Positions 1-64,000 of a DNA stretch of 64,000 nucleotides are shown here, piece after piece. Numbering within the stretch: position 1 is the first letter of the stretch; each line of letters opens with the position of its first letter. A program made the position numbers and the translations under genes. The stretch is taken from positions 2,480,001-2,544,000 of the forward strand of contig NZ_CP037993.1 in the NCBI RefSeq assembly GCF_004367745.1, written 5' to 3'. Source of the stretch: Herbaspirillum huttiense (GTDB taxonomy: Bacteria; Pseudomonadota; Gammaproteobacteria; Burkholderiales; Burkholderiaceae_D). A model generated the notes under the pieces. The model made no database searches and was not told where the DNA came from. It saw only the letters and a program-made list of their open reading frames with translations.

Positions 1-623
1 ATGGACAGCACCGAGTTCTCTTCGATGATGACGCCTTCGACCACTTCCGAACGGGCACCGATGAAGCAATTGTCTTCAATGATGACCGGACCGGCCTGCA
101 CCGGCTCCAGCACGCCGCCGATGCCGACGCCACCGGAAAGGTGAACGTTCTTGCCAATCTGGGCCGCCGAACCGACGGTGGCCCAGGTGTCGACCATCGT
201 GCCTTCGTCGACGTAAGCGCCGATGTTGACGTAGGAGGGCATCAGCACCACGTTGCGGCCAATGAAGGAGCCATGACGCGCCACCGCCGGCGGCACCACG
301 CGGAAGCCGCCCTTGGCGAAATCTTCAGCGGTGTAATTGGCGAACTTGGTCGGCACCTTGTCGTAGAACTGCGGGTAGCCAGGTCCGGCCGACATTGGCA
401 CGTTGTCTTCCAGGCGGAAGGACAGCAGGATGGCCTTTTTCACCCATTGGTTGACTTCCCACTGGCCGACGCCCTGGCGGTTGGCCACGCGCAGGGTGCC
501 ATCATTCAGGCCTGCGATCACTTCGGCCACCGCATTGCGGATGTCGGCCGGGGCGCTCTTGGGAGACAGGCTGGCGCGGTCTTCCCACGCCTGATCGATG
601 ATGTGCTGAATGGACTGTGTCAT
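1..623 (-). CDS. dapD: DapD, tetrahydrodipicolinate N-succinyltransferase (5' part, cut by window edge)
   Basis: Transfers succinyl from succinyl-CoA to tetrahydrodipicolinate in the succinylase branch of diaminopimelate/lysine synthesis, in the cytoplasm. The complement starts [16 protein letters not shown] and continues with DapD-like sequence ([34 protein letters not shown]) into left-handed beta-helix hexapeptide repeats ([35 protein letters not shown]). About 207 codons are present. The family is about 275 residues, so the C-terminus lies beyond the left edge. It lies 65 bases downstream of dapC on the same strand, so the two are probably cotranscribed. The start is the ATG at 621-623. 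Confidence 0.93.
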
Positions 624-688
624 GTTGATGTCGATGAACTCTAGGGTGAACGGGAGAGAAACTGGCACCGGGGCGGGTGCTGACAAGC

Positions 689-1900
689 TCAAGCCTGGCC
701 GGCCAGTTTCTTCGTGAAGGCGACGATGCGTTGCGAAGCTTCCAGGCATTCGTCGACTTCGGCCACCAGCGCCATGCGGATGCGGCCCGCGCCCGGATTG
801 ACGCCATGCGCTTCGCGTGCCAGGTAGCTGCCCGGCAAGACCGTGACATTATATTCGGCGTACAGACGACGGGCGAATTCGGTGTCGCTGATGTCGACCA
901 GCTTGTCGACCTTGGCCCACAGGTAGAAGGCGGCATCGGGCAGGGCGACGTCCATCACTTCCTGCAGCAGCGGGGTCACCTGGGAGAACTTGGTGACGTA
1001 CTTGGCGATGTTGTCCTGCACGTGGGTTTCGTCCTGCCAGGCCAGCACGGAGGCGGCCTGGATCACCGGGCTCATGGCCGCGCCGTGGTAGGTGCGGTAG
1101 AGCAGGAATTTCTTGAGGATGGCTGCATCGCCGGCCACGAAGCCCGAGCGCATGCCTGGCACGTTGGAGCGCTTGGACAGGCTGGAGAAGGAAACCAGGT
1201 TGCGATAGTCACGGCCCAGCAGACGCGCGGCCTGCATGCCGCCCAAGGGCGGATCCTGCTTGAAGTAGATTTCCGAATAGCACTCGTCGGAGGCGATCAC
1301 GAAACCATAGCGATCCGACAGGGCGAACAGTTCCTTCCAGTCTTCCAGCGTCAGCACGGCGCCGGTCGGGTTGCCCGGCGAGCAGACGAACAGCAGTTGC
1401 ACGCGTTCCCATACTTCTTGCGGTACCTGGCTGAAATCGGGCGCAAAGTTGCGCGCCGGGTCCGAATTGACGAAATAGGGCTCGGCGCCGGCCAGGTAGG
1501 CCGAACCTTCATAGATCTGGTAGAACGGGTTGGGGCACATCACCAGCGCGCCGGGCCTGGTCGGATCGACCACGGTCTGGGTCAGCGAGAACAGGGCCTC
1601 GCGCGAACCGATCACCGGCAGGATCTCGGTGGCCGGATCGGGACGCGGGATGTCGTAACGCTTCTGCAGCCAGTCAGCGATCGCACCGCGCAGGGCGTCG
1701 CTGCCCAGGGTGGCCGGATACGAGGCCAGGCCAGACAGGTTGTCCGTCAGCGCCTGCTGGATGAAGGCAGGGGTAGGGTGCTTGGGCTCGCCGATGCCCA
1801 GGCTGATCGGACGATAAGCCGGGTCGGGCGTGATGCCGGCGAAGAGCTTCTTGAGCTTTTCGAAGGGATAGGGCTGCAGTTTGTCGAGTAGGGGATTCAC
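689..1900 (-). CDS. dapC: DapC, N-succinyldiaminopimelate aminotransferase
   Basis: A PLP-dependent fold-type I aminotransferase making N-succinyl-LL-diaminopimelate, one step after DapD. Visible features are the N-terminal [19 protein letters not shown] typical of betaproteobacterial DapC, the substrate/PLP loop [11 protein letters not shown], and the PLP-lysine segment [19 protein letters not shown] choose the GTG at 1900 (403 residues, M-NPLLDKL) because homologues begin there. The frame stays open upstream to a GTG at 1960, which would add 20 unrelated residues. A perfect TATAAT lies about 85 bases upstream. dapD follows 65 bases downstream. Function is assigned from family resemblance and the dapD neighbour. 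Confidence 0.93.
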
Positions 1901-2256
1901 GTCGCTGGACTGGAGTAAAGCTTTCCGGGCCAGCGTCTCGCGAGGAGCTCGGCCGGCCACGGCAAAGGGCTGGGAAAGTTGGCGATTATACCGTCATTTG
2001 AGGGCATTGCCGCGCGCCCGGTCGGCCTGGTGTTGAGTACTTGGCATGTCTGGCGCACAAGAAAACGGCTGTGCTGATCCTGGCCGGGCGTGTGTTCACC
2101 TTCCTGCGCGCTGGCAAAGAAAAAGTGCAATCCGGAAAATCAGGGACAGTTACGCGGTGTATTCAGGGGATTGTCAGGGAGAGTCAGCGAGTATTGTGGT
2201 CGCTCGCCAAAACGGGACCGTTCACAGGGCGGCCCACCCATTCCCGGAGAACAAGA
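1901..2256. other. Divergent intergenic region dapC / chemoreceptor
   Basis: About 356 bases between the leftward dapC and the rightward chemoreceptor gene. It holds the TATAAT for dapC at 1985-1990. Towards the chemoreceptor I see TTGTCA and TATTGT only 15 bases apart (around 2171-2197), which is too close for a confident sigma-70 call, and no flagellar sigma-28 pattern. The chemoreceptor ribosome-binding site GGAGA is at 2246-2250. No RNA gene or repeat was seen. Confidence 0.5.
1985..1990 (-). promoter_or_regulatory. Probable -10 element for dapC-dapD
   Basis: The reverse strand reads a perfect TATAAT here, about 85 bases upstream of the dapC GTG. No good -35 hexamer lies 16-18 bases upstream, so this is a -10-only call. 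Confidence 0.45.
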
Positions 2257-4029
2257 ATGAAAAGCCTCAAGGCGCAGCTACTGTCTGCGCTGGTCGTGAT
2301 GTGGATCGGTTTGCTGGCGCTGGCCGCCTGGTCCGCCTTCAGCGCCCGTGAAACCATGATCGAAGAACGCAAGGATGGCCTGCGCCGCGTGGTGGAAGCC
2401 GCCAACGGGGTGGTCAACAGCTATGTGGCCGATGTCGCGGCCGGCAAGATTTCCAAAGAGGAAGCCCAGAAGAACGCGCTGGAACGCATCGCTGCCATGC
2501 GCTACGACGGCGACAACTATCTCTTCATTTTCGATTCGCGCCCGGTGGTGTTGATGCTGCCCTCCAACAAGGCGATGATCGGCAAGAACGTGGCCGACCG
2601 CAAGGATTCCGAAGGCAAGGCCTATTACGTCGAGATGATGAAGGTCGGCCAGGAAAAACAGCACGGCTTCGTGCAATACATGGGCCGCCTGCCTGGTACC
2701 GACGACAGCAATCGCACCCCCAAAATGAGCTATGTGGTGCACAACAAGACCTGGGACTGGTTCATCGTCACGGGCGTGTTCCTCTCCGATGTGCAGGCCC
2801 AGTTCCGCTCCGACCTGTTCAAATTGCTCGGTATCCTGGTGGTGGTCGGTGGACTGGTCTCGCTGATGATGCTGGCCATCATCCGCCGCATCACCGGTAG
2901 CCTCGGTGGCGAGCCGGCCTATGCGGTGGCCATCGCCACGCGCATTGCCAGTGGCGACCTGACGGTGCGGGTCGATACCCGTGCCGGTGACAATCGCAGC
3001 CTGCTCTTCGAGATGGCCACCATGCGCGAGCGGCTGGGCGGCGTCATCAAGGGCATCCGCCAGGGCACCGATGCCATCGATATCGGCGCGCGCGAGATTG
3101 CAGCGGGCAACCTGGACCTGTCTTCGCGCACCGAAGAGCAGGCCGGTTCGCTGGCCACTACGGCCTCCAACATGGATACCCTGACCGCCACCGTCAAGCA
3201 GAACGCCGACAACGCTCGCCAGGCCGGTCAGCTGGCCAACAATGCCTCGGAAATCGCCAAGCGCGGCGGCGAGGTGGTGGGGCAGGTGGTGCAGACCATG
3301 GAGGGCATCACGGAAAGCTCGCGCAAGATCTCCGACATCATCGGCGTGATCGATGGCATTGCTTTCCAGACCAATATCCTGGCCCTGAATGCGGCGGTGG
3401 AAGCCGCCCGCGCCGGCGAGCAGGGGCGCGGCTTTGCGGTGGTGGCCTCGGAAGTGCGTTCGCTGGCCCAGCGCAGTGCCCAGGCGGCCAAGGAGATCAA
3501 GGCCCTGATCGAGGATTCGGTGCAGCGCGTGGGCGATGGCTCGGACCAGGTGGCTCGCGCCGGGGAGACCATGGGCGAGGTGGTGTCGGCGGTGCATCGC
3601 CTGACCGACATCGTCAGCGAGATTTCGGCGGCCTCCGAGGAGCAGCGCCGGGGCATCGAGCAGGTCAACCTGGCCATCGGCGAGATGGATCAGGTGACCC
3701 AGCAGAACGCGGCCCTGGTCGAAGAGGCGGCCGCTGCAGCCGGTTCACTGGAAGAGCAGGCGCGACGCCTGAAGGCCGCGGTGGCGACCTTCCGCGTCGA
3801 AGGAGAGGAGAGCACCGCAGCGCCCGCGCCGATGGCTGCCCCCAAGGTTGCGCCTGTTGCGGCCAAGGCAGCAATCCCGGTCAAACCACTGCCCAAGCCT
3901 GCGGCCAAGCCCCTGGTCAAGGCGGCCGCGCCGCTGCCACCACCAAGCAAGCCTGCAGCCCCCGCCAAACCGGGCTCTGCGGGCAGGTCATCGCCCGCAA
4001 ACGATGATGGGGATTGGGAGACCTTCTGA
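2257..4029 (+). CDS. Methyl-accepting chemotaxis protein, Cache sensor, CheR-docking tail
   Basis: A transmembrane chemoreceptor that signals to CheA/CheW. It is 590 residues from the ATG at 2257, which has GGAGA just upstream. TM1 lies around residues 8-30. The periplasmic single-Cache (sCache_2-like) domain at about 35-185 includes the [11 protein letters not shown] segment. TM2 is about 190-209, followed by HAMP to about 260. The signalling hairpin has the family core [21 protein letters not shown] and then the methylation helices. The C-terminus is an Ala/Pro/Lys-rich linker of about 70 residues ending in DWETF, equivalent to the NWETF pentapeptide that docks CheR and CheB on Tar/Tsr. The ligand is unknown; sCache receptors often bind small carboxylates. 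It is monocistronic, with a terminator just downstream. Confidence 0.93.
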
Positions 4030-4056
4030 TTTTCTCGGATTGAAATGAAGAAATGG

Positions 4057-4090
4057 ACGCCGTACCGGGTGCGCTCGATACGGCGTTTTT
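4057..4090 (+). terminator. Rho-independent terminator of the chemoreceptor gene
   Basis: ACGCCGTA (4057-4064) pairs with TACGGCGT (4079-4086) across a 14-base loop and runs into TTTTT at 4086-4090. Confidence 0.8.
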
Positions 4091-4167
4091 CATGGGGCCA
4101 GCGCATCGGACAAGAGGGCGGAAGCAGGCATCCTGGCGCGGTTTTTGGTCTGGCCGGGCCCGTGCGA

Positions 4168-4176
4168 TGTTATGAT
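4168..4176 (+). promoter_or_regulatory. Extended -10 promoter for smc
   Basis: TGT-TATGAT forms an extended -10 element about 60 bases upstream of the smc GTG. There is no convincing -35, which is tolerable for extended -10 promoters. Confidence 0.45.
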
Positions 4177-4236
4177 ACCGGCCGTTCCGGAAGCAAAAAT
4201 CCCGCTTCCTCTTAACTGATTCAATTTGTCGATAAC

Positions 4237-7200
4237 GTGCGTCTAACTTCCATCAAATTATCTGGATTCAAGTCCTTCGTCGAGCCTACGCACTTCCAGG
4301 TTCCGGGGCAGCTGGTGGGTGTGGTCGGGCCCAATGGCTGCGGCAAATCCAACATCATCGACGCCGTGCGCTGGGTCCTGGGCGAATCCAAGGCCTCCGA
4401 GCTGCGTGGCGAGTCGATGCAGGACGTCATCTTCAACGGCTCCACCCACCGCAAGCCGGCCGGGCGCGCCTCGGTCGAACTGGTATTCGACAACTCCGCC
4501 GGCAAGGCGGCCGGCCAGTGGGGCCAGTACGCCGAAATCGCTGTCAAGCGCACGCTCACGCGCGACGGCACCTCGTCCTACTACATCAACAACCAGTCCG
4601 TGCGCCGCCGCGACATCCAGGACATCTTCCTCGGTACCGGCCTGGGCCCGCGCGCTTACGCCATCATCGGCCAGGGCATGATCTCGCGCATCATCGAGGC
4701 GCGTCCTGAAGAGCTGCGCATCTTCCTGGAAGAAGCCGCGGGCGTGTCGAAGTACAAGGAACGCCGCCGCGAGACCGAGAACCGCCTGCACGACACCACC
4801 GAAAACCTTACGCGCCTGGAAGACATCCTGCGCGAACTGAACGCCAACCTGGAAAAGCTGGAAGCGCAAGCCGCCGTGGCCAAGAAATTCCACGAGCTGC
4901 AAAACGACCAGGAAGAAAAGCAGAAGCTGCTGTGGCTGCTGCGCAAGAACGAAGCCAAGGCCGAGCAGGAGCGCTTCTTCAAGGAAATCGAACGCGCCCA
5001 GATCGACCTGGAAGAGCAGACCGCCAAGCTGCGCCACGTCGAAACCGAACTGGAGCACATGCGCCAGGCGCACTACGCCGCCGGCGACCGCCTGCACCAG
5101 GCGCAGGGCCACCTGTACCAGACCAATTCCGAGATCGGCAGCCTGGAAGCGCAGATCAAGTTCGTCATCGAATCGCGCAATCGTCTGCAGGCGCAACTGA
5201 ACTCGCTGGGCGCGCAGCGCGACCAGTGGCAGCGCCAGGGCACGCAGCAGCAGGAAGAACTGGCGGAAGCCGAGATCCAGCTGGAAGAATTCGGCATGCG
5301 CGTGGAGCAAGCCCAGCACGCCGTGCAGGACACCAGCGACCGCCTGCCCTCGCTGGAATCGGCCTGGCGCGAGTCGCAGGTCAAGACCACCGAGTCGCGC
5401 GGCAAGATCATGCAGGTGCAGCAGCAGATCGAACTGCAGTCCACGCACCAGCGCAATGCCTCCAACATCCTCTCGGGCCTGGCCGTGCGCCGCGAACGCC
5501 TGCTGCAGGAAAAGAGCGGCATGGCCCTGCCTGACGAGACCCACCTGTCCAACCTGCGCATGCAGCTGGAAGAAAAGCAGGCCTCGCTGGAAGAGGCGAG
5601 CATGTATCTGGAAGAGGCGCAGGAGCAACTCCCGCGCCTGGAAGAAGAGCGCCGCACCGCCCAGGAACTGGTCAGCAAGGAAACCTCGGCCAATGCCCAG
5701 CTGGAAGCCCGCCTCACCGCCCTGAAGCAATTGCAGGAAAGCGTGCAGGCCCAGGGCAAGGTCCAGCCCTGGCTGGAAAAGCACGGCCTGGCCGAGCTGC
5801 CGCGCCTGTGGCAGAAGCTGCACATCGAATCCGGCTGGGAAACCGCGCTGGAAGCGGTGCTGCGCGAGCGCATGTCGGCCCTGGAAATGTCCAACCTGGA
5901 CTGGGCCAAGGCCTTCTTCAGCGACGCCCCGCCGGCCAAGCTGGCGCTGTACGCCCCCAATGCCGGCCTGGCCCAGCCCGAAGCCCAGCCGGTGGCGGGC
6001 CTGAAGCCCTTCGTGACCCTGCTGCAGTTGAATGATCCGGGTCTGCGCGCCCTGATGAACGACTGGCTCAATCACATCTACATCGCCGACGACACGGCCA
6101 CCGCCTTTGCCGAGCGCGCCAAGCTGCCACTGGGCGGCTTGTTCGTGACCCGCCAGGGCCATGTGGTGAGCAATGCCAGCGTGCGTTTCTATGCCTCCGA
6201 TTCGGAGCAGGACGGCATGCTGGCGCGCCAGCAGGAAATCGAGAACATCACCAAGCAGCAACGTGCCCAGGCTATGCTGGCCGAGGAAGCCAAGGGCCGT
6301 GCCGTGCGTGCCGAGGCAGCCCTGTCGGGCGCATCGCAGCGTCTGCAGGAACTGCGCCAGCGCGTCAATTCGCTCACGCAATCGGCACACAGCCTGCAGA
6401 TCGAGGTGATGAAGCTGGCCGAAGTGCAGGAGCGCTTCAACCAGCGCAGCACCCAGATCGCCACTGATCTGGAAGAAATCGGGATGCAGGAAGCCGAGCA
6501 GCAGCAGGTGCAGGCCGAATCCGAGGCCCGCTTCGAAGAGCTGGACATCGAACTGGCCGAACTGCAGGAACAGCACGAGAACGGCCAGACCGATTACCTG
6601 AACAAGGAACAGCAGCTCAACGACGCCCGCACCCGCCTGCGCGAGCTGGAGCGCGCCGCCCAGGAAACCGAGTTCGCCGAGAAGTCGCATCGCAACAAGA
6701 TCGAGGAACTCAAGCGCGGCATTGCCACCGCCCTGGAACAGGCGGCGCAACTGTTTGCCAGCATGCAGCAAGGCTCGCTGGAACTGGAAAGCCTGGATGA
6801 CCAGGCCGCCCAGGCCGGCCTGCAGGAATTGCTGGACCGCCGCAGCGAGCAGGAACGTGCGCTGGCCGATGCCCGCCACGAGCTGGATCAGCTGTCCCAG
6901 CAACTTCGTTCACATGAAGAATCGCGCATGCAGGCTGAACGCAGTCTGCAGCCCCAGCGTGACCGCATCACCGAACTGCAACTGAAGGAACAGGCCGCGC
7001 GCCTGAACCAGGAGCAATTCTCCGAAGCGCTGGCGCAGACCCAGGCCGACGAGGCCGCGCTGTCGGAAAAACTGACCAGCGACATGCGTCCGTCCTACCT
7101 GCAAGGCGAAGTGACGCGCCTCACCAATGCCATCGCCGCGCTGGGGGCGGTCAACCTGGCCGCGCTGGACGAACTGGCCACGGCTTCCGAGCGCAAGCAC

Positions 7201-7767
7201 TTCCTCGATGCCCAGCATGCCGACCTGAACGAAGCCATCACCACGCTGCAGGATGCGATCCACAAGATCGACATGGAAACCCGGGATTTGCTGCAGGACA
7301 CCTTCGACAAGGTCAATCACCACTTCTCGGAACTGTTCCCGGTGCTCTTCGGCGGCGGCCAGGCCAAACTCATCATGACCGGCGACGAGATCCTCGATTC
7401 CGGCGTGCAGGTCATGGCGCAGCCGCCGGGCAAGAAGAACGCCACGATTCACCTGCTCTCCGGTGGCGAGAAGGCACTGACCGCCACGGCCCTGGTGTTC
7501 TCCATGTTCCAGCTCAATCCGGCCCCGTTCTGCTTGCTCGACGAAGTGGACGCGCCGCTGGACGATGCCAACACCGAACGCTTCGCCAACATGGTCAAGC
7601 GCATGTCGGAGTACACCCAGTTCCTCTTCATTTCCCACAACAAGATCGCCATGGAAATGGCGCAGCAGCTGATCGGGGTGACCATGCAGGAGCAGGGCGT
7701 GTCGCGCATCGTGGCGGTGGACATGGAGTCGGCCGCCAACTTCTCCAGCGCCGAGCAGGCCGCCTGA
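4237..7767 (+). CDS. smc: Chromosome segregation protein SMC
   Basis: The ATPase core of the SMC-ScpAB condensin-like complex that organises and segregates the chromosome. It is 1176 residues, starting at GTG. The N-terminal head has Walker A GPNGCGKSN (about residues 30-38). Two long coiled-coil arms, extremely rich in Glu, Gln, Leu and Arg, flank a hinge around residues 500-650 (WLEKHGLAELPRL to GHVVSNASVRFYA). The C-terminal head has the signature LSGGEKALTATAL (about 1075) and Walker B CLLDEVDAPLDD (about 1100). The length is normal for SMC. scpA and scpB are not in the window. Downstream come zipA and ligA, a linkage common in betaproteobacteria. Confidence 0.97.
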   Translation: MRLTSIKLSGFKSFVEPTHFQVPGQLVGVVGPNGCGKSNIIDAVRWVLGESKASELRGESMQDVIFNGSTHRKPAGRASVELVFDNSAGKAAGQWGQYAEIAVKRTLTRDGTSSYYINNQSVRRRDIQDIFLGTGLGPRAYAIIGQGMISRIIEARPEELRIFLEEAAGVSKYKERRRETENRLHDTTENLTRLEDILRELNANLEKLEAQAAVAKKFHELQNDQEEKQKLLWLLRKNEAKAEQERFFKEIERAQIDLEEQTAKLRHVETELEHMRQAHYAAGDRLHQAQGHLYQTNSEIGSLEAQIKFVIESRNRLQAQLNSLGAQRDQWQRQGTQQQEELAEAEIQLEEFGMRVEQAQHAVQDTSDRLPSLESAWRESQVKTTESRGKIMQVQQQIELQSTHQRNASNILSGLAVRRERLLQEKSGMALPDETHLSNLRMQLEEKQASLEEASMYLEEAQEQLPRLEEERRTAQELVSKETSANAQLEARLTALKQLQESVQAQGKVQPWLEKHGLAELPRLWQKLHIESGWETALEAVLRERMSALEMSNLDWAKAFFSDAPPAKLALYAPNAGLAQPEAQPVAGLKPFVTLLQLNDPGLRALMNDWLNHIYIADDTATAFAERAKLPLGGLFVTRQGHVVSNASVRFYASDSEQDGMLARQQEIENITKQQRAQAMLAEEAKGRAVRAEAALSGASQRLQELRQRVNSLTQSAHSLQIEVMKLAEVQERFNQRSTQIATDLEEIGMQEAEQQQVQAESEARFEELDIELAELQEQHENGQTDYLNKEQQLNDARTRLRELERAAQETEFAEKSHRNKIEELKRGIATALEQAAQLFASMQQGSLELESLDDQAAQAGLQELLDRRSEQERALADARHELDQLSQQLRSHEESRMQAERSLQPQRDRITELQLKEQAARLNQEQFSEALAQTQADEAALSEKLTSDMRPSYLQGEVTRLTNAIAALGAVNLAALDELATASERKHFLDAQHADLNEAITTLQDAIHKIDMETRDLLQDTFDKVNHHFSELFPVLFGGGQAKLIMTGDEILDSGVQVMAQPPGKKNATIHLLSGGEKALTATALVFSMFQLNPAPFCLLDEVDAPLDDANTERFANMVKRMSEYTQFLFISHNKIAMEMAQQLIGVTMQEQGVSRIVAVDMESAANFSSAEQAA

Positions 7768-8167
7768 TGATTTGTGCGGCAATGGCCTGCGGCTTTGTCG
7801 GCTTGACAAGCAGGGGGTGTGACCGTACCCTGAAAACCTTGCCGGCCAGCCCGCAGCGGGCGCAAGCCCCAGCTGGAACCGTTCTGATTCGGCCCCCACG
7901 GGCCATGGAAAAATAACAATATCTTGACCGCGCACTTGCCGTACCCGATCCGTCCGATACCCCTGCATGGCTCCGCTGAGCCGGTGCAGGCGGCTGCCAG
8001 CGCTGCGGCAGCATCGACGGAGCGCCGTGTGAGCGGCCCGCGCGGTCCAGGCTTTCTTGGATTGATAGGATTCGGATTTCTTCGATGAGCAGCTTTTCCC
8101 AGCCGACCATGCCACGCGGCGCCCATGATGGCGCCCTCCAGCCCGCCAGCCTGAAAGGTCGTGCAGC
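7768..8167 (+). other. 400-base intergenic region between smc and zipA
   Basis: No supported gene on either strand. It is GC-rich with several short palindromic patches (for example GCTGCC...GGCAGC near 7990-8010) but no hairpin with a T run, so no smc terminator was identified. A possible promoter lies at 7803-7831. The length is unusual for this otherwise compact stretch. Confidence 0.5.
7803..7831 (+). promoter_or_regulatory. Possible sigma-70 promoter upstream of zipA-ligA
   Basis: A perfect -35 TTGACA (7803-7808), a 17-base spacer and the weak -10 TACCCT (7826-7831). It would give a leader of about 330 bases before zipA. The -35 and spacing are good but the -10 is poor. Confidence 0.35.
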
Positions 8168-9508
8168 ATGATGATGGATCTCCAGACCAGCCTGATCATC
8201 CTGGGCGGCGTCTTCGTCGCCGGGGTCATCACCTACAACAAGTGGCAGGAGCACAAGGCGCGCAAGACCGTGGAGCGCGCCTTTTCTTCGTCCCATGATG
8301 ATGTCCTGATGTCGCCGGACGAGCCGGCGGCCACGGCCGAGCCCGTGTTCGCACCGCCCGTGTCCGAGCGCACTGCGCCTGCGCCGCGGATGGCCGAGCC
8401 GACGCTCGACGCTGATGCCGGACGCGCCGAGCCCTCCTTCTACGACCTGCCCGAACGCAAGCCGGTCCCGGCTCCGGTGAAGGCCTATCAGGAACAGGCC
8501 GAGTTTGAGCCGCGTGAACCCTTCCTGGGTGAGCCGCCGGTGAGCACGGCTGCGCCCGCCGGAGCCGCTGCCGATGAAGCCGTGCTGGGTGAAGCGATGG
8601 CCCAGGCACCGCAATCGACGGTGGCCCAGGTCATTGCCGGAGCGGAAGAGCAGGGCGATACCGTCCCCGCCTTCACGCCGCCGCCCGAGATGCAGGCCCG
8701 CCTGGCCCCCAAGCGCGAATTGCCGGTGGACGAACTGATCGACTGCAACATCCCCATCGCCCTGGAAAACCCGCTGCGCGGCGACAAGCTGCTGCCGATG
8801 CTGCAAGGCCTGCGCCATGTCGGCAACAAGCCGGTGCATTTCATCGGCCGCACCACCGACGGCGACTGGGAAGCCATCGCCCACGGCAGCATCTACAACG
8901 CCTTGCTGGCGGGTGCGCAGCTGGCCAATCGCAGCAATGCCATCAACGAGATCGAGTATTCGGAACTGGTCATGCGCCTGCGCGACCTGACCGATTCGCT
9001 CTCGGGCGAGCCGGAACTGCCGGACATGCCGGACGTCATCCGCACCGCCCAGGCGCTGCACCAGTTCATCATTGACCATGATGCGCAACTGTCGGTGAAC
9101 GTGCGTTCGCAAGGCGCGCCCTGGAGTCTGGCGACCTTGCTGGCCGCACTGACCCGCCAGGGTTTCGATCGCCGTACCGAAGGCTATCTGGTAATGCAGG
9201 ATGGCGAAGGTGAAGTGCTCTTCGCCCTCTCCACCAATGCCACGCCGACCGATGAAACCACCGATCGCCTGACCCTGTTGCTGGACGTGCCCCGTGTGGC
9301 GCCGTCGCGCGATGGCTACGGTGCTCTGGTGGCCTGCGCCAAGTCGCTGTCGGCTCGCCTGGGTGGCGTCATCGTCGATGACAGCGACCAGCCCCTGACC
9401 GATGAAGCCCTTTCCGATATCGCCGAACAGGTGGCCGCGTTCTACAGCGCCATGGAATCGGCCGAGATCCCTGCCGGTTCCACCCGTGCCTTGCGCTTGT
9501 TCAGCTAA
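8168..9508 (+). CDS. zipA: ZipA-like cell division protein, FtsZ membrane tether
   Basis: A bitopic inner-membrane division protein that binds the FtsZ tail and anchors the Z ring. It is 446 residues. The N-terminal membrane helix is at about residues 5-23 (TSLIILGGVFVAGVITY), followed by a basic stretch and a long Pro/Ala/Glu-rich unstructured linker to about 175. A globular C-terminal domain from about 180 matches the ZipA FtsZ-binding domain layout. Sequence conservation in this family is low, so the call leans on architecture and on the smc-zipA-ligA order, which is conserved in betaproteobacteria. The start has three consecutive ATGs (8168, 8171, 8174). An AAAGG lies about 10 bases before the first. 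Confidence 0.85.
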   Translation: MMMDLQTSLIILGGVFVAGVITYNKWQEHKARKTVERAFSSSHDDVLMSPDEPAATAEPVFAPPVSERTAPAPRMAEPTLDADAGRAEPSFYDLPERKPVPAPVKAYQEQAEFEPREPFLGEPPVSTAAPAGAAADEAVLGEAMAQAPQSTVAQVIAGAEEQGDTVPAFTPPPEMQARLAPKRELPVDELIDCNIPIALENPLRGDKLLPMLQGLRHVGNKPVHFIGRTTDGDWEAIAHGSIYNALLAGAQLANRSNAINEIEYSELVMRLRDLTDSLSGEPELPDMPDVIRTAQALHQFIIDHDAQLSVNVRSQGAPWSLATLLAALTRQGFDRRTEGYLVMQDGEGEVLFALSTNATPTDETTDRLTLLLDVPRVAPSRDGYGALVACAKSLSARLGGVIVDDSDQPLTDEALSDIAEQVAAFYSAMESAEIPAGSTRALRLFS

Positions 9509-11605
<2,097 letters not shown>

Positions 11606-11644
11606 TCACCTTGTCTTTTTATTCATATAGAATGCCGCCCGTAA

Positions 11645-11666
11645 GCAGTCCCGTTCCCGGGACTGC
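11645..11666 (+). other. Perfect 9-bp hairpin between ligA and galU
   Basis: GCAGTCCCG pairs with CGGGACTGC around a TTCC tetraloop. It is a very stable stem but has no T run after it, so it may be a transcript-end stabiliser or part of the galU leader rather than an intrinsic terminator. Confidence 0.5.
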
Positions 11667-11731
11667 GGTGCAGGATTCACCGCATCACGCCATAACAACA
11701 TAACAAGACCCATCCTTACCTCGGAGTCATG

Positions 11732-12622
11732 ATGATCAAGAAGATCAAGAAAGCCGTTTTTCCTGTCGCCGGTCTCGGTAGCCGCTTCCTGCCCGCCACC
11801 AAGGCCCAGCCCAAGGAAATGCTGCCCATCGTCGACAAACCGCTGATTCACTATGCCGTGGAAGAGGCGGTCGCCGCCGGCATCACGGAAATGGTGTTCA
11901 TCACCGGCCGCAACAAGCGCGCCATCGAGGACCACTTCGACAAGGCCTACGAGCTGGAATCCGAGCTGGAAGCCGCCGGCAAGAAGAAGCTGCTGGAGAT
12001 CGTGCAGAACGTGGTGCCCAAGAACGTCAACTGCATCTTCATCCGTCAGTCCGAGCCGCTGGGCCTGGGCCACGCCGTGCTGTGCGCGCGTCCGGTGGTG
12101 GGTGAAGAACCCTTCGCCATCCTGCTGGCCGATGACTTCATGGACACCGATGAGGGCGTCAAGCCGGTGCTCGCACAGATGACCGACATCTATGCACGTG
12201 AAGGCATGAGCATGCTGGCCGTGCAGGAAGTGCCCAAGAACGATACCCGCCAATACGGCATCGTCAGCGCCACGCCTTACCAGCCGGACCTGGAGCGCAT
12301 CAACGCCATCGTCGAAAAGCCGGCCCCGGAAGAAGCCCCGTCCACGCTGGCCGTGGTGGGGCGCTATGTGTTGAACAGCCGCATCTTCCACTACCTGGAA
12401 AACATCCCGCGCGGCGCTGGCGGCGAGATCCAGCTCACCGACGGCATCGCCAAGCTGATGCAGGCCGAATCCGTGCTGGCCTACCGTTACCAGGGCCAGC
12501 GTTATGATTGCGGTTCCAAGCTGGGTTACCTCAAGGCCATGGTGGCCATGGGCCTGAAGCACCCGGAAACCGGTCCGGCCTTCTCGGAATACCTGCAGGA
12601 AGTGGCCAGCAAGGCGCGCTGA
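11732..12622 (+). CDS. galU: UTP-glucose-1-phosphate uridylyltransferase GalU
   Basis: Makes UDP-glucose for exopolysaccharide, LPS core and trehalose synthesis. It is 296 residues from this ATG. The nucleotidyltransferase signature [18 protein letters not shown] is at the N-terminus, followed by [16 protein letters not shown], the catalytic-site Asp segment LLADDFMD, and the sugar-binding [11 protein letters not shown] and [10 protein letters not shown]. The ATG at 11732 sits 5 bases after GGAG (11723-11726). An in-frame ATG at 11729 is only 2 bases from it and is less likely. It probably has its own transcription start, as a 126-base gap with a strong hairpin separates it from ligA. Confidence 0.96.
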
Positions 12623-12720
12623 TCGCCGCTGCTGTCCAGCGCCTGCCTCTGGCGCGGCGCACTGCACTGCTTGCACAATGACGGCCGGTTCCTGCCGGGC
12701 GTCTTTCATGGAGAGCTTCA

Positions 12721-13257
12721 ATGGCAATACGCGAGATCCTCAAAATGGGCGACCCGCGCCTGCTGCGCCAGGCGCAGCCGGTCACGCAATTCGGTACGCC
12801 TGAACTGGCGCAATTGGTGGACGACATGTTCGAGACCATGCGTGCCGTCAACGGTGCCGGGCTGGCCGCGCCCCAGATCGGGGTCGACCTGCAGCTGGTG
12901 ATCTTCGGCTTCGGCCACAACCAGCGCTATCCGGAGGCACCGGCGGTGCCGGAGACGGTGCTCATCAATCCGGTGCTGACGCCCTTGTCGGACGAGGAAG
13001 AAGAGGGCTGGGAAGGCTGCCTGTCGGTGCCCGGCATGCGCGGCGTGGTGCCGCGCTGGAGCCGTTTGCGCTATCAGGGCCTGGACTTGCACGGCAACGA
13101 GATTGACCGCACCGTCGACGGCTTCCATGCCCGCGTGGTGCAGCATGAGTGCGATCACCTGCAGGGCATCCTGTATCCGATGCGCATCCGCGACTTCCGC
13201 CAGTTCGGATTCACGGAAGTGCTGTTCCCGGATCTGGATCCCAACCAGGACGACTGA
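12721..13257 (+). CDS. def: Peptide deformylase
   Basis: Removes the N-formyl group from nascent proteins. It is 178 residues. All three family motifs are present: [10 protein letters not shown] (motif 1), EGCLSVPG (motif 2, metal-ligand Cys) and QHECDHLQG (motif 3, the HExxH-type metal site). GGAGAG lies just upstream of the ATG. There is no fmt beside it, so this may be a second or stand-alone deformylase copy rather than the one in the usual def-fmt-rsmB locus. That is an inference, since the rest of the genome is not visible. Confidence 0.96.
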
Positions 13258-13270
13258 ACAAGGACGCTGC

Positions 13271-13308
13271 AAAAAAAACATCCCGGCACCAGGCCGGGAT
13301 GTTCGTTT
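13271..13308. terminator. Bidirectional terminator between def and cphA1
   Basis: CATCCCGGC (13279-13287) pairs with GCCGGGATG (13293-13301). The stem extends with AA/TT on the outside. An A tract on the left serves the leftward cphA transcript, and TTCGTTT on the right serves def. Confidence 0.8.
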
Positions 13309-13336
13309 CAGGACCGATGAAACCGTATATCGGCCA

Positions 13337-15910
13337 TCAGGCGTTTTCCTTCACACGCTGGTCGATGTGCGCCAACGCCTCTTCCACCTGGTCGATCAGG
13401 ATCAGGCACAGGTCGCCGGGCTGCAGGGTAGCGAGGGCGGTATCGATGGCGACGAATTCGCCGTTGATTTCCTTCACATCCTTGGTACGCTTGGCCCCTT
13501 CGAGGCCCTGGCGCAGCAGCGCAATCACTTCGCCGTCTTCACGGCCGCGCTGGCACTGATCCTGATACAGCACCACTTCATCGAAGGCATCGCCCAGCAG
13601 TTCGGTCTGGCGGGTGATGTCGACGTCGCGGCGGTCGCCGGCACCGCTGATGACCACCGAGCGGCGCTTGGCGGGCAGGCTGTCGACGGCCTTGATGAGG
13701 GCCTGGATGGCATCCGGATTGTGGCCGTAGTCGGCGATCAGGGTGGCCCCCTTGTAGTCGAACAGGTTGAAGCGCCCCGGTGCGGTGCCGCTGTCGCTGA
13801 TGAAGCTGGCCAGGGCACCGGTGATCTGTTCCCAGTCCAGGTTCAGCGCCCAGGCCGCACCCACGGAAGCCATCACGTTCTCGACCTGGAAGCCGATGGC
13901 GCCGCTGCGGGTGAGCGGAATGCCGGACAGCTTCAGGCGTTTTTCGAACGTGCCTTGCGCTGCCACGATGGCGTCGCCGTCTTGATAGACGATGCGGTGG
14001 CCCTGCGCGCGGTGGGTGGCCATGATGGGGTGGGTCGGGTCCAGCGCGAAGAAGGTCACAGAGCCGGGGCAGGAGGCGGCCATCTTGGACACCATCGGGT
14101 CCGCCGCATTCAACACGGCAGTGCCGGTCGGCGCCACGTTCTCGACGATGACGCGCTTGACCACGGCCAGGTCTTCCACGGTGCTGATGTAGGACAGGCC
14201 CAGGTGGTCGCCCATGCCGATGTTGGTGACCACGGCCACGGCGCAGCGGTCAAAGCCCAGGCCTTCGCGCAGCACGCCGCCACGGGCGGTTTCCAGCACG
14301 GCAGCATCGACATCGGGGTGGAACAGCACATTGCGGGCGCTGCGTGGGCCGCTGCAGTCGCCGGTATCGGTGCGCTGGCCATCGATGTAGACGCCATCGG
14401 TATTGGTCATGCCCACGCGCAGGCCGGTCTTGGCCAGCAGGTGCGTGATCAGGCGCACGGTAGTGGTCTTGCCGTTGGTGCCGGCCACGGCCACCACCGG
14501 GATGCGGCCATCGTCGCCATCGTCGTACATCGTCGAGATGATGGCTTCGCCGACATCGCGCGCCTTGCCGTAGGACGGCGAGAGGTGCATGCGCAGGCCG
14601 GGTGCGGCGTTGACTTCGACGATGCCGCCGCCTTGTTCTTCCAGCGACATGTGCACCGAATTGCAGACCACGTCCACGCCGCAGATGTCGAGCCCGACCA
14701 TTTGCGCAGCGGCGATGGCGCGTGCGGCCACATCCGGATGCACGTCGTCGGTGACATCGGTGGCGGTACCGCCGGTGGAGAGGTTGGCGTTGTTGCGCAG
14801 GACCACGCGCACGCCCTGGGCGGGAATGGCTTCCGGGTCCAGGTTCTGGCCGGACAGCACCGACAGGGCGATGTCGTCCAGGCGGATCTTGGTCAGCGAG
14901 GTGGCGTGGCCGTCGCCGCGCAGCGGATCGGCGTTGACCTGGTCGATCAATTGACGGATGGTGTGCACGCCGTCGCCGATGACTTGCGGCGGATCGCGGC
15001 GGGCCGCAGCTACCAGGGTCTTGCCGATGACCAGCAGGCGGAAGTCGTGGCCGGGCAGGTAGCGCTCGACGATGACTTCATCGCTGATCAGGGCGGCGTT
15101 GTTGAAGGCGCGGGTGATCTGTTCCGGGGTGCTGATGTTGACGGCCACCCCCTTGCCCTGGTTGCCGTCCAGCGGTTTGATGACCACCGCCGAACCGATT
15201 TCCTCGGCGGCCTTGAGGGCATCTTCCACGGTCTCGACCACGCGGCCGTTGGGGACCGGCACGCCAGCGGCGTGCAGCAGCATCTTGGTCAGGTCCTTGT
15301 CTTGCGCAATCGATTCGGCGATGGCGCTGGTGTTGCTGGTCTCGGCGGCCTGGATGCGCTTCTGGCGGCTGCCCCAGCCGAACTGGACCATGCTGCCCTG
15401 GGTCAGACGGCGATACGGGATGCCGCGCTTGATGGCGGCGTTGACGATGGAGCCGGTAGAAGGGCCCAAGCGTACATCTTCATCCAGTTCGCGGATGCGG
15501 GCCAGCGCACCAGTCAGGTCGAAGGGGGTGTCGGCCTGGGCGGCGCGCACCAGTTCCAGTGCCAGGTCGAAGGCCAGGCGGCCGACTTCTTCTTCGCTGT
15601 ACTCCACCACCACCTGGTAAATGCCGGTCTCGACGGTGGAGACCGTGCGGGTGAAGGTCACCGGGCAGCCGGCCTGGTTCTGCAGCGCCAGGGCGGCAGC
15701 AGCCAGGGCGTGCGCCATGGAGACGACCTGCTTGCCGCCATCGGGTTCGAGGAAGCCGATCTGCGGGAAGCGGGCGCGCAGGCGCAGTTCGAAGCCGGGC
15801 ATGTCATCGATGACGCGCTCGTTTTCCGGGCAGGAAACGATGGCCTCGATGGCAGTGTGTCTGCTCCAGAGATTGGGGCCGCGCAGGGCGCGAATGCGGG
15901 ATACGTCCAT
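13337..15910 (-). CDS. cphA: Cyanophycin synthetase CphA1
   Basis: Polymerises Asp and Arg into multi-L-arginyl-poly-L-aspartate, a nitrogen-storage granule polymer, using ATP. It is 857 residues. An N-terminal domain of about 160 residues is followed by an ATP-grasp domain (about 165-470: AVVIKPLDGNQGKGVAVN, VERYLPGHDFRLLVIG, GIVEVNAAPGLRMHL) that adds Asp. A Mur-ligase-like domain with P-loop AGTNGKTTT (about 476-484) adds Arg, and a complete Mur-ligase C-terminal domain (DYGHNPDAI) follows. The length fits CphA1. A reverse-strand AGGA lies about 10-13 bases before the ATG. It is the second gene of the cphA2-cphA1 operon (61-base gap). Confidence 0.95.
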   Translation of the reverse strand: MDVSRIRALRGPNLWSRHTAIEAIVSCPENERVIDDMPGFELRLRARFPQIGFLEPDGGKQVVSMAHALAAAALALQNQAGCPVTFTRTVSTVETGIYQVVVEYSEEEVGRLAFDLALELVRAAQADTPFDLTGALARIRELDEDVRLGPSTGSIVNAAIKRGIPYRRLTQGSMVQFGWGSRQKRIQAAETSNTSAIAESIAQDKDLTKMLLHAAGVPVPNGRVVETVEDALKAAEEIGSAVVIKPLDGNQGKGVAVNISTPEQITRAFNNAALISDEVIVERYLPGHDFRLLVIGKTLVAAARRDPPQVIGDGVHTIRQLIDQVNADPLRGDGHATSLTKIRLDDIALSVLSGQNLDPEAIPAQGVRVVLRNNANLSTGGTATDVTDDVHPDVAARAIAAAQMVGLDICGVDVVCNSVHMSLEEQGGGIVEVNAAPGLRMHLSPSYGKARDVGEAIISTMYDDGDDGRIPVVAVAGTNGKTTTVRLITHLLAKTGLRVGMTNTDGVYIDGQRTDTGDCSGPRSARNVLFHPDVDAAVLETARGGVLREGLGFDRCAVAVVTNIGMGDHLGLSYISTVEDLAVVKRVIVENVAPTGTAVLNAADPMVSKMAASCPGSVTFFALDPTHPIMATHRAQGHRIVYQDGDAIVAAQGTFEKRLKLSGIPLTRSGAIGFQVENVMASVGAAWALNLDWEQITGALASFISDSGTAPGRFNLFDYKGATLIADYGHNPDAIQALIKAVDSLPAKRRSVVISGAGDRRDVDITRQTELLGDAFDEVVLYQDQCQRGREDGEVIALLRQGLEGAKRTKDVKEINGEFVAIDTALATLQPGDLCLILIDQVEEALAHIDQRVKENA

Positions 15911-15971
15911 GGACTCGTTTTCCTAGATGTCTCTTGATCTTGATTCAGTCAGTCTTGCAGGTCACGCCGGT

Positions 15972-18170
15972 TCAGGCGGCCTGGCTCTTGAACTTCAGGC
16001 CTTGCTCCTCGGCGCGCTCGGTGCCGAACAGCTCGATGCCGGCACGGATCACCTCCGGGCCGATGCCCAGGGCCCAGGCGGCGCCGACGGCGGCCAGCAC
16101 GTTCTCGACCTGATAGGCCACCGCGCCGTTTTCGGTCAGGGGGATGGCATCCACCGAGCTGACCTTGCACTGGCGCTCGCCATCGGCCTGGATCAGGTCG
16201 CCATCGCGCAGGAACACGGCGCGGCCGCCTTCCTTCAGGTGGCTGGCCAGCAGTTCGGAAGCCGGGTCGGTGCTGAAGAAGATGACTTCGCCATCGCACA
16301 GCTGGGCCATGTCGGCCACCAGCGGGTCGTCGGCATTGAGCACGGCAGCCCCTTCCGGCAGCACCAGGTCGACCTGGGTACGCTTGACCTTGGTGGCGAT
16401 CTGCTCGGCGTTCTCGATGTAGAACTCGGGCAGGCTGTCGGTGGGATCGATATTGGCGACCACGCCGACCAGGCAGCGGTCATAAGCCAGGCCTTCGGCC
16501 AGGATGGCGGCGCTACCGTTCTCGAACACGGCAGCTTCCACGGCGCGGTTGAGCAGCACGCGATGGGCAGCATCCCAAGTGGCGCGGTTGCCGCGCTCGA
16601 TCTGGCGTTCGCCGAAGTACAGGCCCTCGCCGCAGGCCAGGCCCACGTGCTTGCCCGACAGGTGCACGATACGGGCGATTAGGCGCGAAATGGTGGTCTT
16701 GCCATGCGTGCCGGTGACGCCGACGATGGGGATGCGGCCATTTTCTTCCGGGCCGAACAGGTTGTCGATGATGGCTTCGCCGACCGGACGCGGCTTGCCG
16801 TCCGAGGGCTTCAAATGCATCAGCAGGCCGGGGCCGGCATTGACTTCGACGATGGCACCGCCCTGGTCCTGCAGCGGGCGCGAGATGTCTTCGGCCACGA
16901 TGTCGACACCGGCGATGTCCAGGCCGACGATGCGCGCGGCCAGGGAAGCGGCAGCTGCCACGCTGGGGTGGACCAGGTCGGTGATGTCGGAGGAGACATT
17001 GCCATTGCGCAGCAGCAGGATGCGGCGGCCGGCGGCGGGGACCGATTCGGTGGTCAGGTTCTGGCGCTGCAGTTCCAGCACGGCGGCCGGTTCGCGGTCC
17101 AGCAGCACCGGGTCCAGCAGGTGTTCTTCCAGCAGGCCGCGGCGCGGGTCGCGGTTCAGTTCATCCAGCAGGTCCTGCACGGTGGACTTGCCATCGCCGA
17201 CGATGAAGATCGGTTCACCACGGGCGGCGGCGGCCAGCTTGCCGCCGACGATCAGCAGGCGGTGTTCCAGGCCCGGCACGAAGCGCTCGACCAGCACGCC
17301 GCTGCCTTCTTCCAGCGCGACCTTGTAGGCGGTCTCGATTTCTTCCCGGGTGTTCAGGTCGATGAAAACGCCGCGGCCATGATTGGCATCGCAGGGCTTG
17401 ACCACCACCGGCAGGCCGATGTCCTGGGCGGCATCCCAGGCGTCTGCGGGGCTGTCCACCAGACGGCCTTCGGGCACCGGCACGCCACAGGTTTCCAGCA
17501 GCGACTTGGTGAGATCCTTGTCACGCGAGATGCCTTCGGCAATCGCGCCGGTCTGGTCGGATTCGGCGGTCCAGATGCGGCGCGACTTGCAGCCGTGGCC
17601 CAGTTGCACCAGGTTGCCTTCGGACAGGCGAATGGTCGGGATGCGGCGCTCGTCGGCGGCGTCCACGATGCAAGCGGTGCTGGGGCCCAGGCACAGGCGA
17701 TCCACCATGCGGCGCAGCTTGCGCAGAGTGGTGTCGAGGTCGAAGGGCTGGTTTTCCATGGCGGCCAGCACCAGGTCGCGGGCGGCAAAGAGCGCTGCGC
17801 GGGTGACCGTTTCATGGCGCGCACGCACCACCACCTTGTAGACGCCGCGCACGTTGGTCTCGCGCGCCTTGCCGAAGCCGCCAGGCAGCCCGGCCAGGTT
17901 CTGCAGTTCCAGGGTCACGTGTTCCAGGATGTGGCCGGGCCAGGTGCCTTCGTGCAGGCGCCGCACGAAGCCGCCGCGCTCTTCGTAGCTGCAGCGGTGT
18001 TCGATCAGGGTGGGCAACCAGGTGGTGAGGCGGTCGACGAAGCCGGGAATGGTATTGGAGGGAAAATCTTCCAGTTCGCCGATATCGATCCACACTTCGA
18101 GGGCGGAGCGGTAGGTCCAGATGTTGGGACCCTTGAGATTCAGAAAACGGAGGAATTCGATGTTTTTCAT
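15972..18170 (-). CDS. Second cyanophycin synthetase, CphA2/CphA'-like, lacking the Mur C-terminal domain
   Basis: 732 residues, paralogous to the downstream CphA1 (about 125 residues shorter). The N-terminal half has the ATP-grasp signatures VVVKPCDANHGRGVFIDL, VERFVPGLEHRLLIVGG and AIVEVNAGPGLLMHLKPSDG. The Mur-like P-loop GVTGTHGKTT is intact at about residues 484-493. The protein ends shortly after ENVLAAVGAAWALGIG, where CphA1 continues into the Mur C-terminal domain with DYGHNPD. The same shortening is described for cyanobacterial CphA2, which joins beta-Asp-Arg dipeptides. Betaproteobacteria such as Cupriavidus necator carry comparable cphA/cphA' pairs. Whether this copy makes or re-polymerises cyanophycin cannot be read from sequence. 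It is first in the leftward operon. Confidence 0.88.
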   Translation of the reverse strand: MKNIEFLRFLNLKGPNIWTYRSALEVWIDIGELEDFPSNTIPGFVDRLTTWLPTLIEHRCSYEERGGFVRRLHEGTWPGHILEHVTLELQNLAGLPGGFGKARETNVRGVYKVVVRARHETVTRAALFAARDLVLAAMENQPFDLDTTLRKLRRMVDRLCLGPSTACIVDAADERRIPTIRLSEGNLVQLGHGCKSRRIWTAESDQTGAIAEGISRDKDLTKSLLETCGVPVPEGRLVDSPADAWDAAQDIGLPVVVKPCDANHGRGVFIDLNTREEIETAYKVALEEGSGVLVERFVPGLEHRLLIVGGKLAAAARGEPIFIVGDGKSTVQDLLDELNRDPRRGLLEEHLLDPVLLDREPAAVLELQRQNLTTESVPAAGRRILLLRNGNVSSDITDLVHPSVAAAASLAARIVGLDIAGVDIVAEDISRPLQDQGGAIVEVNAGPGLLMHLKPSDGKPRPVGEAIIDNLFGPEENGRIPIVGVTGTHGKTTISRLIARIVHLSGKHVGLACGEGLYFGERQIERGNRATWDAAHRVLLNRAVEAAVFENGSAAILAEGLAYDRCLVGVVANIDPTDSLPEFYIENAEQIATKVKRTQVDLVLPEGAAVLNADDPLVADMAQLCDGEVIFFSTDPASELLASHLKEGGRAVFLRDGDLIQADGERQCKVSSVDAIPLTENGAVAYQVENVLAAVGAAWALGIGPEVIRAGIELFGTERAEEQGLKFKSQAA

Positions 18171-18817
18171 GTGTGGTGGATAGTCCGCTGTAATTGCCCA
18201 AGCCAGGATGCCGATGCTGGCTGCATCGCACGTGCCGCCCTGCGCACGCCGGTCAGCGCTCTGTCAGAATAACGCATGGTTCACTAACGCGCAGGGCGAG
18301 TTTTGGTTTACTGCATTTGCCAACTGGAATAACTGAATGAAATGGAGTGTTGCCTTGCGGCAATCAAGAACTGGCTCCGCAGGTGAGAGGGCAGGCCGGA
18401 AGGTGCAGGCGAAATGCGAGAATCATGCGGGCAGGCTGGGGGTGGATATGAACGATATTGTCGCAGACTGTCCCGTTGCCGTGGCAATGCGGCCGGAAAA
18501 AACGCGCACGCCGTCGTGACCTGAAGCTTTGGGCAGATCAGCCATTCGCATCATGCGGGAAAGATCACCCCCGCGTAGTCGGAAGTGAAATTGCCGGTAC
18601 ACCGTTTGCGGCGCTCTTGCGTTATCGGAGGGCCGCTGCCCGATCGATACCCACGAGGCGGCGCAGTTCGTGGATTTGCAGCAGGGGACGCTGCGCTATA
18701 ATCGCGCGCTGCCCGCTGGCACATCCTTGCAGGCATCAAGACAACAGGTCCGGCGAGACCTGCACCTCCTAAAACAATAGCCAAACTGCTCACTTCGGGC
18801 CTCAACGCTGCCGTTAC
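18171..18817. other. 647-base divergent region between the cyanophycin and ABC-transporter operons
   Basis: No credible gene; short open frames here lack ribosome-binding sites and family features. It contains a clear TATAAT for the rightward operon at 18697-18702. For the leftward operon I see only a weak candidate, TATTCT on the reverse strand around 18263-18268, with no -35. This is the longest non-coding stretch in the window and a natural site for nitrogen- or arginine-responsive regulation, although no NtrC or ArgR consensus was recognised. Confidence 0.5.
18697..18702 (+). promoter_or_regulatory. -10 element for the ABC/DUF1854 operon
   Basis: Perfect TATAAT, 116 bases before the ATG. 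The nearest -35-like sequence is TTGCAG with a short 15-base spacer (18676-18681), so the -35 is uncertain. Confidence 0.5.
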
Positions 18818-21094
18818 ATGACTACTGACTCAATACCTTCCGCGACCGCCAGCCTGCCCGAGCGCTGGCAAACGGAAACCGCTGCCCGCCTGGTCCAGGG
18901 TGAATCCGTGCTGGCCTGGCTGGAACTGGACCTGGACGCCCAGCTGCAATTCAACGCTTCGCTGGTGCTGGCCACCGACCGCCGCCTGCTTGCGCTGGCC
19001 CCGGACCGCCAGCAATGGCAGGAGTGGGCCTATCGGCCCGACCTGCAACTGAAGCATGTCGACCACGCCGGTGTGGGTACCCTGGAGCTGTGCGACGCTG
19101 CCAGCCGGCTGGCCGCCTGGCGCTACACCCTGGCGCAGAATCCGCAGGCGCTGCGCCTGATCAAGCTGTTCGAGCAGCAGCGCGACCTGCTGGCCTCGGG
19201 CGTGCAGGCCGAAGAGGAGGGCGACGTCTGCCCGACCTGCAAGGCCGTGCTGCCGGAAGGACAGGAAACCTGTGCCATCTGTCCGGAAACCAAGGAAGCG
19301 CCGCCGTCGACCTGGGCGCTGTTCCGCCTGTCGCGCTTTGCCAAGCCCTACAAGGGCTCGCTGCTGCTGGGCTTCCTGCTGACGCTGGCCTCCACCGCCG
19401 CCACGCTGGTGCCGCCCTACATGACCATGCCGCTGATGGACAACGTGCTGATCCCGTTCCAGAACGGCACTCCCATTGACACCCACCTGGCCACGCTTTA
19501 CCTGTCTGGCCTGCTGGGCGCGGCGGTACTGGCCTGGGGACTGGGCTGGGCGCGTACCTACATCCTGGCGCTGGTGTCCGAGCGCATCGGCGCAGACCTG
19601 CGCACCACCACCTATGCGCACCTGCTGCGGCTGTCGCAGGAGTATTTCGGCGGCAAGCGCACCGGCGACCTGATGGCGCGCATCGGCTCGGAAACCGACC
19701 GCATCTGCGTGTTCCTGTCGCTGCACCTGCTGGATTTCGCCATCGACGTGCTGATGATCATCATGACGGCGGCCATCCTCATTTCGATCAACCCTTGGCT
19801 GGCACTGGTGACCTTGTTGCCGCTGCCGTTCATCGCCTGGATGATTCACGTGGTGCGCGATCGTCTGCGCCATGGTTTCGAGAAGATCGACCGCATCTGG
19901 TCGGAAGTGACCAATGTGCTGGCCGATACCATCCCCGGCATCCGCGTGGTGAAGGCTTTTGCGCAGGAAAAGCGCGAAGTGGCGCGTTTCCGCGAAGCCA
20001 ACCGTCACAACCTGATGGTCAATGACCGGGTCAACAAGATCTGGTCGCTCTTTACGCCCACGGTCACCTTCCTGACCGAAGTGGGCTTGCTGGTGGTGTG
20101 GGTCTTCGGGATCTGGCAGGTCTCCAGCAACCAGATCACGGTCGGTGTGCTGACTGCCTTCCTGGCCTACATCAGCCGCTTCTATACGCGCCTGGATTCG
20201 ATGAGCCGCATCGTCTCGGTGACCCAAAAGGCCGCCGCCGGTGCCAAGCGCATCTTCGACATCCTGGACCACGTCTCCAGCGTGCCGGAACCGGCCAACC
20301 CGGTGCACCTGGAAAACGTCAAGGGCGCCATCGAAGTGCGCAACATCGGCTTTCGCTATGGCAACCGCGCGGTGATCCGCAACATGAGCCTGTCCATTGC
20401 GCCGGGCGAGATGATCGGCCTGGTCGGCCACAGCGGTTCGGGCAAGTCCACCATGGTGAACCTGATCTGCCGCTTCTACGATGTCTCCGAAGGGGCGATC
20501 CGCATTGATGGCGTGGACATCCGTTCGCTGCCCATTTCCGAATACCGCCGCAACATCGGCCTGGTGCTGCAGGAACCCTTCCTGTTCTTCGGCACCATTG
20601 CCGAGAATATCGCCTACGGCAAGCCGGAAGCCACCCGCGAGGAAATCATCGCCGCGGCCCGTGCGGCCCATGCGCATGAGTTCATCCTGCGCCTGCCGCA
20701 AGGCTATGACTCGCTGGTCGGTGAGCGCGGCCAGGCCTTGTCGGGCGGTGAGCGCCAGCGCATCTCGATTGCGCGCGCGCTGCTGATCGACCCGCGCATC
20801 CTGATCCTGGACGAGGCCACTTCCTCGGTCGATACCACCACCGAAAAGGAAATCCAGAAGGCGCTGGACAACCTGGTTCAGGGCCGCACCACGATTGCCA
20901 TCGCGCACCGCCTGTCGACCCTGCGCAAGGCCGATCGCCTGGTGGTGCTGGATCGCGGCCAGGTGGTCGAGGTCGGCAACCACGAAGAACTGATGGCCCG
21001 GGAAGGGCATTACTACAAGCTCTACCAGGCCCAGGCGCGTAACCCTGATGGCGATGCCGAGGTCTCGGTGAGCGAAGAAGAGAAGGGCGAATAA
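18818..21094 (+). CDS. Cyanophycin-associated ABC exporter with N-terminal sensor-like and zinc-ribbon domains
   Basis: 758 residues. The C-terminal ~590 are a fused type-I ABC exporter (MsbA/multidrug type): six membrane helices at about 175-450, then Walker A GHSGSGKST (about 536-544), signature LSGGERQRIS (about 641-650) and Walker B ILILDEATS (about 664-672), with the H-loop in AIAHRLST. Ahead of it are about 165 unusual residues: a beta-rich domain (ESVLAWLELDLDAQLQF, LVLATDRRLLAL) reminiscent of bacterial PH-like domains, and a zinc ribbon CPTC-x10-CAIC (Cys138/141/152/155). I recall this protein and the DUF1854 partner as regular neighbours of betaproteobacterial cphA genes. The substrate is unknown. 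It ends 3 bases before the next gene, suggesting translational coupling. Confidence 0.88.
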   Translation: MTTDSIPSATASLPERWQTETAARLVQGESVLAWLELDLDAQLQFNASLVLATDRRLLALAPDRQQWQEWAYRPDLQLKHVDHAGVGTLELCDAASRLAAWRYTLAQNPQALRLIKLFEQQRDLLASGVQAEEEGDVCPTCKAVLPEGQETCAICPETKEAPPSTWALFRLSRFAKPYKGSLLLGFLLTLASTAATLVPPYMTMPLMDNVLIPFQNGTPIDTHLATLYLSGLLGAAVLAWGLGWARTYILALVSERIGADLRTTTYAHLLRLSQEYFGGKRTGDLMARIGSETDRICVFLSLHLLDFAIDVLMIIMTAAILISINPWLALVTLLPLPFIAWMIHVVRDRLRHGFEKIDRIWSEVTNVLADTIPGIRVVKAFAQEKREVARFREANRHNLMVNDRVNKIWSLFTPTVTFLTEVGLLVVWVFGIWQVSSNQITVGVLTAFLAYISRFYTRLDSMSRIVSVTQKAAAGAKRIFDILDHVSSVPEPANPVHLENVKGAIEVRNIGFRYGNRAVIRNMSLSIAPGEMIGLVGHSGSGKSTMVNLICRFYDVSEGAIRIDGVDIRSLPISEYRRNIGLVLQEPFLFFGTIAENIAYGKPEATREEIIAAARAAHAHEFILRLPQGYDSLVGERGQALSGGERQRISIARALLIDPRILILDEATSSVDTTTEKEIQKALDNLVQGRTTIAIAHRLSTLRKADRLVVLDRGQVVEVGNHEELMAREGHYYKLYQAQARNPDGDAEVSVSEEEKGE

Positions 21095-21097
21095 GCC

Positions 21098-21583
21098 ATG
21101 AGCACCACCAACCATTCAGCCCAAACCTTCACGCTGGAGCGCAACGCTTTTGGACGCCTGGTGTTGACCGACGCCCAGGGCGGCCTGCACGAGCACGTGA
21201 TTCCGGTGCGTGCATTTCCGGTCACCTCGCCCGATCGCGGCCTGTCCCTGGTCAGCAGCGACGGCCACGAGCTGGCCTGGATCGATACCCTGGAGGAAGT
21301 GGATGCGCCCACGCGCCGCCTGATCGAGGAAGAACTGGCCAGCCGCGAGTTCATGCCGGAGATCCAGCGCATCGTCAGCGTGTCGACCTTCGCCACCCCC
21401 AGCGACTGGACCGTGCAGACCACGCGCGGCACCACCACCTTCACGCTCAAGGGCGAGGAAGACATCCGCCGCCTGGCCGCGCCGGCGCTGCTGATTGCCG
21501 ACAGCCACGGCATCCAGTTCCTGATCCGCGACCAGAAGGCGTTGGACAAGCACAGCCGCAAGATCCTGGATCGTTTCCTCTGA
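21098..21583 (+). CDS. DUF1854 family protein, cyanophycin-cluster partner
   Basis: 161 residues, soluble, with no signal peptide or membrane helix. It has a short beta-rich N-terminal half (FTLERNAFGRLVLTDAQGG), a conserved middle (GHELAWIDTLEEVD) and a C-terminus (IRRLAAPALLIADSHGIQFL). It resembles DUF1854, a family seen beside the ABC exporter of cyanophycin loci. It follows the transporter by 3 bases and is closed by a terminator, so the two form one operon. No enzymatic residues are recognisable; an accessory or regulatory subunit of the exporter is the simplest inference. Confidence 0.8.
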   Translation: MSTTNHSAQTFTLERNAFGRLVLTDAQGGLHEHVIPVRAFPVTSPDRGLSLVSSDGHELAWIDTLEEVDAPTRRLIEEELASREFMPEIQRIVSVSTFATPSDWTVQTTRGTTTFTLKGEEDIRRLAAPALLIADSHGIQFLIRDQKALDKHSRKILDRFL

Positions 21584-21604
21584 TCCTTTTTGCCTGCGGC
21601 AAAA

Positions 21605-21639
21605 AAGAACGGCCCTGATGATGAATCAGGGCCGTTCTT
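21605..21639. terminator. Bidirectional terminator between the DUF1854 gene and the pseudouridine synthase
   Basis: GAACGGCCCTGAT (21607-21619) pairs perfectly with ATCAGGGCCGTTC (21625-21637) around GATGA. The AAAAAA on the left becomes a U tract for the leftward gene; the rightward tail TTCTTGT is weaker. Confidence 0.85.
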
Positions 21640-21658
21640 GTATGGAGCGGGCTGAGGC

Positions 21659-22405
21659 TCAGAACTTCTCATCCGGCCGCAGGTAGCGCCACTGGCCGGT
21701 CGGCAGTTCGCCCAGCTTGACGCCGCCGATGCGCACGCGCTTCAAGCCGATTACCTTCAGTCCGACCATGTCGCACATGCGGCGGATCTGGCGCTTCTTG
21801 CCTTCGCGCAGGGTGAAGCGCAACTGATCCTCGTTCTGCCACACCACCTTGGCCGGACGCAGCGGCTTGCCATCCATGATGAGGCCGTGGTTCAGGCGCT
21901 TGAGATCGGATTCGGGCAGCTTGCCGGGACGCGTGTATTGCACGCGCACCAGGTATTCCTTGTCGACCGCCGAATCCTCGCCAATCAACTGCTTGGCGAT
22001 GCGGCCATCCTGGGTCAGTACCAGCAAGCCCACCGAATCGATGTCCAGCCGTCCGGCCGGCACCAGGCTCTTCAGCTGGCGCGGGTGGAAGCGCATCTCG
22101 GTCTGGTCTTCGGCCCAGCGCGACTGTTCGTTGACCAGCACCATGGCCGGCTTGTAGCCATCCTCGGCCTGGCCGCTGACGTAGCCCATGGGCTTGTTGA
22201 TCAGGATGGTCACGCGCTGGGCCTGCTCGGCGCTGGCCTGGCGTTCCACGGTGACCTTCTGGTGCGGCAGCACCTTGCTGCCCAGCACCGACACCACCTG
22301 GCCATCCACGCGCACCCAGCCTTTTTCTATCCATTCGTCGGCTTCGCGGCGCGAGCACAGGCCGAGTTCGGACATGCGTTTGGAAAGTCGTACAGGTTCA
22401 GTCAT
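21659..22405 (-). CDS. Pseudouridine synthase, RsuA/RluF family
   Basis: Converts a specific uridine of ribosomal RNA (23S by resemblance to RluF) to pseudouridine. It is 248 residues. An N-terminal S4 RNA-binding domain (RLSKRMSELGLCSRREADEWI) precedes a catalytic domain with motif II GRLDIDSVGLLVLTQDG, which contains the catalytic Asp, and the later motifs KEYLVRV and REGKKRQIRRM. The N-terminal pattern is closest to RluF, but RluB, RluE or RsuA specificity cannot be excluded by eye. It is downstream of glnD on the same strand (111-base gap). Confidence 0.88.
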   Translation of the reverse strand: MTEPVRLSKRMSELGLCSRREADEWIEKGWVRVDGQVVSVLGSKVLPHQKVTVERQASAEQAQRVTILINKPMGYVSGQAEDGYKPAMVLVNEQSRWAEDQTEMRFHPRQLKSLVPAGRLDIDSVGLLVLTQDGRIAKQLIGEDSAVDKEYLVRVQYTRPGKLPESDLKRLNHGLIMDGKPLRPAKVVWQNEDQLRFTLREGKKRQIRRMCDMVGLKVIGLKRVRIGGVKLGELPTGQWRYLRPDEKF

Positions 22406-22516
22406 GGGGATTGCCTTGCGAAAAACGGAGGGCCGGCCAGCGGCGAGGGTGAGATTGTACGGCCAGCCGCGCCGCCGCGCCAGACTGGGGCGGCAGCGCG
22501 GACAGGGTGATGGGGG

Positions 22517-25069
22517 TCAGATGCGCAGGGTCTGCAGCAGTTCGGTTTCCAGCATGATCTGGTTGCGCGGCTGGGACAGGCCGGGGCCGTCGATCAGGAA
22601 GACGTCTTCCACCCGCTCGCCCAGGGTCATGACCTTGGCGGTATGCAGGTTGATGCGGTACTTGGCCAGCACGTTGGAGATCGAATACAGCAGGCCGGCG
22701 CGGTCATTGGCCGAGACCGACAGCAGGTAGTACTGGCCGCGCTCATCCGGACGCAAATCCACCGACGGATTGACCGGGAAGGTGCGCGACAGGCGCGACA
22801 GGCGGGCCTTGGACGGGGCCGGCAGCGGGGCGTCGGACTGCAGCAGGGCACCCAGTTCGTGCTCGATCAGGTTGATGATGTCGCGGTAGTTCTTGGCAAA
22901 CACCGGGGCATTGATCAGGAAGGCGTCCAGCGCGTAATCGTTGCGGGTCGTGTGGATCTTGGCGTCGAAGATGCTGAAGCTTTTTTCGTCGAAATAGCTG
23001 CAGATGCGCGCAAACAGGTCAGGGCGGTCGGGCGTGTAGACCGCCACCTGAACGCCTTCGCCAATGGGCGCCAGGCGGCAGCGCACCAGCGGTACGCCGG
23101 TATCGACCTTGTCGTAGAAGCAGCGCGTCTGCCAGGCGATGTCGGAGGCGTCGTGGCGCAGGAAGTAGGCCACGTCCAGCTGCTTCCACAGCGCTTCATG
23201 GGCGTCGGCCGGCAGGCCGTACAGGCGCAGGGTCTTGATGGCTTCCTGCTGGGTGTTCTTCAGTTCGCGGTCGGCCGAGGGAGCTTCGCCGCCCAGCACG
23301 CGCAGGGTCATGCGGTACAGGTCTTCCAGCAGCTTGCCCTTCCAGGCGTTCCAGACCTTGGGGCTGGTGCCGCGGATATCGGCCACCGTCAGCAGGTAGA
23401 GCGCGGTCAGGTGGCGCTCGTCCTTGACCAGCTGGGCGAAGGCGGTGATGACGTCGGGGTCCGACATGTCCTGCTTCTGCGCCACGTGCGACATGGCCAG
23501 ATGCTGCTCCACCAGGAACACGATCAGCTCTGTATTGTCCGGCGAGATGCCGTGCTGCTCGCAGAAAGCGCGGGCGTCGTCCATGCCCAGCTTGGAGTGG
23601 TCGCCGCCCCGGCCCTTGGCGATGTCGTGGAACAGCGCCGCGATGTACAGCACCCAGGGCTGGCCGAAGTTGGCCATCAGCTGGCTGCAGAAGGGATATT
23701 CATGCGCATGTTCGCTCATCGTGAAGCGGCGCACATTGCGCACCACCATCAGGATGTGCTGGTCCACCGTGTAGACGTGGAACAGGTCATGCTGCATCTG
23801 CCCGACGATCTGGCGGAAGTTCGGCAGGTAGCGCCCCAGCACGCTGGTGCTGTTCATGCCGCGCAGGGCGTGGGTGATGCCGCGCTTGCTCTGGATGATC
23901 TGCATGAACAGGCGATGATTCTCCGGATTGGCGCGGAAGGCATTGTCGATCTTGAAGCGCGCATGCCATAGCGCACGCAGGGTGCGCGCCGACATGTCCT
24001 TCAGTTCCGGATGCTCGGAAAGCACCAGGAAGACTTCCAGCATGGCCGAAGGCGTCTCTTCGAAGACCCTGTCATGGGCGATGTCGACGAAGCCGTTGAC
24101 CTCGTTGAAGCGCTCGTTGAGCGGGCGCGGAACCGCCTGCTGCGGGAACAGATGGGCTTCGATGTTCTGCAGCAGGATGGTGTTGAGCTGCGTGACCGCC
24201 TTGGCTGCCCAGTAATAGCGCTGCATCAGGTATTCGCTGGCGCGGCGGGTATCGGTGGTCTTGAAGCCGAAGGTCTCGGCGATCTGGGTCTGGATGTCGA
24301 ACACCAGCCGGTCTTCGCGGCGGTCCGTGAGGATGTGCAGACGGATGCGGATGTCCTTGAAGGCGCGTTCCTTCTGGCGCAGCTGGCGCGCCTCGGTGGA
24401 GGTCAGCATGCCGTGTTCGGCCAGCTCGCCCCAGGAGTTGCCCAGGCCCGCCGCCTTGGCCACCCACAGGATCACCTGCAGGTCGCGCAGGCCGCCGGGG
24501 CTTTCCTTGCAGTTGGGTTCGAGGCTGTAGGGCGTATCTTCATATTTGATGTGGCGCTGGCGCATTTCCAGGGTCTTGGCCTGGAAGAAGGCCAGAGGGT
24601 CCAGCGCGGCATGGTAGCGCTCCTGCAATTTCTTGAAGAGGGCGCGGTTGCCAGTCACCAGGCGGGCTTCCAGGAGGCTGGTCTGCACCGTGATGTCGGC
24701 GGCCGATTCATCCAGGCATTCGTCGATGGTGCGGATGCTGTGGCCGATTTCCAGGCCGATGTCCCAGAACAGCTGCACCAGGGATTCCAGCTTTTCCTTC
24801 TTGGCGGCATCCGGGGCCTGGTCCAGCAGGATCAGCACGTCCACATCCGAATGCGGGAACAGCTCGCCCCGGCCATAGCCGCCCACGGCGACCAAGGCGG
24901 CATTGCCGGACATGCCCAGTTCTTCCCAGGCAGTGGTGAGGGCTTCGTCCACGTTGCGGCGCAACTGGGCCAGCAACTGCTCGGTCTTGTGGTTGGACTG
25001 GAACACCTCGATGGCTTGCTGGCGCGCGGCCTTGAGCTGTTTCTTGAGCGTGATGGCGAGTGTGGGCAT
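22517..25069 (-). CDS. glnD: GlnD, bifunctional PII uridylyltransferase / uridylyl-removing enzyme
   Basis: The nitrogen sensor that uridylylates PII proteins (GlnB/GlnK) when glutamine is low and deuridylylates them when it is high. It is 850 residues from the ATG at 25069; a TTG four codons upstream is in frame but less likely. In order: the nucleotidyltransferase domain [19 protein letters not shown] (about 63-81), a GlnD-specific helical region, an HD hydrolase domain ([15 protein letters not shown]), and two C-terminal ACT domains ([39 protein letters not shown]) that bind glutamine. In diazotrophic Herbaspirillum GlnD also feeds into NifA control. The cyanophycin nitrogen store nearby is a suggestive but unproven link. 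Confidence 0.97.
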
Positions 25070-25119
25070 CGTGGTCGGCAATTAAGGCAAGCAGGGCGGC
25101 GGGGCGGCGCCTATATGAA

Positions 25120-25145
25120 CAAAGCCGCATCCCCATGCGGCTTTG
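25120..25145 (-). terminator. Hairpin between map and glnD, possible attenuator
   Basis: CAAAGCCGCAT pairs with ATGCGGCTTTG around CCCC. Read leftward the stem is followed by TTCAT, so the U tract is short. It sits in the 145-base gap between map and glnD and could reduce read-through into glnD. Confidence 0.5.
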
Positions 25146-25214
25146 CGCTCGAAGCAGGTTTCGTGCCGGAAACTGTGTGCAGGGTCGAGGGGCACATGGT
25201 TCCGGCCGCCAGGG

Positions 25215-26039
25215 TCACGCCGGGGTGGCGACCTGGTTCTGGATGAAGGCCGGCGGTGCCGGCATGCCGGGCGACACCGTCAGCACTTCGAAGCCGGTCT
25301 CGGTGACCAGCACGGTGTGTTCCCATTGGGCTGACAGGCTGCGGTCCTTGGTCTTGATGGTCCAGCCGTCGCCCATTTCGCGGATCTCGCGGCGGCCGGC
25401 GTTGATCATCGGTTCCACCGTGAAGATCATGCCGGCTTCCAGCTTCTCCAGCGTACCGGGGCGGCCGTAGTGCAGGACTTGCGGTTCTTCATGGAAGACC
25501 TTGCCGATGCCGTGGCCGCAGAACTCGCGCACCACGCTGTAGCCGGCCTTTTCCGCGTGCTGCTGGATGACGTGGCCGATATCGCCCAAATGTGCGCCCG
25601 GCTTGATCTTGGAGATGCCCAGCCACATGCATTCATAGGTGATCTCGGTCAGGCGGCGTGCCAGGATGGACGGCTCACCCAGGAAGAACATGCGGCTGGT
25701 GTCGCCGTGATAGCCATTCTTGATGATGGTGACGTCGATGTTGAGCACGTCGCCGTTCTTCATCACCTTGTCGCCGGGGATGCCGTGGCAGATCACGTCA
25801 TTCAGGGAGGTGCAGATGGCCTTGGGGTAGGGCGTGTAGCCCGGCGGGCAGTAGTTCAGCGGGGCCGGGATGCTGCCTTGCACGTTGGTCATGTACTCGT
25901 GGCAGAGGCGGTCGATCTCGCCGGTGGTCACGCCCGGCTTCACGAATGGGGTGATGTAGTCCAGTACCTCGGCGGCCAGGCGGCCGGCCACGCGCATGCC
26001 TTCGATGTCTTCGGCGGTCTTGATGGTGATGTTGCCCAT
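25215..26039 (-). CDS. map: Methionine aminopeptidase, type I
   Basis: Removes the initiator methionine cotranslationally. It is 274 residues from the ATG at 26039; an upstream in-frame TTG at 26051 is unlikely. The metal-binding residues of the pita-bread fold are visible: Asp in NIDVTIIKNGYHGDTS, His in EFCGHGIG, Glu in FTVEPMINAG and Glu in QWEHTVLV. It is divergent from rpsB, an arrangement conserved in proteobacteria, and upstream of glnD in the same direction. Confidence 0.97.
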   Translation of the reverse strand: MGNITIKTAEDIEGMRVAGRLAAEVLDYITPFVKPGVTTGEIDRLCHEYMTNVQGSIPAPLNYCPPGYTPYPKAICTSLNDVICHGIPGDKVMKNGDVLNIDVTIIKNGYHGDTSRMFFLGEPSILARRLTEITYECMWLGISKIKPGAHLGDIGHVIQQHAEKAGYSVVREFCGHGIGKVFHEEPQVLHYGRPGTLEKLEAGMIFTVEPMINAGRREIREMGDGWTIKTKDRSLSAQWEHTVLVTETGFEVLTVSPGMPAPPAFIQNQVATPA

Positions 26040-26168
26040 GATGAATCGCAATTCGCTAGAAAATCGTCAAGACGGGATTATAGACGACGGGGGTGCTTTC
26101 TGTTTTGCCGGCTCCGGTCGACAAGCCGGGGACGGCGTTTGGCCGCGTTCCTTATCTTCATGTGCTAC

Positions 26169-26197
26169 TTGAACAAAAGTGATGGGTCGAGTAGAAT
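26169..26197 (+). promoter_or_regulatory. rpsB-tsf promoter
   Basis: TTGAAC (26169-26174), a 17-base spacer and TAGAAT (26192-26197). Each hexamer matches consensus at five of six positions with optimal spacing, making it one of the best promoters in the window. Confidence 0.75.
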
Positions 26198-26323
26198 GCC
26201 GGGCTGATCTGAAAACCACAGGTCAGTTGTCGAATGCGGTGTGCGGAATGATTCTTCATGTCTGTTTGGCAATAAATGTCGTAAATTATCTTTTGAAACG
26301 CGAATCCGTTCGCTAAAAGGGTG

Positions 26324-26342
26324 TCCGGCTGCATGAGCCGGA
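26324..26342 (+). promoter_or_regulatory. Hairpin in the rpsB leader
   Basis: TCCGGCT pairs with AGCCGGA around GCATG, shortly upstream of the rpsB ribosome-binding site (GGAGA at 26371-26375). It is a candidate part of an S2 autoregulatory element. Confidence 0.4.
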
Positions 26343-26380
26343 TGACCGAGCGGATTCCAGACCTAACCCTGGAGAAATTC

Positions 26381-27121
26381 ATGTCCGTTACCATGCGCGA
26401 AATGCTGGAAGCCGGTGTCCACTTCGGTCACCAAACCCGCTTCTGGAACCCCAAGATGGCCCCCTTCATTTTCGGTCATCGCAACAAGATTCACATCGTC
26501 AACCTGGAAAAGACCCTGGGCATGTACCAGGAAGCCGTCAAGTACGTGCGCCAGCTGTCGGCCAACCGTGGCACCATCCTGTTCGTTGGTACCAAGCGTC
26601 AAGCCCGCGACATCCTGTCCGCTGAAGCGCAACGCGCTGGCGTGCCCTACGTTGACCAGCGCTGGCTGGGCGGCATGCTGACCAACTTCAAGACCATCAA
26701 GACCTCGATCAAGCGCCTGAAGGACATGGAAGCTGCCATCGAAGACGGTTCGGTCGAGAAGCTGTCGAAGAAGGAAGCCCTGCTGTTCACCCGTGAACAG
26801 GAAAAGCTGCAAAAGGCCATCGGCGGCATCAAGGACATGGGCGGCATTCCTGACGCCATCTTCGTCATCGACGTCGGCTACCACAAGGGCGCCATCACCG
26901 AAGCCGCCAAGCTGGGCATTCCGGTCATCGGCGTGGTCGATACCAACCACTCGCCCGAAGGCGTCACCTACGTGATCCCGGGTAACGACGACTCCGCCAA
27001 GGCGATCGCTCTGTACGCTCGCGGCATGGCTGACGCCGTGCTGGAAGGCCGCGCCAACGCCGTCAACGACGTCGTCGAAGCAGTCAAGGGCGATGAATTC
27101 GTCGAGGTCGAGCAGGCTTGA
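26381..27121 (+). CDS. rpsB: 30S ribosomal protein S2
   Basis: A structural protein of the small subunit, binding between the head and body and needed for S1 docking. It is 246 residues. It begins [20 protein letters not shown], the universal S2 start, and contains [29 protein letters not shown] and [16 protein letters not shown]. The ATG at 26381 has GGAGA at 26371-26375; the frame is open for 20 codons upstream but those have no S2 similarity. It is first gene of the rpsB-tsf-pyrH-frr cluster. Confidence 0.98.
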
Positions 27122-27149
27122 TTCTGCTCTTCCGGTAGTACGGTAGTCC

Positions 27150-27194
27150 AAAAAGGGGTGACAGCGGGTAGTGACGCAGTGGCCCCTTTTTTTT
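27150..27194 (+). terminator. Terminator/attenuator between rpsB and tsf
   Basis: AAAAAGGGG (27150-27158) can pair with CCCCTTTTT (27183-27191) in front of an eight-T run. Its large 24-base loop makes it weaker than it looks. It sits between two genes that must both be expressed, like the partial terminator between rpsB and tsf in E. coli. Confidence 0.6.
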
Positions 27195-27257
27195 GATTCA
27201 ATTTTCGAGTTTCAGGCATGCCGCAAGCGCGGGATGCCTCCAAGTCAGGAGAAAAGT

Positions 27258-28145
27258 ATGGCGGCAATTACCGCAGCAATGGTGGGCGATCTGCGTGCGA
27301 AGACCGACGCGCCGATGATGGAATGCAAGAAGGCGCTGACCGAAGCCGATGGCGACATGGCCAAGGCCGAAGAGATTCTGCGCGTCAAGCTGGGCAGCAA
27401 GGCTTCCAAGGCCTCTTCCCGCATCACCGCAGAAGGCGTGATCTCGGCCTACATCGCTGGCAACGTCGGCGCGCTGGTCGAAGTGAACTGTGAAACCGAC
27501 TTCGTGACCAAGAACGACGAGTTCATCGGTCTGGTTGAAGCCGCTGCCAAGCTGGTGGTCGAACAGAATCCGGCTGATGTGGCTGCCCTGGGCGCCTGCA
27601 AGCTGGCCGACGGCAAGACCCTGGAAGAACTGCGCACCGAACTGATCGGCCGCATCGGCGAGAACATGTCGTTCCGTCGCTTCCAGCGTTTCGAAACCAC
27701 CGGCAAGCTGGCTGCCTACCTGCACGGCACCCGCATCGGCGTGATCGTCGAGTTCGACGGCGCTGAAGAGCAAGTCGGCAAGGACGTGGCCATGCACATC
27801 GCCGCCATGAAGCCGGTCGCCCTGTCGGCCGAGCAAGTGCCGGCCGACCTGATCGAGAAGGAACGCTCGGTCGCCGCCCTGAAGGCTGCTGAATCCGGCA
27901 AGCCGGCTGACATCGTCGCCAAGATGGTGGACGGTTCGGTGCAGAAGTACCTGAAGGAAGTCTCGCTGTTCAACCAGGCTTTCGTGAAGAACGACAAGCA
28001 AAGCGTCGAACAGATGCTGAAGGCGGCCAATACCACCGTCAAGTCGTTCGCCATGTACGTGGTCGGCGAAGGCATCGAGAAGAAGCAAGACGACTTTGCT
28101 GCCGAAGTGGCAGCGCAAGTGGCTGCAGCGAAACAAGCTCAGTAA
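27258..28145 (+). CDS. tsf: Elongation factor Ts
   Basis: The guanine-nucleotide exchange factor that regenerates EF-Tu-GTP. It is 295 residues from the ATG at 27258 (AGGAG at 27247-27251). The N-terminal UBA-like domain has [25 protein letters not shown], and the core exchange motif [15 protein letters not shown] follows. The dimerisation region and C-terminal helices are complete. It is followed by a strong terminator, so pyrH probably starts a separate transcript. Confidence 0.98.
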
Positions 28146-28461
28146 GCGTCGCAGGAAAAACGGGCCGAGAGGCCCGTTTTTTTAAGCCGGATTCCGGGAA
28201 CTTTCGGAGTCGCCCGCGTCTACAGTCAGGGTCGTCCGTCGGATGAATGATGACGCGCAGGGCAGGCCGCCTGGCAACGGCAATATGGGTAGCAAAAGCA
28301 ATACTGGCAGCACACGGCAAGACAGAATAGGGCGCAGCAGTACATCCCCTCATGCGTTCGGACCTGCCCCTGATGACGAAAAAGCGCCATTTCGTCGGGT
28401 GACAGCGAGTGCCGGCGCGTCAATACGTAATTCAACCTCGGACAGAACACGGAGCCCTGCA
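28146..28461 (+). other. tsf-pyrH intergenic region
   Basis: 316 bases. They begin with the tsf terminator (28156-28183). The remainder shows no recognisable gene; the pyrH frame is open back to 28243, but those 73 codons are not UMP-kinase-like. A separate pyrH promoter must lie here if the terminator is efficient; I could not single out a convincing one. Confidence 0.5.
28156..28183 (+). terminator. Rho-independent terminator of tsf
   Basis: AAAAACGGGCC pairs with GGCCCGTTTTT around GAGA, ending in seven T. Confidence 0.88.
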
Positions 28462-29178
28462 ATGACAACACCAGCCTACAAGCGCGTACTCCTCAAACTC
28501 TCCGGCGAAGCACTGATGGGCGACGACGCCTACGGTATCAATCGCGCGACCATCGAACGCATGGTCGCGGATGTAGCAGAAATCAGCAAACTGGGCGTGG
28601 AACTGGCCATCGTGATCGGTGGCGGCAACATTTTCCGCGGCGTCGCGCCGGGCGCCCAGGGCATGGATCGTGCAACCGCCGACTACATGGGCATGCTGGC
28701 CACCGTCATGAACTCGCTGGCCCTGGCTGACGCCATGCGCCAGGCCGGCCTGACGGCCCGCGTGATGTCGGCCATCGGCATCGAGCAGGTGGTCGAGCCC
28801 TATGTGCGCCCCAAGGCGCTGCAATACCTGGAAGAAGGCAAGATCGTGGTGTTCGCCGCCGGTACCGGCAACCCCTTCTTCACCACCGATACCGCCGCCG
28901 CCCTGCGTGGCTCGGAAATCGGTGCCCAGATCGTGCTGAAGGCCACCAAGGTCGATGGTGTCTACACCGCCGATCCCAAGAAGGATCCGGCCGCCACCCG
29001 CTACCAGTCGATCTCCTTCGATGAAGCCATCGCCAAGCACCTGCAGGTGATGGATGCCACCGCCTTTGCGCTGTGCCGCGACCAGAAGCTGCCGATCAAG
29101 GTGTTTTCCATCGTCAAGCCGGGCGCGCTCAAGAGCGTGGTCATGGGTGACGATGAAGGCACCCTGGTCCACGTCTGA
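28462..29178 (+). CDS. pyrH: Uridylate kinase PyrH
   Basis: Phosphorylates UMP to UDP in pyrimidine synthesis; hexameric, an amino-acid-kinase-fold enzyme activated by GTP and inhibited by UTP. It is 238 residues from the ATG at 28462. Motifs include [15 protein letters not shown] at the N-terminus, the phosphate-binding [29 protein letters not shown], and [16 protein letters not shown]. The tsf-pyrH-frr order is the usual bacterial one. Confidence 0.98.
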
Positions 29179-29294
29179 TTGATATTGCAGTGCAGAAACC
29201 GGCCGCAGGCCGGGATTCCCGTTTACAATGCCCGTCTTTCAGGCATTTGCCATCAAGACAAGCCAAGTTATTGCACCAAAGTTAGGAGAGCAGC

Positions 29295-29855
29295 ATGAGT
29301 GTCGCTGACGTCAAGAAAAATACCGAGCAGAAGATGGCCAAGTCCATCGAAACCCTGAAGGCCAACCTGGCCAAGGTTCGTACCGGCCGCGCCCACACCG
29401 GCCTGCTGGACCAGGTCATGGTTGAATACTATGGTTCGCCGACCGGTCTGTCGCAGGTCGCCAACCTGACCCTGATCGATGCGCGCACCATCGGCGTGCA
29501 GCCCTTCGAAAAGAAGATGGCCGCCGTCATCGAGAAGGCCATCCGTGAAGCCGACCTGGGCCTGAATCCGGCCACCCACGGCGACCTGATCCGTGTGCCG
29601 ATGCCCGCGCTGACCGAAGAGCGCCGCAAGGAAATGGTCAAGCTGGTCAAGAGTGAAGCCGAAGATGCCAAGATCGCCGTGCGCAACATCCGCCGCGAAG
29701 GCAATGAAGGCCTGAAGAAGCTGGTCAAGGACAAGATCGCCTCGGAAGATGATGAGCGCCGCGGCCAGGACGAGATCCAGAAGCTGACCGACAAGTTCGT
29801 GGCTGACATCGACAAAATGGTCACCGACAAGGAAAAGGAAGTGATGACGGTGTAA
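29295..29855 (+). CDS. frr: Ribosome recycling factor
   Basis: Splits post-termination ribosomes together with EF-G. It is 186 residues, the normal RRF length. It has a tRNA-mimic three-helix bundle ([20 protein letters not shown] at the start; the family motif [15 protein letters not shown]) and a small beta domain ([20 protein letters not shown]). TTAGGAGAG lies just upstream of the ATG. It is 116 bases downstream of pyrH. Confidence 0.98.
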
Positions 29856-29874
29856 GCCGTCCTGCAGGTCTCAC

Positions 29875-29898
29875 GCGCGGCTGCCATGGCGGCCGCGC
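29875..29898 (+). other. GC-rich hairpin after frr
   Basis: GCGCGGC (29875-29881) pairs with GCCGCGC (29892-29898) with further inner pairing. There is no T run, so it is a processing or Rho-type boundary candidate in the 193-base frr-uppS gap. Confidence 0.35.
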
Positions 29899-30048
29899 TG
29901 CACGAACAAGTCCAAGACAGCAAAAGTGCAGGCGGGAAGTGAGAGCGGCAATGGGGGGAGGAGGCTGGCCGGTTTGTCAAAGCGGCGCGTGCCCGTTACC
30001 ATGTTGCGCTTCACCATCCGGCGCACGGAAAAGTAATAAATCATTTAC

Positions 30049-30807
30049 ATGAAGCATCAAAGCTCAACTCTGGCGGTTCCGGAGACTTCCGCGGTTCCGC
30101 GCCATGTTGCCATCATCATGGACGGCAACGGTCGTTGGGCGACCAAACGTTTCCTGCCGCGTGTGGCGGGGCATGCCAAGGGCGTGGATGCAGTGCGCTC
30201 CATTGTCGAGGCCTGCGCCGAGCGCGGTATCGAATTCCTTACCCTGTTTGCCTTCAGTTCCGAAAACTGGCGTCGCCCTGCCGACGAAGTGTCGGTGCTG
30301 ATGCGTCTGTTCATGACGGTGCTGGAGCGTGAAGTCGGCAAGATGGCCAACAATGGCATCCGCCTGCGCATCGTCGGCGACATGAGCCGCTTCGATCCGA
30401 AATTGCAGGAGATGGCGGCCAAGGCCGAGGCACAGACCGCCGGCAACAGCCGCCTGACGCTGACCGTCTGCGCCAACTATGGCGGGCGCTGGGATGTCAT
30501 GCAGGCCGTTTCCAAAATGGTCAAGGACAAGCCGGGTGCGACCGACTACACCGAAGAAGAACTGGCCCCGTATCTGGCCATGGCGTATGCCCCTGAGCCC
30601 GATTTGTTCATCCGTACCGGCGGTGAACAGCGCATCTCCAATTTCCTGTTGTGGCAGCTGGCGTACAGCGAGCTGTACTTCACCGAAACCTTCTGGCCCG
30701 ATTTCGACGACAAGGCGCTGGATCAGGCGATCGGCTCCTACCAACAACGCGAGCGCCGCTTCGGGCGCACCAGTGCCCAGGTACTGGACCAGAAAAAGGC
30801 TTCCTGA
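30049..30807 (+). CDS. uppS: Undecaprenyl diphosphate synthase
   Basis: A cis-prenyltransferase that extends farnesyl diphosphate with isopentenyl diphosphate to C55-PP, the lipid carrier for peptidoglycan and O-antigen. It is 252 residues. [13 protein letters not shown] carries the catalytic Asp (Asp25). Other motifs are [11 protein letters not shown], and the C-terminal [24 protein letters not shown]. Its TGA overlaps the cdsA ATG by one base (TGATG), indicating coupling. Confidence 0.97.
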
Positions 30808-31634
30808 TGCTCAAGACGCGTGTCATCACGGCGTTGATCCTGCTGGCAATCCTGTTGCCTATCCTGTATTTCGGTTATTTCCCGGCCTTTGCCATGGCGG
30901 TGCTGGTGTTCTTCGCCGCCGGTTCGTGGGAATGCTTCCGTCTCTTCAAGAGCCCGCGTCCCACCTTGTGGGCTGCCGTGTGGACGTTGGTCTTCAGCGT
31001 CATCCTGTTCTTCTCCGGCTTGCCCAGCGTGCGCGCCCTGTATGTGCTCTGCGTGCTGTTGTGGGCCTTGCGCTTCGTGCCCGCGCTTGGCCTCGGCCTG
31101 CCTCGGATCGAAGCTTTCGGCAATCGGCTGCTCAACGGCACCTACATGCTGTCCATCCTCGGCTGCTTCGTTGCCATCGTGGACCTGTTCCAGCATTCGC
31201 CGCTGTATCTGCTGTCGGTGATGGCCGTGGTGTGGGTGGCTGACATTGGTGCCTATTTCTCTGGCAAGGGCTTCGGACGCCACAAGTTGGCTCCCACCAT
31301 TTCCCCGGGCAAGTCCTGGGAGGGTGCCATCGGCGGCTGGCTGGCGGTGCTGGTGATTTCGGCGGCAGTGGCCATGTCCATGAGTGGTGGCGAGACCTTC
31401 CAGTATCACCTGTTCAATCGCTGGGGCTGGGGCGGCTTTGTCGGCGTGCTCAGCCTCATGGTGGTGGCCAGCGTGGTCGGTGACCTGTTCGAGTCGCAAC
31501 TGAAGCGTCGCGCCGGCATGAAGGACAGCAGCAACCTGCTGCCCGGCCACGGCGGCGTGCTCGACCGCATCGATGCGCTCATCCCGGTGCTGCCGCTGGC
31601 AGCGCTGGTCGATCTCTGGCTGGCGGCTGCCTGA
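30807..31634 (+). CDS. cdsA: Phosphatidate cytidylyltransferase
   Basis: An inner-membrane enzyme making CDP-diacylglycerol from phosphatidic acid and CTP, the branch point to all phospholipids. It is 275 residues with about eight hydrophobic helices. The family signature near the C-terminus is present ([24 protein letters not shown]), as is [20 protein letters not shown]. The start ATG overlaps the uppS stop; it was preferred over upstream starts inside uppS because the first residues [18 protein letters not shown] form the expected first membrane helix. Confidence 0.96.
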
Positions 31635-31660
31635 GCCGCCGCTTTCCTTCTGGAAATTCC

Positions 31661-32833
31661 ATGCAGTCCATCAGCATTCTCGGTTCCACCGGCTCCATTG
31701 GCGTGTCCACGCTGGACGTGGTGGCCCGCCATCCCGACCGCTATCGCGTCTTTGCGCTGAGCGCCCATTCCCGTGTTGCCGAACTGGCCGAGCAATGCCA
31801 GCGTTTCCGTCCGCAAGTGGCTGTGGTCGGTTCCGCCGAAGCGGCCGCGCAGTTGCAAACCTTGTTGCGCGCAGCCGGGCTGTCCACTGAAGTGGCCTAC
31901 GGTCCGCAAGCCTTGTGCGACATCGCATCGGCCGACGGCTGCGACATGGTCATGGCGGCCATCGTCGGTGCCGCCGGATTGGCTTCCACGCTGGCCGCCG
32001 CACGTGCCGGCAAGAAGATCCTGCTGGCCAACAAGGAGGCCCTGGTCATTTCCGGCCAGCTGCTGATGGATGCGGTGCAGGCACATGGTGCCAGCCTGCT
32101 GCCCATCGACAGCGAACACAATGCCATCTTCCAGTGCCTGCCCGACGGCTACACCCGTTCGATGACGGCGCATGGTGTCGAGAAAATCCTCCTGACGGCC
32201 TCGGGCGGTCCGTTCCTCCATCGGGATGTGAATACGCTGGATCGAGTCACCGTGGAAGAAGCCGTGGCCCATCCCAAGTGGGTGATGGGGCGCAAGATCT
32301 CGGTGGATTCCGCCACCATGATGAACAAGGGCCTGGAAGTCATCGAAGCGCACTGGCTCTTCGGCGCGCCGGCGGACAAGATCGAGGTGGTGATCCACCC
32401 GCAGAGCGTGATTCATTCCATGGTCTCGTATGCCGATGGCTCGGTGCTGGCGCAGTTGGGCAACCCCGACATGCGCACGCCCATTGCCAATGCGCTGGCC
32501 TATCCGGAGCGTATCGCCTCGGGCGTGGCAGCGCTGGATCTGGCGCAGATCGCGCAATTGTCCTTCTTGCCGCCTGACTATCAGCGCTTCCCCTGCCTGA
32601 AACTGGCGTATGATGCGCTGCGGGCCGGCGGTACGCTGGCGGCGATCCTCAACGCCGCCAACGAAGTCGCCGTGCAAGCCTTCCTCGATGGCCGCATCGG
32701 CTTCGGGAAGATCGCCCCCCTGATCCAAGAGGTCATGTCCGCCATCCCCAACCGGCAAGCCGATGACATCACGGCGCTGCTGGAGCAGGACCGGCAGGCG
32801 CGTGACCACGCCGAGGCCCTGATTTCACGATGA
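31661..32833 (+). CDS. dxr: 1-deoxy-D-xylulose 5-phosphate reductoisomerase
   Basis: The first committed step of the MEP isoprenoid pathway, NADPH-dependent and the target of fosmidomycin. It is 390 residues. The N-terminal NADPH fold [18 protein letters not shown] is followed by [10 protein letters not shown] and the active-site segment [13 protein letters not shown], with the mobile loop and metal site in SGGPFLHRD and the later [16 protein letters not shown]. It supplies precursors used by UppS in the same cluster. Its last bases overlap the rseP start by 4 (ATGA). Confidence 0.98.
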
Positions 32834-34203
32834 ATCTGCTGCATACCCTGATCGCTTTCTTCGTTGCCCTGGGCACCCTGGTGGTGGTCCACGAGCTGGG
32901 GCATTACCTGGTGGCGCGCTGGTGCGGTGTGAAGGTATTGCGCTTCTCGGTCGGCATGGGTCGGGTGATCTGGTCGCGCCGCTTCGGCCGCGACCAGACC
33001 GAATGGGCGCTGTCGGTGCTGCCCTTGGGCGGCTATGTGAAGATGCTGGACGCGCGCGAACAGCCGCTGGAAGACATTCCGGAAGCCGATCTCAAGCGCG
33101 AATTCACCCGCCAATCCGTCTGGCGTCGCATCGCCATCGTGGCGGCCGGGCCGATCGCCAATTTCCTGCTGGCCATTCTCCTCTTTGCTGGTCTCTACAT
33201 GCACGGCGTGCCGGAGCCGGTGCCCGTGCTGCGTGCAGCGACCGCGCAGACGGCCGCGTACCAGGCCGGCTTGCGCGCCGGTGACCGCATCACGGCCATC
33301 AATGGCGCGCCGGTGCAGGTCTGGTCCGAAGTACGCTGGAAACTGATGCAATTGGTGCTGGAAAAGGCCGATGCCCGCATCGACGTCGAACGTCCCAACC
33401 CCAATGGCAGCGGCAAGCTGCTCAACTCGGTCACGCTGCGTCTGGCCGGCATCGACAGCAATGAGCTGGAAGGCGACTTCCTCGCCAAGCTCGGCCTGTC
33501 GCTGGCACGTCCGCCTGCCGTGCTGGGCAAGATCATGGAGGGTCCGGCCAAGATGGCAGGACTGGAAAGCGGCGACCGCATCACCGCCATCGATGGGGTG
33601 CCGGTCCAGGATGGCCTGGCCTTCGTGGAAAAAGTGCGCGAATCCGCCGGCAAGCCGCTGCTGCTGCAGGGCGTGCGCGGCACTGCGCCGATCGAGGTGC
33701 GCGTCACGCCGGAGTCGGTGGAAGAGGGTGAAAGTGGCAAGCGCATCGGCCGCATCAAGGTCGAAGTGCCGCTGGCACCGGAGATGGCCACCGTCAGCGA
33801 TGGCCCGTTGACGGCCGTGGCCAAGGGCGCGCAGCGCACCTGGGATACCAGCGTGATGACCATCAAGATGATCGGCAAGATGATCATCGGGCAGGTCTCG
33901 CTGAAGAACATTACCGGCCCCATCACCATCGCCGACTATGCCGGACAGACCGCCCGCGTGGGCCTGGTGAGCTACCTCAGCTTCCTGGCCTTCATCAGTA
34001 TCAGCCTGGGAGTGATGAATCTGTTGCCAATCCCGGTTTTAGACGGCGGTCATTTGCTGTATTATGCGCTGGAGATTTTGACAGGGCGGCCCGTTTCCGA
34101 GCGGTTTGGGGAAATCGCGCAGCGCGCCGGCCTGGGATTACTGATGGCGCTGATGCTCGTTGCCGCTTTCAACGATATCGTGCGACTGATGTTCCAAGGA
34201 TGA
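32830..34203 (+). CDS. rseP: RseP site-2 zinc metalloprotease
   Basis: An intramembrane protease that cleaves anti-sigma-E RseA and remnant signal peptides. It is 457 residues. The first membrane helix carries HELGH (residues 21-25) with the zinc ligands. Two periplasmic PDZ domains follow ([39 protein letters not shown]). The C-terminal helices contain [12 protein letters not shown], whose Asp is the third ligand. It is coupled to dxr by a 4-base overlap and precedes bamA, whose expression in enterobacteria is sigma-E dependent. Confidence 0.97.
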
Positions 34204-34302
34204 ATCCGGCCTGATGCCGGCCCCGTCGAGCGAGCAAGATCGGCGGGGCGGCCAGAAAGACCGGATTTTTTACATTTGCCGGCCAACCCCGATGGCAGTT
34301 GT

Positions 34303-34345
34303 TAAGCAATTGGCAATGGATCAGGAATCCGTTTTCAATTGCTTA
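34303..34345 (+). repeat. Symmetrical 43-base palindrome in the bamA upstream region
   Basis: The outer arms TAAGCAATTG (34303-34312) and CAATTGCTTA (34336-34345) are perfect complements. Inside are a 5-by-5 internal loop, an inner stem GGAT/ATCC (34318-34321 / 34327-34330) and a 5-base loop. There is no T run. It lies 51 bases upstream of the bamA ATG. It could fold in the transcript or be a dyad operator; it is markedly more A+T-rich than its surroundings. Confidence 0.6.
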
Positions 34346-34396
34346 CCAGCATCATGTCAGGCAGTGCCGCAGCGAAAAACTGTTGATGAACGATAG

Positions 34397-36778
34397 ATGA
34401 AATTACACCCTGCGCAACATCCCATTCCGACTCTCTCCCGTCGCCTGATTGCCGCTGCCGCCTTTGCCCTGTGCTCCAGCCAGGCCATGGCCATCACGCC
34501 GTTCGTGGTCAAGGATATCCGCGTCGAAGGCATTCAGCGTACCGAAGCCGGCACCGTCTTCAGCTACCTGCCGGTGCGCGTGGGCGATACCTTCAACGAT
34601 GAAAAGGCCACCGCCGCCATCAAGGCGTTGTACGCCACCGGATTCTTCCGTGACGTGCGCATCGAAGCCGAAGGCGACGTGCTGGTGGTGCAGGTGGTCG
34701 AACGCCCGGCCATTGCCAGCGTCGACTTCTCCGGCATCAAGGAATTCGACAAGGAACAGCTGACCAAGGCCCTCAAGGAAATCGGCGTCGCCGAGTCGCG
34801 GATCTTTGACCGCTCGCAGGTCGATCGCGCCGAACAGGAACTGAAGCGTCAGTATCTGTCGCGCGGCCTGTATGGTGCCAAGGTGTCGACTACCGTCACG
34901 CCGGTCGAGCGCAATCGCGTCGCCATTACCTTCGCCGTGGATGAAGGTGAAGTTTCGCGCATCAAGCAGATCAACTTCGTCGGCAACAAGGTGTTCTCCG
35001 ACAGCACCCTGCGCGACCAGATCAAGCTGACCACCCCGGGCTGGTTCACCTGGTACACCAAGGCTGACCAGTATTCCAAGGAAAAACTGCAGGGTGACAT
35101 CGAGACCCTGCGTTCCTATTACCTGGACCGCGGCTATCTGGAGATGCAGGTCGAATCGACCCAGGTGTCGATCACGCCCGACAAGAAAGACATCTACATC
35201 ACGGTCAACATCAAGGAAGGCGAGAAGTACACCGTCTCCGACATCAAGCTGGAAGGCGAGATGTTCGGCATGGAGCCGGAACTGGCCAAGCTGGTGCAGC
35301 TCAAGAAGGGCGACGTCTATTCCGGCGCCAAGCTGACCGACAGCACCAAGAAGATCGGTGAGCGTCTGGGCAACTTCGGTTACGCCTTCGCCAACGTCAA
35401 CGCCAACCCCAATGTGGACCGCGAGAAGAAGGAAGTTGCCTTCACCATCATGGTCGACCCGGGCAAGCGCGTCTACGTGCGTCACGTCAACATCGCCGGC
35501 AACACCAAGACCCGCGATGAGGTGATCCGCCGCGAATTCCGCCAGTTCGAGGATTCCTGGTACGACGGCGAGAAGATCAAGCTTTCGCGTGATCGCGTCG
35601 ACCGTCTGGGCTACTTCAAGGAAGTGACCGTGGATACGCCTGAAGTGCCGGGCACCAGCGACCAGGTCGATGTGAACATGAAGGTCGAGGAAAAGCCGAC
35701 CGGCAACATCATGGTCGGTGCTGGCTTCTCGCAGTCCGACAAGCTGAGCCTGACCGGCTCGATCTCGCAGGAAAACGCCTTCGGCAGCGGCAACACCGTC
35801 GGTATCGACATCAACACCAGCTCGCGCTACCGCACTATCTCGCTGTCGACCACCAATCCGTACTTCACGGATGACGGCATCAGCCGCACCTATGAAATCT
35901 ACCTGCGCACGATTCGCCCGTCGGTCTATACGACAGGTGACTACAAGGTCAAGACCCTGGGCGGCAGCATCAAGTTTGGTGTGCCGTTCTCGGAGCTGGA
36001 TCGCGTGTTCTTTGGTATTGGCGTGGAAAACACCAACGTCAGCACCGACAACACCAGCCCGACGCTGTATCGCCAGTACGTGCGCGATTTCGGTGGCGCA
36101 GGCGGCTCCGGTTGCGATGTGACCGATGTGACCTCGACCGCAACTTGCGGTATCGGCAGCGCCCGTACCACCAGCATCCCGCTGACCGTGGCATGGCAGC
36201 GTGACGGCCGTGACTCGGCCCTGGTGCCGACCACCGGCCGCTATCAGCGCGCCAACTTCGAGGTCTCCTATGTGGGCACCTTGAAGTACTACCGTGCCAG
36301 CTACCAGCAGCAGTACTTCCAACCGTTCTTCAGCAAGGCCGTGACTCTGGCGCTGAATGGCGAAGTCGACTACGGCCGCGGCCTGGGCAGCAAGCCGTAC
36401 CCGGTGTTCAAGAACTACTACGCCGGCGGTATCGGCACCGTGCGCGGCTATGAAGCCTCCTCGCTGGGTAGCTTGAAGGACCAGTACGGCGACTCCATGG
36501 GCGGCGCCTCGCGTCTGTACGGCAATGCCGAACTGCAGTTCCCGTTCCCGGGCTCGGGCCAGGACCGCACATTGCGCTGGTTCACCTTCTTTGACGGCGG
36601 CAACGTCTTTGCCGACGGCCAGAACATCAAGTTGAACGACCTGCGCTATTCGGCCGGTGTCGGTATCAGCTGGGTGTCGCCGATTGGCCCGCTGAAGCTG
36701 AGCTTCGGCAAGCCATTGAACCTGAAGACGGGTGACAAGTCTCAAACCTTCCAGTTCCAACTGGGTACCGGCTTCTAA
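34397..36778 (+). CDS. bamA: Outer-membrane protein assembly factor BamA
   Basis: The essential Omp85 barrel that inserts beta-barrel proteins into the outer membrane. It is 793 residues. The signal peptide ends at about SSQAMA. Five POTRA domains follow (about 28-430), beginning FVVKDIRVEGIQRTEAGTVF. The 16-strand barrel (about 440-793) includes the conserved VRGYEASSLG segment and ends in an aromatic-type C-terminus (FQFQLGTGF) that serves as the assembly signal. No clear ribosome-binding site precedes the ATG. A four-codon reading frame (34386-34400) ends with its TGA overlapping the bamA ATG. It lies upstream of skp, as in most proteobacteria. Confidence 0.97.
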   Translation: MKLHPAQHPIPTLSRRLIAAAAFALCSSQAMAITPFVVKDIRVEGIQRTEAGTVFSYLPVRVGDTFNDEKATAAIKALYATGFFRDVRIEAEGDVLVVQVVERPAIASVDFSGIKEFDKEQLTKALKEIGVAESRIFDRSQVDRAEQELKRQYLSRGLYGAKVSTTVTPVERNRVAITFAVDEGEVSRIKQINFVGNKVFSDSTLRDQIKLTTPGWFTWYTKADQYSKEKLQGDIETLRSYYLDRGYLEMQVESTQVSITPDKKDIYITVNIKEGEKYTVSDIKLEGEMFGMEPELAKLVQLKKGDVYSGAKLTDSTKKIGERLGNFGYAFANVNANPNVDREKKEVAFTIMVDPGKRVYVRHVNIAGNTKTRDEVIRREFRQFEDSWYDGEKIKLSRDRVDRLGYFKEVTVDTPEVPGTSDQVDVNMKVEEKPTGNIMVGAGFSQSDKLSLTGSISQENAFGSGNTVGIDINTSSRYRTISLSTTNPYFTDDGISRTYEIYLRTIRPSVYTTGDYKVKTLGGSIKFGVPFSELDRVFFGIGVENTNVSTDNTSPTLYRQYVRDFGGAGGSGCDVTDVTSTATCGIGSARTTSIPLTVAWQRDGRDSALVPTTGRYQRANFEVSYVGTLKYYRASYQQQYFQPFFSKAVTLALNGEVDYGRGLGSKPYPVFKNYYAGGIGTVRGYEASSLGSLKDQYGDSMGGASRLYGNAELQFPFPGSGQDRTLRWFTFFDGGNVFADGQNIKLNDLRYSAGVGISWVSPIGPLKLSFGKPLNLKTGDKSQTFQFQLGTGF

Positions 36779-36814
36779 AGCGGTCATCATTGATTCGTAA
36801 TACGGAGAGTAATC

Positions 36815-37333
36815 TTGAAGTTCATGACCAAATCGTTCCTGTCCCTGCAGACCATCGTGATGGCTGCCTGCCTGTTGAGCTTTGCCCCCGCCCACGCGCA
36901 GGAAAGCTCGAAAATCGCCTTCGTGAGCACCGAGCGCATCTTCCGCGAAGCGGCGCCTGCCAAGGCCGCACAAACCAAGCTGGAAGCCGAGTTCGCCAAG
37001 CGTGACCGTGACCTGCAAGACATGGCCGCGCGTCTGAAGGCCCAGTCCGACAAGCTGGACAAGGACGCCGCCGTGCTGTCGGATTCCGACCGCGCCAAGC
37101 GCCAGCGTGACCTGTCCGACCTGGACAAGGAATTCCAGCGCAAGCAGCGTGAATTCCGCGAAGACCTGAACCAGCGCCGCAACGAGGAACTGGCCGTGGT
37201 CCTGGAACGCACCAACAAGGTGATCCGCCAGATCGCCGAAGCCGAGAAGTACGACATCGTCTTCCAGGAAGCCGTCTACGCTTCCAAGCGCATCGACATC
37301 ACCGACAAAGTCCTGAAGGAACTGGCCAAGTAA
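36815..37333 (+). CDS. skp: Skp/OmpH periplasmic chaperone
   Basis: A trimeric periplasmic chaperone that carries unfolded outer-membrane proteins to BamA. It is 172 residues. The signal peptide ends at AHA-QE. The charged helical tentacle region has KRDRDLQDMAARLKAQSDKL and QRKQREFREDLNQRR. The start is probably the TTG at 36815, because GGAG (36804-36807) is 7 bases before it; the alternative ATG at 36824 is 16 bases away. The two differ by three residues of the signal peptide. It is 36 bases after bamA. Confidence 0.94.
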   Translation: MKFMTKSFLSLQTIVMAACLLSFAPAHAQESSKIAFVSTERIFREAAPAKAAQTKLEAEFAKRDRDLQDMAARLKAQSDKLDKDAAVLSDSDRAKRQRDLSDLDKEFQRKQREFREDLNQRRNEELAVVLERTNKVIRQIAEAEKYDIVFQEAVYASKRIDITDKVLKELAK

Positions 37334-37461
37334 TTGCCGCCTTCACCATGCGGGCGCCGGGCGGCAACGTCCTGCGCCCGCATGTCGCTTCAGGGGCTGC
37401 CTTCAGGGCGGCCTTTGTTCTACCGTAAGCCAAGCAACGCCTACCATTCGGAAAAGCCAAG

Positions 37462-38550
37462 ATGAGTATTCGACTGCAGCAACTGGTCGAGCGCCTGGGC
37501 GGTCAGCTGAAGGGTGATGCGACCATCGCGGTCGATGGCATCGCACCACTGGATGCCGCCGGTGCCAGCCACATCACTTTCCTTTCCAATCCCAAGTTCC
37601 GTGCGCAAGCCGACCAGACCCAGGCGGCGGCGCTGATCCTGTCCGAGACGGACGACGCCCAGGTGCAGGGCTATGCCGGTGCCCGCATCGTCACCCGCAA
37701 TCCCTACGCCTATTTCGCCCGCGCGGCCCAGCTGTTTCAGGCTCAGGCCGAAGTGCGCGCGCCTGCCGGCATCCATGCCAGCGCCGTGGTCGATCCATCG
37801 GCCCAGGTCGCGGCGGATGCGGTGATCGGCCCGCTGGTGGTGATCGAAGCCGGTGCCGTCATCGGTGCCCGCGCCCGTATTGACGCCGGCAGCTTCATCG
37901 GCCACCACGCCAAGGTCGGTGACGACACCCATTTCCACGCCCGTGCCACCCTGCATCACGCCTGCGAGATCGGGGCGCGCGGCATCGTCCATTCGGGTGC
38001 GGTGATCGGGGCCGATGGCTTCGGTTTCGCCAATGAAGCCGGGCAATGGATCAAAATTCCGCAAGTTGGCCGTGTCATGATCGGCGATGACGTCGAAATC
38101 GGTGCCAATACCACCATCGACCGCGGTGCCCTGGCCGATACCGTGATCGAGGAGGGCGTCAAGCTCGACAACCAGATCCAGATCGCCCACAACTGCCACA
38201 TCGGCGCCCATACCGCCATTGCCGCCTGTGCCGGCATCGCCGGCAGCGCGAAAATCGGCAAATACTGCTCCATCGGCGGCGCGGCCATGATCCACGGCCA
38301 CATCACCATCGTGGACAAGGTGCACGTCTCGGCCGGTACGCTGGCCTTGCGTTCCATCCTTGAGCCGGGTCAATACACCGGCTTCTATCCCATCACCGAA
38401 CACCGCGACTGGGAAAAATCCGCTGCATTGGTGCGCAATCTGGGCACGATGCGTGAGAAAATCCGGGCGTTGGAAAAATCGCTTAAAACGTTGACACAAG
38501 AACAAGCAGGCCAAGCCCCGCTTTCAGAGAATCAAGAAGAGAATGAATAG
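37462..38550 (+). CDS. lpxD: LpxD, UDP-3-O-acyl-glucosamine N-acyltransferase
   Basis: The third step of lipid A synthesis, adding an N-linked hydroxyacyl chain from acyl-ACP. It is 362 residues. The N-terminal uridine-binding domain ([24 protein letters not shown]) is followed by a left-handed beta-helix of hexapeptide repeats ([59 protein letters not shown]) and a C-terminal helix. Its 3' end overlaps fabZ by 8 bases. Confidence 0.97.
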
Positions 38551-39007
38551 CCTCGACATCAATCAAATCAAACAGTACCTGCCGCACCGTTACCCGCTGC
38601 TGCTGGTTGATCGCGTGCTGAACTGGGAGAGCGGCAAGACCATCACCGCGATCAAGAACGTGACCGTGAATGAAGAATTCTTCAACGGCCACTTCCCGCA
38701 CAAGCCGGTGATGCCGGGCGTGCTGATGATCGAGGCGCTGGCCCAGACGGCGGCGCTGTTGTCCTTCCTGACCGAAGGCCGCAAGCCCGATGAAAACACC
38801 GTGGTCTACTTCGTCGGCATCGACAATGCCCGCTTCAAGCGTCCGGTGGAACCGGGCGACCAGCTGAAGATGGAAGTGGAAATCACCCGCCGTGCACGTG
38901 GCATCTGGAAATACCGTGCCGTGGCCACCGTGGACGGCCAGGTGGCTGTGGAAGGCGACCTCATGTGCACCATGCGCAGCGCCGCCGACGCCAGCCAGAG
39001 CGCCTGA
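38543..39007 (+). CDS. fabZ: FabZ, 3-hydroxyacyl-ACP dehydratase
   Basis: A hot-dog-fold dehydratase of type II fatty-acid synthesis that competes with LpxA and LpxD for hydroxyacyl-ACP. It is 154 residues. It starts with [21 protein letters not shown]; the active-site segment [20 protein letters not shown] has His50 and Glu64. It overlaps lpxD by 8 bases and lies between lpxD and lpxA as usual. Confidence 0.98.
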
Positions 39008-39142
39008 GTCCAGGCCTGCCTGCAGGCTTGACGCATCAAGCCAGGCCCGGCGGTGATCGGCAAGATCGCGCCGGGCCTGATTCATTGTGCAGATTGCTTC
39101 ATTGCAAGATGTGCAACAAGTGAACCCATCGAAGCACAGGAC

Positions 39143-39931
39143 ATGTCCAAGATCCATCCCAGCGCAGTGATTGCCCCCGGAGCGCAGATCGACGAATCGG
39201 TCGAGATCGGCGCGTATGCCGTCATCGGTCCTGACGTGCGCATCGGCGCGGGCACGCGCATCGGTCCCCATGTGGTGATCGAAGGCCACACCACCATTGG
39301 CCGTGACAACGAGATTTTCCAGTTCGCCTCCATCGGTGCCGCGCCGCAGGACAAGAAGTACGCGGGCGAACCGACCACCATGGAAATCGGCGACCGCAAC
39401 ACCATCCGCGAATTCGTTACCTTCAACCGGGGTACCGTGCAGGATGGCGGCGCGACCCGCATTGGCAACGACAACTGGATCATGGCCTACGTCCACCTGG
39501 CGCATGATTGCCAGCTGGGCAGCCACATCATCCTGGCCAACAATGCCACGCTGGCCGGTCACGTGCATTTGGGCGACCACGTATTCCTGGGCGGTTTCAC
39601 CACCGTGCACCAGTTCTGCCATATCGGTGCCCATGCCATGACCGCCTTTACGGCGGCCGTGAGCCAGGACGTGCCACCCTTCGTGACGGCGGCAGGCAAT
39701 CGCGCCGTGCCGGCCGGCATCAACAGCGAGGGCCTGAAGCGCCGTGGCTTCACCAGCGAGCAGATCATGGAGATCAAGCGCGCCTACAAGGTGATCTACC
39801 GTGCCGGCCTGCCGCTGGAAGAAGCCAAGCAGCAGCTGGCGGACATGGAGGCCAAGTCGGCCCACAGCGCCGAGCACATCCGCCTGCTGCGCGAATTCAT
39901 CGAGGCTTCGGCCCGTGGCATCATCCGCTGA
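39143..39931 (+). CDS. lpxA: LpxA, UDP-GlcNAc O-acyltransferase
   Basis: The first step of lipid A synthesis, adding a 3-hydroxyacyl chain to UDP-GlcNAc. It is 262 residues from the ATG at 39143, which gives the family start [16 protein letters not shown]; the frame is open 30 codons further upstream without similarity. Hexapeptide repeats form the beta-helix. The catalytic His lies in [11 protein letters not shown] (His121 by alignment to E. coli His125). The helical C-terminal domain is complete. The gene's end overlaps lpxB by 17 bases. Confidence 0.97.
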
Positions 39932-41090
39932 CATCACGCGCCGTCAGTCGATCGCACTGGTGGCCGGCGAAAGCTCGGGCGACCTGCTGGGCAGCCGCCT
40001 GCTGGCCGGGGTGCGCGAGCGCCTGCCGGAAGTGCGCCTGCATGGCATTGGCGGCGAGCACATGATGGCTCAGGGGTTTAACAGCGACTGGCCGATGGAC
40101 AAGCTGACGGTGCGGGGCCTGTTCGAGGTGATTCCGCGCTACCGCGAGATCAAGGGCATCCAGGAGTCGCTGCGCGACAAGCTGCTGGCGGACCGGCCTG
40201 ATGTCTTCGTGGGCGTGGACTATCCCGGCTTCAACCTGGGCCTGGAAGAACAGCTCAAGAAGGCCGGCATTCCGACCATCCACTTCATCGGTCCGCAGAT
40301 CTGGGCCTGGCGCGGCTGGCGCATCAAAAAGATCCAGCGCGCGGTGTCGCACATGCTGGTGATCTTTCCCTTCGAGGAAAACCTGTACCGCCAGGCGGGC
40401 GTCCCGGTGACCTACGTCGGCCATCCGCTGGCCGAAGTGATCCCGCTGCAGCCCGACACCGCAGGCGCACGCCAGCGCCTCGGACTGACCGGGCCGGGCA
40501 GGGTGGTGGCCATCCTGCCGGGCAGCCGCATGAGCGAACTGAAGCAGAATGGCGAAGGTTTCCTGGCGGCGGCACGGCTGTTGCGGCAGCGCGATCCTCA
40601 ATTGCAGTTCGTCACGCCCATGGCGGGCGACCGGCAGATGGCCTTTTTTGAAGAGCAGATTCGCCAGGGCGGATATGAAGATCTTGGCATCAGCGTCATC
40701 CGTGGCCAGTCGCACAGTGCGATGGAAGCCTCGGATGCAGTGCTGGTGGCCTCGGGCACGGCCTCGCTGGAAGTGGCCTTGTACAAGAAGCCGATGGTGA
40801 TCTCCTACAAGGTCAACTGGGCCTCGTACCAGATCATGCGGCACATGGCTTACCAGCCCTGGGTGGGCCTGCCCAATATCCTGGCGCGCGACTTCCTGGT
40901 GCCGGAACTGCTGCAGCACCAGGCTACGCCGCAGGCCCTGGCCGATGCCATGTGGCACCAGCTGGAAGACCATGCGCACCAGCAGCGGCTGGTGCGGCGC
41001 TTTGCCGACATGCACCAGTCCCTGCTGCGCGATACCAGCCGGGAGAGCGCCAACGCGGTCTGTGAAGTCATTGGCGCGCGCCGTCGTTGA
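39915..41090 (+). CDS. lpxB: LpxB, lipid-A-disaccharide synthase
   Basis: A GT19 glycosyltransferase that condenses UDP-2,3-diacylglucosamine and lipid X. It is 391 residues from the GTG at 39915, preceded by GAGG at 39902-39905; earlier codons read lpxA in another frame and are not LpxB-like. Visible features are [52 protein letters not shown], and the nucleotide-binding region [11 protein letters not shown] and [12 protein letters not shown]. The start lies inside lpxA, implying coupling. Confidence 0.95.
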
Positions 41091-41103
41091 CGGACCGAAA
41101 GAA

Positions 41104-41121
41104 GGATCGCTGCGGCGATCC
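41104..41121 (+). other. Hairpin between lpxB and rnhB
   Basis: GGATCGC pairs with GCGATCC around a TGCG tetraloop, directly after lpxB and before the rnhB ribosome-binding site. There is no T run, so it is not an intrinsic terminator. Confidence 0.4.
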
Positions 41122-41149
41122 GTGTGAGAGTTTGATGAAGGAAATTGCT

Positions 41150-41782
41150 ATGCCCAAGGCGGCCCCCCAGACCCTGGCTTTGTTTGACGACACCACCGGC
41201 GAGATCATCTGCGGCGTCGATGAGGCCGGCCGTGGTCCGCTGGCCGGTCCGGTGTTCGCTGCCGCCGTGATCCTCGATCCGGCGCGTCCGGTCAAGGGCC
41301 TGCGCGACTCCAAGAAGCTTTCCGAAGCCGCGCGCGACAGCCTGGCATTGGAGATCAAGGAATCGGCGCTGGCCTGGGCCATTGCCTCCTGCAACGAGCA
41401 GGAGATCGACGAACTCAACATCCTGCACGCCAGCATGCTGGCCATGCGCCGCGCGGTGGAGGCACTCTCGACGCTGCCCACGCTGGCCCTGATTGACGGC
41501 AACCGCTGCCCGGTCATGAGCATCCGCTCCGAAGCCATCGTCAAGGGAGACGACAAGGTGCCCGCCATCTCGGCCGCCTCCATCCTCGCCAAGACTGCGC
41601 GCGATGCGGCGCTGCTGGTCTTGCACGACACCTATCCGCATTACGGTTTCGACCGCCACAAGGGCTATCCGACCCCTCTGCACCTGGAAATGCTGCGCCT
41701 GCATGGCGTCTCGCCGGTGCATCGGCGCTCCTATGCGCCGGTCAGGGCCTTGCTGTCCGGCCAGACGGTGGTGATGGCGTGA
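41150..41782 (+). CDS. rnhB: Ribonuclease HII
   Basis: Removes ribonucleotides from RNA/DNA hybrids. It is 210 residues from the ATG at 41150, chosen because GAAGGAA (41137-41143) is optimally placed; an in-frame ATG at 41135 is overlapped by no such site. The active-site start [20 protein letters not shown] carries the catalytic Asp-Glu pair. Also seen are [21 protein letters not shown], and [21 protein letters not shown] with further acidic ligands. Its stop overlaps the next gene's start. Confidence 0.97.
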
Positions 41783-42585
41783 GCGAGGCAGGCATGAAAC
41801 TGATCACCTCCAAGGACAACCCGGTCTTCAAGGATTTGAAGCAACTGGCCACCAGCAGCCAGGCTCGCCGCCGCGCCGGCCAGAGCCTGCTGGATGGCGT
41901 GCACCTGGCGCAGGCCTGGCTGCAGCATCGCGGCGCGCCGCAGGTGTGCGTGGTGGCCGAGAGCGCCCAGTATCACCCGGAAGTAGCGCCCATCCTGGCG
42001 CAATGTGAAGCCTTGTACGCGCAATGCCTGGTGCTGGCCGACAAGCTGTATGACGCCATCAGCACCGTGGAGAACGGCGTGGGCCTGCTGTTGCTGGTGA
42101 GTACGCCCGAGCCGGTGGCCCCGGCGGCACTTAAGGAATCGGCGGTGCTGCTCGATGGTCTGCAGGATCCGGGCAATCTCGGCTCCATCCTGCGCAGCGC
42201 TGCCGCAGCCGGTGTGAAGCAAGTGTTCTGCTCGGCAGGTACCGCCGCCGCCTGGTCACCCAAGGTGCTGCGGGCCGGCATGGGCGCGCATTTCGTGCTG
42301 GACATCTTCGAGAATGCCGACCTGGTCGCCCTGTGCGCCGCCAGCCGCATCCCCTTGCTGGCTACCAGCTCGCACGCGGCCCAGACCATTTACGATTGCG
42401 ACCTCTCCGGTCCGGTGGCCTGGCTGCTGGGGCATGAAGGGCAAGGCGTGTCGCCGGCCTTGCAGGATGCGGCCACCCATGAAGTGGTGATCCCGCACTT
42501 GGGCGAGATGGAATCGCTCAACGTGGCGGCGGCAGCGGCGGTCTGCCTTTTCGAACAACTGCGCCAGCGTACCGTCGGGCGCTGA
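41779..42585 (+). CDS. SpoU (TrmH-family) RNA 2'-O-methyltransferase
   Basis: An SPOUT-class methyltransferase acting on tRNA or rRNA ribose; the exact target is not readable from sequence. It is 268 residues from GTG 41779, which overlaps the rnhB stop (GTGA), or 263 from ATG 41794. The N-terminal substrate-binding domain ([20 protein letters not shown]) resembles the SpoU substrate-binding fold. The C-terminal knot has motif 1 [22 protein letters not shown], motif 2 [12 protein letters not shown] and motif 3 [22 protein letters not shown]. It closes the long cluster begun at rpsB. Confidence 0.9.
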
Positions 42586-42599
42586 GGGCGGCACGTATC

Positions 42600-43094
42600 A
42601 TGGCGGCCTTTCCCCCCATCGATCTGGCCGCCATGGCCGATTACTTTCTCGGGGAATGGATCTTCAGCCGTACTATCTGGGAAGGCAGCGAAAGCCCGCA
42701 AGCTACGGCGTCAGGTGAACTAAGTTTCACTAGAGGCGAGACGCCGGGCCAGTTGGTCTACCGCGAGCAGGGCCAGCTGCGCATGACCAGCGCGCCCGGC
42801 AGGTTGATTCCGTTTTCCCGCGTCTTTGACTATCGCTTCGGCCCGGACCGCCTGTGCGTGCTGTTCGCTGACGGCGAGCGTGTCGGCCAGCCTTATCAGG
42901 ACTATCTGTTGCGTGGACAGGAACTGATACCGGCCGCCGATCACCTGTGCGGCCCGGACTGCTATACCGCGGTGTATACAGCCCATGGTGAAGACTCCTT
43001 CACCATGGAAACCACCATCAACGGCCCGAAGAAGCGCACCCGCGTGCGCACTGAATTTTTACGCCGACAGTCGGTCAGCGCGTCTCCAGCTTGA
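42600..43094 (+). CDS. DUF6314-like protein
   Basis: 164 residues, soluble, and probably a lipocalin-like beta barrel by its pattern. It has an N-terminal [12 protein letters not shown], several beta-strand-like segments ending in aromatic and charged residues ([18 protein letters not shown]), and a terminal [20 protein letters not shown] ahead of [13 protein letters not shown]. It resembles DUF6314, whose function I do not know. It begins 14 bases after the methyltransferase and so may be cotranscribed. Its 3' end overlaps that of the convergent ppsR by 20 bases. Confidence 0.7.
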
Positions 43095-43929
43095 TCTCCT
43101 GCAGGATGGTGGCGGCGATTTCCTCGATGGACTTGGTGGTCGACGACATCCAGCGTATCCCTTCGCGGCGCATCATCTTCTCGGCCTCATTGATTTCATA
43201 GCGACAATTTTCCAGCGCGGCGTACTTGCTGCCGGGACGGCGTTCATTGCGCACTTCCGAGAGGCGTTCGGCGGCGATGGTGAGTCCAAAGATCTTCTTC
43301 TTGTGCAGTACCAGCCCGCTGGGCAGCTTTTCGCGTTCGAAGTCTTCCGGGATCAGCGGATAGTTGGCGCACTTGATGCCGAACTGCATGGCCAGGTACA
43401 GGCTGGTCGGGGTCTTGCCCGAGCGCGACACGCCCACCAGGATCACGTCGGCTTCCGAGAGGTTCTTGTTGGACTGGCCGTCATCGTGTGCCAGCGAGAA
43501 ATTGATGGCCTCGATGCGGTTGCGATATTCCTCGGAATCGGTGGTGTTGTGGCTGCGGCCGATGGTGTGGGTGGACTTCATCTCCAGTTCCTGCTCCAGC
43601 GGCTCCACGAAGGTCTGGAACAGGTCCATGTGCATGGCCTTGGCGCGCCGGATCACCGAGGACAGTTCCGATTTCACCAGCGTAGAGAAGACGATGGGCA
43701 GCTTGCCATCCACCGCATAGGCTTCATTGATCTTGCGGGTGGCGTCGTGGGCCTTTTCCAGGGTATCGATGAAGGGCAGGCGGATCTGCTTGAAACGCAG
43801 CTCGAACTGGCTCAGCACCGAATGCCCGAAGGTCTCCGCAGTGATCCCGGTACCGTCGGAGACGAAGAACACGGTGCGGTTGGCGGCCACGACGGGGGAA
43901 GGGTGCGGGATCGGCATGGGGTCGAGCAT
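43075..43929 (-). CDS. ppsR: PpsR, PEP synthase regulatory protein (kinase/pyrophosphorylase)
   Basis: A bifunctional DUF299 enzyme that inactivates PEP synthase by ADP-dependent phosphorylation and reactivates it by Pi-dependent dephosphorylation. It is 284 residues. The N-terminal [20 protein letters not shown] is the family hallmark, and the P-loop-like [17 protein letters not shown] lies in the C-terminal half. It is divergent from its substrate gene ppsA, the usual arrangement. ATGs at codons 1 and 5 are both possible starts. Its end overlaps the end of the DUF6314 gene. Confidence 0.95.
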
Positions 43930-44234
43930 TTAGTTGTCTTTTGGAAAATAGAAAAAGTATTGGGTGCTACGAACAAAAATGATTTCACGCGGTACAATGC
44001 TTGGCAACAATTTCGAGAAGCCCATCTTGATGATCGTCATGTCGCTGCGCAATTTGCCCGAATTCCTGATGATGTTTGCAATGGCAAACGTCCTCGGTGT
44101 GGCTGCGCGCCTGATGTTGTCCCTGGGCTGGTCCTCGAAGCCGCACCTGCTGCCGCAACCGTCGCAGAATAACAAAAATAAACCGACCCATGCCGCGCCC
44201 GCGAAGATTTCTTATCATCAAGCTAGGGGTTGTC
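43930..44234. other. ppsR / ppsA divergent control region
   Basis: 305 bases, more A+T-rich near ppsR. A -10-like TACAAT is at 43993-43998 facing ppsA, but I find no matching -35. No gene or RNA is recognisable. The ppsA ribosome-binding site AGGGG is at 44225-44229. Both promoters must lie in this interval. Confidence 0.5.
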
Positions 44235-46649
44235 ATGTCCAACGCAGTAAACACCCAGGGGGCGGTATACGTAGCCTCCTTTGAAACTCTTCGCATGACG
44301 GACGTCGAGTCCGTCGGTGGCAAAAACGCATCGCTGGGAGAAATGATTTCCCAGTTGGCCGGCGCGGGTGTACGCGTGCCGGGCGGTTTCGCCACGACTG
44401 CGCAAGCTTTCCGTGATTTCCTGGAGCACAGCGCCGATGGCGGCCCGACCCTGGCCGCCCGCATTGCCCAGCGCCTCGAAGGCCTGGACATCGATGACGT
44501 GCGTTCGCTGGCGCAAGCCGGTGCCGAGATCCGTCAATGGATCATCGAGACCCCGTTCCAGCCCCGCCTGGACCAGGAAATCCGTGCCTTCTACGACAAG
44601 CTGGTGGCCGATTCGACCGCCGAGATGTCCTTCGCCGTGCGTTCCTCCGCCACCGCAGAAGACCTGCCTGACGCGTCCTTCGCCGGTCAGCAGGAAACCT
44701 TCCTGAATGTGGTCGGCATCGACAACGTACTCGAAGCCATGAAGCACGTCTTCGCCTCGCTCTACAACGACCGCGCGATCTCCTATCGCGTCCACAAGGG
44801 CTTCACGCACGCCGAAGTGGCCCTGTCGGCCGGCGTGCAGCGCATGGTCCGTTCGGACGTGGGCGCGGCGGGCGTGATGTTCACCATCGACACCGAATCC
44901 GGCTTCAAGGATGTGGTCTTCATCACCTCCAGCTATGGCCTGGGTGAAACCGTGGTGCAGGGCGCCGTCAACCCGGACGAATACTACGTCCACAAGCCGA
45001 TGCTGGAACTGGGCAAGCAGCCGGTGATCCGCCGCAACCTGGGTTCCAAGCTGATCAAGATGGAATTCACCGGCGAAGCCAAGGCCGGCCGCTCGGTCAA
45101 GACCGTGGATGTGCCGGTGGAACTGCGCAACCGCTATTCCCTGACCGACGCGGAAGTGGTGGAACTGGCCAAGTACGCCACCATCATCGAGAAGCACTAC
45201 CAGCGTCCGATGGACATCGAATGGGGCAAGGACGGCCGCGACGGCAAGCTCTATATCCTGCAGGCCCGTCCGGAAACGGTGAAGTCGCAGCAGAAGGCCA
45301 CCGATGCGCAACAGCGCTTCAAGCTCAAGAGCTCGGGCACCGTGCTGGCCACCGGCCGTGCGATCGGCCAGAAGATCGGCGCCGGTCCGGTGCGCGTCAT
45401 CAGCGATCCGGCTGAAATGGAACGCGTGCAGCCCGGCGACGTGCTGGTGGCCGACATGACCGACCCCAACTGGGAACCGGTCATGAAGCGTGCCTCGGCC
45501 ATCGTCACCAACCGTGGCGGCCGTACCTGCCACGCCGCCATCATCGCCCGTGAACTGGGCGTGCCGGCCGTGGTCGGCTGCGGCGATGCCACCGAAGTGT
45601 TGAAGGATGGCACCCTGGTGACGGTCTCCTGCGCCGAAGGCGATGAAGGCAAGATCTATGATGGCCTGCTGGAAACCGAAGTGACCGAAGTGGCCCGTGG
45701 CGAACTGCCGCCGATCCCGCTGAAGGTGATGATGAACGTGGGCAACCCGCAGCTGGCCTTCGACTTCCAGTCGATCCCCAACGGCGGTGTCGGCCTGGCG
45801 CGTCTGGAATTCATCATCAACAACAACATCGGCGTGCACCCCAAGGCCATCCTGGAATACCCGAACATCGACGCCGACCTGAAGAAGGCCGTCGAATCGG
45901 TCGCCCGTGGCCACGCTTCGCCCAAGGCTTTCTACGTCGACAAGCTGGCTGAAGGCATCGCCACCATCGCGGCGGCCTTCTGGCCCAAGCCGGTGATCGT
46001 GCGCCTGTCGGACTTCAAGTCCAACGAGTACAAGAAGCTCATCGGCGGTTCGCGCTACGAGCCGGACGAAGAAAACCCGATGCTGGGCTTCCGTGGCGCC
46101 GCGCGTTACCTGGCCCACGACTTCGCCGAAGCCTTCCAGATGGAATGCCAGGCCATGAAGCGCGTGCGTGAAGACATGGGCCTGACCAACGTCGAGGTGA
46201 TGGTGCCCTTCGTGCGTACCCTGGGCCAGGCCGAGAAGGTCATTGGTCTGCTGGGCAAGTATGGCCTGAAGCGTGGCGAGAACGGCCTGCGCGTCATCAT
46301 GATGTGCGAAGTCCCGTCCAACGCCATTTTGGCCGAACAGTTCCTGGAGCACTTCGACGGCTTCTCCATCGGTTCCAACGACCTGACCCAGCTGACCCTG
46401 GGCCTGGACCGCGATTCCGGCATGGAACTGCTGGCCGCCGACTTCGACGAGCGCGATCCGGCCGTGCAGGCCTTGCTGACCAAGGTCATCGCTACCTGCC
46501 GCGAAAAGGGCAAGTACGTCGGTATTTGCGGCCAGGGTCCTTCGGACCATCCGGACTTCGCCGAATGGCTGATGGAGCAGGGCATCGAGTCCATCTCGCT
46601 GAATCCCGATACCGTCATCGACACCTGGCAGCAGCTGGCCAAGAAGTGA
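44235..46649 (+). CDS. ppsA: Phosphoenolpyruvate synthase
   Basis: Converts pyruvate, ATP and water to PEP, AMP and Pi for gluconeogenesis. It is 804 residues from ATG 44235 with AGGGG 5 bases upstream. The N-terminal ATP-binding domain has [13 protein letters not shown] and [20 protein letters not shown]. The swivelling phosphohistidine domain has [15 protein letters not shown] (His433). The C-terminal PEP/pyruvate barrel has the Cys765 segment [13 protein letters not shown]. Its partner regulator PpsR is divergent. It is followed by a strong terminator. Confidence 0.98.
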
Positions 46650-46706
46650 TGAAGCAAGGAGTGGTGAAGCTTTAAGCGTCACTCACGACCAACTTCGAAA
46701 GAAGTG

Positions 46707-46746
46707 AAAGGCGCGGACAGAAATGTCCGCGCCTTTGTTTTATTTT
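46707..46746 (+). terminator. Rho-independent terminator of ppsA
   Basis: AAAGGCGCGGACA pairs with TGTCCGCGCCTTT (46724-46736) around GAAA, followed by TGTTTTATTTT. A 13-bp stem. Confidence 0.9.
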
Positions 46747-46764
46747 CTCAAGCTGCAGTAGACT
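46735..46764 (+). promoter_or_regulatory. Possible promoter of the nfeD-SPFH-hydrolase operon
   Basis: TTGTTT, an 18-base spacer and TAGACT, starting inside the ppsA terminator tail and ending 36 bases before the nfeD ATG. A moderate match. Confidence 0.35.
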
Positions 46765-46800
46765 GCGGGTGTTTGCAGTTTTCTTCATGGGGATTCGACG

Positions 46801-47235
46801 ATGACGGACTGGTCACTCTGGCTGGTGCTGGCCGGCGCGCTGTTAGGTGCAGAACTCTTCACAGGCACCTTTTACCTGCTCATGATCGCGCTGGGACTGG
46901 TGGCCGGCGCCATCGCCGCCTGGTGCGGCTTGATGCTGGAGTGGCAGTTGCTGGTGGCCGCCGTGGTCGGCGTGGCGGCGGTGCTCGGCCTGCGGCGCAG
47001 CCCGTATGGCCGGCTGCGCCGCGGCAGCGCCAACGATGATCCCAATCTCTTGCTCGATATCGGCCAGAGCGTCGAGGTCCCGGCCTGGCAGCTGCACGGC
47101 AACCAGTTTATGGCGCGCGTGCCTTATCGCGGTGCGCAGTGGGATGTCGAGCTGCTGCCCGGCCATCATGCCAGTCCCGGCAGCTTCGTCATCCGTGAAA
47201 TCCGTGGCAGCCGCTTGCTGGTGGCGCCGCGCTGA
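46801..47235 (+). CDS. NfeD family membrane protein
   Basis: The short form of NfeD (144 residues), a partner of SPFH proteins in membrane quality control. Two or three hydrophobic helices (about 5-65: LWLVLAGALLGAELFTGTFY; LLVAAVVGVAAVLGL) are followed by a small OB-fold beta domain with LDIGQSVEVPAWQ and GAQWDVEL. It lies 43 bases upstream of the SPFH gene, the typical pairing (YbbK/QmcA of E. coli). Confidence 0.9.
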   Translation: MTDWSLWLVLAGALLGAELFTGTFYLLMIALGLVAGAIAAWCGLMLEWQLLVAAVVGVAAVLGLRRSPYGRLRRGSANDDPNLLLDIGQSVEVPAWQLHGNQFMARVPYRGAQWDVELLPGHHASPGSFVIREIRGSRLLVAPR

Positions 47236-47278
47236 TCGGGTCTTCACTTCTTCCCCCTCTCGTTTTCAGGAGAATTTC

Positions 47279-48190
47279 ATGCTGGGTAGCGTCACTCTGG
47301 TCATCTTCTTCCTCGCCATTGTCTTCGTCGTGCAGACGGTCAAGGTGGTCCCGCAGCAGCATGCCTGGGTGGTCGAGCGCCTGGGCAAATACCACGCCAC
47401 GCTGGCCCCTGGCCTGAACATCGTGGTGCCCTTCATCGACCGTGTGGCCTACAAGCACATCCTCAAGGAGATCCCGCTGGACGTGCCGCCTCAGGTCTGC
47501 ATCACCAAGGACAACACGCAATTGCAGGTCGACGGCATCCTGTACTTTCAGATCACCGACCCGATGCGCGCGTCCTACGGCTCCTCCAACTACATCGCGG
47601 CGATCACCCAGCTGGCGCAGACCACGCTGCGCTCTGTGATCGGCAAGATGGAACTGGACAAGACCTTCGAGGAACGCGACCACATCAACACCGCCATCGT
47701 CAGCGCCATCGATGAATCGGCCGAGAACTGGGGCGTGAAGGTGCTGCGCTATGAAATCAAGGATCTGACCCCGCCCAAGGAAATCCTGCACGCCATGCAG
47801 GCCCAGATCACCGCCGAGCGCGAAAAGCGTGCCCTGATCGCTGCCTCCGAGGGTCGCAAGCAGGAACAGATCAACATCGCCACTGGTGAGCGCGAAGCCG
47901 CGATTGCCCGCTCCGAAGGCGAGAAGCAGGCCTCCATCAACCGTGCCGAAGGCCAGGCTGCGGCCATCCTCGCCATCGCCGAAGCCAGCGCCGAAGCGAT
48001 CCGCAAGACGGCTGCCGCCATCGAGCAGCCGGGTGGTTCGGATGCGGTCAACCTGAAGGTCGCCGAGCAGTATGTCGATGCCTTCGGCAAGCTGGCCAAG
48101 ACCAATAACTCCATCATCGTGCCGGCCAATCTGGGGGACATGAGCGGGCTCATCGCCTCGGCCCTGCAAGTCGTCAAGCAGCAGAAGTAA
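47279..48190 (+). CDS. SPFH/band-7 (stomatin-like, QmcA-type) protein
   Basis: Forms large oligomeric membrane scaffolds; E. coli QmcA is the nearest familiar relative. It is 303 residues from ATG 47279 (CAGGAGA upstream). One N-terminal membrane helix (VTLVIFFLAIVFVVQ) is followed by the SPFH domain (VPQQHAWVVERLGKYHATLAPGL, MELDKTFEERDHIN) and a coiled-coil segment with repeated EGEKQ/AEGQA motifs. The family's conserved LKVAEQYVDAFGKLAK is near the end. It is cotranscribed with nfeD and directly followed, after 3 bases, by a serine hydrolase gene. Confidence 0.93.
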   Translation: MLGSVTLVIFFLAIVFVVQTVKVVPQQHAWVVERLGKYHATLAPGLNIVVPFIDRVAYKHILKEIPLDVPPQVCITKDNTQLQVDGILYFQITDPMRASYGSSNYIAAITQLAQTTLRSVIGKMELDKTFEERDHINTAIVSAIDESAENWGVKVLRYEIKDLTPPKEILHAMQAQITAEREKRALIAASEGRKQEQINIATGEREAAIARSEGEKQASINRAEGQAAAILAIAEASAEAIRKTAAAIEQPGGSDAVNLKVAEQYVDAFGKLAKTNNSIIVPANLGDMSGLIASALQVVKQQK

Positions 48191-48193
48191 GCC

Positions 48194-49480
48194 ATGCGTC
48201 CACGTTTTACGTCCGTTTTTGCATGCAAACCGCTGGCTGTGCTGATGGCGGTAGGGCTGATGCTCGCTTCCGTTTCCGTGCTGGCGCAGGAAAGCCCCGA
48301 CATGACCGCCGTGGCCGAACGCGTCGACCAGCAGATGAAGCAATTGCTCGGTCAATATCCCGTGCCCGGTGCCAGCATCGCCATCGCCTATCAGGGGAGG
48401 CTGGTGTATCAGCGTGGCTATGGCATGGCGGTGACCGAATCGAATACGCCGGTCACGCCGCTGACGCGTTTTCGGATCGGCAGCGTTTCCAAGCCGGTCA
48501 CGGCGGTGGCGGTGCTGAAGCTGTTCGAGAAGGAATTGCCGCAGGTACTGGATCGTCCCGTGTTCGGTCCGGAAGGATTGCTGCCGGACGCCGCCTATCC
48601 GGACTTTGCCCAGCCTCTGGACCAGCGCGTCCTGAAGATCACCTTGCGCGAGCTGTTGCAGCACACCAGCGGCTGGGGTGGCAGCGACTACGATCCGCAA
48701 TACGATCTGGTCAACATCGCCAAGGCGCGCCAGGTAGCCGCACCGGCCTCGGCGCGCGACGTGATCGCCTACGTGCTCAAGCAGCGCCTGCTGGATGCGG
48801 CTCCGGGAACGGAATTCTTCTACAGCAATTTTGCCTACAACGTGCTGGGACGCCTGGTGGAGCAGAAGTCCGGCATGTCCTATGAAGAGGCGGTGCAGGC
48901 ACTGGTCTTCAAGCCTGCTGCGGTTGGGGATGCCGCCATCGCGGGTGACCGCCGCATCGAGCGTGCGGCCAACGAGACCGTCTATTACGACGATCCACGC
49001 TGGCCCGCTGTGGCCGATCGCGATGGCAGTGGCGCCACCGGTCCGGAATCCTATTCGGCCCTGCATTTCAAGGCCATGGATGCCACTGCGGGCTGGATCG
49101 CCACGGCGGCCGACCTGGTGCGCTTTGCCGATGCGGCGCAAGGGCGCGGCGCTCCCGCCTTGCTGCAACCGCAGACGCTGGCGCTGATGAAGCAGCGCAA
49201 TCCCGCCCAGGCCGAGAACAACTATGGCCTGGGCTGGGTGGTGACGCGCAGCAGTGGGGTGGAGATCCTCTCCCACAGCGGCGCACTCACCACTGGCACC
49301 TACGCCTACCTGCAATCGCGCGCCGATGGCTGGACCTGGGCGGTGCTGATGAACCGCCTTCCGATTCCTTATCCGCCGGAGCAGGGCGTGAGCGAGTTGC
49401 AGGCCTTCCAGGTGGCGGTGCAGCGCGGGTTGATGAATGCCATCGTCAATCCGGCCACGGTGCCTTCTGCTGCACAATAA
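48194..49480 (+). CDS. Exported serine hydrolase, class C beta-lactamase/PBP-like fold
   Basis: 428 residues with a signal peptide (cleavage about VLA-QES, residue 31). The three beta-lactamase-type motifs are present: SxxK as S97-V-S-K100, YxN as Y210-S-N212, and H361-S-G363 in place of KTG. It therefore acts as a periplasmic acyl-serine hydrolase (D-alanyl peptidase, esterase or beta-lactamase-like). The sequence cannot say which, and I would not call it a resistance gene. The 3-base gap after the SPFH gene suggests coupling and a membrane-envelope role. Confidence 0.88.
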   Translation: MRPRFTSVFACKPLAVLMAVGLMLASVSVLAQESPDMTAVAERVDQQMKQLLGQYPVPGASIAIAYQGRLVYQRGYGMAVTESNTPVTPLTRFRIGSVSKPVTAVAVLKLFEKELPQVLDRPVFGPEGLLPDAAYPDFAQPLDQRVLKITLRELLQHTSGWGGSDYDPQYDLVNIAKARQVAAPASARDVIAYVLKQRLLDAAPGTEFFYSNFAYNVLGRLVEQKSGMSYEEAVQALVFKPAAVGDAAIAGDRRIERAANETVYYDDPRWPAVADRDGSGATGPESYSALHFKAMDATAGWIATAADLVRFADAAQGRGAPALLQPQTLALMKQRNPAQAENNYGLGWVVTRSSGVEILSHSGALTTGTYAYLQSRADGWTWAVLMNRLPIPYPPEQGVSELQAFQVAVQRGLMNAIVNPATVPSAAQ

Positions 49481-49500
49481 TTCATACAGCAAACGCCCAT

Positions 49501-49540
49501 TGAAAAGCCCCGCCCGGCGTGAAACCGGACGGGGCTTGGT
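49501..49540. terminator. Bidirectional terminator between the serine hydrolase and the two-component operon
   Basis: AAGCCCCGCCCGG (49505-49517) pairs with CCGGACGGGGCTT (49525-49537) with one mismatch. The leftward strand runs into TTTTC, while the rightward tail is poor in T. Confidence 0.75.
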
Positions 49541-49587
49541 CTTGGTGCATATCGTTCATATCGTGCCTGTCGCCCGTGAGGCGGCGC

Positions 49588-51012
49588 TCAGATCTCGGCA
49601 GTGTCTCCGCGTGCCGGCTCATCGGCCATGAAGGGCAGGGTGATGTCCACCCGCAAGCCACCGTCGCTGCGATTGGCGGCGCGGATGAAGCCTTGGTGCG
49701 CTTCCACGATGCGCCGTGCAATCGAGAGCCCCAGTCCGTGGCCGGCGCTGTTGCTCTTGGTGCGGCTGCTGCGGAAGAACAGCTCGAAGATGCTGTCCAT
49801 TTCTTCTTCCGGCACACCCGGTCCGCGATCCAGGATGGACAGGTGCAGCAGCTTGTTGACCTCGTCGATCTCGGCCACGAATTGCACGGCCGTCTCGGGT
49901 GCCGTGTGCTTGATGGCATTGCGCAGCACGTTCTCGATGGCGCGATAAAGCAATTCCGGATTGCCCTTGACCTGCACCCGGCAATCGATGCGGCTTTCCA
50001 CCCGCTTGCCCAGTGCCTCGGCCTCGAAGCTGGCGTCACTGGTCATGTCGGCCAGCATGGCCTGGATGGCGATGGCTTCTTCCATCGAACCGGGCACGTT
50101 GGCTTCCAGCCGCGACAGGGTCAGCAATTCGCCGACCAGCTTGTCCATGCGCACGCTTTCGCGTTCGATGCGTTCCAGAGTCAGTTCCAGCTTGTCCTTG
50201 TCCTGCACGCGTGCCAGGCCGATGGCCATCTGCAGGCGCGCAATCGGCGAGCGCAGCTCGTGCGAGACATCGTGCAGCAGGCGGCGCTGGCTTTCCATCA
50301 GGGTACGCAACTTGGCCGTCATGGCGTCGAAGTCGCGTCCCAGGTCGGCCAGTTCATCGTTGCGCGCGCTCATGACCGGTTCCAGCGCCTGGTCCAGATT
50401 GCCGTTGGCGGCCTGGTTGAAGGCATTCTTGAGGTGCCGGATCGGATGCGAGAAATACCAGGCCAGCAGCAACGCAAACACCAGACTGGCCACCAGCGCC
50501 ACGGCAATCGGCATGGTCGGGAAGAACAGTGGCTTGGGTCCGCCCCTGTCCTTCATGTAACGCGGCTCGCGGCCCGGCATGCCGCCCGGGGGCGGGCCGA
50601 ACTCGTCGTTGGGCGTGGGAATGAACATCAGGTAGCTGTGGCCGTTGGCGGCCTTGACCAGTTCCACCACCCGGCGATCGCGTTCGGTGGCCAGCACGCG
50701 GCGCGCCTGTTCCACCAGATGCGGCGAGACTTCGCGGCCCATCAGGTCCTGGTTGTCTTCATCCACGGCATACAGCTGCAGGCGATGCGGGCGCCCCTCG
50801 TTGATCAGGCTGCGCAAGGCTTCCGGGCCGCCGAACTGCAGGGTGGCGGCGGCCGCGCGGATCATGAAGGAGGCCGGTGGACTGAGGTCGATCTCCGAAT
50901 TGCGGTTGCTGCGTTCCAGGTTCTCGATCCAGAACAGCACGCCCACGCCGAAGGTGGCGGTGATCTGGGCGATCGCAATGAAGAAGAAGAACTTCCAGAA
51001 AAGCCGGCCCAC
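49588..51012 (-). CDS. Sensor histidine kinase, CpxA-like
   Basis: The membrane sensor partner of the adjacent response regulator. It is 474 residues from the GTG at 51012, one base after the regulator's stop and preceded by AAGGA inside the regulator gene. TM1 is at about 6-28; a periplasmic domain at about 30-165 contains a Gly/Pro-rich loop (EFGPPPGGMPGREP); TM2 is at about 166-187. HAMP follows, then the H-box LLHDVSHELRSP with phospho-acceptor His251, the N-box ENVLRNAIKHT, and G boxes DRGPGVPEEE and GHGLGLSIARRIV. The CpxA assignment rests on overall resemblance plus two CpxR-type boxes upstream of the operon. Confidence 0.88.
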   Translation of the reverse strand: MGRLFWKFFFFIAIAQITATFGVGVLFWIENLERSNRNSEIDLSPPASFMIRAAAATLQFGGPEALRSLINEGRPHRLQLYAVDEDNQDLMGREVSPHLVEQARRVLATERDRRVVELVKAANGHSYLMFIPTPNDEFGPPPGGMPGREPRYMKDRGGPKPLFFPTMPIAVALVASLVFALLLAWYFSHPIRHLKNAFNQAANGNLDQALEPVMSARNDELADLGRDFDAMTAKLRTLMESQRRLLHDVSHELRSPIARLQMAIGLARVQDKDKLELTLERIERESVRMDKLVGELLTLSRLEANVPGSMEEAIAIQAMLADMTSDASFEAEALGKRVESRIDCRVQVKGNPELLYRAIENVLRNAIKHTAPETAVQFVAEIDEVNKLLHLSILDRGPGVPEEEMDSIFELFFRSSRTKSNSAGHGLGLSIARRIVEAHQGFIRAANRSDGGLRVDITLPFMADEPARGDTAEI

Positions 51013-51013
51013 T

Positions 51014-51703
51014 TTATTCCTTGATGAACTGGTAGCCCAGGCGGTAGACGGTCTGGATGCAGCTCTTGTCGCTGCCCAGTGCGGCGATCTTCTGGCGGAT
51101 GCTGGAGAGGTGGACGTCGATGTTGCGGTCGAAGCGCGCCAGCGGACGGCCCAGGCCTTGCTCCGACAGGGTCTGCTTGCTGACCGGCTTGCCGGCATTG
51201 CGGGCCAGCACTTCAAGCAGGTTGAATTCGCTGCTGGTCAGTTCCAGCGGACGGCCGTTCCAGGTGGCACGGCGCTGTTCCGGCCACATCGACAGGGCCC
51301 CCACGGCCAGCGGCGAATAGGGCGCCTGCTCGCTGCTCTCGGCCGAGGCGCGACGCAGGATGGCACGGATGCGGGCAGCGATCTCGCGCGGCGTGCAGGG
51401 CTTGGGGACGTAGTCGTCGGCACCGAGTTCCAGACCGATGATGCGGTCGGTGTCATCGCCCTTGGCGGTCAGCATCACGACCGGCATGTTGCTCTTGGCG
51501 CGAATGCGGCGCAGGGTGTCGACGCCGTTCAGGCGCGGCATCATCACGTCCAGCACGGCGATGGCGTACTGGCCGGTGAGCGCCTCGGCAGCACCGGCTT
51601 CACCGTCATGGGCGACGTTGACTTCAAATTTTTCCTGCTCAAGGTATTCCTTGAGCATCTCGACGAGCTCCACGTCATCGTCGATCAAAAGCACTTTAGA
51701 CAT
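51014..51703 (-). CDS. OmpR-family response regulator, CpxR-like
   Basis: A DNA-binding regulator of 229 residues. The receiver domain has the acidic pocket IDDD, phospho-acceptor Asp52 in LDVMMP, Thr79 and Lys101. The C-terminal winged helix (about 130-228) has LTSSEFNLLEVLARNAGKPVSK and the terminal TVYRLGYQFI. It is followed by the sensor kinase with a one-base gap. Its promoter region holds an exact GTAAA-N5-GTAAA box plus a third GTAAA, consistent with autoregulation as known for E. coli cpxRA. Confidence 0.9.
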   Translation of the reverse strand: MSKVLLIDDDVELVEMLKEYLEQEKFEVNVAHDGEAGAAEALTGQYAIAVLDVMMPRLNGVDTLRRIRAKSNMPVVMLTAKGDDTDRIIGLELGADDYVPKPCTPREIAARIRAILRRASAESSEQAPYSPLAVGALSMWPEQRRATWNGRPLELTSSEFNLLEVLARNAGKPVSKQTLSEQGLGRPLARFDRNIDVHLSSIRQKIAALGSDKSCIQTVYRLGYQFIKE

Positions 51704-51802
51704 TGCTGCATTCCATTCTCGAATTGCCCTGCCTTCAGGCCGCAGGGCGTCGGCAGCCCGTAATATGCCGTAAAAGGTTTTGCAGAAGTGTTTCAGGCCT
51801 TC

Positions 51803-51831
51803 TTTACAATTGCATCTTTACATTCATTTAC
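51803..51831 (-). promoter_or_regulatory. CpxR-type box with extra half-site, regulator-proximal
   Basis: On the reverse strand: GTAAA-TGAAT-GTAAA (51831-51817), then nine bases and a third GTAAA (51807-51803). The tandem pair equals the published CpxR consensus GTAAA-N5-GTAAA exactly. It lies about 100-130 bases upstream of the regulator start, on the strand of that gene. Confidence 0.65.
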
Positions 51832-51961
51832 CGCGGCCGGCCGCTGCCTGCCAAAGTACGAGAACTCGCATTTTTCTTGCTTTCCATTCATCAGTGCCTG
51901 ACGGCAACCCGCACCGGGCCTGGCTGGGGCGCGGAGGGCGGACGAGCTCGCTTAACAAGAC

Positions 51962-51976
51962 TTTACTCGGCTTTAC
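51962..51976 (+). promoter_or_regulatory. Second CpxR-type box, proximal to the Ser/Thr-rich gene
   Basis: TTTAC-TCGGC-TTTAC, the exact complement of GTAAA-N5-GTAAA, about 100 bases before the rightward ATG and roughly 60-75 bases upstream of its likely transcription start. Confidence 0.6.
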
Positions 51977-52074
51977 GCGGCAGGCATCAACTTAACACGT
52001 CTTGATGACCGATACTTTTGGCATGTACAAGGGAGCGATGCATGGGGCATCGCGCACAATAAAAGGAGTCCGTC

Positions 52075-52812
52075 ATGGCCATCAGCAGCGTGTCGTCCAG
52101 CAATTTCAGTCTTGCCGATCTGTCGGCGTTGTCCGGAACCAGCGGTTTTTCTACCAGCGCCACGCCGCGCATGGATGCGCCGCCACCGCCGCCGCCGCGT
52201 GGTGACAAGGGCGGGGGCCTCATCGGGGCGCTCAAGGATATCCTGTCCGCGCTGGGCGTCGATCTCGACAGCTCGGCCACCAGCGCCACTTCGGTCACGT
52301 CGGCGACCACCACTTCCTCCAGCAGCAGCATCTCGTCGGCCAACGTCGATTCCAAGCTCGATGCCTTCCTGCAGGAATTGATGGCGGCTCTGAAGGGTCA
52401 GAACAATCCGCCGCCGGGACCGCCCGCGGCCGGCTCCACGTCTTCCTCGGACAGCAGCACCAGCAGCGTATCGGCCACCAGCGATACCAGCAGCACGAGC
52501 AGCAGCACCAGTTCGACCAGTACCGACACCACCGCACGCGCCTACACGCCGGGCGGCCGTCCGCCGCCACCGGGAGGAGGGCTGGAGGCTGATCTCCAGA
52601 GCCTCATTTCCAGCCTCTCCGGCAGCAGCAGCGGCACTGATGCAGGCTCAGGAGACGGCACCGTTTCCTCGCTGGAAAGTGCATTCAGCAACCTCCTCAG
52701 TTCCTTGGGCGCGTCGTCATCCACGACCTCGCTCTCGAGCTTCCTGCAAAGCCTGCAGAGCAAGCTGGCCGCAGGAAAGACCACCGGCAACCTGATCGAC
52801 ACCACCGCGTGA
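52075..52812 (+). CDS. Low-complexity Ser/Thr/Pro protein with five leucine-helix repeats, CpxR-box controlled
   Basis: 245 residues; no family recognised. There is no N-terminal signal peptide or membrane helix. Long Ser/Thr linkers (for example 64-93 and 121-153) and proline runs (36-41, 112-117, 163-166) separate five 13-residue segments at 49-61, 95-107, 170-182, 200-212 and 220-232. These share Leu/Phe at positions 1, 5, 8 and 12 (for example LEADLQSLISSLS). It occupies the position that cpxP has in enterobacteria (divergent from cpxRA, box upstream) but has none of CpxP's LTxxQ motifs or export signal. AAAAGGAG precedes the ATG. Its role is unknown. Confidence 0.85.
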   Translation: MAISSVSSSNFSLADLSALSGTSGFSTSATPRMDAPPPPPPRGDKGGGLIGALKDILSALGVDLDSSATSATSVTSATTTSSSSSISSANVDSKLDAFLQELMAALKGQNNPPPGPPAAGSTSSSDSSTSSVSATSDTSSTSSSTSSTSTDTTARAYTPGGRPPPPGGGLEADLQSLISSLSGSSSGTDAGSGDGTVSSLESAFSNLLSSLGASSSTTSLSSFLQSLQSKLAAGKTTGNLIDTTA

Positions 52813-52830
52813 CGGGAAGGGCCGTGCCCG

Positions 52831-52858
52831 GGCCGGCAGCCATGCTAAGCTGCCGGCC
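52831..52858 (+). other. Strong hairpin abutting the start codon of the TPR gene
   Basis: GGCCGGCAG (52831-52839) pairs perfectly with CTGCCGGCC (52850-52858), whose last base touches the ATG at 52859. There is no T run. It may end the upstream transcript or mask initiation of the downstream gene, which has no other visible ribosome-binding site. Confidence 0.55.
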
Positions 52859-54439
52859 ATGAATGCTCCCGACCCCGCCACCCTGGCTGGCATCATGGGC
52901 CTGATGTGCGAGGCCATCGCCCTGCGCGGTGCAGGCCAGCCTGCCGCCGCCCTGGCCGCTCTCGATCAGGCCCTGCGACTCGATGCCGGCTTCCTGCCCG
53001 TGCTCATGCAGCGTGCCAGCCTGTTGCAGGAAACCGGCGATCTTCCTGCTGCGGCCGCTGCCTACCAAGCCTGCCTCGATCTGCTGCCCGATTACGACGA
53101 AGCCCGTGTGGCGCATCGTGCCGTCTTGCTGCAATGGGTCGATGCGCTCCAAGCGCGGCTGCTGCAGGAGGGCGCAAGGCCTGTCGATCAGCGGGTGTTG
53201 CTGGCGCGCTTGTACCACCAGCTGGACCGACCCCATGCGGCCTTGTCCGCCATCGAACCTGCCCTCCCGCTACCCGCGCTGGAGGACCAGGCCCTGCATG
53301 CCGATATCCTGCTGCGGCTGAATCGCCATGAAGAAGCCTTGCGCTGCTATCCCGACGACGCGGCCGAGGATGAGGCGCGCGCCCTGATCGCCTTCAATCG
53401 GGCCGACATCCTGCGTCGCATGGGCCGGATCGAGGCGGCTCAAGCCGGATATGAAGAAGCCTTACGCTGGCATGCCGACTTTCCGCAAGCCCAGGTGGGG
53501 CGTGCGCATATGTTGCTCACGCGCGGGGACTTCGCCGAAGGTTGGCGCGAACATGAAGCGCGCTTCCGGATTCCGGAATTGGCCCGGCGCGCCATCACCA
53601 CGCCCAGTCCGTGCTGGCAGCACGGCGAGTCGCTCAGTGGCAAACACATCCTGCTGTGGTCTGAACAAGGGCAGGGCGATTGTCTGCAATTTGCTCGCTA
53701 TCTCCCGCTGGTGGCAGCGCAGGCGGCACAGGTCACCCTGTGTGCCCCGGCGGGCTTGCTGGCAGTGCTCGCGCCGTCCTTTGCGCAGGTTCGCTGCGTG
53801 GCGCATGTCAGTGAAGTTGGTCCGCATGATTGTCAGGCTTCCTTGCTCAGTCTTCCGTATTTGCTGGATCTGCCGCATCCGAGCCAGGCTCCGTCTGCGC
53901 CCTACCTGAAGGTGGATCCGATCCGCCTTCAGCAATGGCAGCAGCGTCTCGCCGAGACAGCGGCGACTTCACCGCGCCGTCCGCGCATCGGCCTGGCCTG
54001 GGCCGGTCGCCAGTACGCCACGCCGCACCCCAGCCGCGATGTGCCGCTGGCGGAGTGGCTGCCCTTGTTTGAACTGCCTGTGCAGGTGGTCAGCCTGCAA
54101 GTCGAGATCCCGCTGGCCGATCAGCACATGCATCAGGAGCTGTCTGGCCGGCTCCGCACCTTCCCGCTGGCGGACTGGGCCGATTCGGCAGCGCTGGCCT
54201 GCGCGCTGGACCTGGTCATCAGCGTCGATACCGCCGTGGTGCACCTGGCCGGCGCGTTAGGCTTGCCGTGCTTCCTGCCGCAGCGGCTGGAAGGCGAGTG
54301 GCGCTGGGGTGTGCAGGGCGAGCAGACTGCCTGGTATCCCTCGGTGAGGCTGTTCCGCCAGCAGCAGCGGGGGCAGTGGGACAGTGTGGTCGAAGAGATC
54401 GTGGCCGCTTGCCGAGAACGCTTTGCCGCGTGGAGCTGA
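52859..54439 (+). CDS. TPR-repeat protein with C-terminal GT9/GT-B-like glycosyltransferase domain
   Basis: 526 residues, cytoplasmic. The N-terminal ~230 residues are tetratricopeptide repeats (GQPAAALAALDQALRLDAGF; GDLPAAAAAYQACLDLLPDY; GRIEAAQAGYEEALRWHADF), with a linker DFAEGWREHEARF. The C-terminal half resembles the heptosyltransferase (GT9) fold, with RIGLAWAGR and the nucleotide-sugar motif DLVISVDTAVVHLAGALGLP. Similar TPR-GT proteins occur near protein- or flagellin-glycosylation genes, but no such partners are here. The acceptor is unknown. Translation may be limited by the hairpin touching the ATG. Confidence 0.82.
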   Translation: MNAPDPATLAGIMGLMCEAIALRGAGQPAAALAALDQALRLDAGFLPVLMQRASLLQETGDLPAAAAAYQACLDLLPDYDEARVAHRAVLLQWVDALQARLLQEGARPVDQRVLLARLYHQLDRPHAALSAIEPALPLPALEDQALHADILLRLNRHEEALRCYPDDAAEDEARALIAFNRADILRRMGRIEAAQAGYEEALRWHADFPQAQVGRAHMLLTRGDFAEGWREHEARFRIPELARRAITTPSPCWQHGESLSGKHILLWSEQGQGDCLQFARYLPLVAAQAAQVTLCAPAGLLAVLAPSFAQVRCVAHVSEVGPHDCQASLLSLPYLLDLPHPSQAPSAPYLKVDPIRLQQWQQRLAETAATSPRRPRIGLAWAGRQYATPHPSRDVPLAEWLPLFELPVQVVSLQVEIPLADQHMHQELSGRLRTFPLADWADSAALACALDLVISVDTAVVHLAGALGLPCFLPQRLEGEWRWGVQGEQTAWYPSVRLFRQQQRGQWDSVVEEIVAACRERFAAWS

Positions 54440-54458
54440 GCGCGTTGCAAGCGGACAT

Positions 54459-54483
54459 GAAAACGGCTGCACAAGGCAGCCGT
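54459..54483 (-). terminator. Terminator of smpB
   Basis: ACGGCTGC (54463-54470) pairs with GCAGCCGT (54476-54483). Leftward the stem is followed by TTTTC. It may also end the convergent TPR gene transcript. Confidence 0.65.
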
Positions 54484-54512
54484 GGTCGCAGTCAGGGAGA
54501 GGCAGGAAGGGA

Positions 54513-54962
54513 TCAGCGGCGATGCTGCTTCATCGCCGTCTGGATTTCGCGCTGGGTGTCGCGCTGCTTTTCGGTCTCGCGCTTGTCGTGCTGCTTCTTG
54601 CCCTTGGCCAGGCCGATGTCGCATTTGACGCGGCCTTTGCTGTAGTGCAGGTTCAGCGGCACCAGCGTGTAGCCGGAGCGTTCCACCTTGCCGATCAGCT
54701 TGCTGATCTCGGCGGCATTCAGGAGCAGCTTGCGGGTGCGGGTGGTCTCCGGATGCACGTGCGTGGAGGTGCTGGTCAGCGCACTGATGTGGCAGCCGAA
54801 CAGGTAAACCTCGCCATTGCGCACGATCACGTAGGCTTCCTTGAGTTGCACGCGGCCGGCGCGGATCGATTTGACTTCCCAACCTTGCAAGACGAGGCCT
54901 GCTTCGAATCGCTCTTCGATGAAGTAATCGAAAAAGGCCTTTTTGTTATCAATAATGCTCAT
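54513..54962 (-). CDS. smpB: SsrA-binding protein SmpB
   Basis: Binds tmRNA and delivers it to stalled ribosomes in trans-translation. It is 149 residues. The OB fold has [29 protein letters not shown] and the conserved [14 protein letters not shown], followed by [29 protein letters not shown] and a basic C-terminal tail that enters the mRNA channel. It is divergent from ratA, a conserved arrangement. No ssrA gene was seen in the window. Confidence 0.97.
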
Positions 54963-55029
54963 CTAAATAAAAATTCGTCTCGTCGGTTAAAATTGTGCCT
55001 TTGCGATTTTATCAAACGGATCACCCTCG

Positions 55030-55461
55030 ATGGCAGTCGTACACAAAACCGTCCTGATCAACTATAGCGCGGAGCAGATGTTCAACCTGGTCGACAAGGT
55101 TGAGGATTACCCTGAATTCCTGCCCTGGTGTGGCGGTGTCGAGGTTTCCGAGCGTAGTGATGACAGCCTCACGGCCAAGATCAAGATCAATTATCACGGC
55201 CTCAAGCAATCCTTCAGTACCCAGAACACCAACGTGCGCCCGACCAGCATGACCATGCGCCTGGTGGAAGGCCCGTTCAAGCATTTCGAAGGCCGCTGGA
55301 CCTTCAAGCCGCTGCGCGAGGATGCCTGCAAGATCGAATTCGACATGGAATATGAATTTTCCAGCCGCATCCTGGAAGGGGTGATCGGGCCGGTCTTCAG
55401 CATGATCGCCAACAGCTTCGTCGATTCCTTCTGCAAACGCGCCGAACAGATATATGGCTGA
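55030..55461 (+). CDS. ratA: RatA / Coq10-like START-domain protein
   Basis: 143 residues of the START/polyketide-cyclase fold. E. coli RatA has been reported to block 70S ribosome formation, while the eukaryotic homologue Coq10 binds ubiquinone; which role applies here is unknown. Hallmarks are VDKVEDYPEFLPWCGGVEV, FSTQNTNVRP and LEGVIGPVFSMIANSFVDSFCKRA. It overlaps ratB by 8 bases and is divergent from smpB, the usual ratA-ratB locus. Confidence 0.93.
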   Translation: MAVVHKTVLINYSAEQMFNLVDKVEDYPEFLPWCGGVEVSERSDDSLTAKIKINYHGLKQSFSTQNTNVRPTSMTMRLVEGPFKHFEGRWTFKPLREDACKIEFDMEYEFSSRILEGVIGPVFSMIANSFVDSFCKRAEQIYG

Positions 55462-55759
55462 AGAGGCCTTTTTGCAAGTGCAGCTCTGCTACGCCGCGCC
55501 CGGCCTGCAGATCTTGCAGGACCTGCAGGTAGCCCGCGGCAGTACCATCCAGCAGGCTATTCTGGACAGCGGCCTGCTGCGCGAGCAGCCGGCCATCGAC
55601 CTGTCGGTGTGCAAGGTCGGCATCTTCGGCAAGATCAAGACGCTCGACACGGTGCTGCGCACACGCGACCGCATCGAGATCTACCGGCCGCTGATTGCGG
55701 ACCCCAAGCAGTCGCGCCGCCGCCGTGCCGCGCACCGGGAGCAAGCGGACCGCCCTTGA
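55454..55759 (+). CDS. ratB: RnfH/RatB family ubiquitin-fold protein
   Basis: 101 residues with a beta-grasp (ubiquitin-like) fold. It has an N-terminal VQLCYAAPGLQILQDLQVARGST, the middle VGIFGKIKTLDTVLRTRDRIEIYRPL and the conserved ADPKQSRRRRA at the end. It is the small partner downstream of ratA, overlapping it by 8 bases. The name RatB reflects pairing; an antitoxin role is not established. Confidence 0.9.
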   Translation: MAEEAFLQVQLCYAAPGLQILQDLQVARGSTIQQAILDSGLLREQPAIDLSVCKVGIFGKIKTLDTVLRTRDRIEIYRPLIADPKQSRRRRAAHREQADRP

Positions 55760-55859
55760 GCGGCGCTGCTGCCCGGCCCCGCATCCCAGCCTTCCGGCAT
55801 TTTTACGACGCCCGGAGGGAGAAACGCAAGTAGAGCAAGACGCGCGTTCAGCTTTTCTG

Positions 55860-57361
<1,502 letters not shown>

Positions 57362-57375
57362 TTTTCGATGCGGCC

Positions 57376-57427
57376 ACAGCCCGACAGTCCACCGGCCTTG
57401 TGCCAGGCTGTCGGGCTGTTGATCTTT
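57376..57427 (+). terminator. Hairpin between guaB and guaA, partial terminator
   Basis: ACAGCCCGACAG (57376-57387) pairs perfectly with CTGTCGGGCTGT (57408-57419) over a 20-base loop and is followed by TGATCTTTT. The 12-bp stem and T-rich tail are terminator-like, but guaA lies immediately downstream. Confidence 0.5.
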
Positions 57428-57466
57428 TCAGAAGTCCATTTTTAACGTAGCCAGACCTCACTGCCC

Positions 57467-59059
<1,593 letters not shown>

Positions 59060-59096
59060 GGCTGGTTTCTAACCGATTGATTTAATTGGTTTTGAT

Positions 59097-59139
59097 AAAT
59101 GCCATTGATGACTATTTTAACGTCATCAATGGCATTTTT
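59097..59139 (+). terminator. Rho-independent terminator of guaA
   Basis: AAATGCCATTGATGAC pairs with GTCATCAATGGCATTT (16 bp, 59097-59112 with 59122-59137) and runs into TTTTT. A very strong terminator. Confidence 0.88.
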
Positions 59140-59160
59140 CATGGCGCTTTATTCGGTCAC

Positions 59161-59213
59161 GCGCCAAGCGAGTGCCAATACCATAAGCTCAAAATTTGGC
59201 GCTTCATGGTATT
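59161..59213. repeat. Nested inverted repeats at the left border of the low-GC insertion
   Basis: AATACCAT (59177-59184) is inverted as ATGGTATT (59206-59213), with AAGC/GCTT continuing the stem on the inside (59185-59188 with 59201-59204, one bulged base). GCGCCAA (59161-59167) is inverted as TTGGCGC (59196-59202), so the two pairs are interlaced. This could be a recombination or regulator site near the junction with guaA. Confidence 0.45.
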
Positions 59214-59308
59214 AGGGCTATCGCTGGTGTAGTGGTTATATAACTTGCTCGAACTTTTAAAATTGGTTGGTATTTTGAAAATTCAAAGAAAGCGAATTTA
59301 AGGAGTCC

Positions 59309-62300
59309 ATGGCACCCTCACTTGAAGACTTACTAAATGACAATCGACTGACTCGGCTTTTCTCAATTGATGCCGGCCATTGCGCACTGCAATTGTGGAT
59401 ATTGCAGATTAAATCCGGTCAATCAACAGAGAATCGTGTGGTTTACGGTCGTCTTCTTCCTTACAGCCATTCCAGTAATAGCTGGTCCTACAGCAATAAC
59501 GACGATTTCCAGAGCATTGGTCAAGCAAAGGCGAAAGTCACTAGAATTAATCTATATATCAGAAGTGGCTGTTGTACGGAGCTTTTGCGGCTTTTTTGTG
59601 AGGGTAAGTCAGTATCCGAAGTCAGCGAAGTGTTGAAATTGACGCTGCCAGATGGATTTGAAAAGCAGTTTGGAGCTACGTCGCTAGGGATTGGTAATCA
59701 AATCTACCGACCAGTTGCCTACCTGCTAAACCGCGACGCATATGATCGGGTATCGATCTCTAGTCCGCATGGCGCAGCTGGCGCATTTAGTGCCTCAATT
59801 GCCCAGGCCAACAAGAAGGCATTATTTAGTCTGGGTGATGTCTATGATCCAGCCTTGACGGCTATGGTGGTCAAGTATCTCAATGCGGAAACTGGATTAG
59901 ATTTCAGTGGTTCTGATATTACGAGGTTTGGCGACCTTGAAATGCTGGTCTTTCCCACGCTTAATGATCACGAGCAGAGCTTGCTGAGTGTGAGTTGGGT
60001 GGATTCTCCGCGTACTTTGGTTGCACGGTTCAATCCGCTACAGCTGCCGCATTTTGATGGTTTCCAATTTCGCCTGAGCATTAGCAATGATGGTCAAATC
60101 GTCTATTCAGGCTTGGCTGTTGCTATTAGGGAAGAAGCTGGCGAGTTCGTGTGCAAGTTTGAATTAGGTGATCAACTGCGCGAGAGAACCGATAGCACCG
60201 AACTGGAAATATTTGGATTCCACGGCGATTGCCCCACCACAAGCTTGTTGTGCTGCCGCTGGCGGGTCGAATATATCCGGGAATTAAATTTTCAGGGGCA
60301 CGTTGTGAGCCACGGCGGCGGTCAGGTCAAGTTTGATTGGCTAGAAAAGACTGTTCGCCCCTCAGAATCGGCGCGGGCGAAGGCTGCCGTGACCATTAAT
60401 CGCGGCGATCATAGATTCGGCAATAGCATTGGCGGGCGTAAGGCGGACCCTTGGGTGCCGGTCAATCGAGACCTCGTATCCCTTTTCACGCGACTTCATC
60501 CACCAAAGTCGGAGGGGCAGTTTCTCTTGCGCTGGGGTAAGGAAGATCCCGAGAGTCGACTGAAATTTATTGAATGGTTCAAGACTCTTCTGGCCAAGTA
60601 CCAACAACACCAGATTGTCATCTTCGATCCTTACTTCGAGGATGCAGGATTAGGTCTGCTTTTAATCTGTGCAGCACAGAATGCAACCCACATTGTTTTC
60701 AGATCATTACCAAAGAAACGAACCAAAGAAATAGAGCCTGAGTCGAGCACTCTTGAAGAGCCTGGCCTGAACGGAATTAAAAACTTGCTGAAAAGCTGCG
60801 AGAACAATCGGCAACTGCTCAGACGTCTGAAGCTTCGCATCTACGGATTGAAGGAAGGTAAGCTGCATGACCGTTACATCTTGATTGTAGGGAGTGATGG
60901 TCTGCCAGTCGCAGGGTTCAATCTGTCTAACTCTTTTCAGAAAGCTGCTGAGAACTACCCATTGCTGATCACTCCGATCCCTGCGGACATTTTGCTCAAT
61001 GTTGAACAATATATGTCCGACCTCATGCAAGAGGCAGGGGCTACGCAGATCAGAGACGAAACAGAAGATCCTTCTATACAGATTCTCTTTGACTCTATGG
61101 AATCGCCAACGGCAGGGCAAAACTACGAGCCACCACACTACCTTGACAATCACCAGGCAGGCGACGTTCTGAGCCAGTGGATCGGTGAGGAGTCCTTGCA
61201 AGGCTTGAGCGGTGATCCGTTGAAGGAGCGAATGGCGGTATTAGGCCTACTTACTGATGAGTCACTCGCTCTTTCAGACACGACGGGCCTGCACAATTGT
61301 CTGCGTCAGAAATCGGGTAACTTCACGGACTTTATGGCTACCTGGGAAGTAATCGGTGACGTGCTCGCTCATTCACACATAGAGGAATACCGCTTATGCG
61401 AGCTCGAACCAGAACCAGAACGTGGTTTTCTGGAATTTTTGGCGCGTTTTCTTGAGGCATCGTTCAACCGTACTCATAACGAGTTCGGGAAGGAAGTGAT
61501 GGTGATAGAGGCCCGGTTCTTCCAGATGCCGGTCGAAACGTTGTTACAAAGCTCTTATCACCCGCATCATTTATTCCATCCGATAAAATACACAGTCTTG
61601 ACTTGGACGGAGTACTACACAATTAAGTTTTTGTGGTGGTATGCCCCAGACGCTCTACTGTTGATTGTTGAAGCGCAGATGGCTAGCGTAGCCACGGAAC
61701 CTCAGGGATCGGATACGGTGCGGCTATCCCTAGTGAGTCAAGTCGTGAGCGAGATTGCGTTGACGGTGCAGTTCGGCGCCAATGCGAGACAGCGGGACCG
61801 GCTCGTTCGAAGCAGCAGTGGCCTGCTGCAATGGATGGGATTATGTGCGATTGAGACCCAACTGGAAAAGCCGGGAGGCCTCAATGCCGTGTTGCAGTTG
61901 GTAGCTACCTTTGACTACCCCGAGCGGGTCCGTGCTCTGGGCTGGATGGCTCATCATATGGCAATGAATCCGCAGAAGAGCGATCTGTACAAAGGTCTAA
62001 TTGCGGCACTCCACGAAACGTTGCCTCCAGACATCCCAGCCGAAGAACTAGCGCGTTTGGTCAACTCAATGCGCGGGCATATGCAGCAACTGGCTTGGGT
62101 TGAGCCTTGGTTGTTCCGAGATGTGATCTTTCCCTTGTTGCAAAATAGTCGCGCCCACTACGATGATGCCTCCATCATATGGAGTCAGGAGCTGGCTGAT
62201 ATGCTGGAACCGAAACTGATTGATCAACCGCTATTGTTTGACCGAGCACGTGAGGGGCAGACAACGAACATCTCCGCGTTCCTCTTTGCCTACAGTAGCC

Positions 62301-62656
62301 CCACACGACAGCAAGTCATATTGAAAGCAATGCAGGACATCCTTAGACGGCAGCAGCGGGTTTTGCAACAACCTCTTGCAAGTACCTCGAACTGGACTCG
62401 ATGGGATCGCGCTCTCACAGTCTCACTATGGTTATTGGCCTTCTTCAGATGGGGTGAATTCTATCTCCGCCAACGTTGCTCTACTGATCACAAGTTAGAG
62501 GAACTGTCTTTAAATGCACGAGCGCTGGCCATGGTCAGGCCGATGATTGAATGGCGATTTGATGTGGCTGGAAAGCTGGGCGAGCTCGCTGCGTTTCTAG
62601 ATCAAGTGGATGAACTCTTGGGCACATCCGATGGGCAGAAAGACGGTCTCCAATAA
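59309..62656 (+). CDS. Large protein with phospholipase-D-like motif, candidate defence or stress effector
   Basis: 1115 residues of visibly lower GC than the flanks, ATG preceded by AAGGAG. Residues 1-400 form a mixed alpha/beta N-terminal part with no motif I can name. Around 425-560 is a PLD-fold-like segment: strand VIFDPYFEDAG (about 433-443), then LHDRYILIVGSDG with His520-Asp521-Arg522, then GFNLSNS. This resembles single-half PLD/MIT_C-type domains, where HDR replaces HxK. Residues 600-1100 are predicted mostly helical. No signal peptide or clear membrane helix. The size and N-terminus remind me of proteins annotated VPA1262 family, which I cannot verify. It has no cotranscribed partner. 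Function unknown. Confidence 0.8.
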   Translation: MAPSLEDLLNDNRLTRLFSIDAGHCALQLWILQIKSGQSTENRVVYGRLLPYSHSSNSWSYSNNDDFQSIGQAKAKVTRINLYIRSGCCTELLRLFCEGKSVSEVSEVLKLTLPDGFEKQFGATSLGIGNQIYRPVAYLLNRDAYDRVSISSPHGAAGAFSASIAQANKKALFSLGDVYDPALTAMVVKYLNAETGLDFSGSDITRFGDLEMLVFPTLNDHEQSLLSVSWVDSPRTLVARFNPLQLPHFDGFQFRLSISNDGQIVYSGLAVAIREEAGEFVCKFELGDQLRERTDSTELEIFGFHGDCPTTSLLCCRWRVEYIRELNFQGHVVSHGGGQVKFDWLEKTVRPSESARAKAAVTINRGDHRFGNSIGGRKADPWVPVNRDLVSLFTRLHPPKSEGQFLLRWGKEDPESRLKFIEWFKTLLAKYQQHQIVIFDPYFEDAGLGLLLICAAQNATHIVFRSLPKKRTKEIEPESSTLEEPGLNGIKNLLKSCENNRQLLRRLKLRIYGLKEGKLHDRYILIVGSDGLPVAGFNLSNSFQKAAENYPLLITPIPADILLNVEQYMSDLMQEAGATQIRDETEDPSIQILFDSMESPTAGQNYEPPHYLDNHQAGDVLSQWIGEESLQGLSGDPLKERMAVLGLLTDESLALSDTTGLHNCLRQKSGNFTDFMATWEVIGDVLAHSHIEEYRLCELEPEPERGFLEFLARFLEASFNRTHNEFGKEVMVIEARFFQMPVETLLQSSYHPHHLFHPIKYTVLTWTEYYTIKFLWWYAPDALLLIVEAQMASVATEPQGSDTVRLSLVSQVVSEIALTVQFGANARQRDRLVRSSSGLLQWMGLCAIETQLEKPGGLNAVLQLVATFDYPERVRALGWMAHHMAMNPQKSDLYKGLIAALHETLPPDIPAEELARLVNSMRGHMQQLAWVEPWLFRDVIFPLLQNSRAHYDDASIIWSQELADMLEPKLIDQPLLFDRAREGQTTNISAFLFAYSSPTRQQVILKAMQDILRRQQRVLQQPLASTSNWTRWDRALTVSLWLLAFFRWGEFYLRQRCSTDHKLEELSLNARALAMVRPMIEWRFDVAGKLGELAAFLDQVDELLGTSDGQKDGLQ

Positions 62657-62812
62657 TCTGAACAGATGCAAAAGTACGGTATTTTTCATGGAATCAATGC
62701 ATCACAAGATCGTAACCTATTGATTTTTAATGATTAAAGATCATGAATTACAATAAAGTGGGAATGATCCTGCGCCCGGCACTGGCGAAGAGGAACTCGC
62801 GCTCTGCATTGA

Positions 62813-62840
62813 TTGACTAAGTACGGGTATCCCGTATAAT
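62813..62840 (+). promoter_or_regulatory. Promoter of the toxin-antitoxin operon
   Basis: TTGACT (62813-62818), a 16-base spacer and a perfect TATAAT (62835-62840). The toxin ATG at 62848 lies where transcription should start, so the message may be leaderless. Confidence 0.75.
62822..62836. promoter_or_regulatory. Palindromic operator overlapping the toxin-antitoxin promoter
   Basis: TACGGG-TAT-CCCGTA, a perfect inverted repeat that fills the spacer and the first two bases of the -10 box. It is the expected target of the HTH antitoxin for autorepression. Confidence 0.7.
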
Positions 62841-62847
62841 TCGATCC

Positions 62848-63144
62848 ATGCGCACCGTGATCGAAACTCCGACCTTCCAGAAGCAGGCCGAGAAGCTGTG
62901 GTCAGAGGATGAGCGACTGGCCTTCATCGATTGGATTGCGTTGAACCCGCTGGTCGGGGATGTGATCCCAGGTGCTGATGGTGCACGCAAAGTTCGCTGG
63001 AGCCGTTCGGGATCAGGGAAGTCAAGCGGCGCGCGGGTGATCTACTTCAACCTGACGGAGCAGGAAGTGGTGTTGCTGGTGACGGCGTATGCGAAGGCCG
63101 AACGCTCCAACATGCTTCCCGCTGACATCAAGAAGGTGGTGTGA
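62848..63144 (+). CDS. HigB/RelE-family type II toxin
   Basis: 98 residues. It resembles the RelE/HigB mRNA interferase fold: N-terminal ETPTFQKQAEKLWSEDERLAFIDWIALNP, basic central loop GARKVRWSRSGSGKSSGARVIYF, and C-terminal EVVLLVTAYAKAERSNM. Toxin-first order with an HTH antitoxin one base downstream is the HigBA arrangement. It would be expected to cleave ribosome-bound mRNA. No ribosome-binding site lies before the ATG, consistent with a leaderless transcript. Confidence 0.88.
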   Translation: MRTVIETPTFQKQAEKLWSEDERLAFIDWIALNPLVGDVIPGADGARKVRWSRSGSGKSSGARVIYFNLTEQEVVLLVTAYAKAERSNMLPADIKKVV

Positions 63145-63145
63145 C

Positions 63146-63469
63146 ATGGGCATAAGCAAAATCGACGTTGAGAAGGTGGCAAAGGCTATCGAGGCTGATG
63201 CCGGTGAGGCTCTTCCCGATCTGCGGCAAGCACTTGCAGAGGCGAAGGCAGGGGTCGGGCGTGTCACAACCCCGGAGCAGATCATCGTGCGTCAGGCACG
63301 GGAGAAATCCGGTCTGACGCAAGCTGCTTTTGCCGAGCGCATCGAAACCCCGGTAGCGACATTGCGCGATTGGGAGCAAGGACGGTTCGCGCCACCAGGA
63401 GGAGTGCTATGTCTGCTAAGGCTGATCATCAAGCACCCCGAGTTGTCCGAAGAGTTGAGCGTCGTATGA
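63146..63469 (+). CDS. HigA-type antitoxin, XRE-family helix-turn-helix
   Basis: 107 residues from the ATG at 63146, one base after the toxin stop. The N-terminal half is a helical toxin-binding region (VEKVAKAIEADAGEALPDLRQAL). The HTH is at about 45-95: IIVRQAREKSGLTQAAFAERIETPVATLRDWEQGR, typical of XRE/HigA, followed by LLRLIIKHPELSEE. It neutralises the toxin and probably represses the operon at the palindrome upstream. A strong terminator follows. Confidence 0.9.
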   Translation: MGISKIDVEKVAKAIEADAGEALPDLRQALAEAKAGVGRVTTPEQIIVRQAREKSGLTQAAFAERIETPVATLRDWEQGRFAPPGGVLCLLRLIIKHPELSEELSVV

Positions 63470-63493
63470 AGTTTCCTGAACCTGACCACTCTG

Positions 63494-63520
63494 AAAAAAC
63501 CCGCTGAAGGCGGGTTTTTT
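63494..63520 (+). terminator. Rho-independent terminator of the toxin-antitoxin operon
   Basis: AAAAAACCCGC pairs with GCGGGTTTTTT around TGAAG, ending in six T. Between here and 63626 no gene was seen. Confidence 0.88.
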
Positions 63521-63625
63521 CATATCCGGAGGGCGACCGTGGCGCGCTATCATTGGCTTCGCCCCATTGCTCCGCTGTTTCGGGCAAAGGCCTGGCCTTG
63601 AATCTTCATATCGCCCCTGAACCTC

Positions 63626-64000
63626 ATGCCCTCACCGCAAATCCACTTCCGCTGCGATCCTGCGCTGATTGACCACCTCCCACGTCCCCGCCTGGCCCGC
63701 GAGCTGATCCCCGACTGGATCCGCAGCATGCCGGCCAAGGCCTTCTCCGCGCTGCATGGCCGCGATATCCGCACCGTCAAGCAATGCCCGCCCTTCATCG
63801 ATGCGATGGCCCATGGTTTCATGATCCTGCTGCCCTGCGACGTGCACGTGGACAAAGGCAGCTTCAGTTGGGATTGGGAAGCCCCGGCGACCACCGTGGA
63901 GGGCCATCCGCGTGCGCCATTGAGTTTTCATCCGCCCGCGCAGGTCACCGGCACACCGTTCGAACACGGCGATGCGCTGGTGCTGAAGTTCAACAGCTTC
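63626..64000 (+). CDS. Conserved hypothetical protein, DUF6065-like (cut by window edge)
   Basis: 125 codons visible, open to the right edge, with core-like high GC. The start MPSPQIHFRCDPALIDHLPR is followed by ELIPDWIRSMPAKAF, TVKQCPPFIDAMAHGFMILL and PCDVHVDKGSFSWDWE. The pattern of a P-x-W loop followed by TVK-CPPF-DAM-G-ILLPCDV resembles small conserved proteins grouped as DUF6065; I cannot confirm the family. No clear ribosome-binding site. It marks the return from the low-GC insertion to core sequence. Confidence 0.65.
   Translation, partial: MPSPQIHFRCDPALIDHLPRPRLARELIPDWIRSMPAKAFSALHGRDIRTVKQCPPFIDAMAHGFMILLPCDVHVDKGSFSWDWEAPATTVEGHPRAPLSFHPPAQVTGTPFEHGDALVLKFNSF

Follow-up and report, generated by a model that had tools for sequence, protein, structure and literature searches.

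The window, that is, the whole 64-kb stretch of DNA analysed here, comes from the 5.69-Mb genome of Herbaspirillum huttiense (G000, C1, positions 2480001-2544000) and carries a gene for a protein of 245 amino acids, transcribed divergently from a gene pair resembling cpxRA. Knowledge of the Cpx response stems mostly from enterobacteria, in which the marker gene divergent from cpxRA is cpxP, and we refer to the Herbaspirillum gene in the corresponding place as the slot gene. The genes of the locus and its predicted CpxR-type boxes are the following.

49588 to 51012, minus strand: cpxA-like sensor histidine kinase gene (HAMP, HisKA and HATPase domains)
51014 to 51703, minus strand: cpxR-like response regulator gene (receiver and winged-helix domains)
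51760 to 51774, plus strand: CpxR-type box with one mismatch, adjoining cpxR
51817 to 51831, minus strand: second perfect CpxR-type box, closer to cpxR
51952 to 51966: CpxR-type box with one mismatch, overlapping the perfect box at 51962 to 51976
51962 to 51976, minus strand: perfect CpxR-type box (GTAAA-N5-GTAAA), 113 bp upstream of the slot gene
52075 to 52812, plus strand: slot gene, encoding a 245-residue member of an undescribed five-helix, Ser/Thr-rich family (FAM)
52859 to 54439, plus strand: gene of a TPR protein with a sub-cut-off match to Pfam glycosyltransferase-9, 46 bp 3' of the slot gene

The best NCBIfam matches of the regulator and the kinase are the CpxR and CpxA models, both below their equivalog cut-offs; against the CpxR equivalog NF008199, the best of the 25 models listed, the regulator scores 221.5 bits where the cut-off is 341. 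A cpxR regulator is present in 33 of the 34 genomes of the genus. The slot gene has a plausible ribosome-binding site (AAAGGAG), no sigma-70-like promoter was found between 51700 and 52870, and a search of Rfam between 49000 and 55500 gave no match.

CpxR-type boxes and conservation of the slot gene

The consensus given in PMC5063474 for the CpxR proteins of E. coli and Pseudomonas is GTAAA-N4-8-GTAAA, independent of orientation; our scans covered only the N5 spacing within the N4-8 of the Cpx consensus. Four boxes with at most one mismatch occur in the window, all of them in the intergenic region between the slot gene and cpxR (shuffle mean 0.31), and two of the 12 perfect boxes of the genome lie in the same region, the reversed-pattern control giving 9. 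Of the 19 Herbaspirillum orthologues, 18 are preceded by a perfect box no more than 300 bp away (shuffle expectation 0.03), at a distance of 106-162 bp from the gene in 16 of the 18, while L014 and L015 have only the cpxR-proximal box. The preliminary description had credited the gene with a CpxR box of its own, and the perfect box at 51962-51976 agrees with this. Elsewhere in the window's genome, a perfect CpxR-type box stands before a lon-like gene, between this and a clpX-like gene (L189); here and below, gene names such as flgK, flgL, fliR, flhB, cheV, aer, clpX, lon and smpB were assigned by inspection of translations.

Orthologues of the slot gene were found in 19 of the 34 Herbaspirillum genomes searched. 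In nine pairwise comparisons, dN/dS ranges from 0.04 to 0.20 in the core of the protein (helices, termini and poly-Pro) and from 0.12 to 0.75 in the linkers. Judged by these comparisons, the open reading frame is a real gene under purifying selection, and the poorly conserved, neutral frame that the preliminary description had contemplated is not what is found. The gene is absent from 14 of the 33 genus genomes that have cpxR; the remaining genome of the 34, G022 (63% complete), lacks both the slot gene and any match to cpxR. Presence of the gene changes at least seven times on a tree built from the cpxRA DNA of the 33 genomes; it is an accessory gene with frequent losses or gains, and by the same comparisons a dispensable one. 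The locus was fetched from 14 of the 15 gene-less genomes (the 15th being G022); the intergenic region there measures 317-745 bp and the next gene is either the TPR gene, which is thus retained in 10 of the 14, or smpB (4 loci). By clade, the gene-less genomes keep a perfect distal box in 0 of 4, 4 of 7 and 0 of 3 cases, the second figure becoming 5 of 7 with the inclusion of an overlapping pair that G002 has about 310 bp from cpxR. L051, L052, L055 and L057, all without the slot gene, retain the perfect distal box ahead of the TPR gene.

The slot gene and the TPR gene may share a transcript, and smpB follows the TPR gene on the opposite strand. Among the cpxR-adjacent loci compared, the TPR gene stands beside a family gene only in Herbaspirillum. 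Its product, with its resemblance to glycosyltransferase-9, might glycosylate the Ser/Thr linkers of the slot protein.

A family of Ser/Thr-rich helical proteins

The slot protein is 55% Ser, Thr, Gly and Pro, contains no Cys and has a pI of 4.2. Its distinguishable parts are listed here.

52075 to 52137, plus strand: conserved N-terminus MAISSVSSSNFSLADLSALSG, without a Sec signal by inspection (alignments, N-terminal rules)
52219 to 52257, plus strand: helix 1 (residues 49-61), after PPPPPPRGDKGGG
52357 to 52395, plus strand: helix 2 (residues 95-107)
52582 to 52620, plus strand: helix 3 (residues 170-182), after PPPPGGG
52672 to 52710, plus strand: helix 4 (residues 200-212), resembling helix 1
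52732 to 52770, plus strand: helix 5 (residues 220-232), resembling helix 2
52783 to 52809, plus strand: conserved C-terminus TGNLIDTTA (alignments)

Inspection found no signal peptide in the slot protein, MAISSVSSSNFSLADLSALSG having neither a charged n-region nor a hydrophobic core. No Pfam or NCBIfam family matches it above cut-off, in keeping with the preliminary description, which knew of no family for it, and a search of solved structures by sequence returned a single match, a phage tail lysin at E 0.21, which we take as chance.

Searched at E 0.01 with a profile built from the 19 Herbaspirillum members, the taxonomic family of the window has hits in 74 of 294 genomes. A second profile, built from 31 diverse members, gives 51 positives among 399 genomes at the level of the order and 7 among 369 at class level, the window's own included and two of them weak (L163, L164). 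The gene, undescribed in the libraries searched, is not restricted to Herbaspirillum and belongs to a protein family spread over Burkholderiales. Members start with MSIS- and a Ser-rich stretch, continue with a run rich in Pro, Asp/Gly or His, contain helices of the types GGGF..AI..AL..IG, AL.AFLQ.LM..L, LE.DLQSLI..L, LQ.SF..LL..LG and L..FLQ.L...L, and end like SGNLVNTTA. In a set of 76 members of 150-330 residues, the only lengths admitted, Cys is absent from 73, the median pI is 4.4, Ser or Thr occupies position -2 in 70, and DxDxDG, which the slot protein lacks, occurs in 24 (shuffles 0.4). Depending on the member, the same linker positions are rich in Pro, His (HHH in 16 of the 76) or Asp/Gly, as also in Herbaspirillum L012 and L013, and linker chemistry appears exchangeable between members. 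In the NCBIfam and Pfam tables for the 31 members, which list matches without cut-offs, no family stands out; the best Pfam match is Pex19, seen in nine members with a best E of 4e-5. A tblastn search of the plasmid collection with L103 found no match, and a literature search, mostly of titles and the openings of abstracts, found no description of the family or of a gene following cpxP.

The five helices of the preliminary description, with Leu at positions 1, 5, 8 and 12, are present: Leu fills 18 of the 20 places, the exceptions being Ile at position 8 of helix 1 and Phe at position 5 of helix 4, and helices 1 and 3 do follow a Pro-Gly run. The strict, non-overlapping pattern L...L..L...L has four sites, starting at residues 53, 95, 170 and 220 (shuffle mean 0.02). 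Beyond the Leu anchors, helix 1 resembles helix 4 (p 0.007) and helix 2 resembles helix 5 (p 0.008), with weak matches between helices 3 and 4 (p 0.027) and between 2 and 3 (p 0.042) and none in the other six pairs; these p values, obtained by permutation of nine positions inside the aligned columns of the family, carry no correction for the ten pairs. Five equal 13-residue repeats were accordingly rejected in favour of a two-fold pattern (helices 1-2 and 4-5) plus helix 3. An alignment of the two halves by hhalign gave 40% probability, over helices 2 and 5 only, where six shuffles gave at most 0.7%.

For the slot protein, AlphaFold2 places helices at residues 13-20, 49-59, 88-110, 171-183, 194-211 and 220-234, with a mean pLDDT of 53 and a pTM of 0.38. 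A homologue of 174 residues with short linkers, L105, is predicted at pLDDT 65 and pTM 0.54 with five helices, whose ten-residue pLDDT means are 61-86. Because this short-linker protein is predicted as one bundle, one folded unit is favoured over beads on a flexible string, the image used in the preliminary description. The linkers do vary freely; the helices are unequal. With moderate confidence, and on the strength of these models, the family protein is more likely to be a single five-helix bundle with long disordered Ser/Thr inserts as linkers. Foldseek found no match at E 0.001 for either the slot protein or the L105 model, and fold comparison by VIA gave uninformative best Z values of 3.4 and 4.4 for the two.

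Association with cpxP-like genes

Sixteen cpxR-adjacent loci come from genera other than Herbaspirillum. A perfect CpxR-type box lies within 950 bp at every one of them, and in 14 a CpxP-like open reading frame stands between cpxR and the family gene. These CpxP-like frames carry motifs of the L(T/S)xxQ type and, as judged by inspection, encode a signal peptide; they end between 11 bp inside the family gene and 56 bp before it (L083 from one comparison only). Ten were scanned, from eight of the 14 loci plus L118 and L177: nine pass the cut-off of PF13801 (heavy-metal resistance), seven that of PF07813 (LTXXQ) and all at least one of the two, with PF13801 the better model for at least eight. 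The order of a cpxP-like gene followed by a family gene is also seen in L118, L124 and L177, the last in another family of the order, and in L167, from a third family, the order is cpxP-like gene, cpxRA, family gene. As far as gene order can tell, the family gene is probably the second gene of a cpxP-type operon in the majority of these 16 loci.

In the wider order this arrangement involves part of the family. Of 47 order-sample loci outside Herbaspirillum, 7, in three families, have a regulator with 55% or more identity to the CpxR of the window (the 47 omit G064, G557 and G598 of the 49 non-Herbaspirillum positives and include G491 twice). Members in other families mostly lie away from cpxR, and the majority lack a box in the nearest 300-350 bp. 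A scan of 42 members for which no cpxR had been recognised alongside gave four with a perfect box (L072, L133, L142 and L146) where 0.06 were expected; of these, L133 (the same as L166) adjoins a regulator of 49% identity, and L146 (the same as L177) lies in a locus with a cpxP-like gene and a family gene. In a separate scan of 31 loci, nine of which were already in the scan of 42 members, two had a box. At a distance from cpxR, boxes are less frequent than beside it, yet they exceed chance.

The slot gene is divergent from the cpxRA-like pair and stands behind a CpxR-type box, as its assignment to the cpxP position implied, and it has this placement in common with genes of the CpxP/Spy/LTXXQ proteins (PF07813, PF13801). 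The earlier statement that its product is unrelated to CpxP also holds, since the protein has no match to PF07813 or PF13801 at E up to 1 and no LT dipeptide; unlike CpxP, Spy and the LTXXQ proteins, it has neither a signal peptide nor an LTxxQ motif. In relatives, the two kinds of gene sit side by side. No CpxP-type reading frame was found in the Herbaspirillum slot. Because the cpxP-like gene is missing there and its partner gene is still present, the slot has not been filled by something foreign, and the cpxP-like gene may have been lost from it, have moved elsewhere or never have been present there. Loss of CpxP-type genes from the whole genus is ruled out for LTXXQ, the model with which the genus was searched, as 33 of the 34 genomes hold an LTXXQ gene elsewhere. 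At the three such loci fetched, from G000, G002 and G016 (recorded as L217, L218 and L219), no CpxR box with at most one mismatch was found in 8 kb; in L218 the LTXXQ gene adjoins another two-component pair and an efflux-adaptor-like gene.

Export and competing readings

The N-termini of the family resemble those of type III substrates. In a set of 93 members (lengths 150-330, with sequences carrying any of five odd prefixes left out), 82 combine an aliphatic residue (Ile, Leu or Val) or Pro at positions 3-4 with an initial 12 residues free of Asp and Glu. Of 41 crude open reading frames of the window, 7 show this combination; with the further rule of at least 16% Ser in the first 50 residues, the counts are 73 of 93 and 1 of 41. 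Start codons were chosen partly by richness in Ser, Thr, Asn and Gly, which favours the N-terminal rules, odd starts were omitted and the members are related, so that the pattern is suggestive only. For the type III substrates of P. syringae, PMC3338616 gives the same N-terminal patterns, there with Ser over 10%, and describes them as not absolutely required, real substrates being able to lack them.

The gene for FHIPEP (FlhA/SctV) is present in 49 of the 51 family-positive and 230 of the 348 family-negative genomes of the order (Fisher 2e-6, which ignores phylogeny); the two family-positive genomes where it was not found are G492 and G579. FHIPEP is also present in the 14 Herbaspirillum genomes that have cpxR and lack the slot gene. 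A single FHIPEP match is seen in 11 of the 19 slot-positive Herbaspirillum genomes, G000 included. With one FHIPEP gene only, of flagellar-like score, no injectisome is in sight in the window's genome, and a type III injectisome was rejected as the exporter in this strain; the assignment of the gene to the flagellum rests on that score. In three loci from other families of the order, the family gene lies among flagellar or chemotaxis genes: in the order flgK-flgL-family gene (L171), in the order cheV-aer-family gene (L172), and near flhB with an FHIPEP gene next on the same contig (L168). Sigma-28 promoters with up to four mismatches were found in none of the 19 Herbaspirillum and 16 cpxR-adjacent loci, and upstream of 42 other members there were three against 1.7 expected, which is no enrichment.

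Campylobacter exports non-flagellar proteins by its flagellar apparatus, and the family proteins, if exported as proposed, would share this route. Given the N-terminal pattern, the co-occurrence with FHIPEP and the members at flagellar loci, flagellar export is our leading guess and not a finding; we regard it as tentative, with chances below even, and hold export by one route or another to be slightly better than an even bet.

If the protein stays inside, it would be a cytoplasmic member of the Cpx regulon whose bundle binds a partner, for example the regulator, a protease or the membrane, with linkers that are merely disordered. The lack of a Sec signal on inspection agrees with this, as does the failure to recognise a dedicated exporter gene in 40 neighbourhoods (crude gene calls), and the link with flagella is not corrected for phylogeny. 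However, conserved termini flanking variable linkers, the near absence of Cys and the DxDxDG motifs look more like an exported protein, and in relatives the gene shares an apparent operon with that of a CpxP-like protein; a purely cytoplasmic role is rather unlikely.

A second possibility concerns ancestry, namely descent from the Ser-rich EF-hand proteins near XopAW, with calcium ligands lost or moved to the linkers. The two groups share a plan: no signal peptide, a Ser-rich N-terminus, poly-Pro before an amphipathic helix. The slot protein matches the NCBIfam XopAW model (NF041410) with 19.3 bits against a cut-off of 120 (E 8e-4), as do 4 of the 31 members weakly, all far below the cut-off, and none of four shuffles, the reversed protein giving a different, spurious match. 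A comparison of the two profiles gives 82% probability, and one reading frame, L240 of G598, is matched by both, with a family-profile match (E 8e-5) that extends beyond the stop of the frame. Against descent, the reversed profile still reaches 24%, the alignment is confined to the PPPPPP-GGG-helix piece (a run without realignment covers more columns at equal score), and two members match XopAW in different registers. Moreover, EF-hands are found in the XopAW-like L240 and L241, whereas no EF-hand family is among the Pfam matches listed for the 31 members, and the C-termini differ. Membership of XopAW was rejected on the scores, registers and short alignment, a distant relation being kept as possible; descent of this kind we consider improbable. 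In the order at large, the XopAW model matches proteins (L220-L243, L245) in 107 of 330 genomes at E 1e-5, mostly with scores well under its cut-off and three over it; the eight inspected are Ser-rich and EF-hand-like with Pro-rich runs, and the name "effector" may not fit them. Harpins are acidic, Cys-free and Gly/Ser-rich proteins with amphipathic helices and without a Sec signal. The family shares these traits, Cys being absent from nearly all members; unlike harpins, it is linked to Cpx and no injectisome is seen in the window's genome, and no harpin family is among the Pfam matches listed for the 31 members at E 0.1.

The conserved C-terminus, SGN-hydrophobic-hydrophobic-(N/S/D)-T-x-A/V, could itself be the signal for a type I or other non-Sec exporter in place of the flagellum. 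Its conservation beside variable linkers, the Ser or Thr at -2, and an acidic, nearly Cys-free protein with some DxDxDG motifs would suit such a route. The 40 neighbourhoods nevertheless contain no recognised exporter or adaptor gene, only importer-like ABC genes in L181, and no known secretion-signal family is among the matches of the 31 members, so this export route appears decidedly improbable. Finally, that the slot protein has replaced CpxP and damps CpxA, as its position behind a CpxR box in a slot without a CpxP-type frame might suggest, is very improbable, because in relatives both genes share one apparent operon and the protein is thus not an alternative to CpxP, and because it lacks a signal peptide that would take it to the periplasmic side and an LTXXQ gene exists elsewhere in nearly all the genomes of the genus.

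The reading that we prefer, an undescribed family under CpxR control with export as the favoured step, is reasonably probable as a whole, and its regulatory and operon part is very probable. Envelope stress would activate CpxA, and phosphorylated CpxR, to judge from sites and linkage, would bind the predicted box at 51962-51976 and switch the slot gene on. As the Herbaspirillum slot lacks the first operon gene, the slot gene there stands directly behind the CpxR box. Its product, without a Sec signal, would leave the cytoplasm by another way, most likely through the type III export apparatus of the flagellum. Outside the cell it would act as a small bundle of helices whose inserts are disordered and in some members resemble metal-binding sequences.

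The regulatory and genomic account, resting on sequence, is strong by comparative standards and is absent from the literature searched. It points to a second, undescribed family tied to the cpxP-type operon in Oxalobacteraceae and some other families of Burkholderiales, of which Herbaspirillum keeps the family gene without a cpxP-like gene in the slot, and whose protein looks exported. A bolder version would be a stress-triggered secretion unit, in which CpxRA drives both a periplasmic CpxP-like guard and an extracellular helical protein released through the flagellar channel; in this full form it is unlikely. If true, envelope damage or surface contact would be answered outside the cell, and neither the family nor this use of the flagellum appears in the Cpx-response literature searched. 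The family offers a concrete target for Cpx action beyond the periplasm, and one to annotate where no model matches today.
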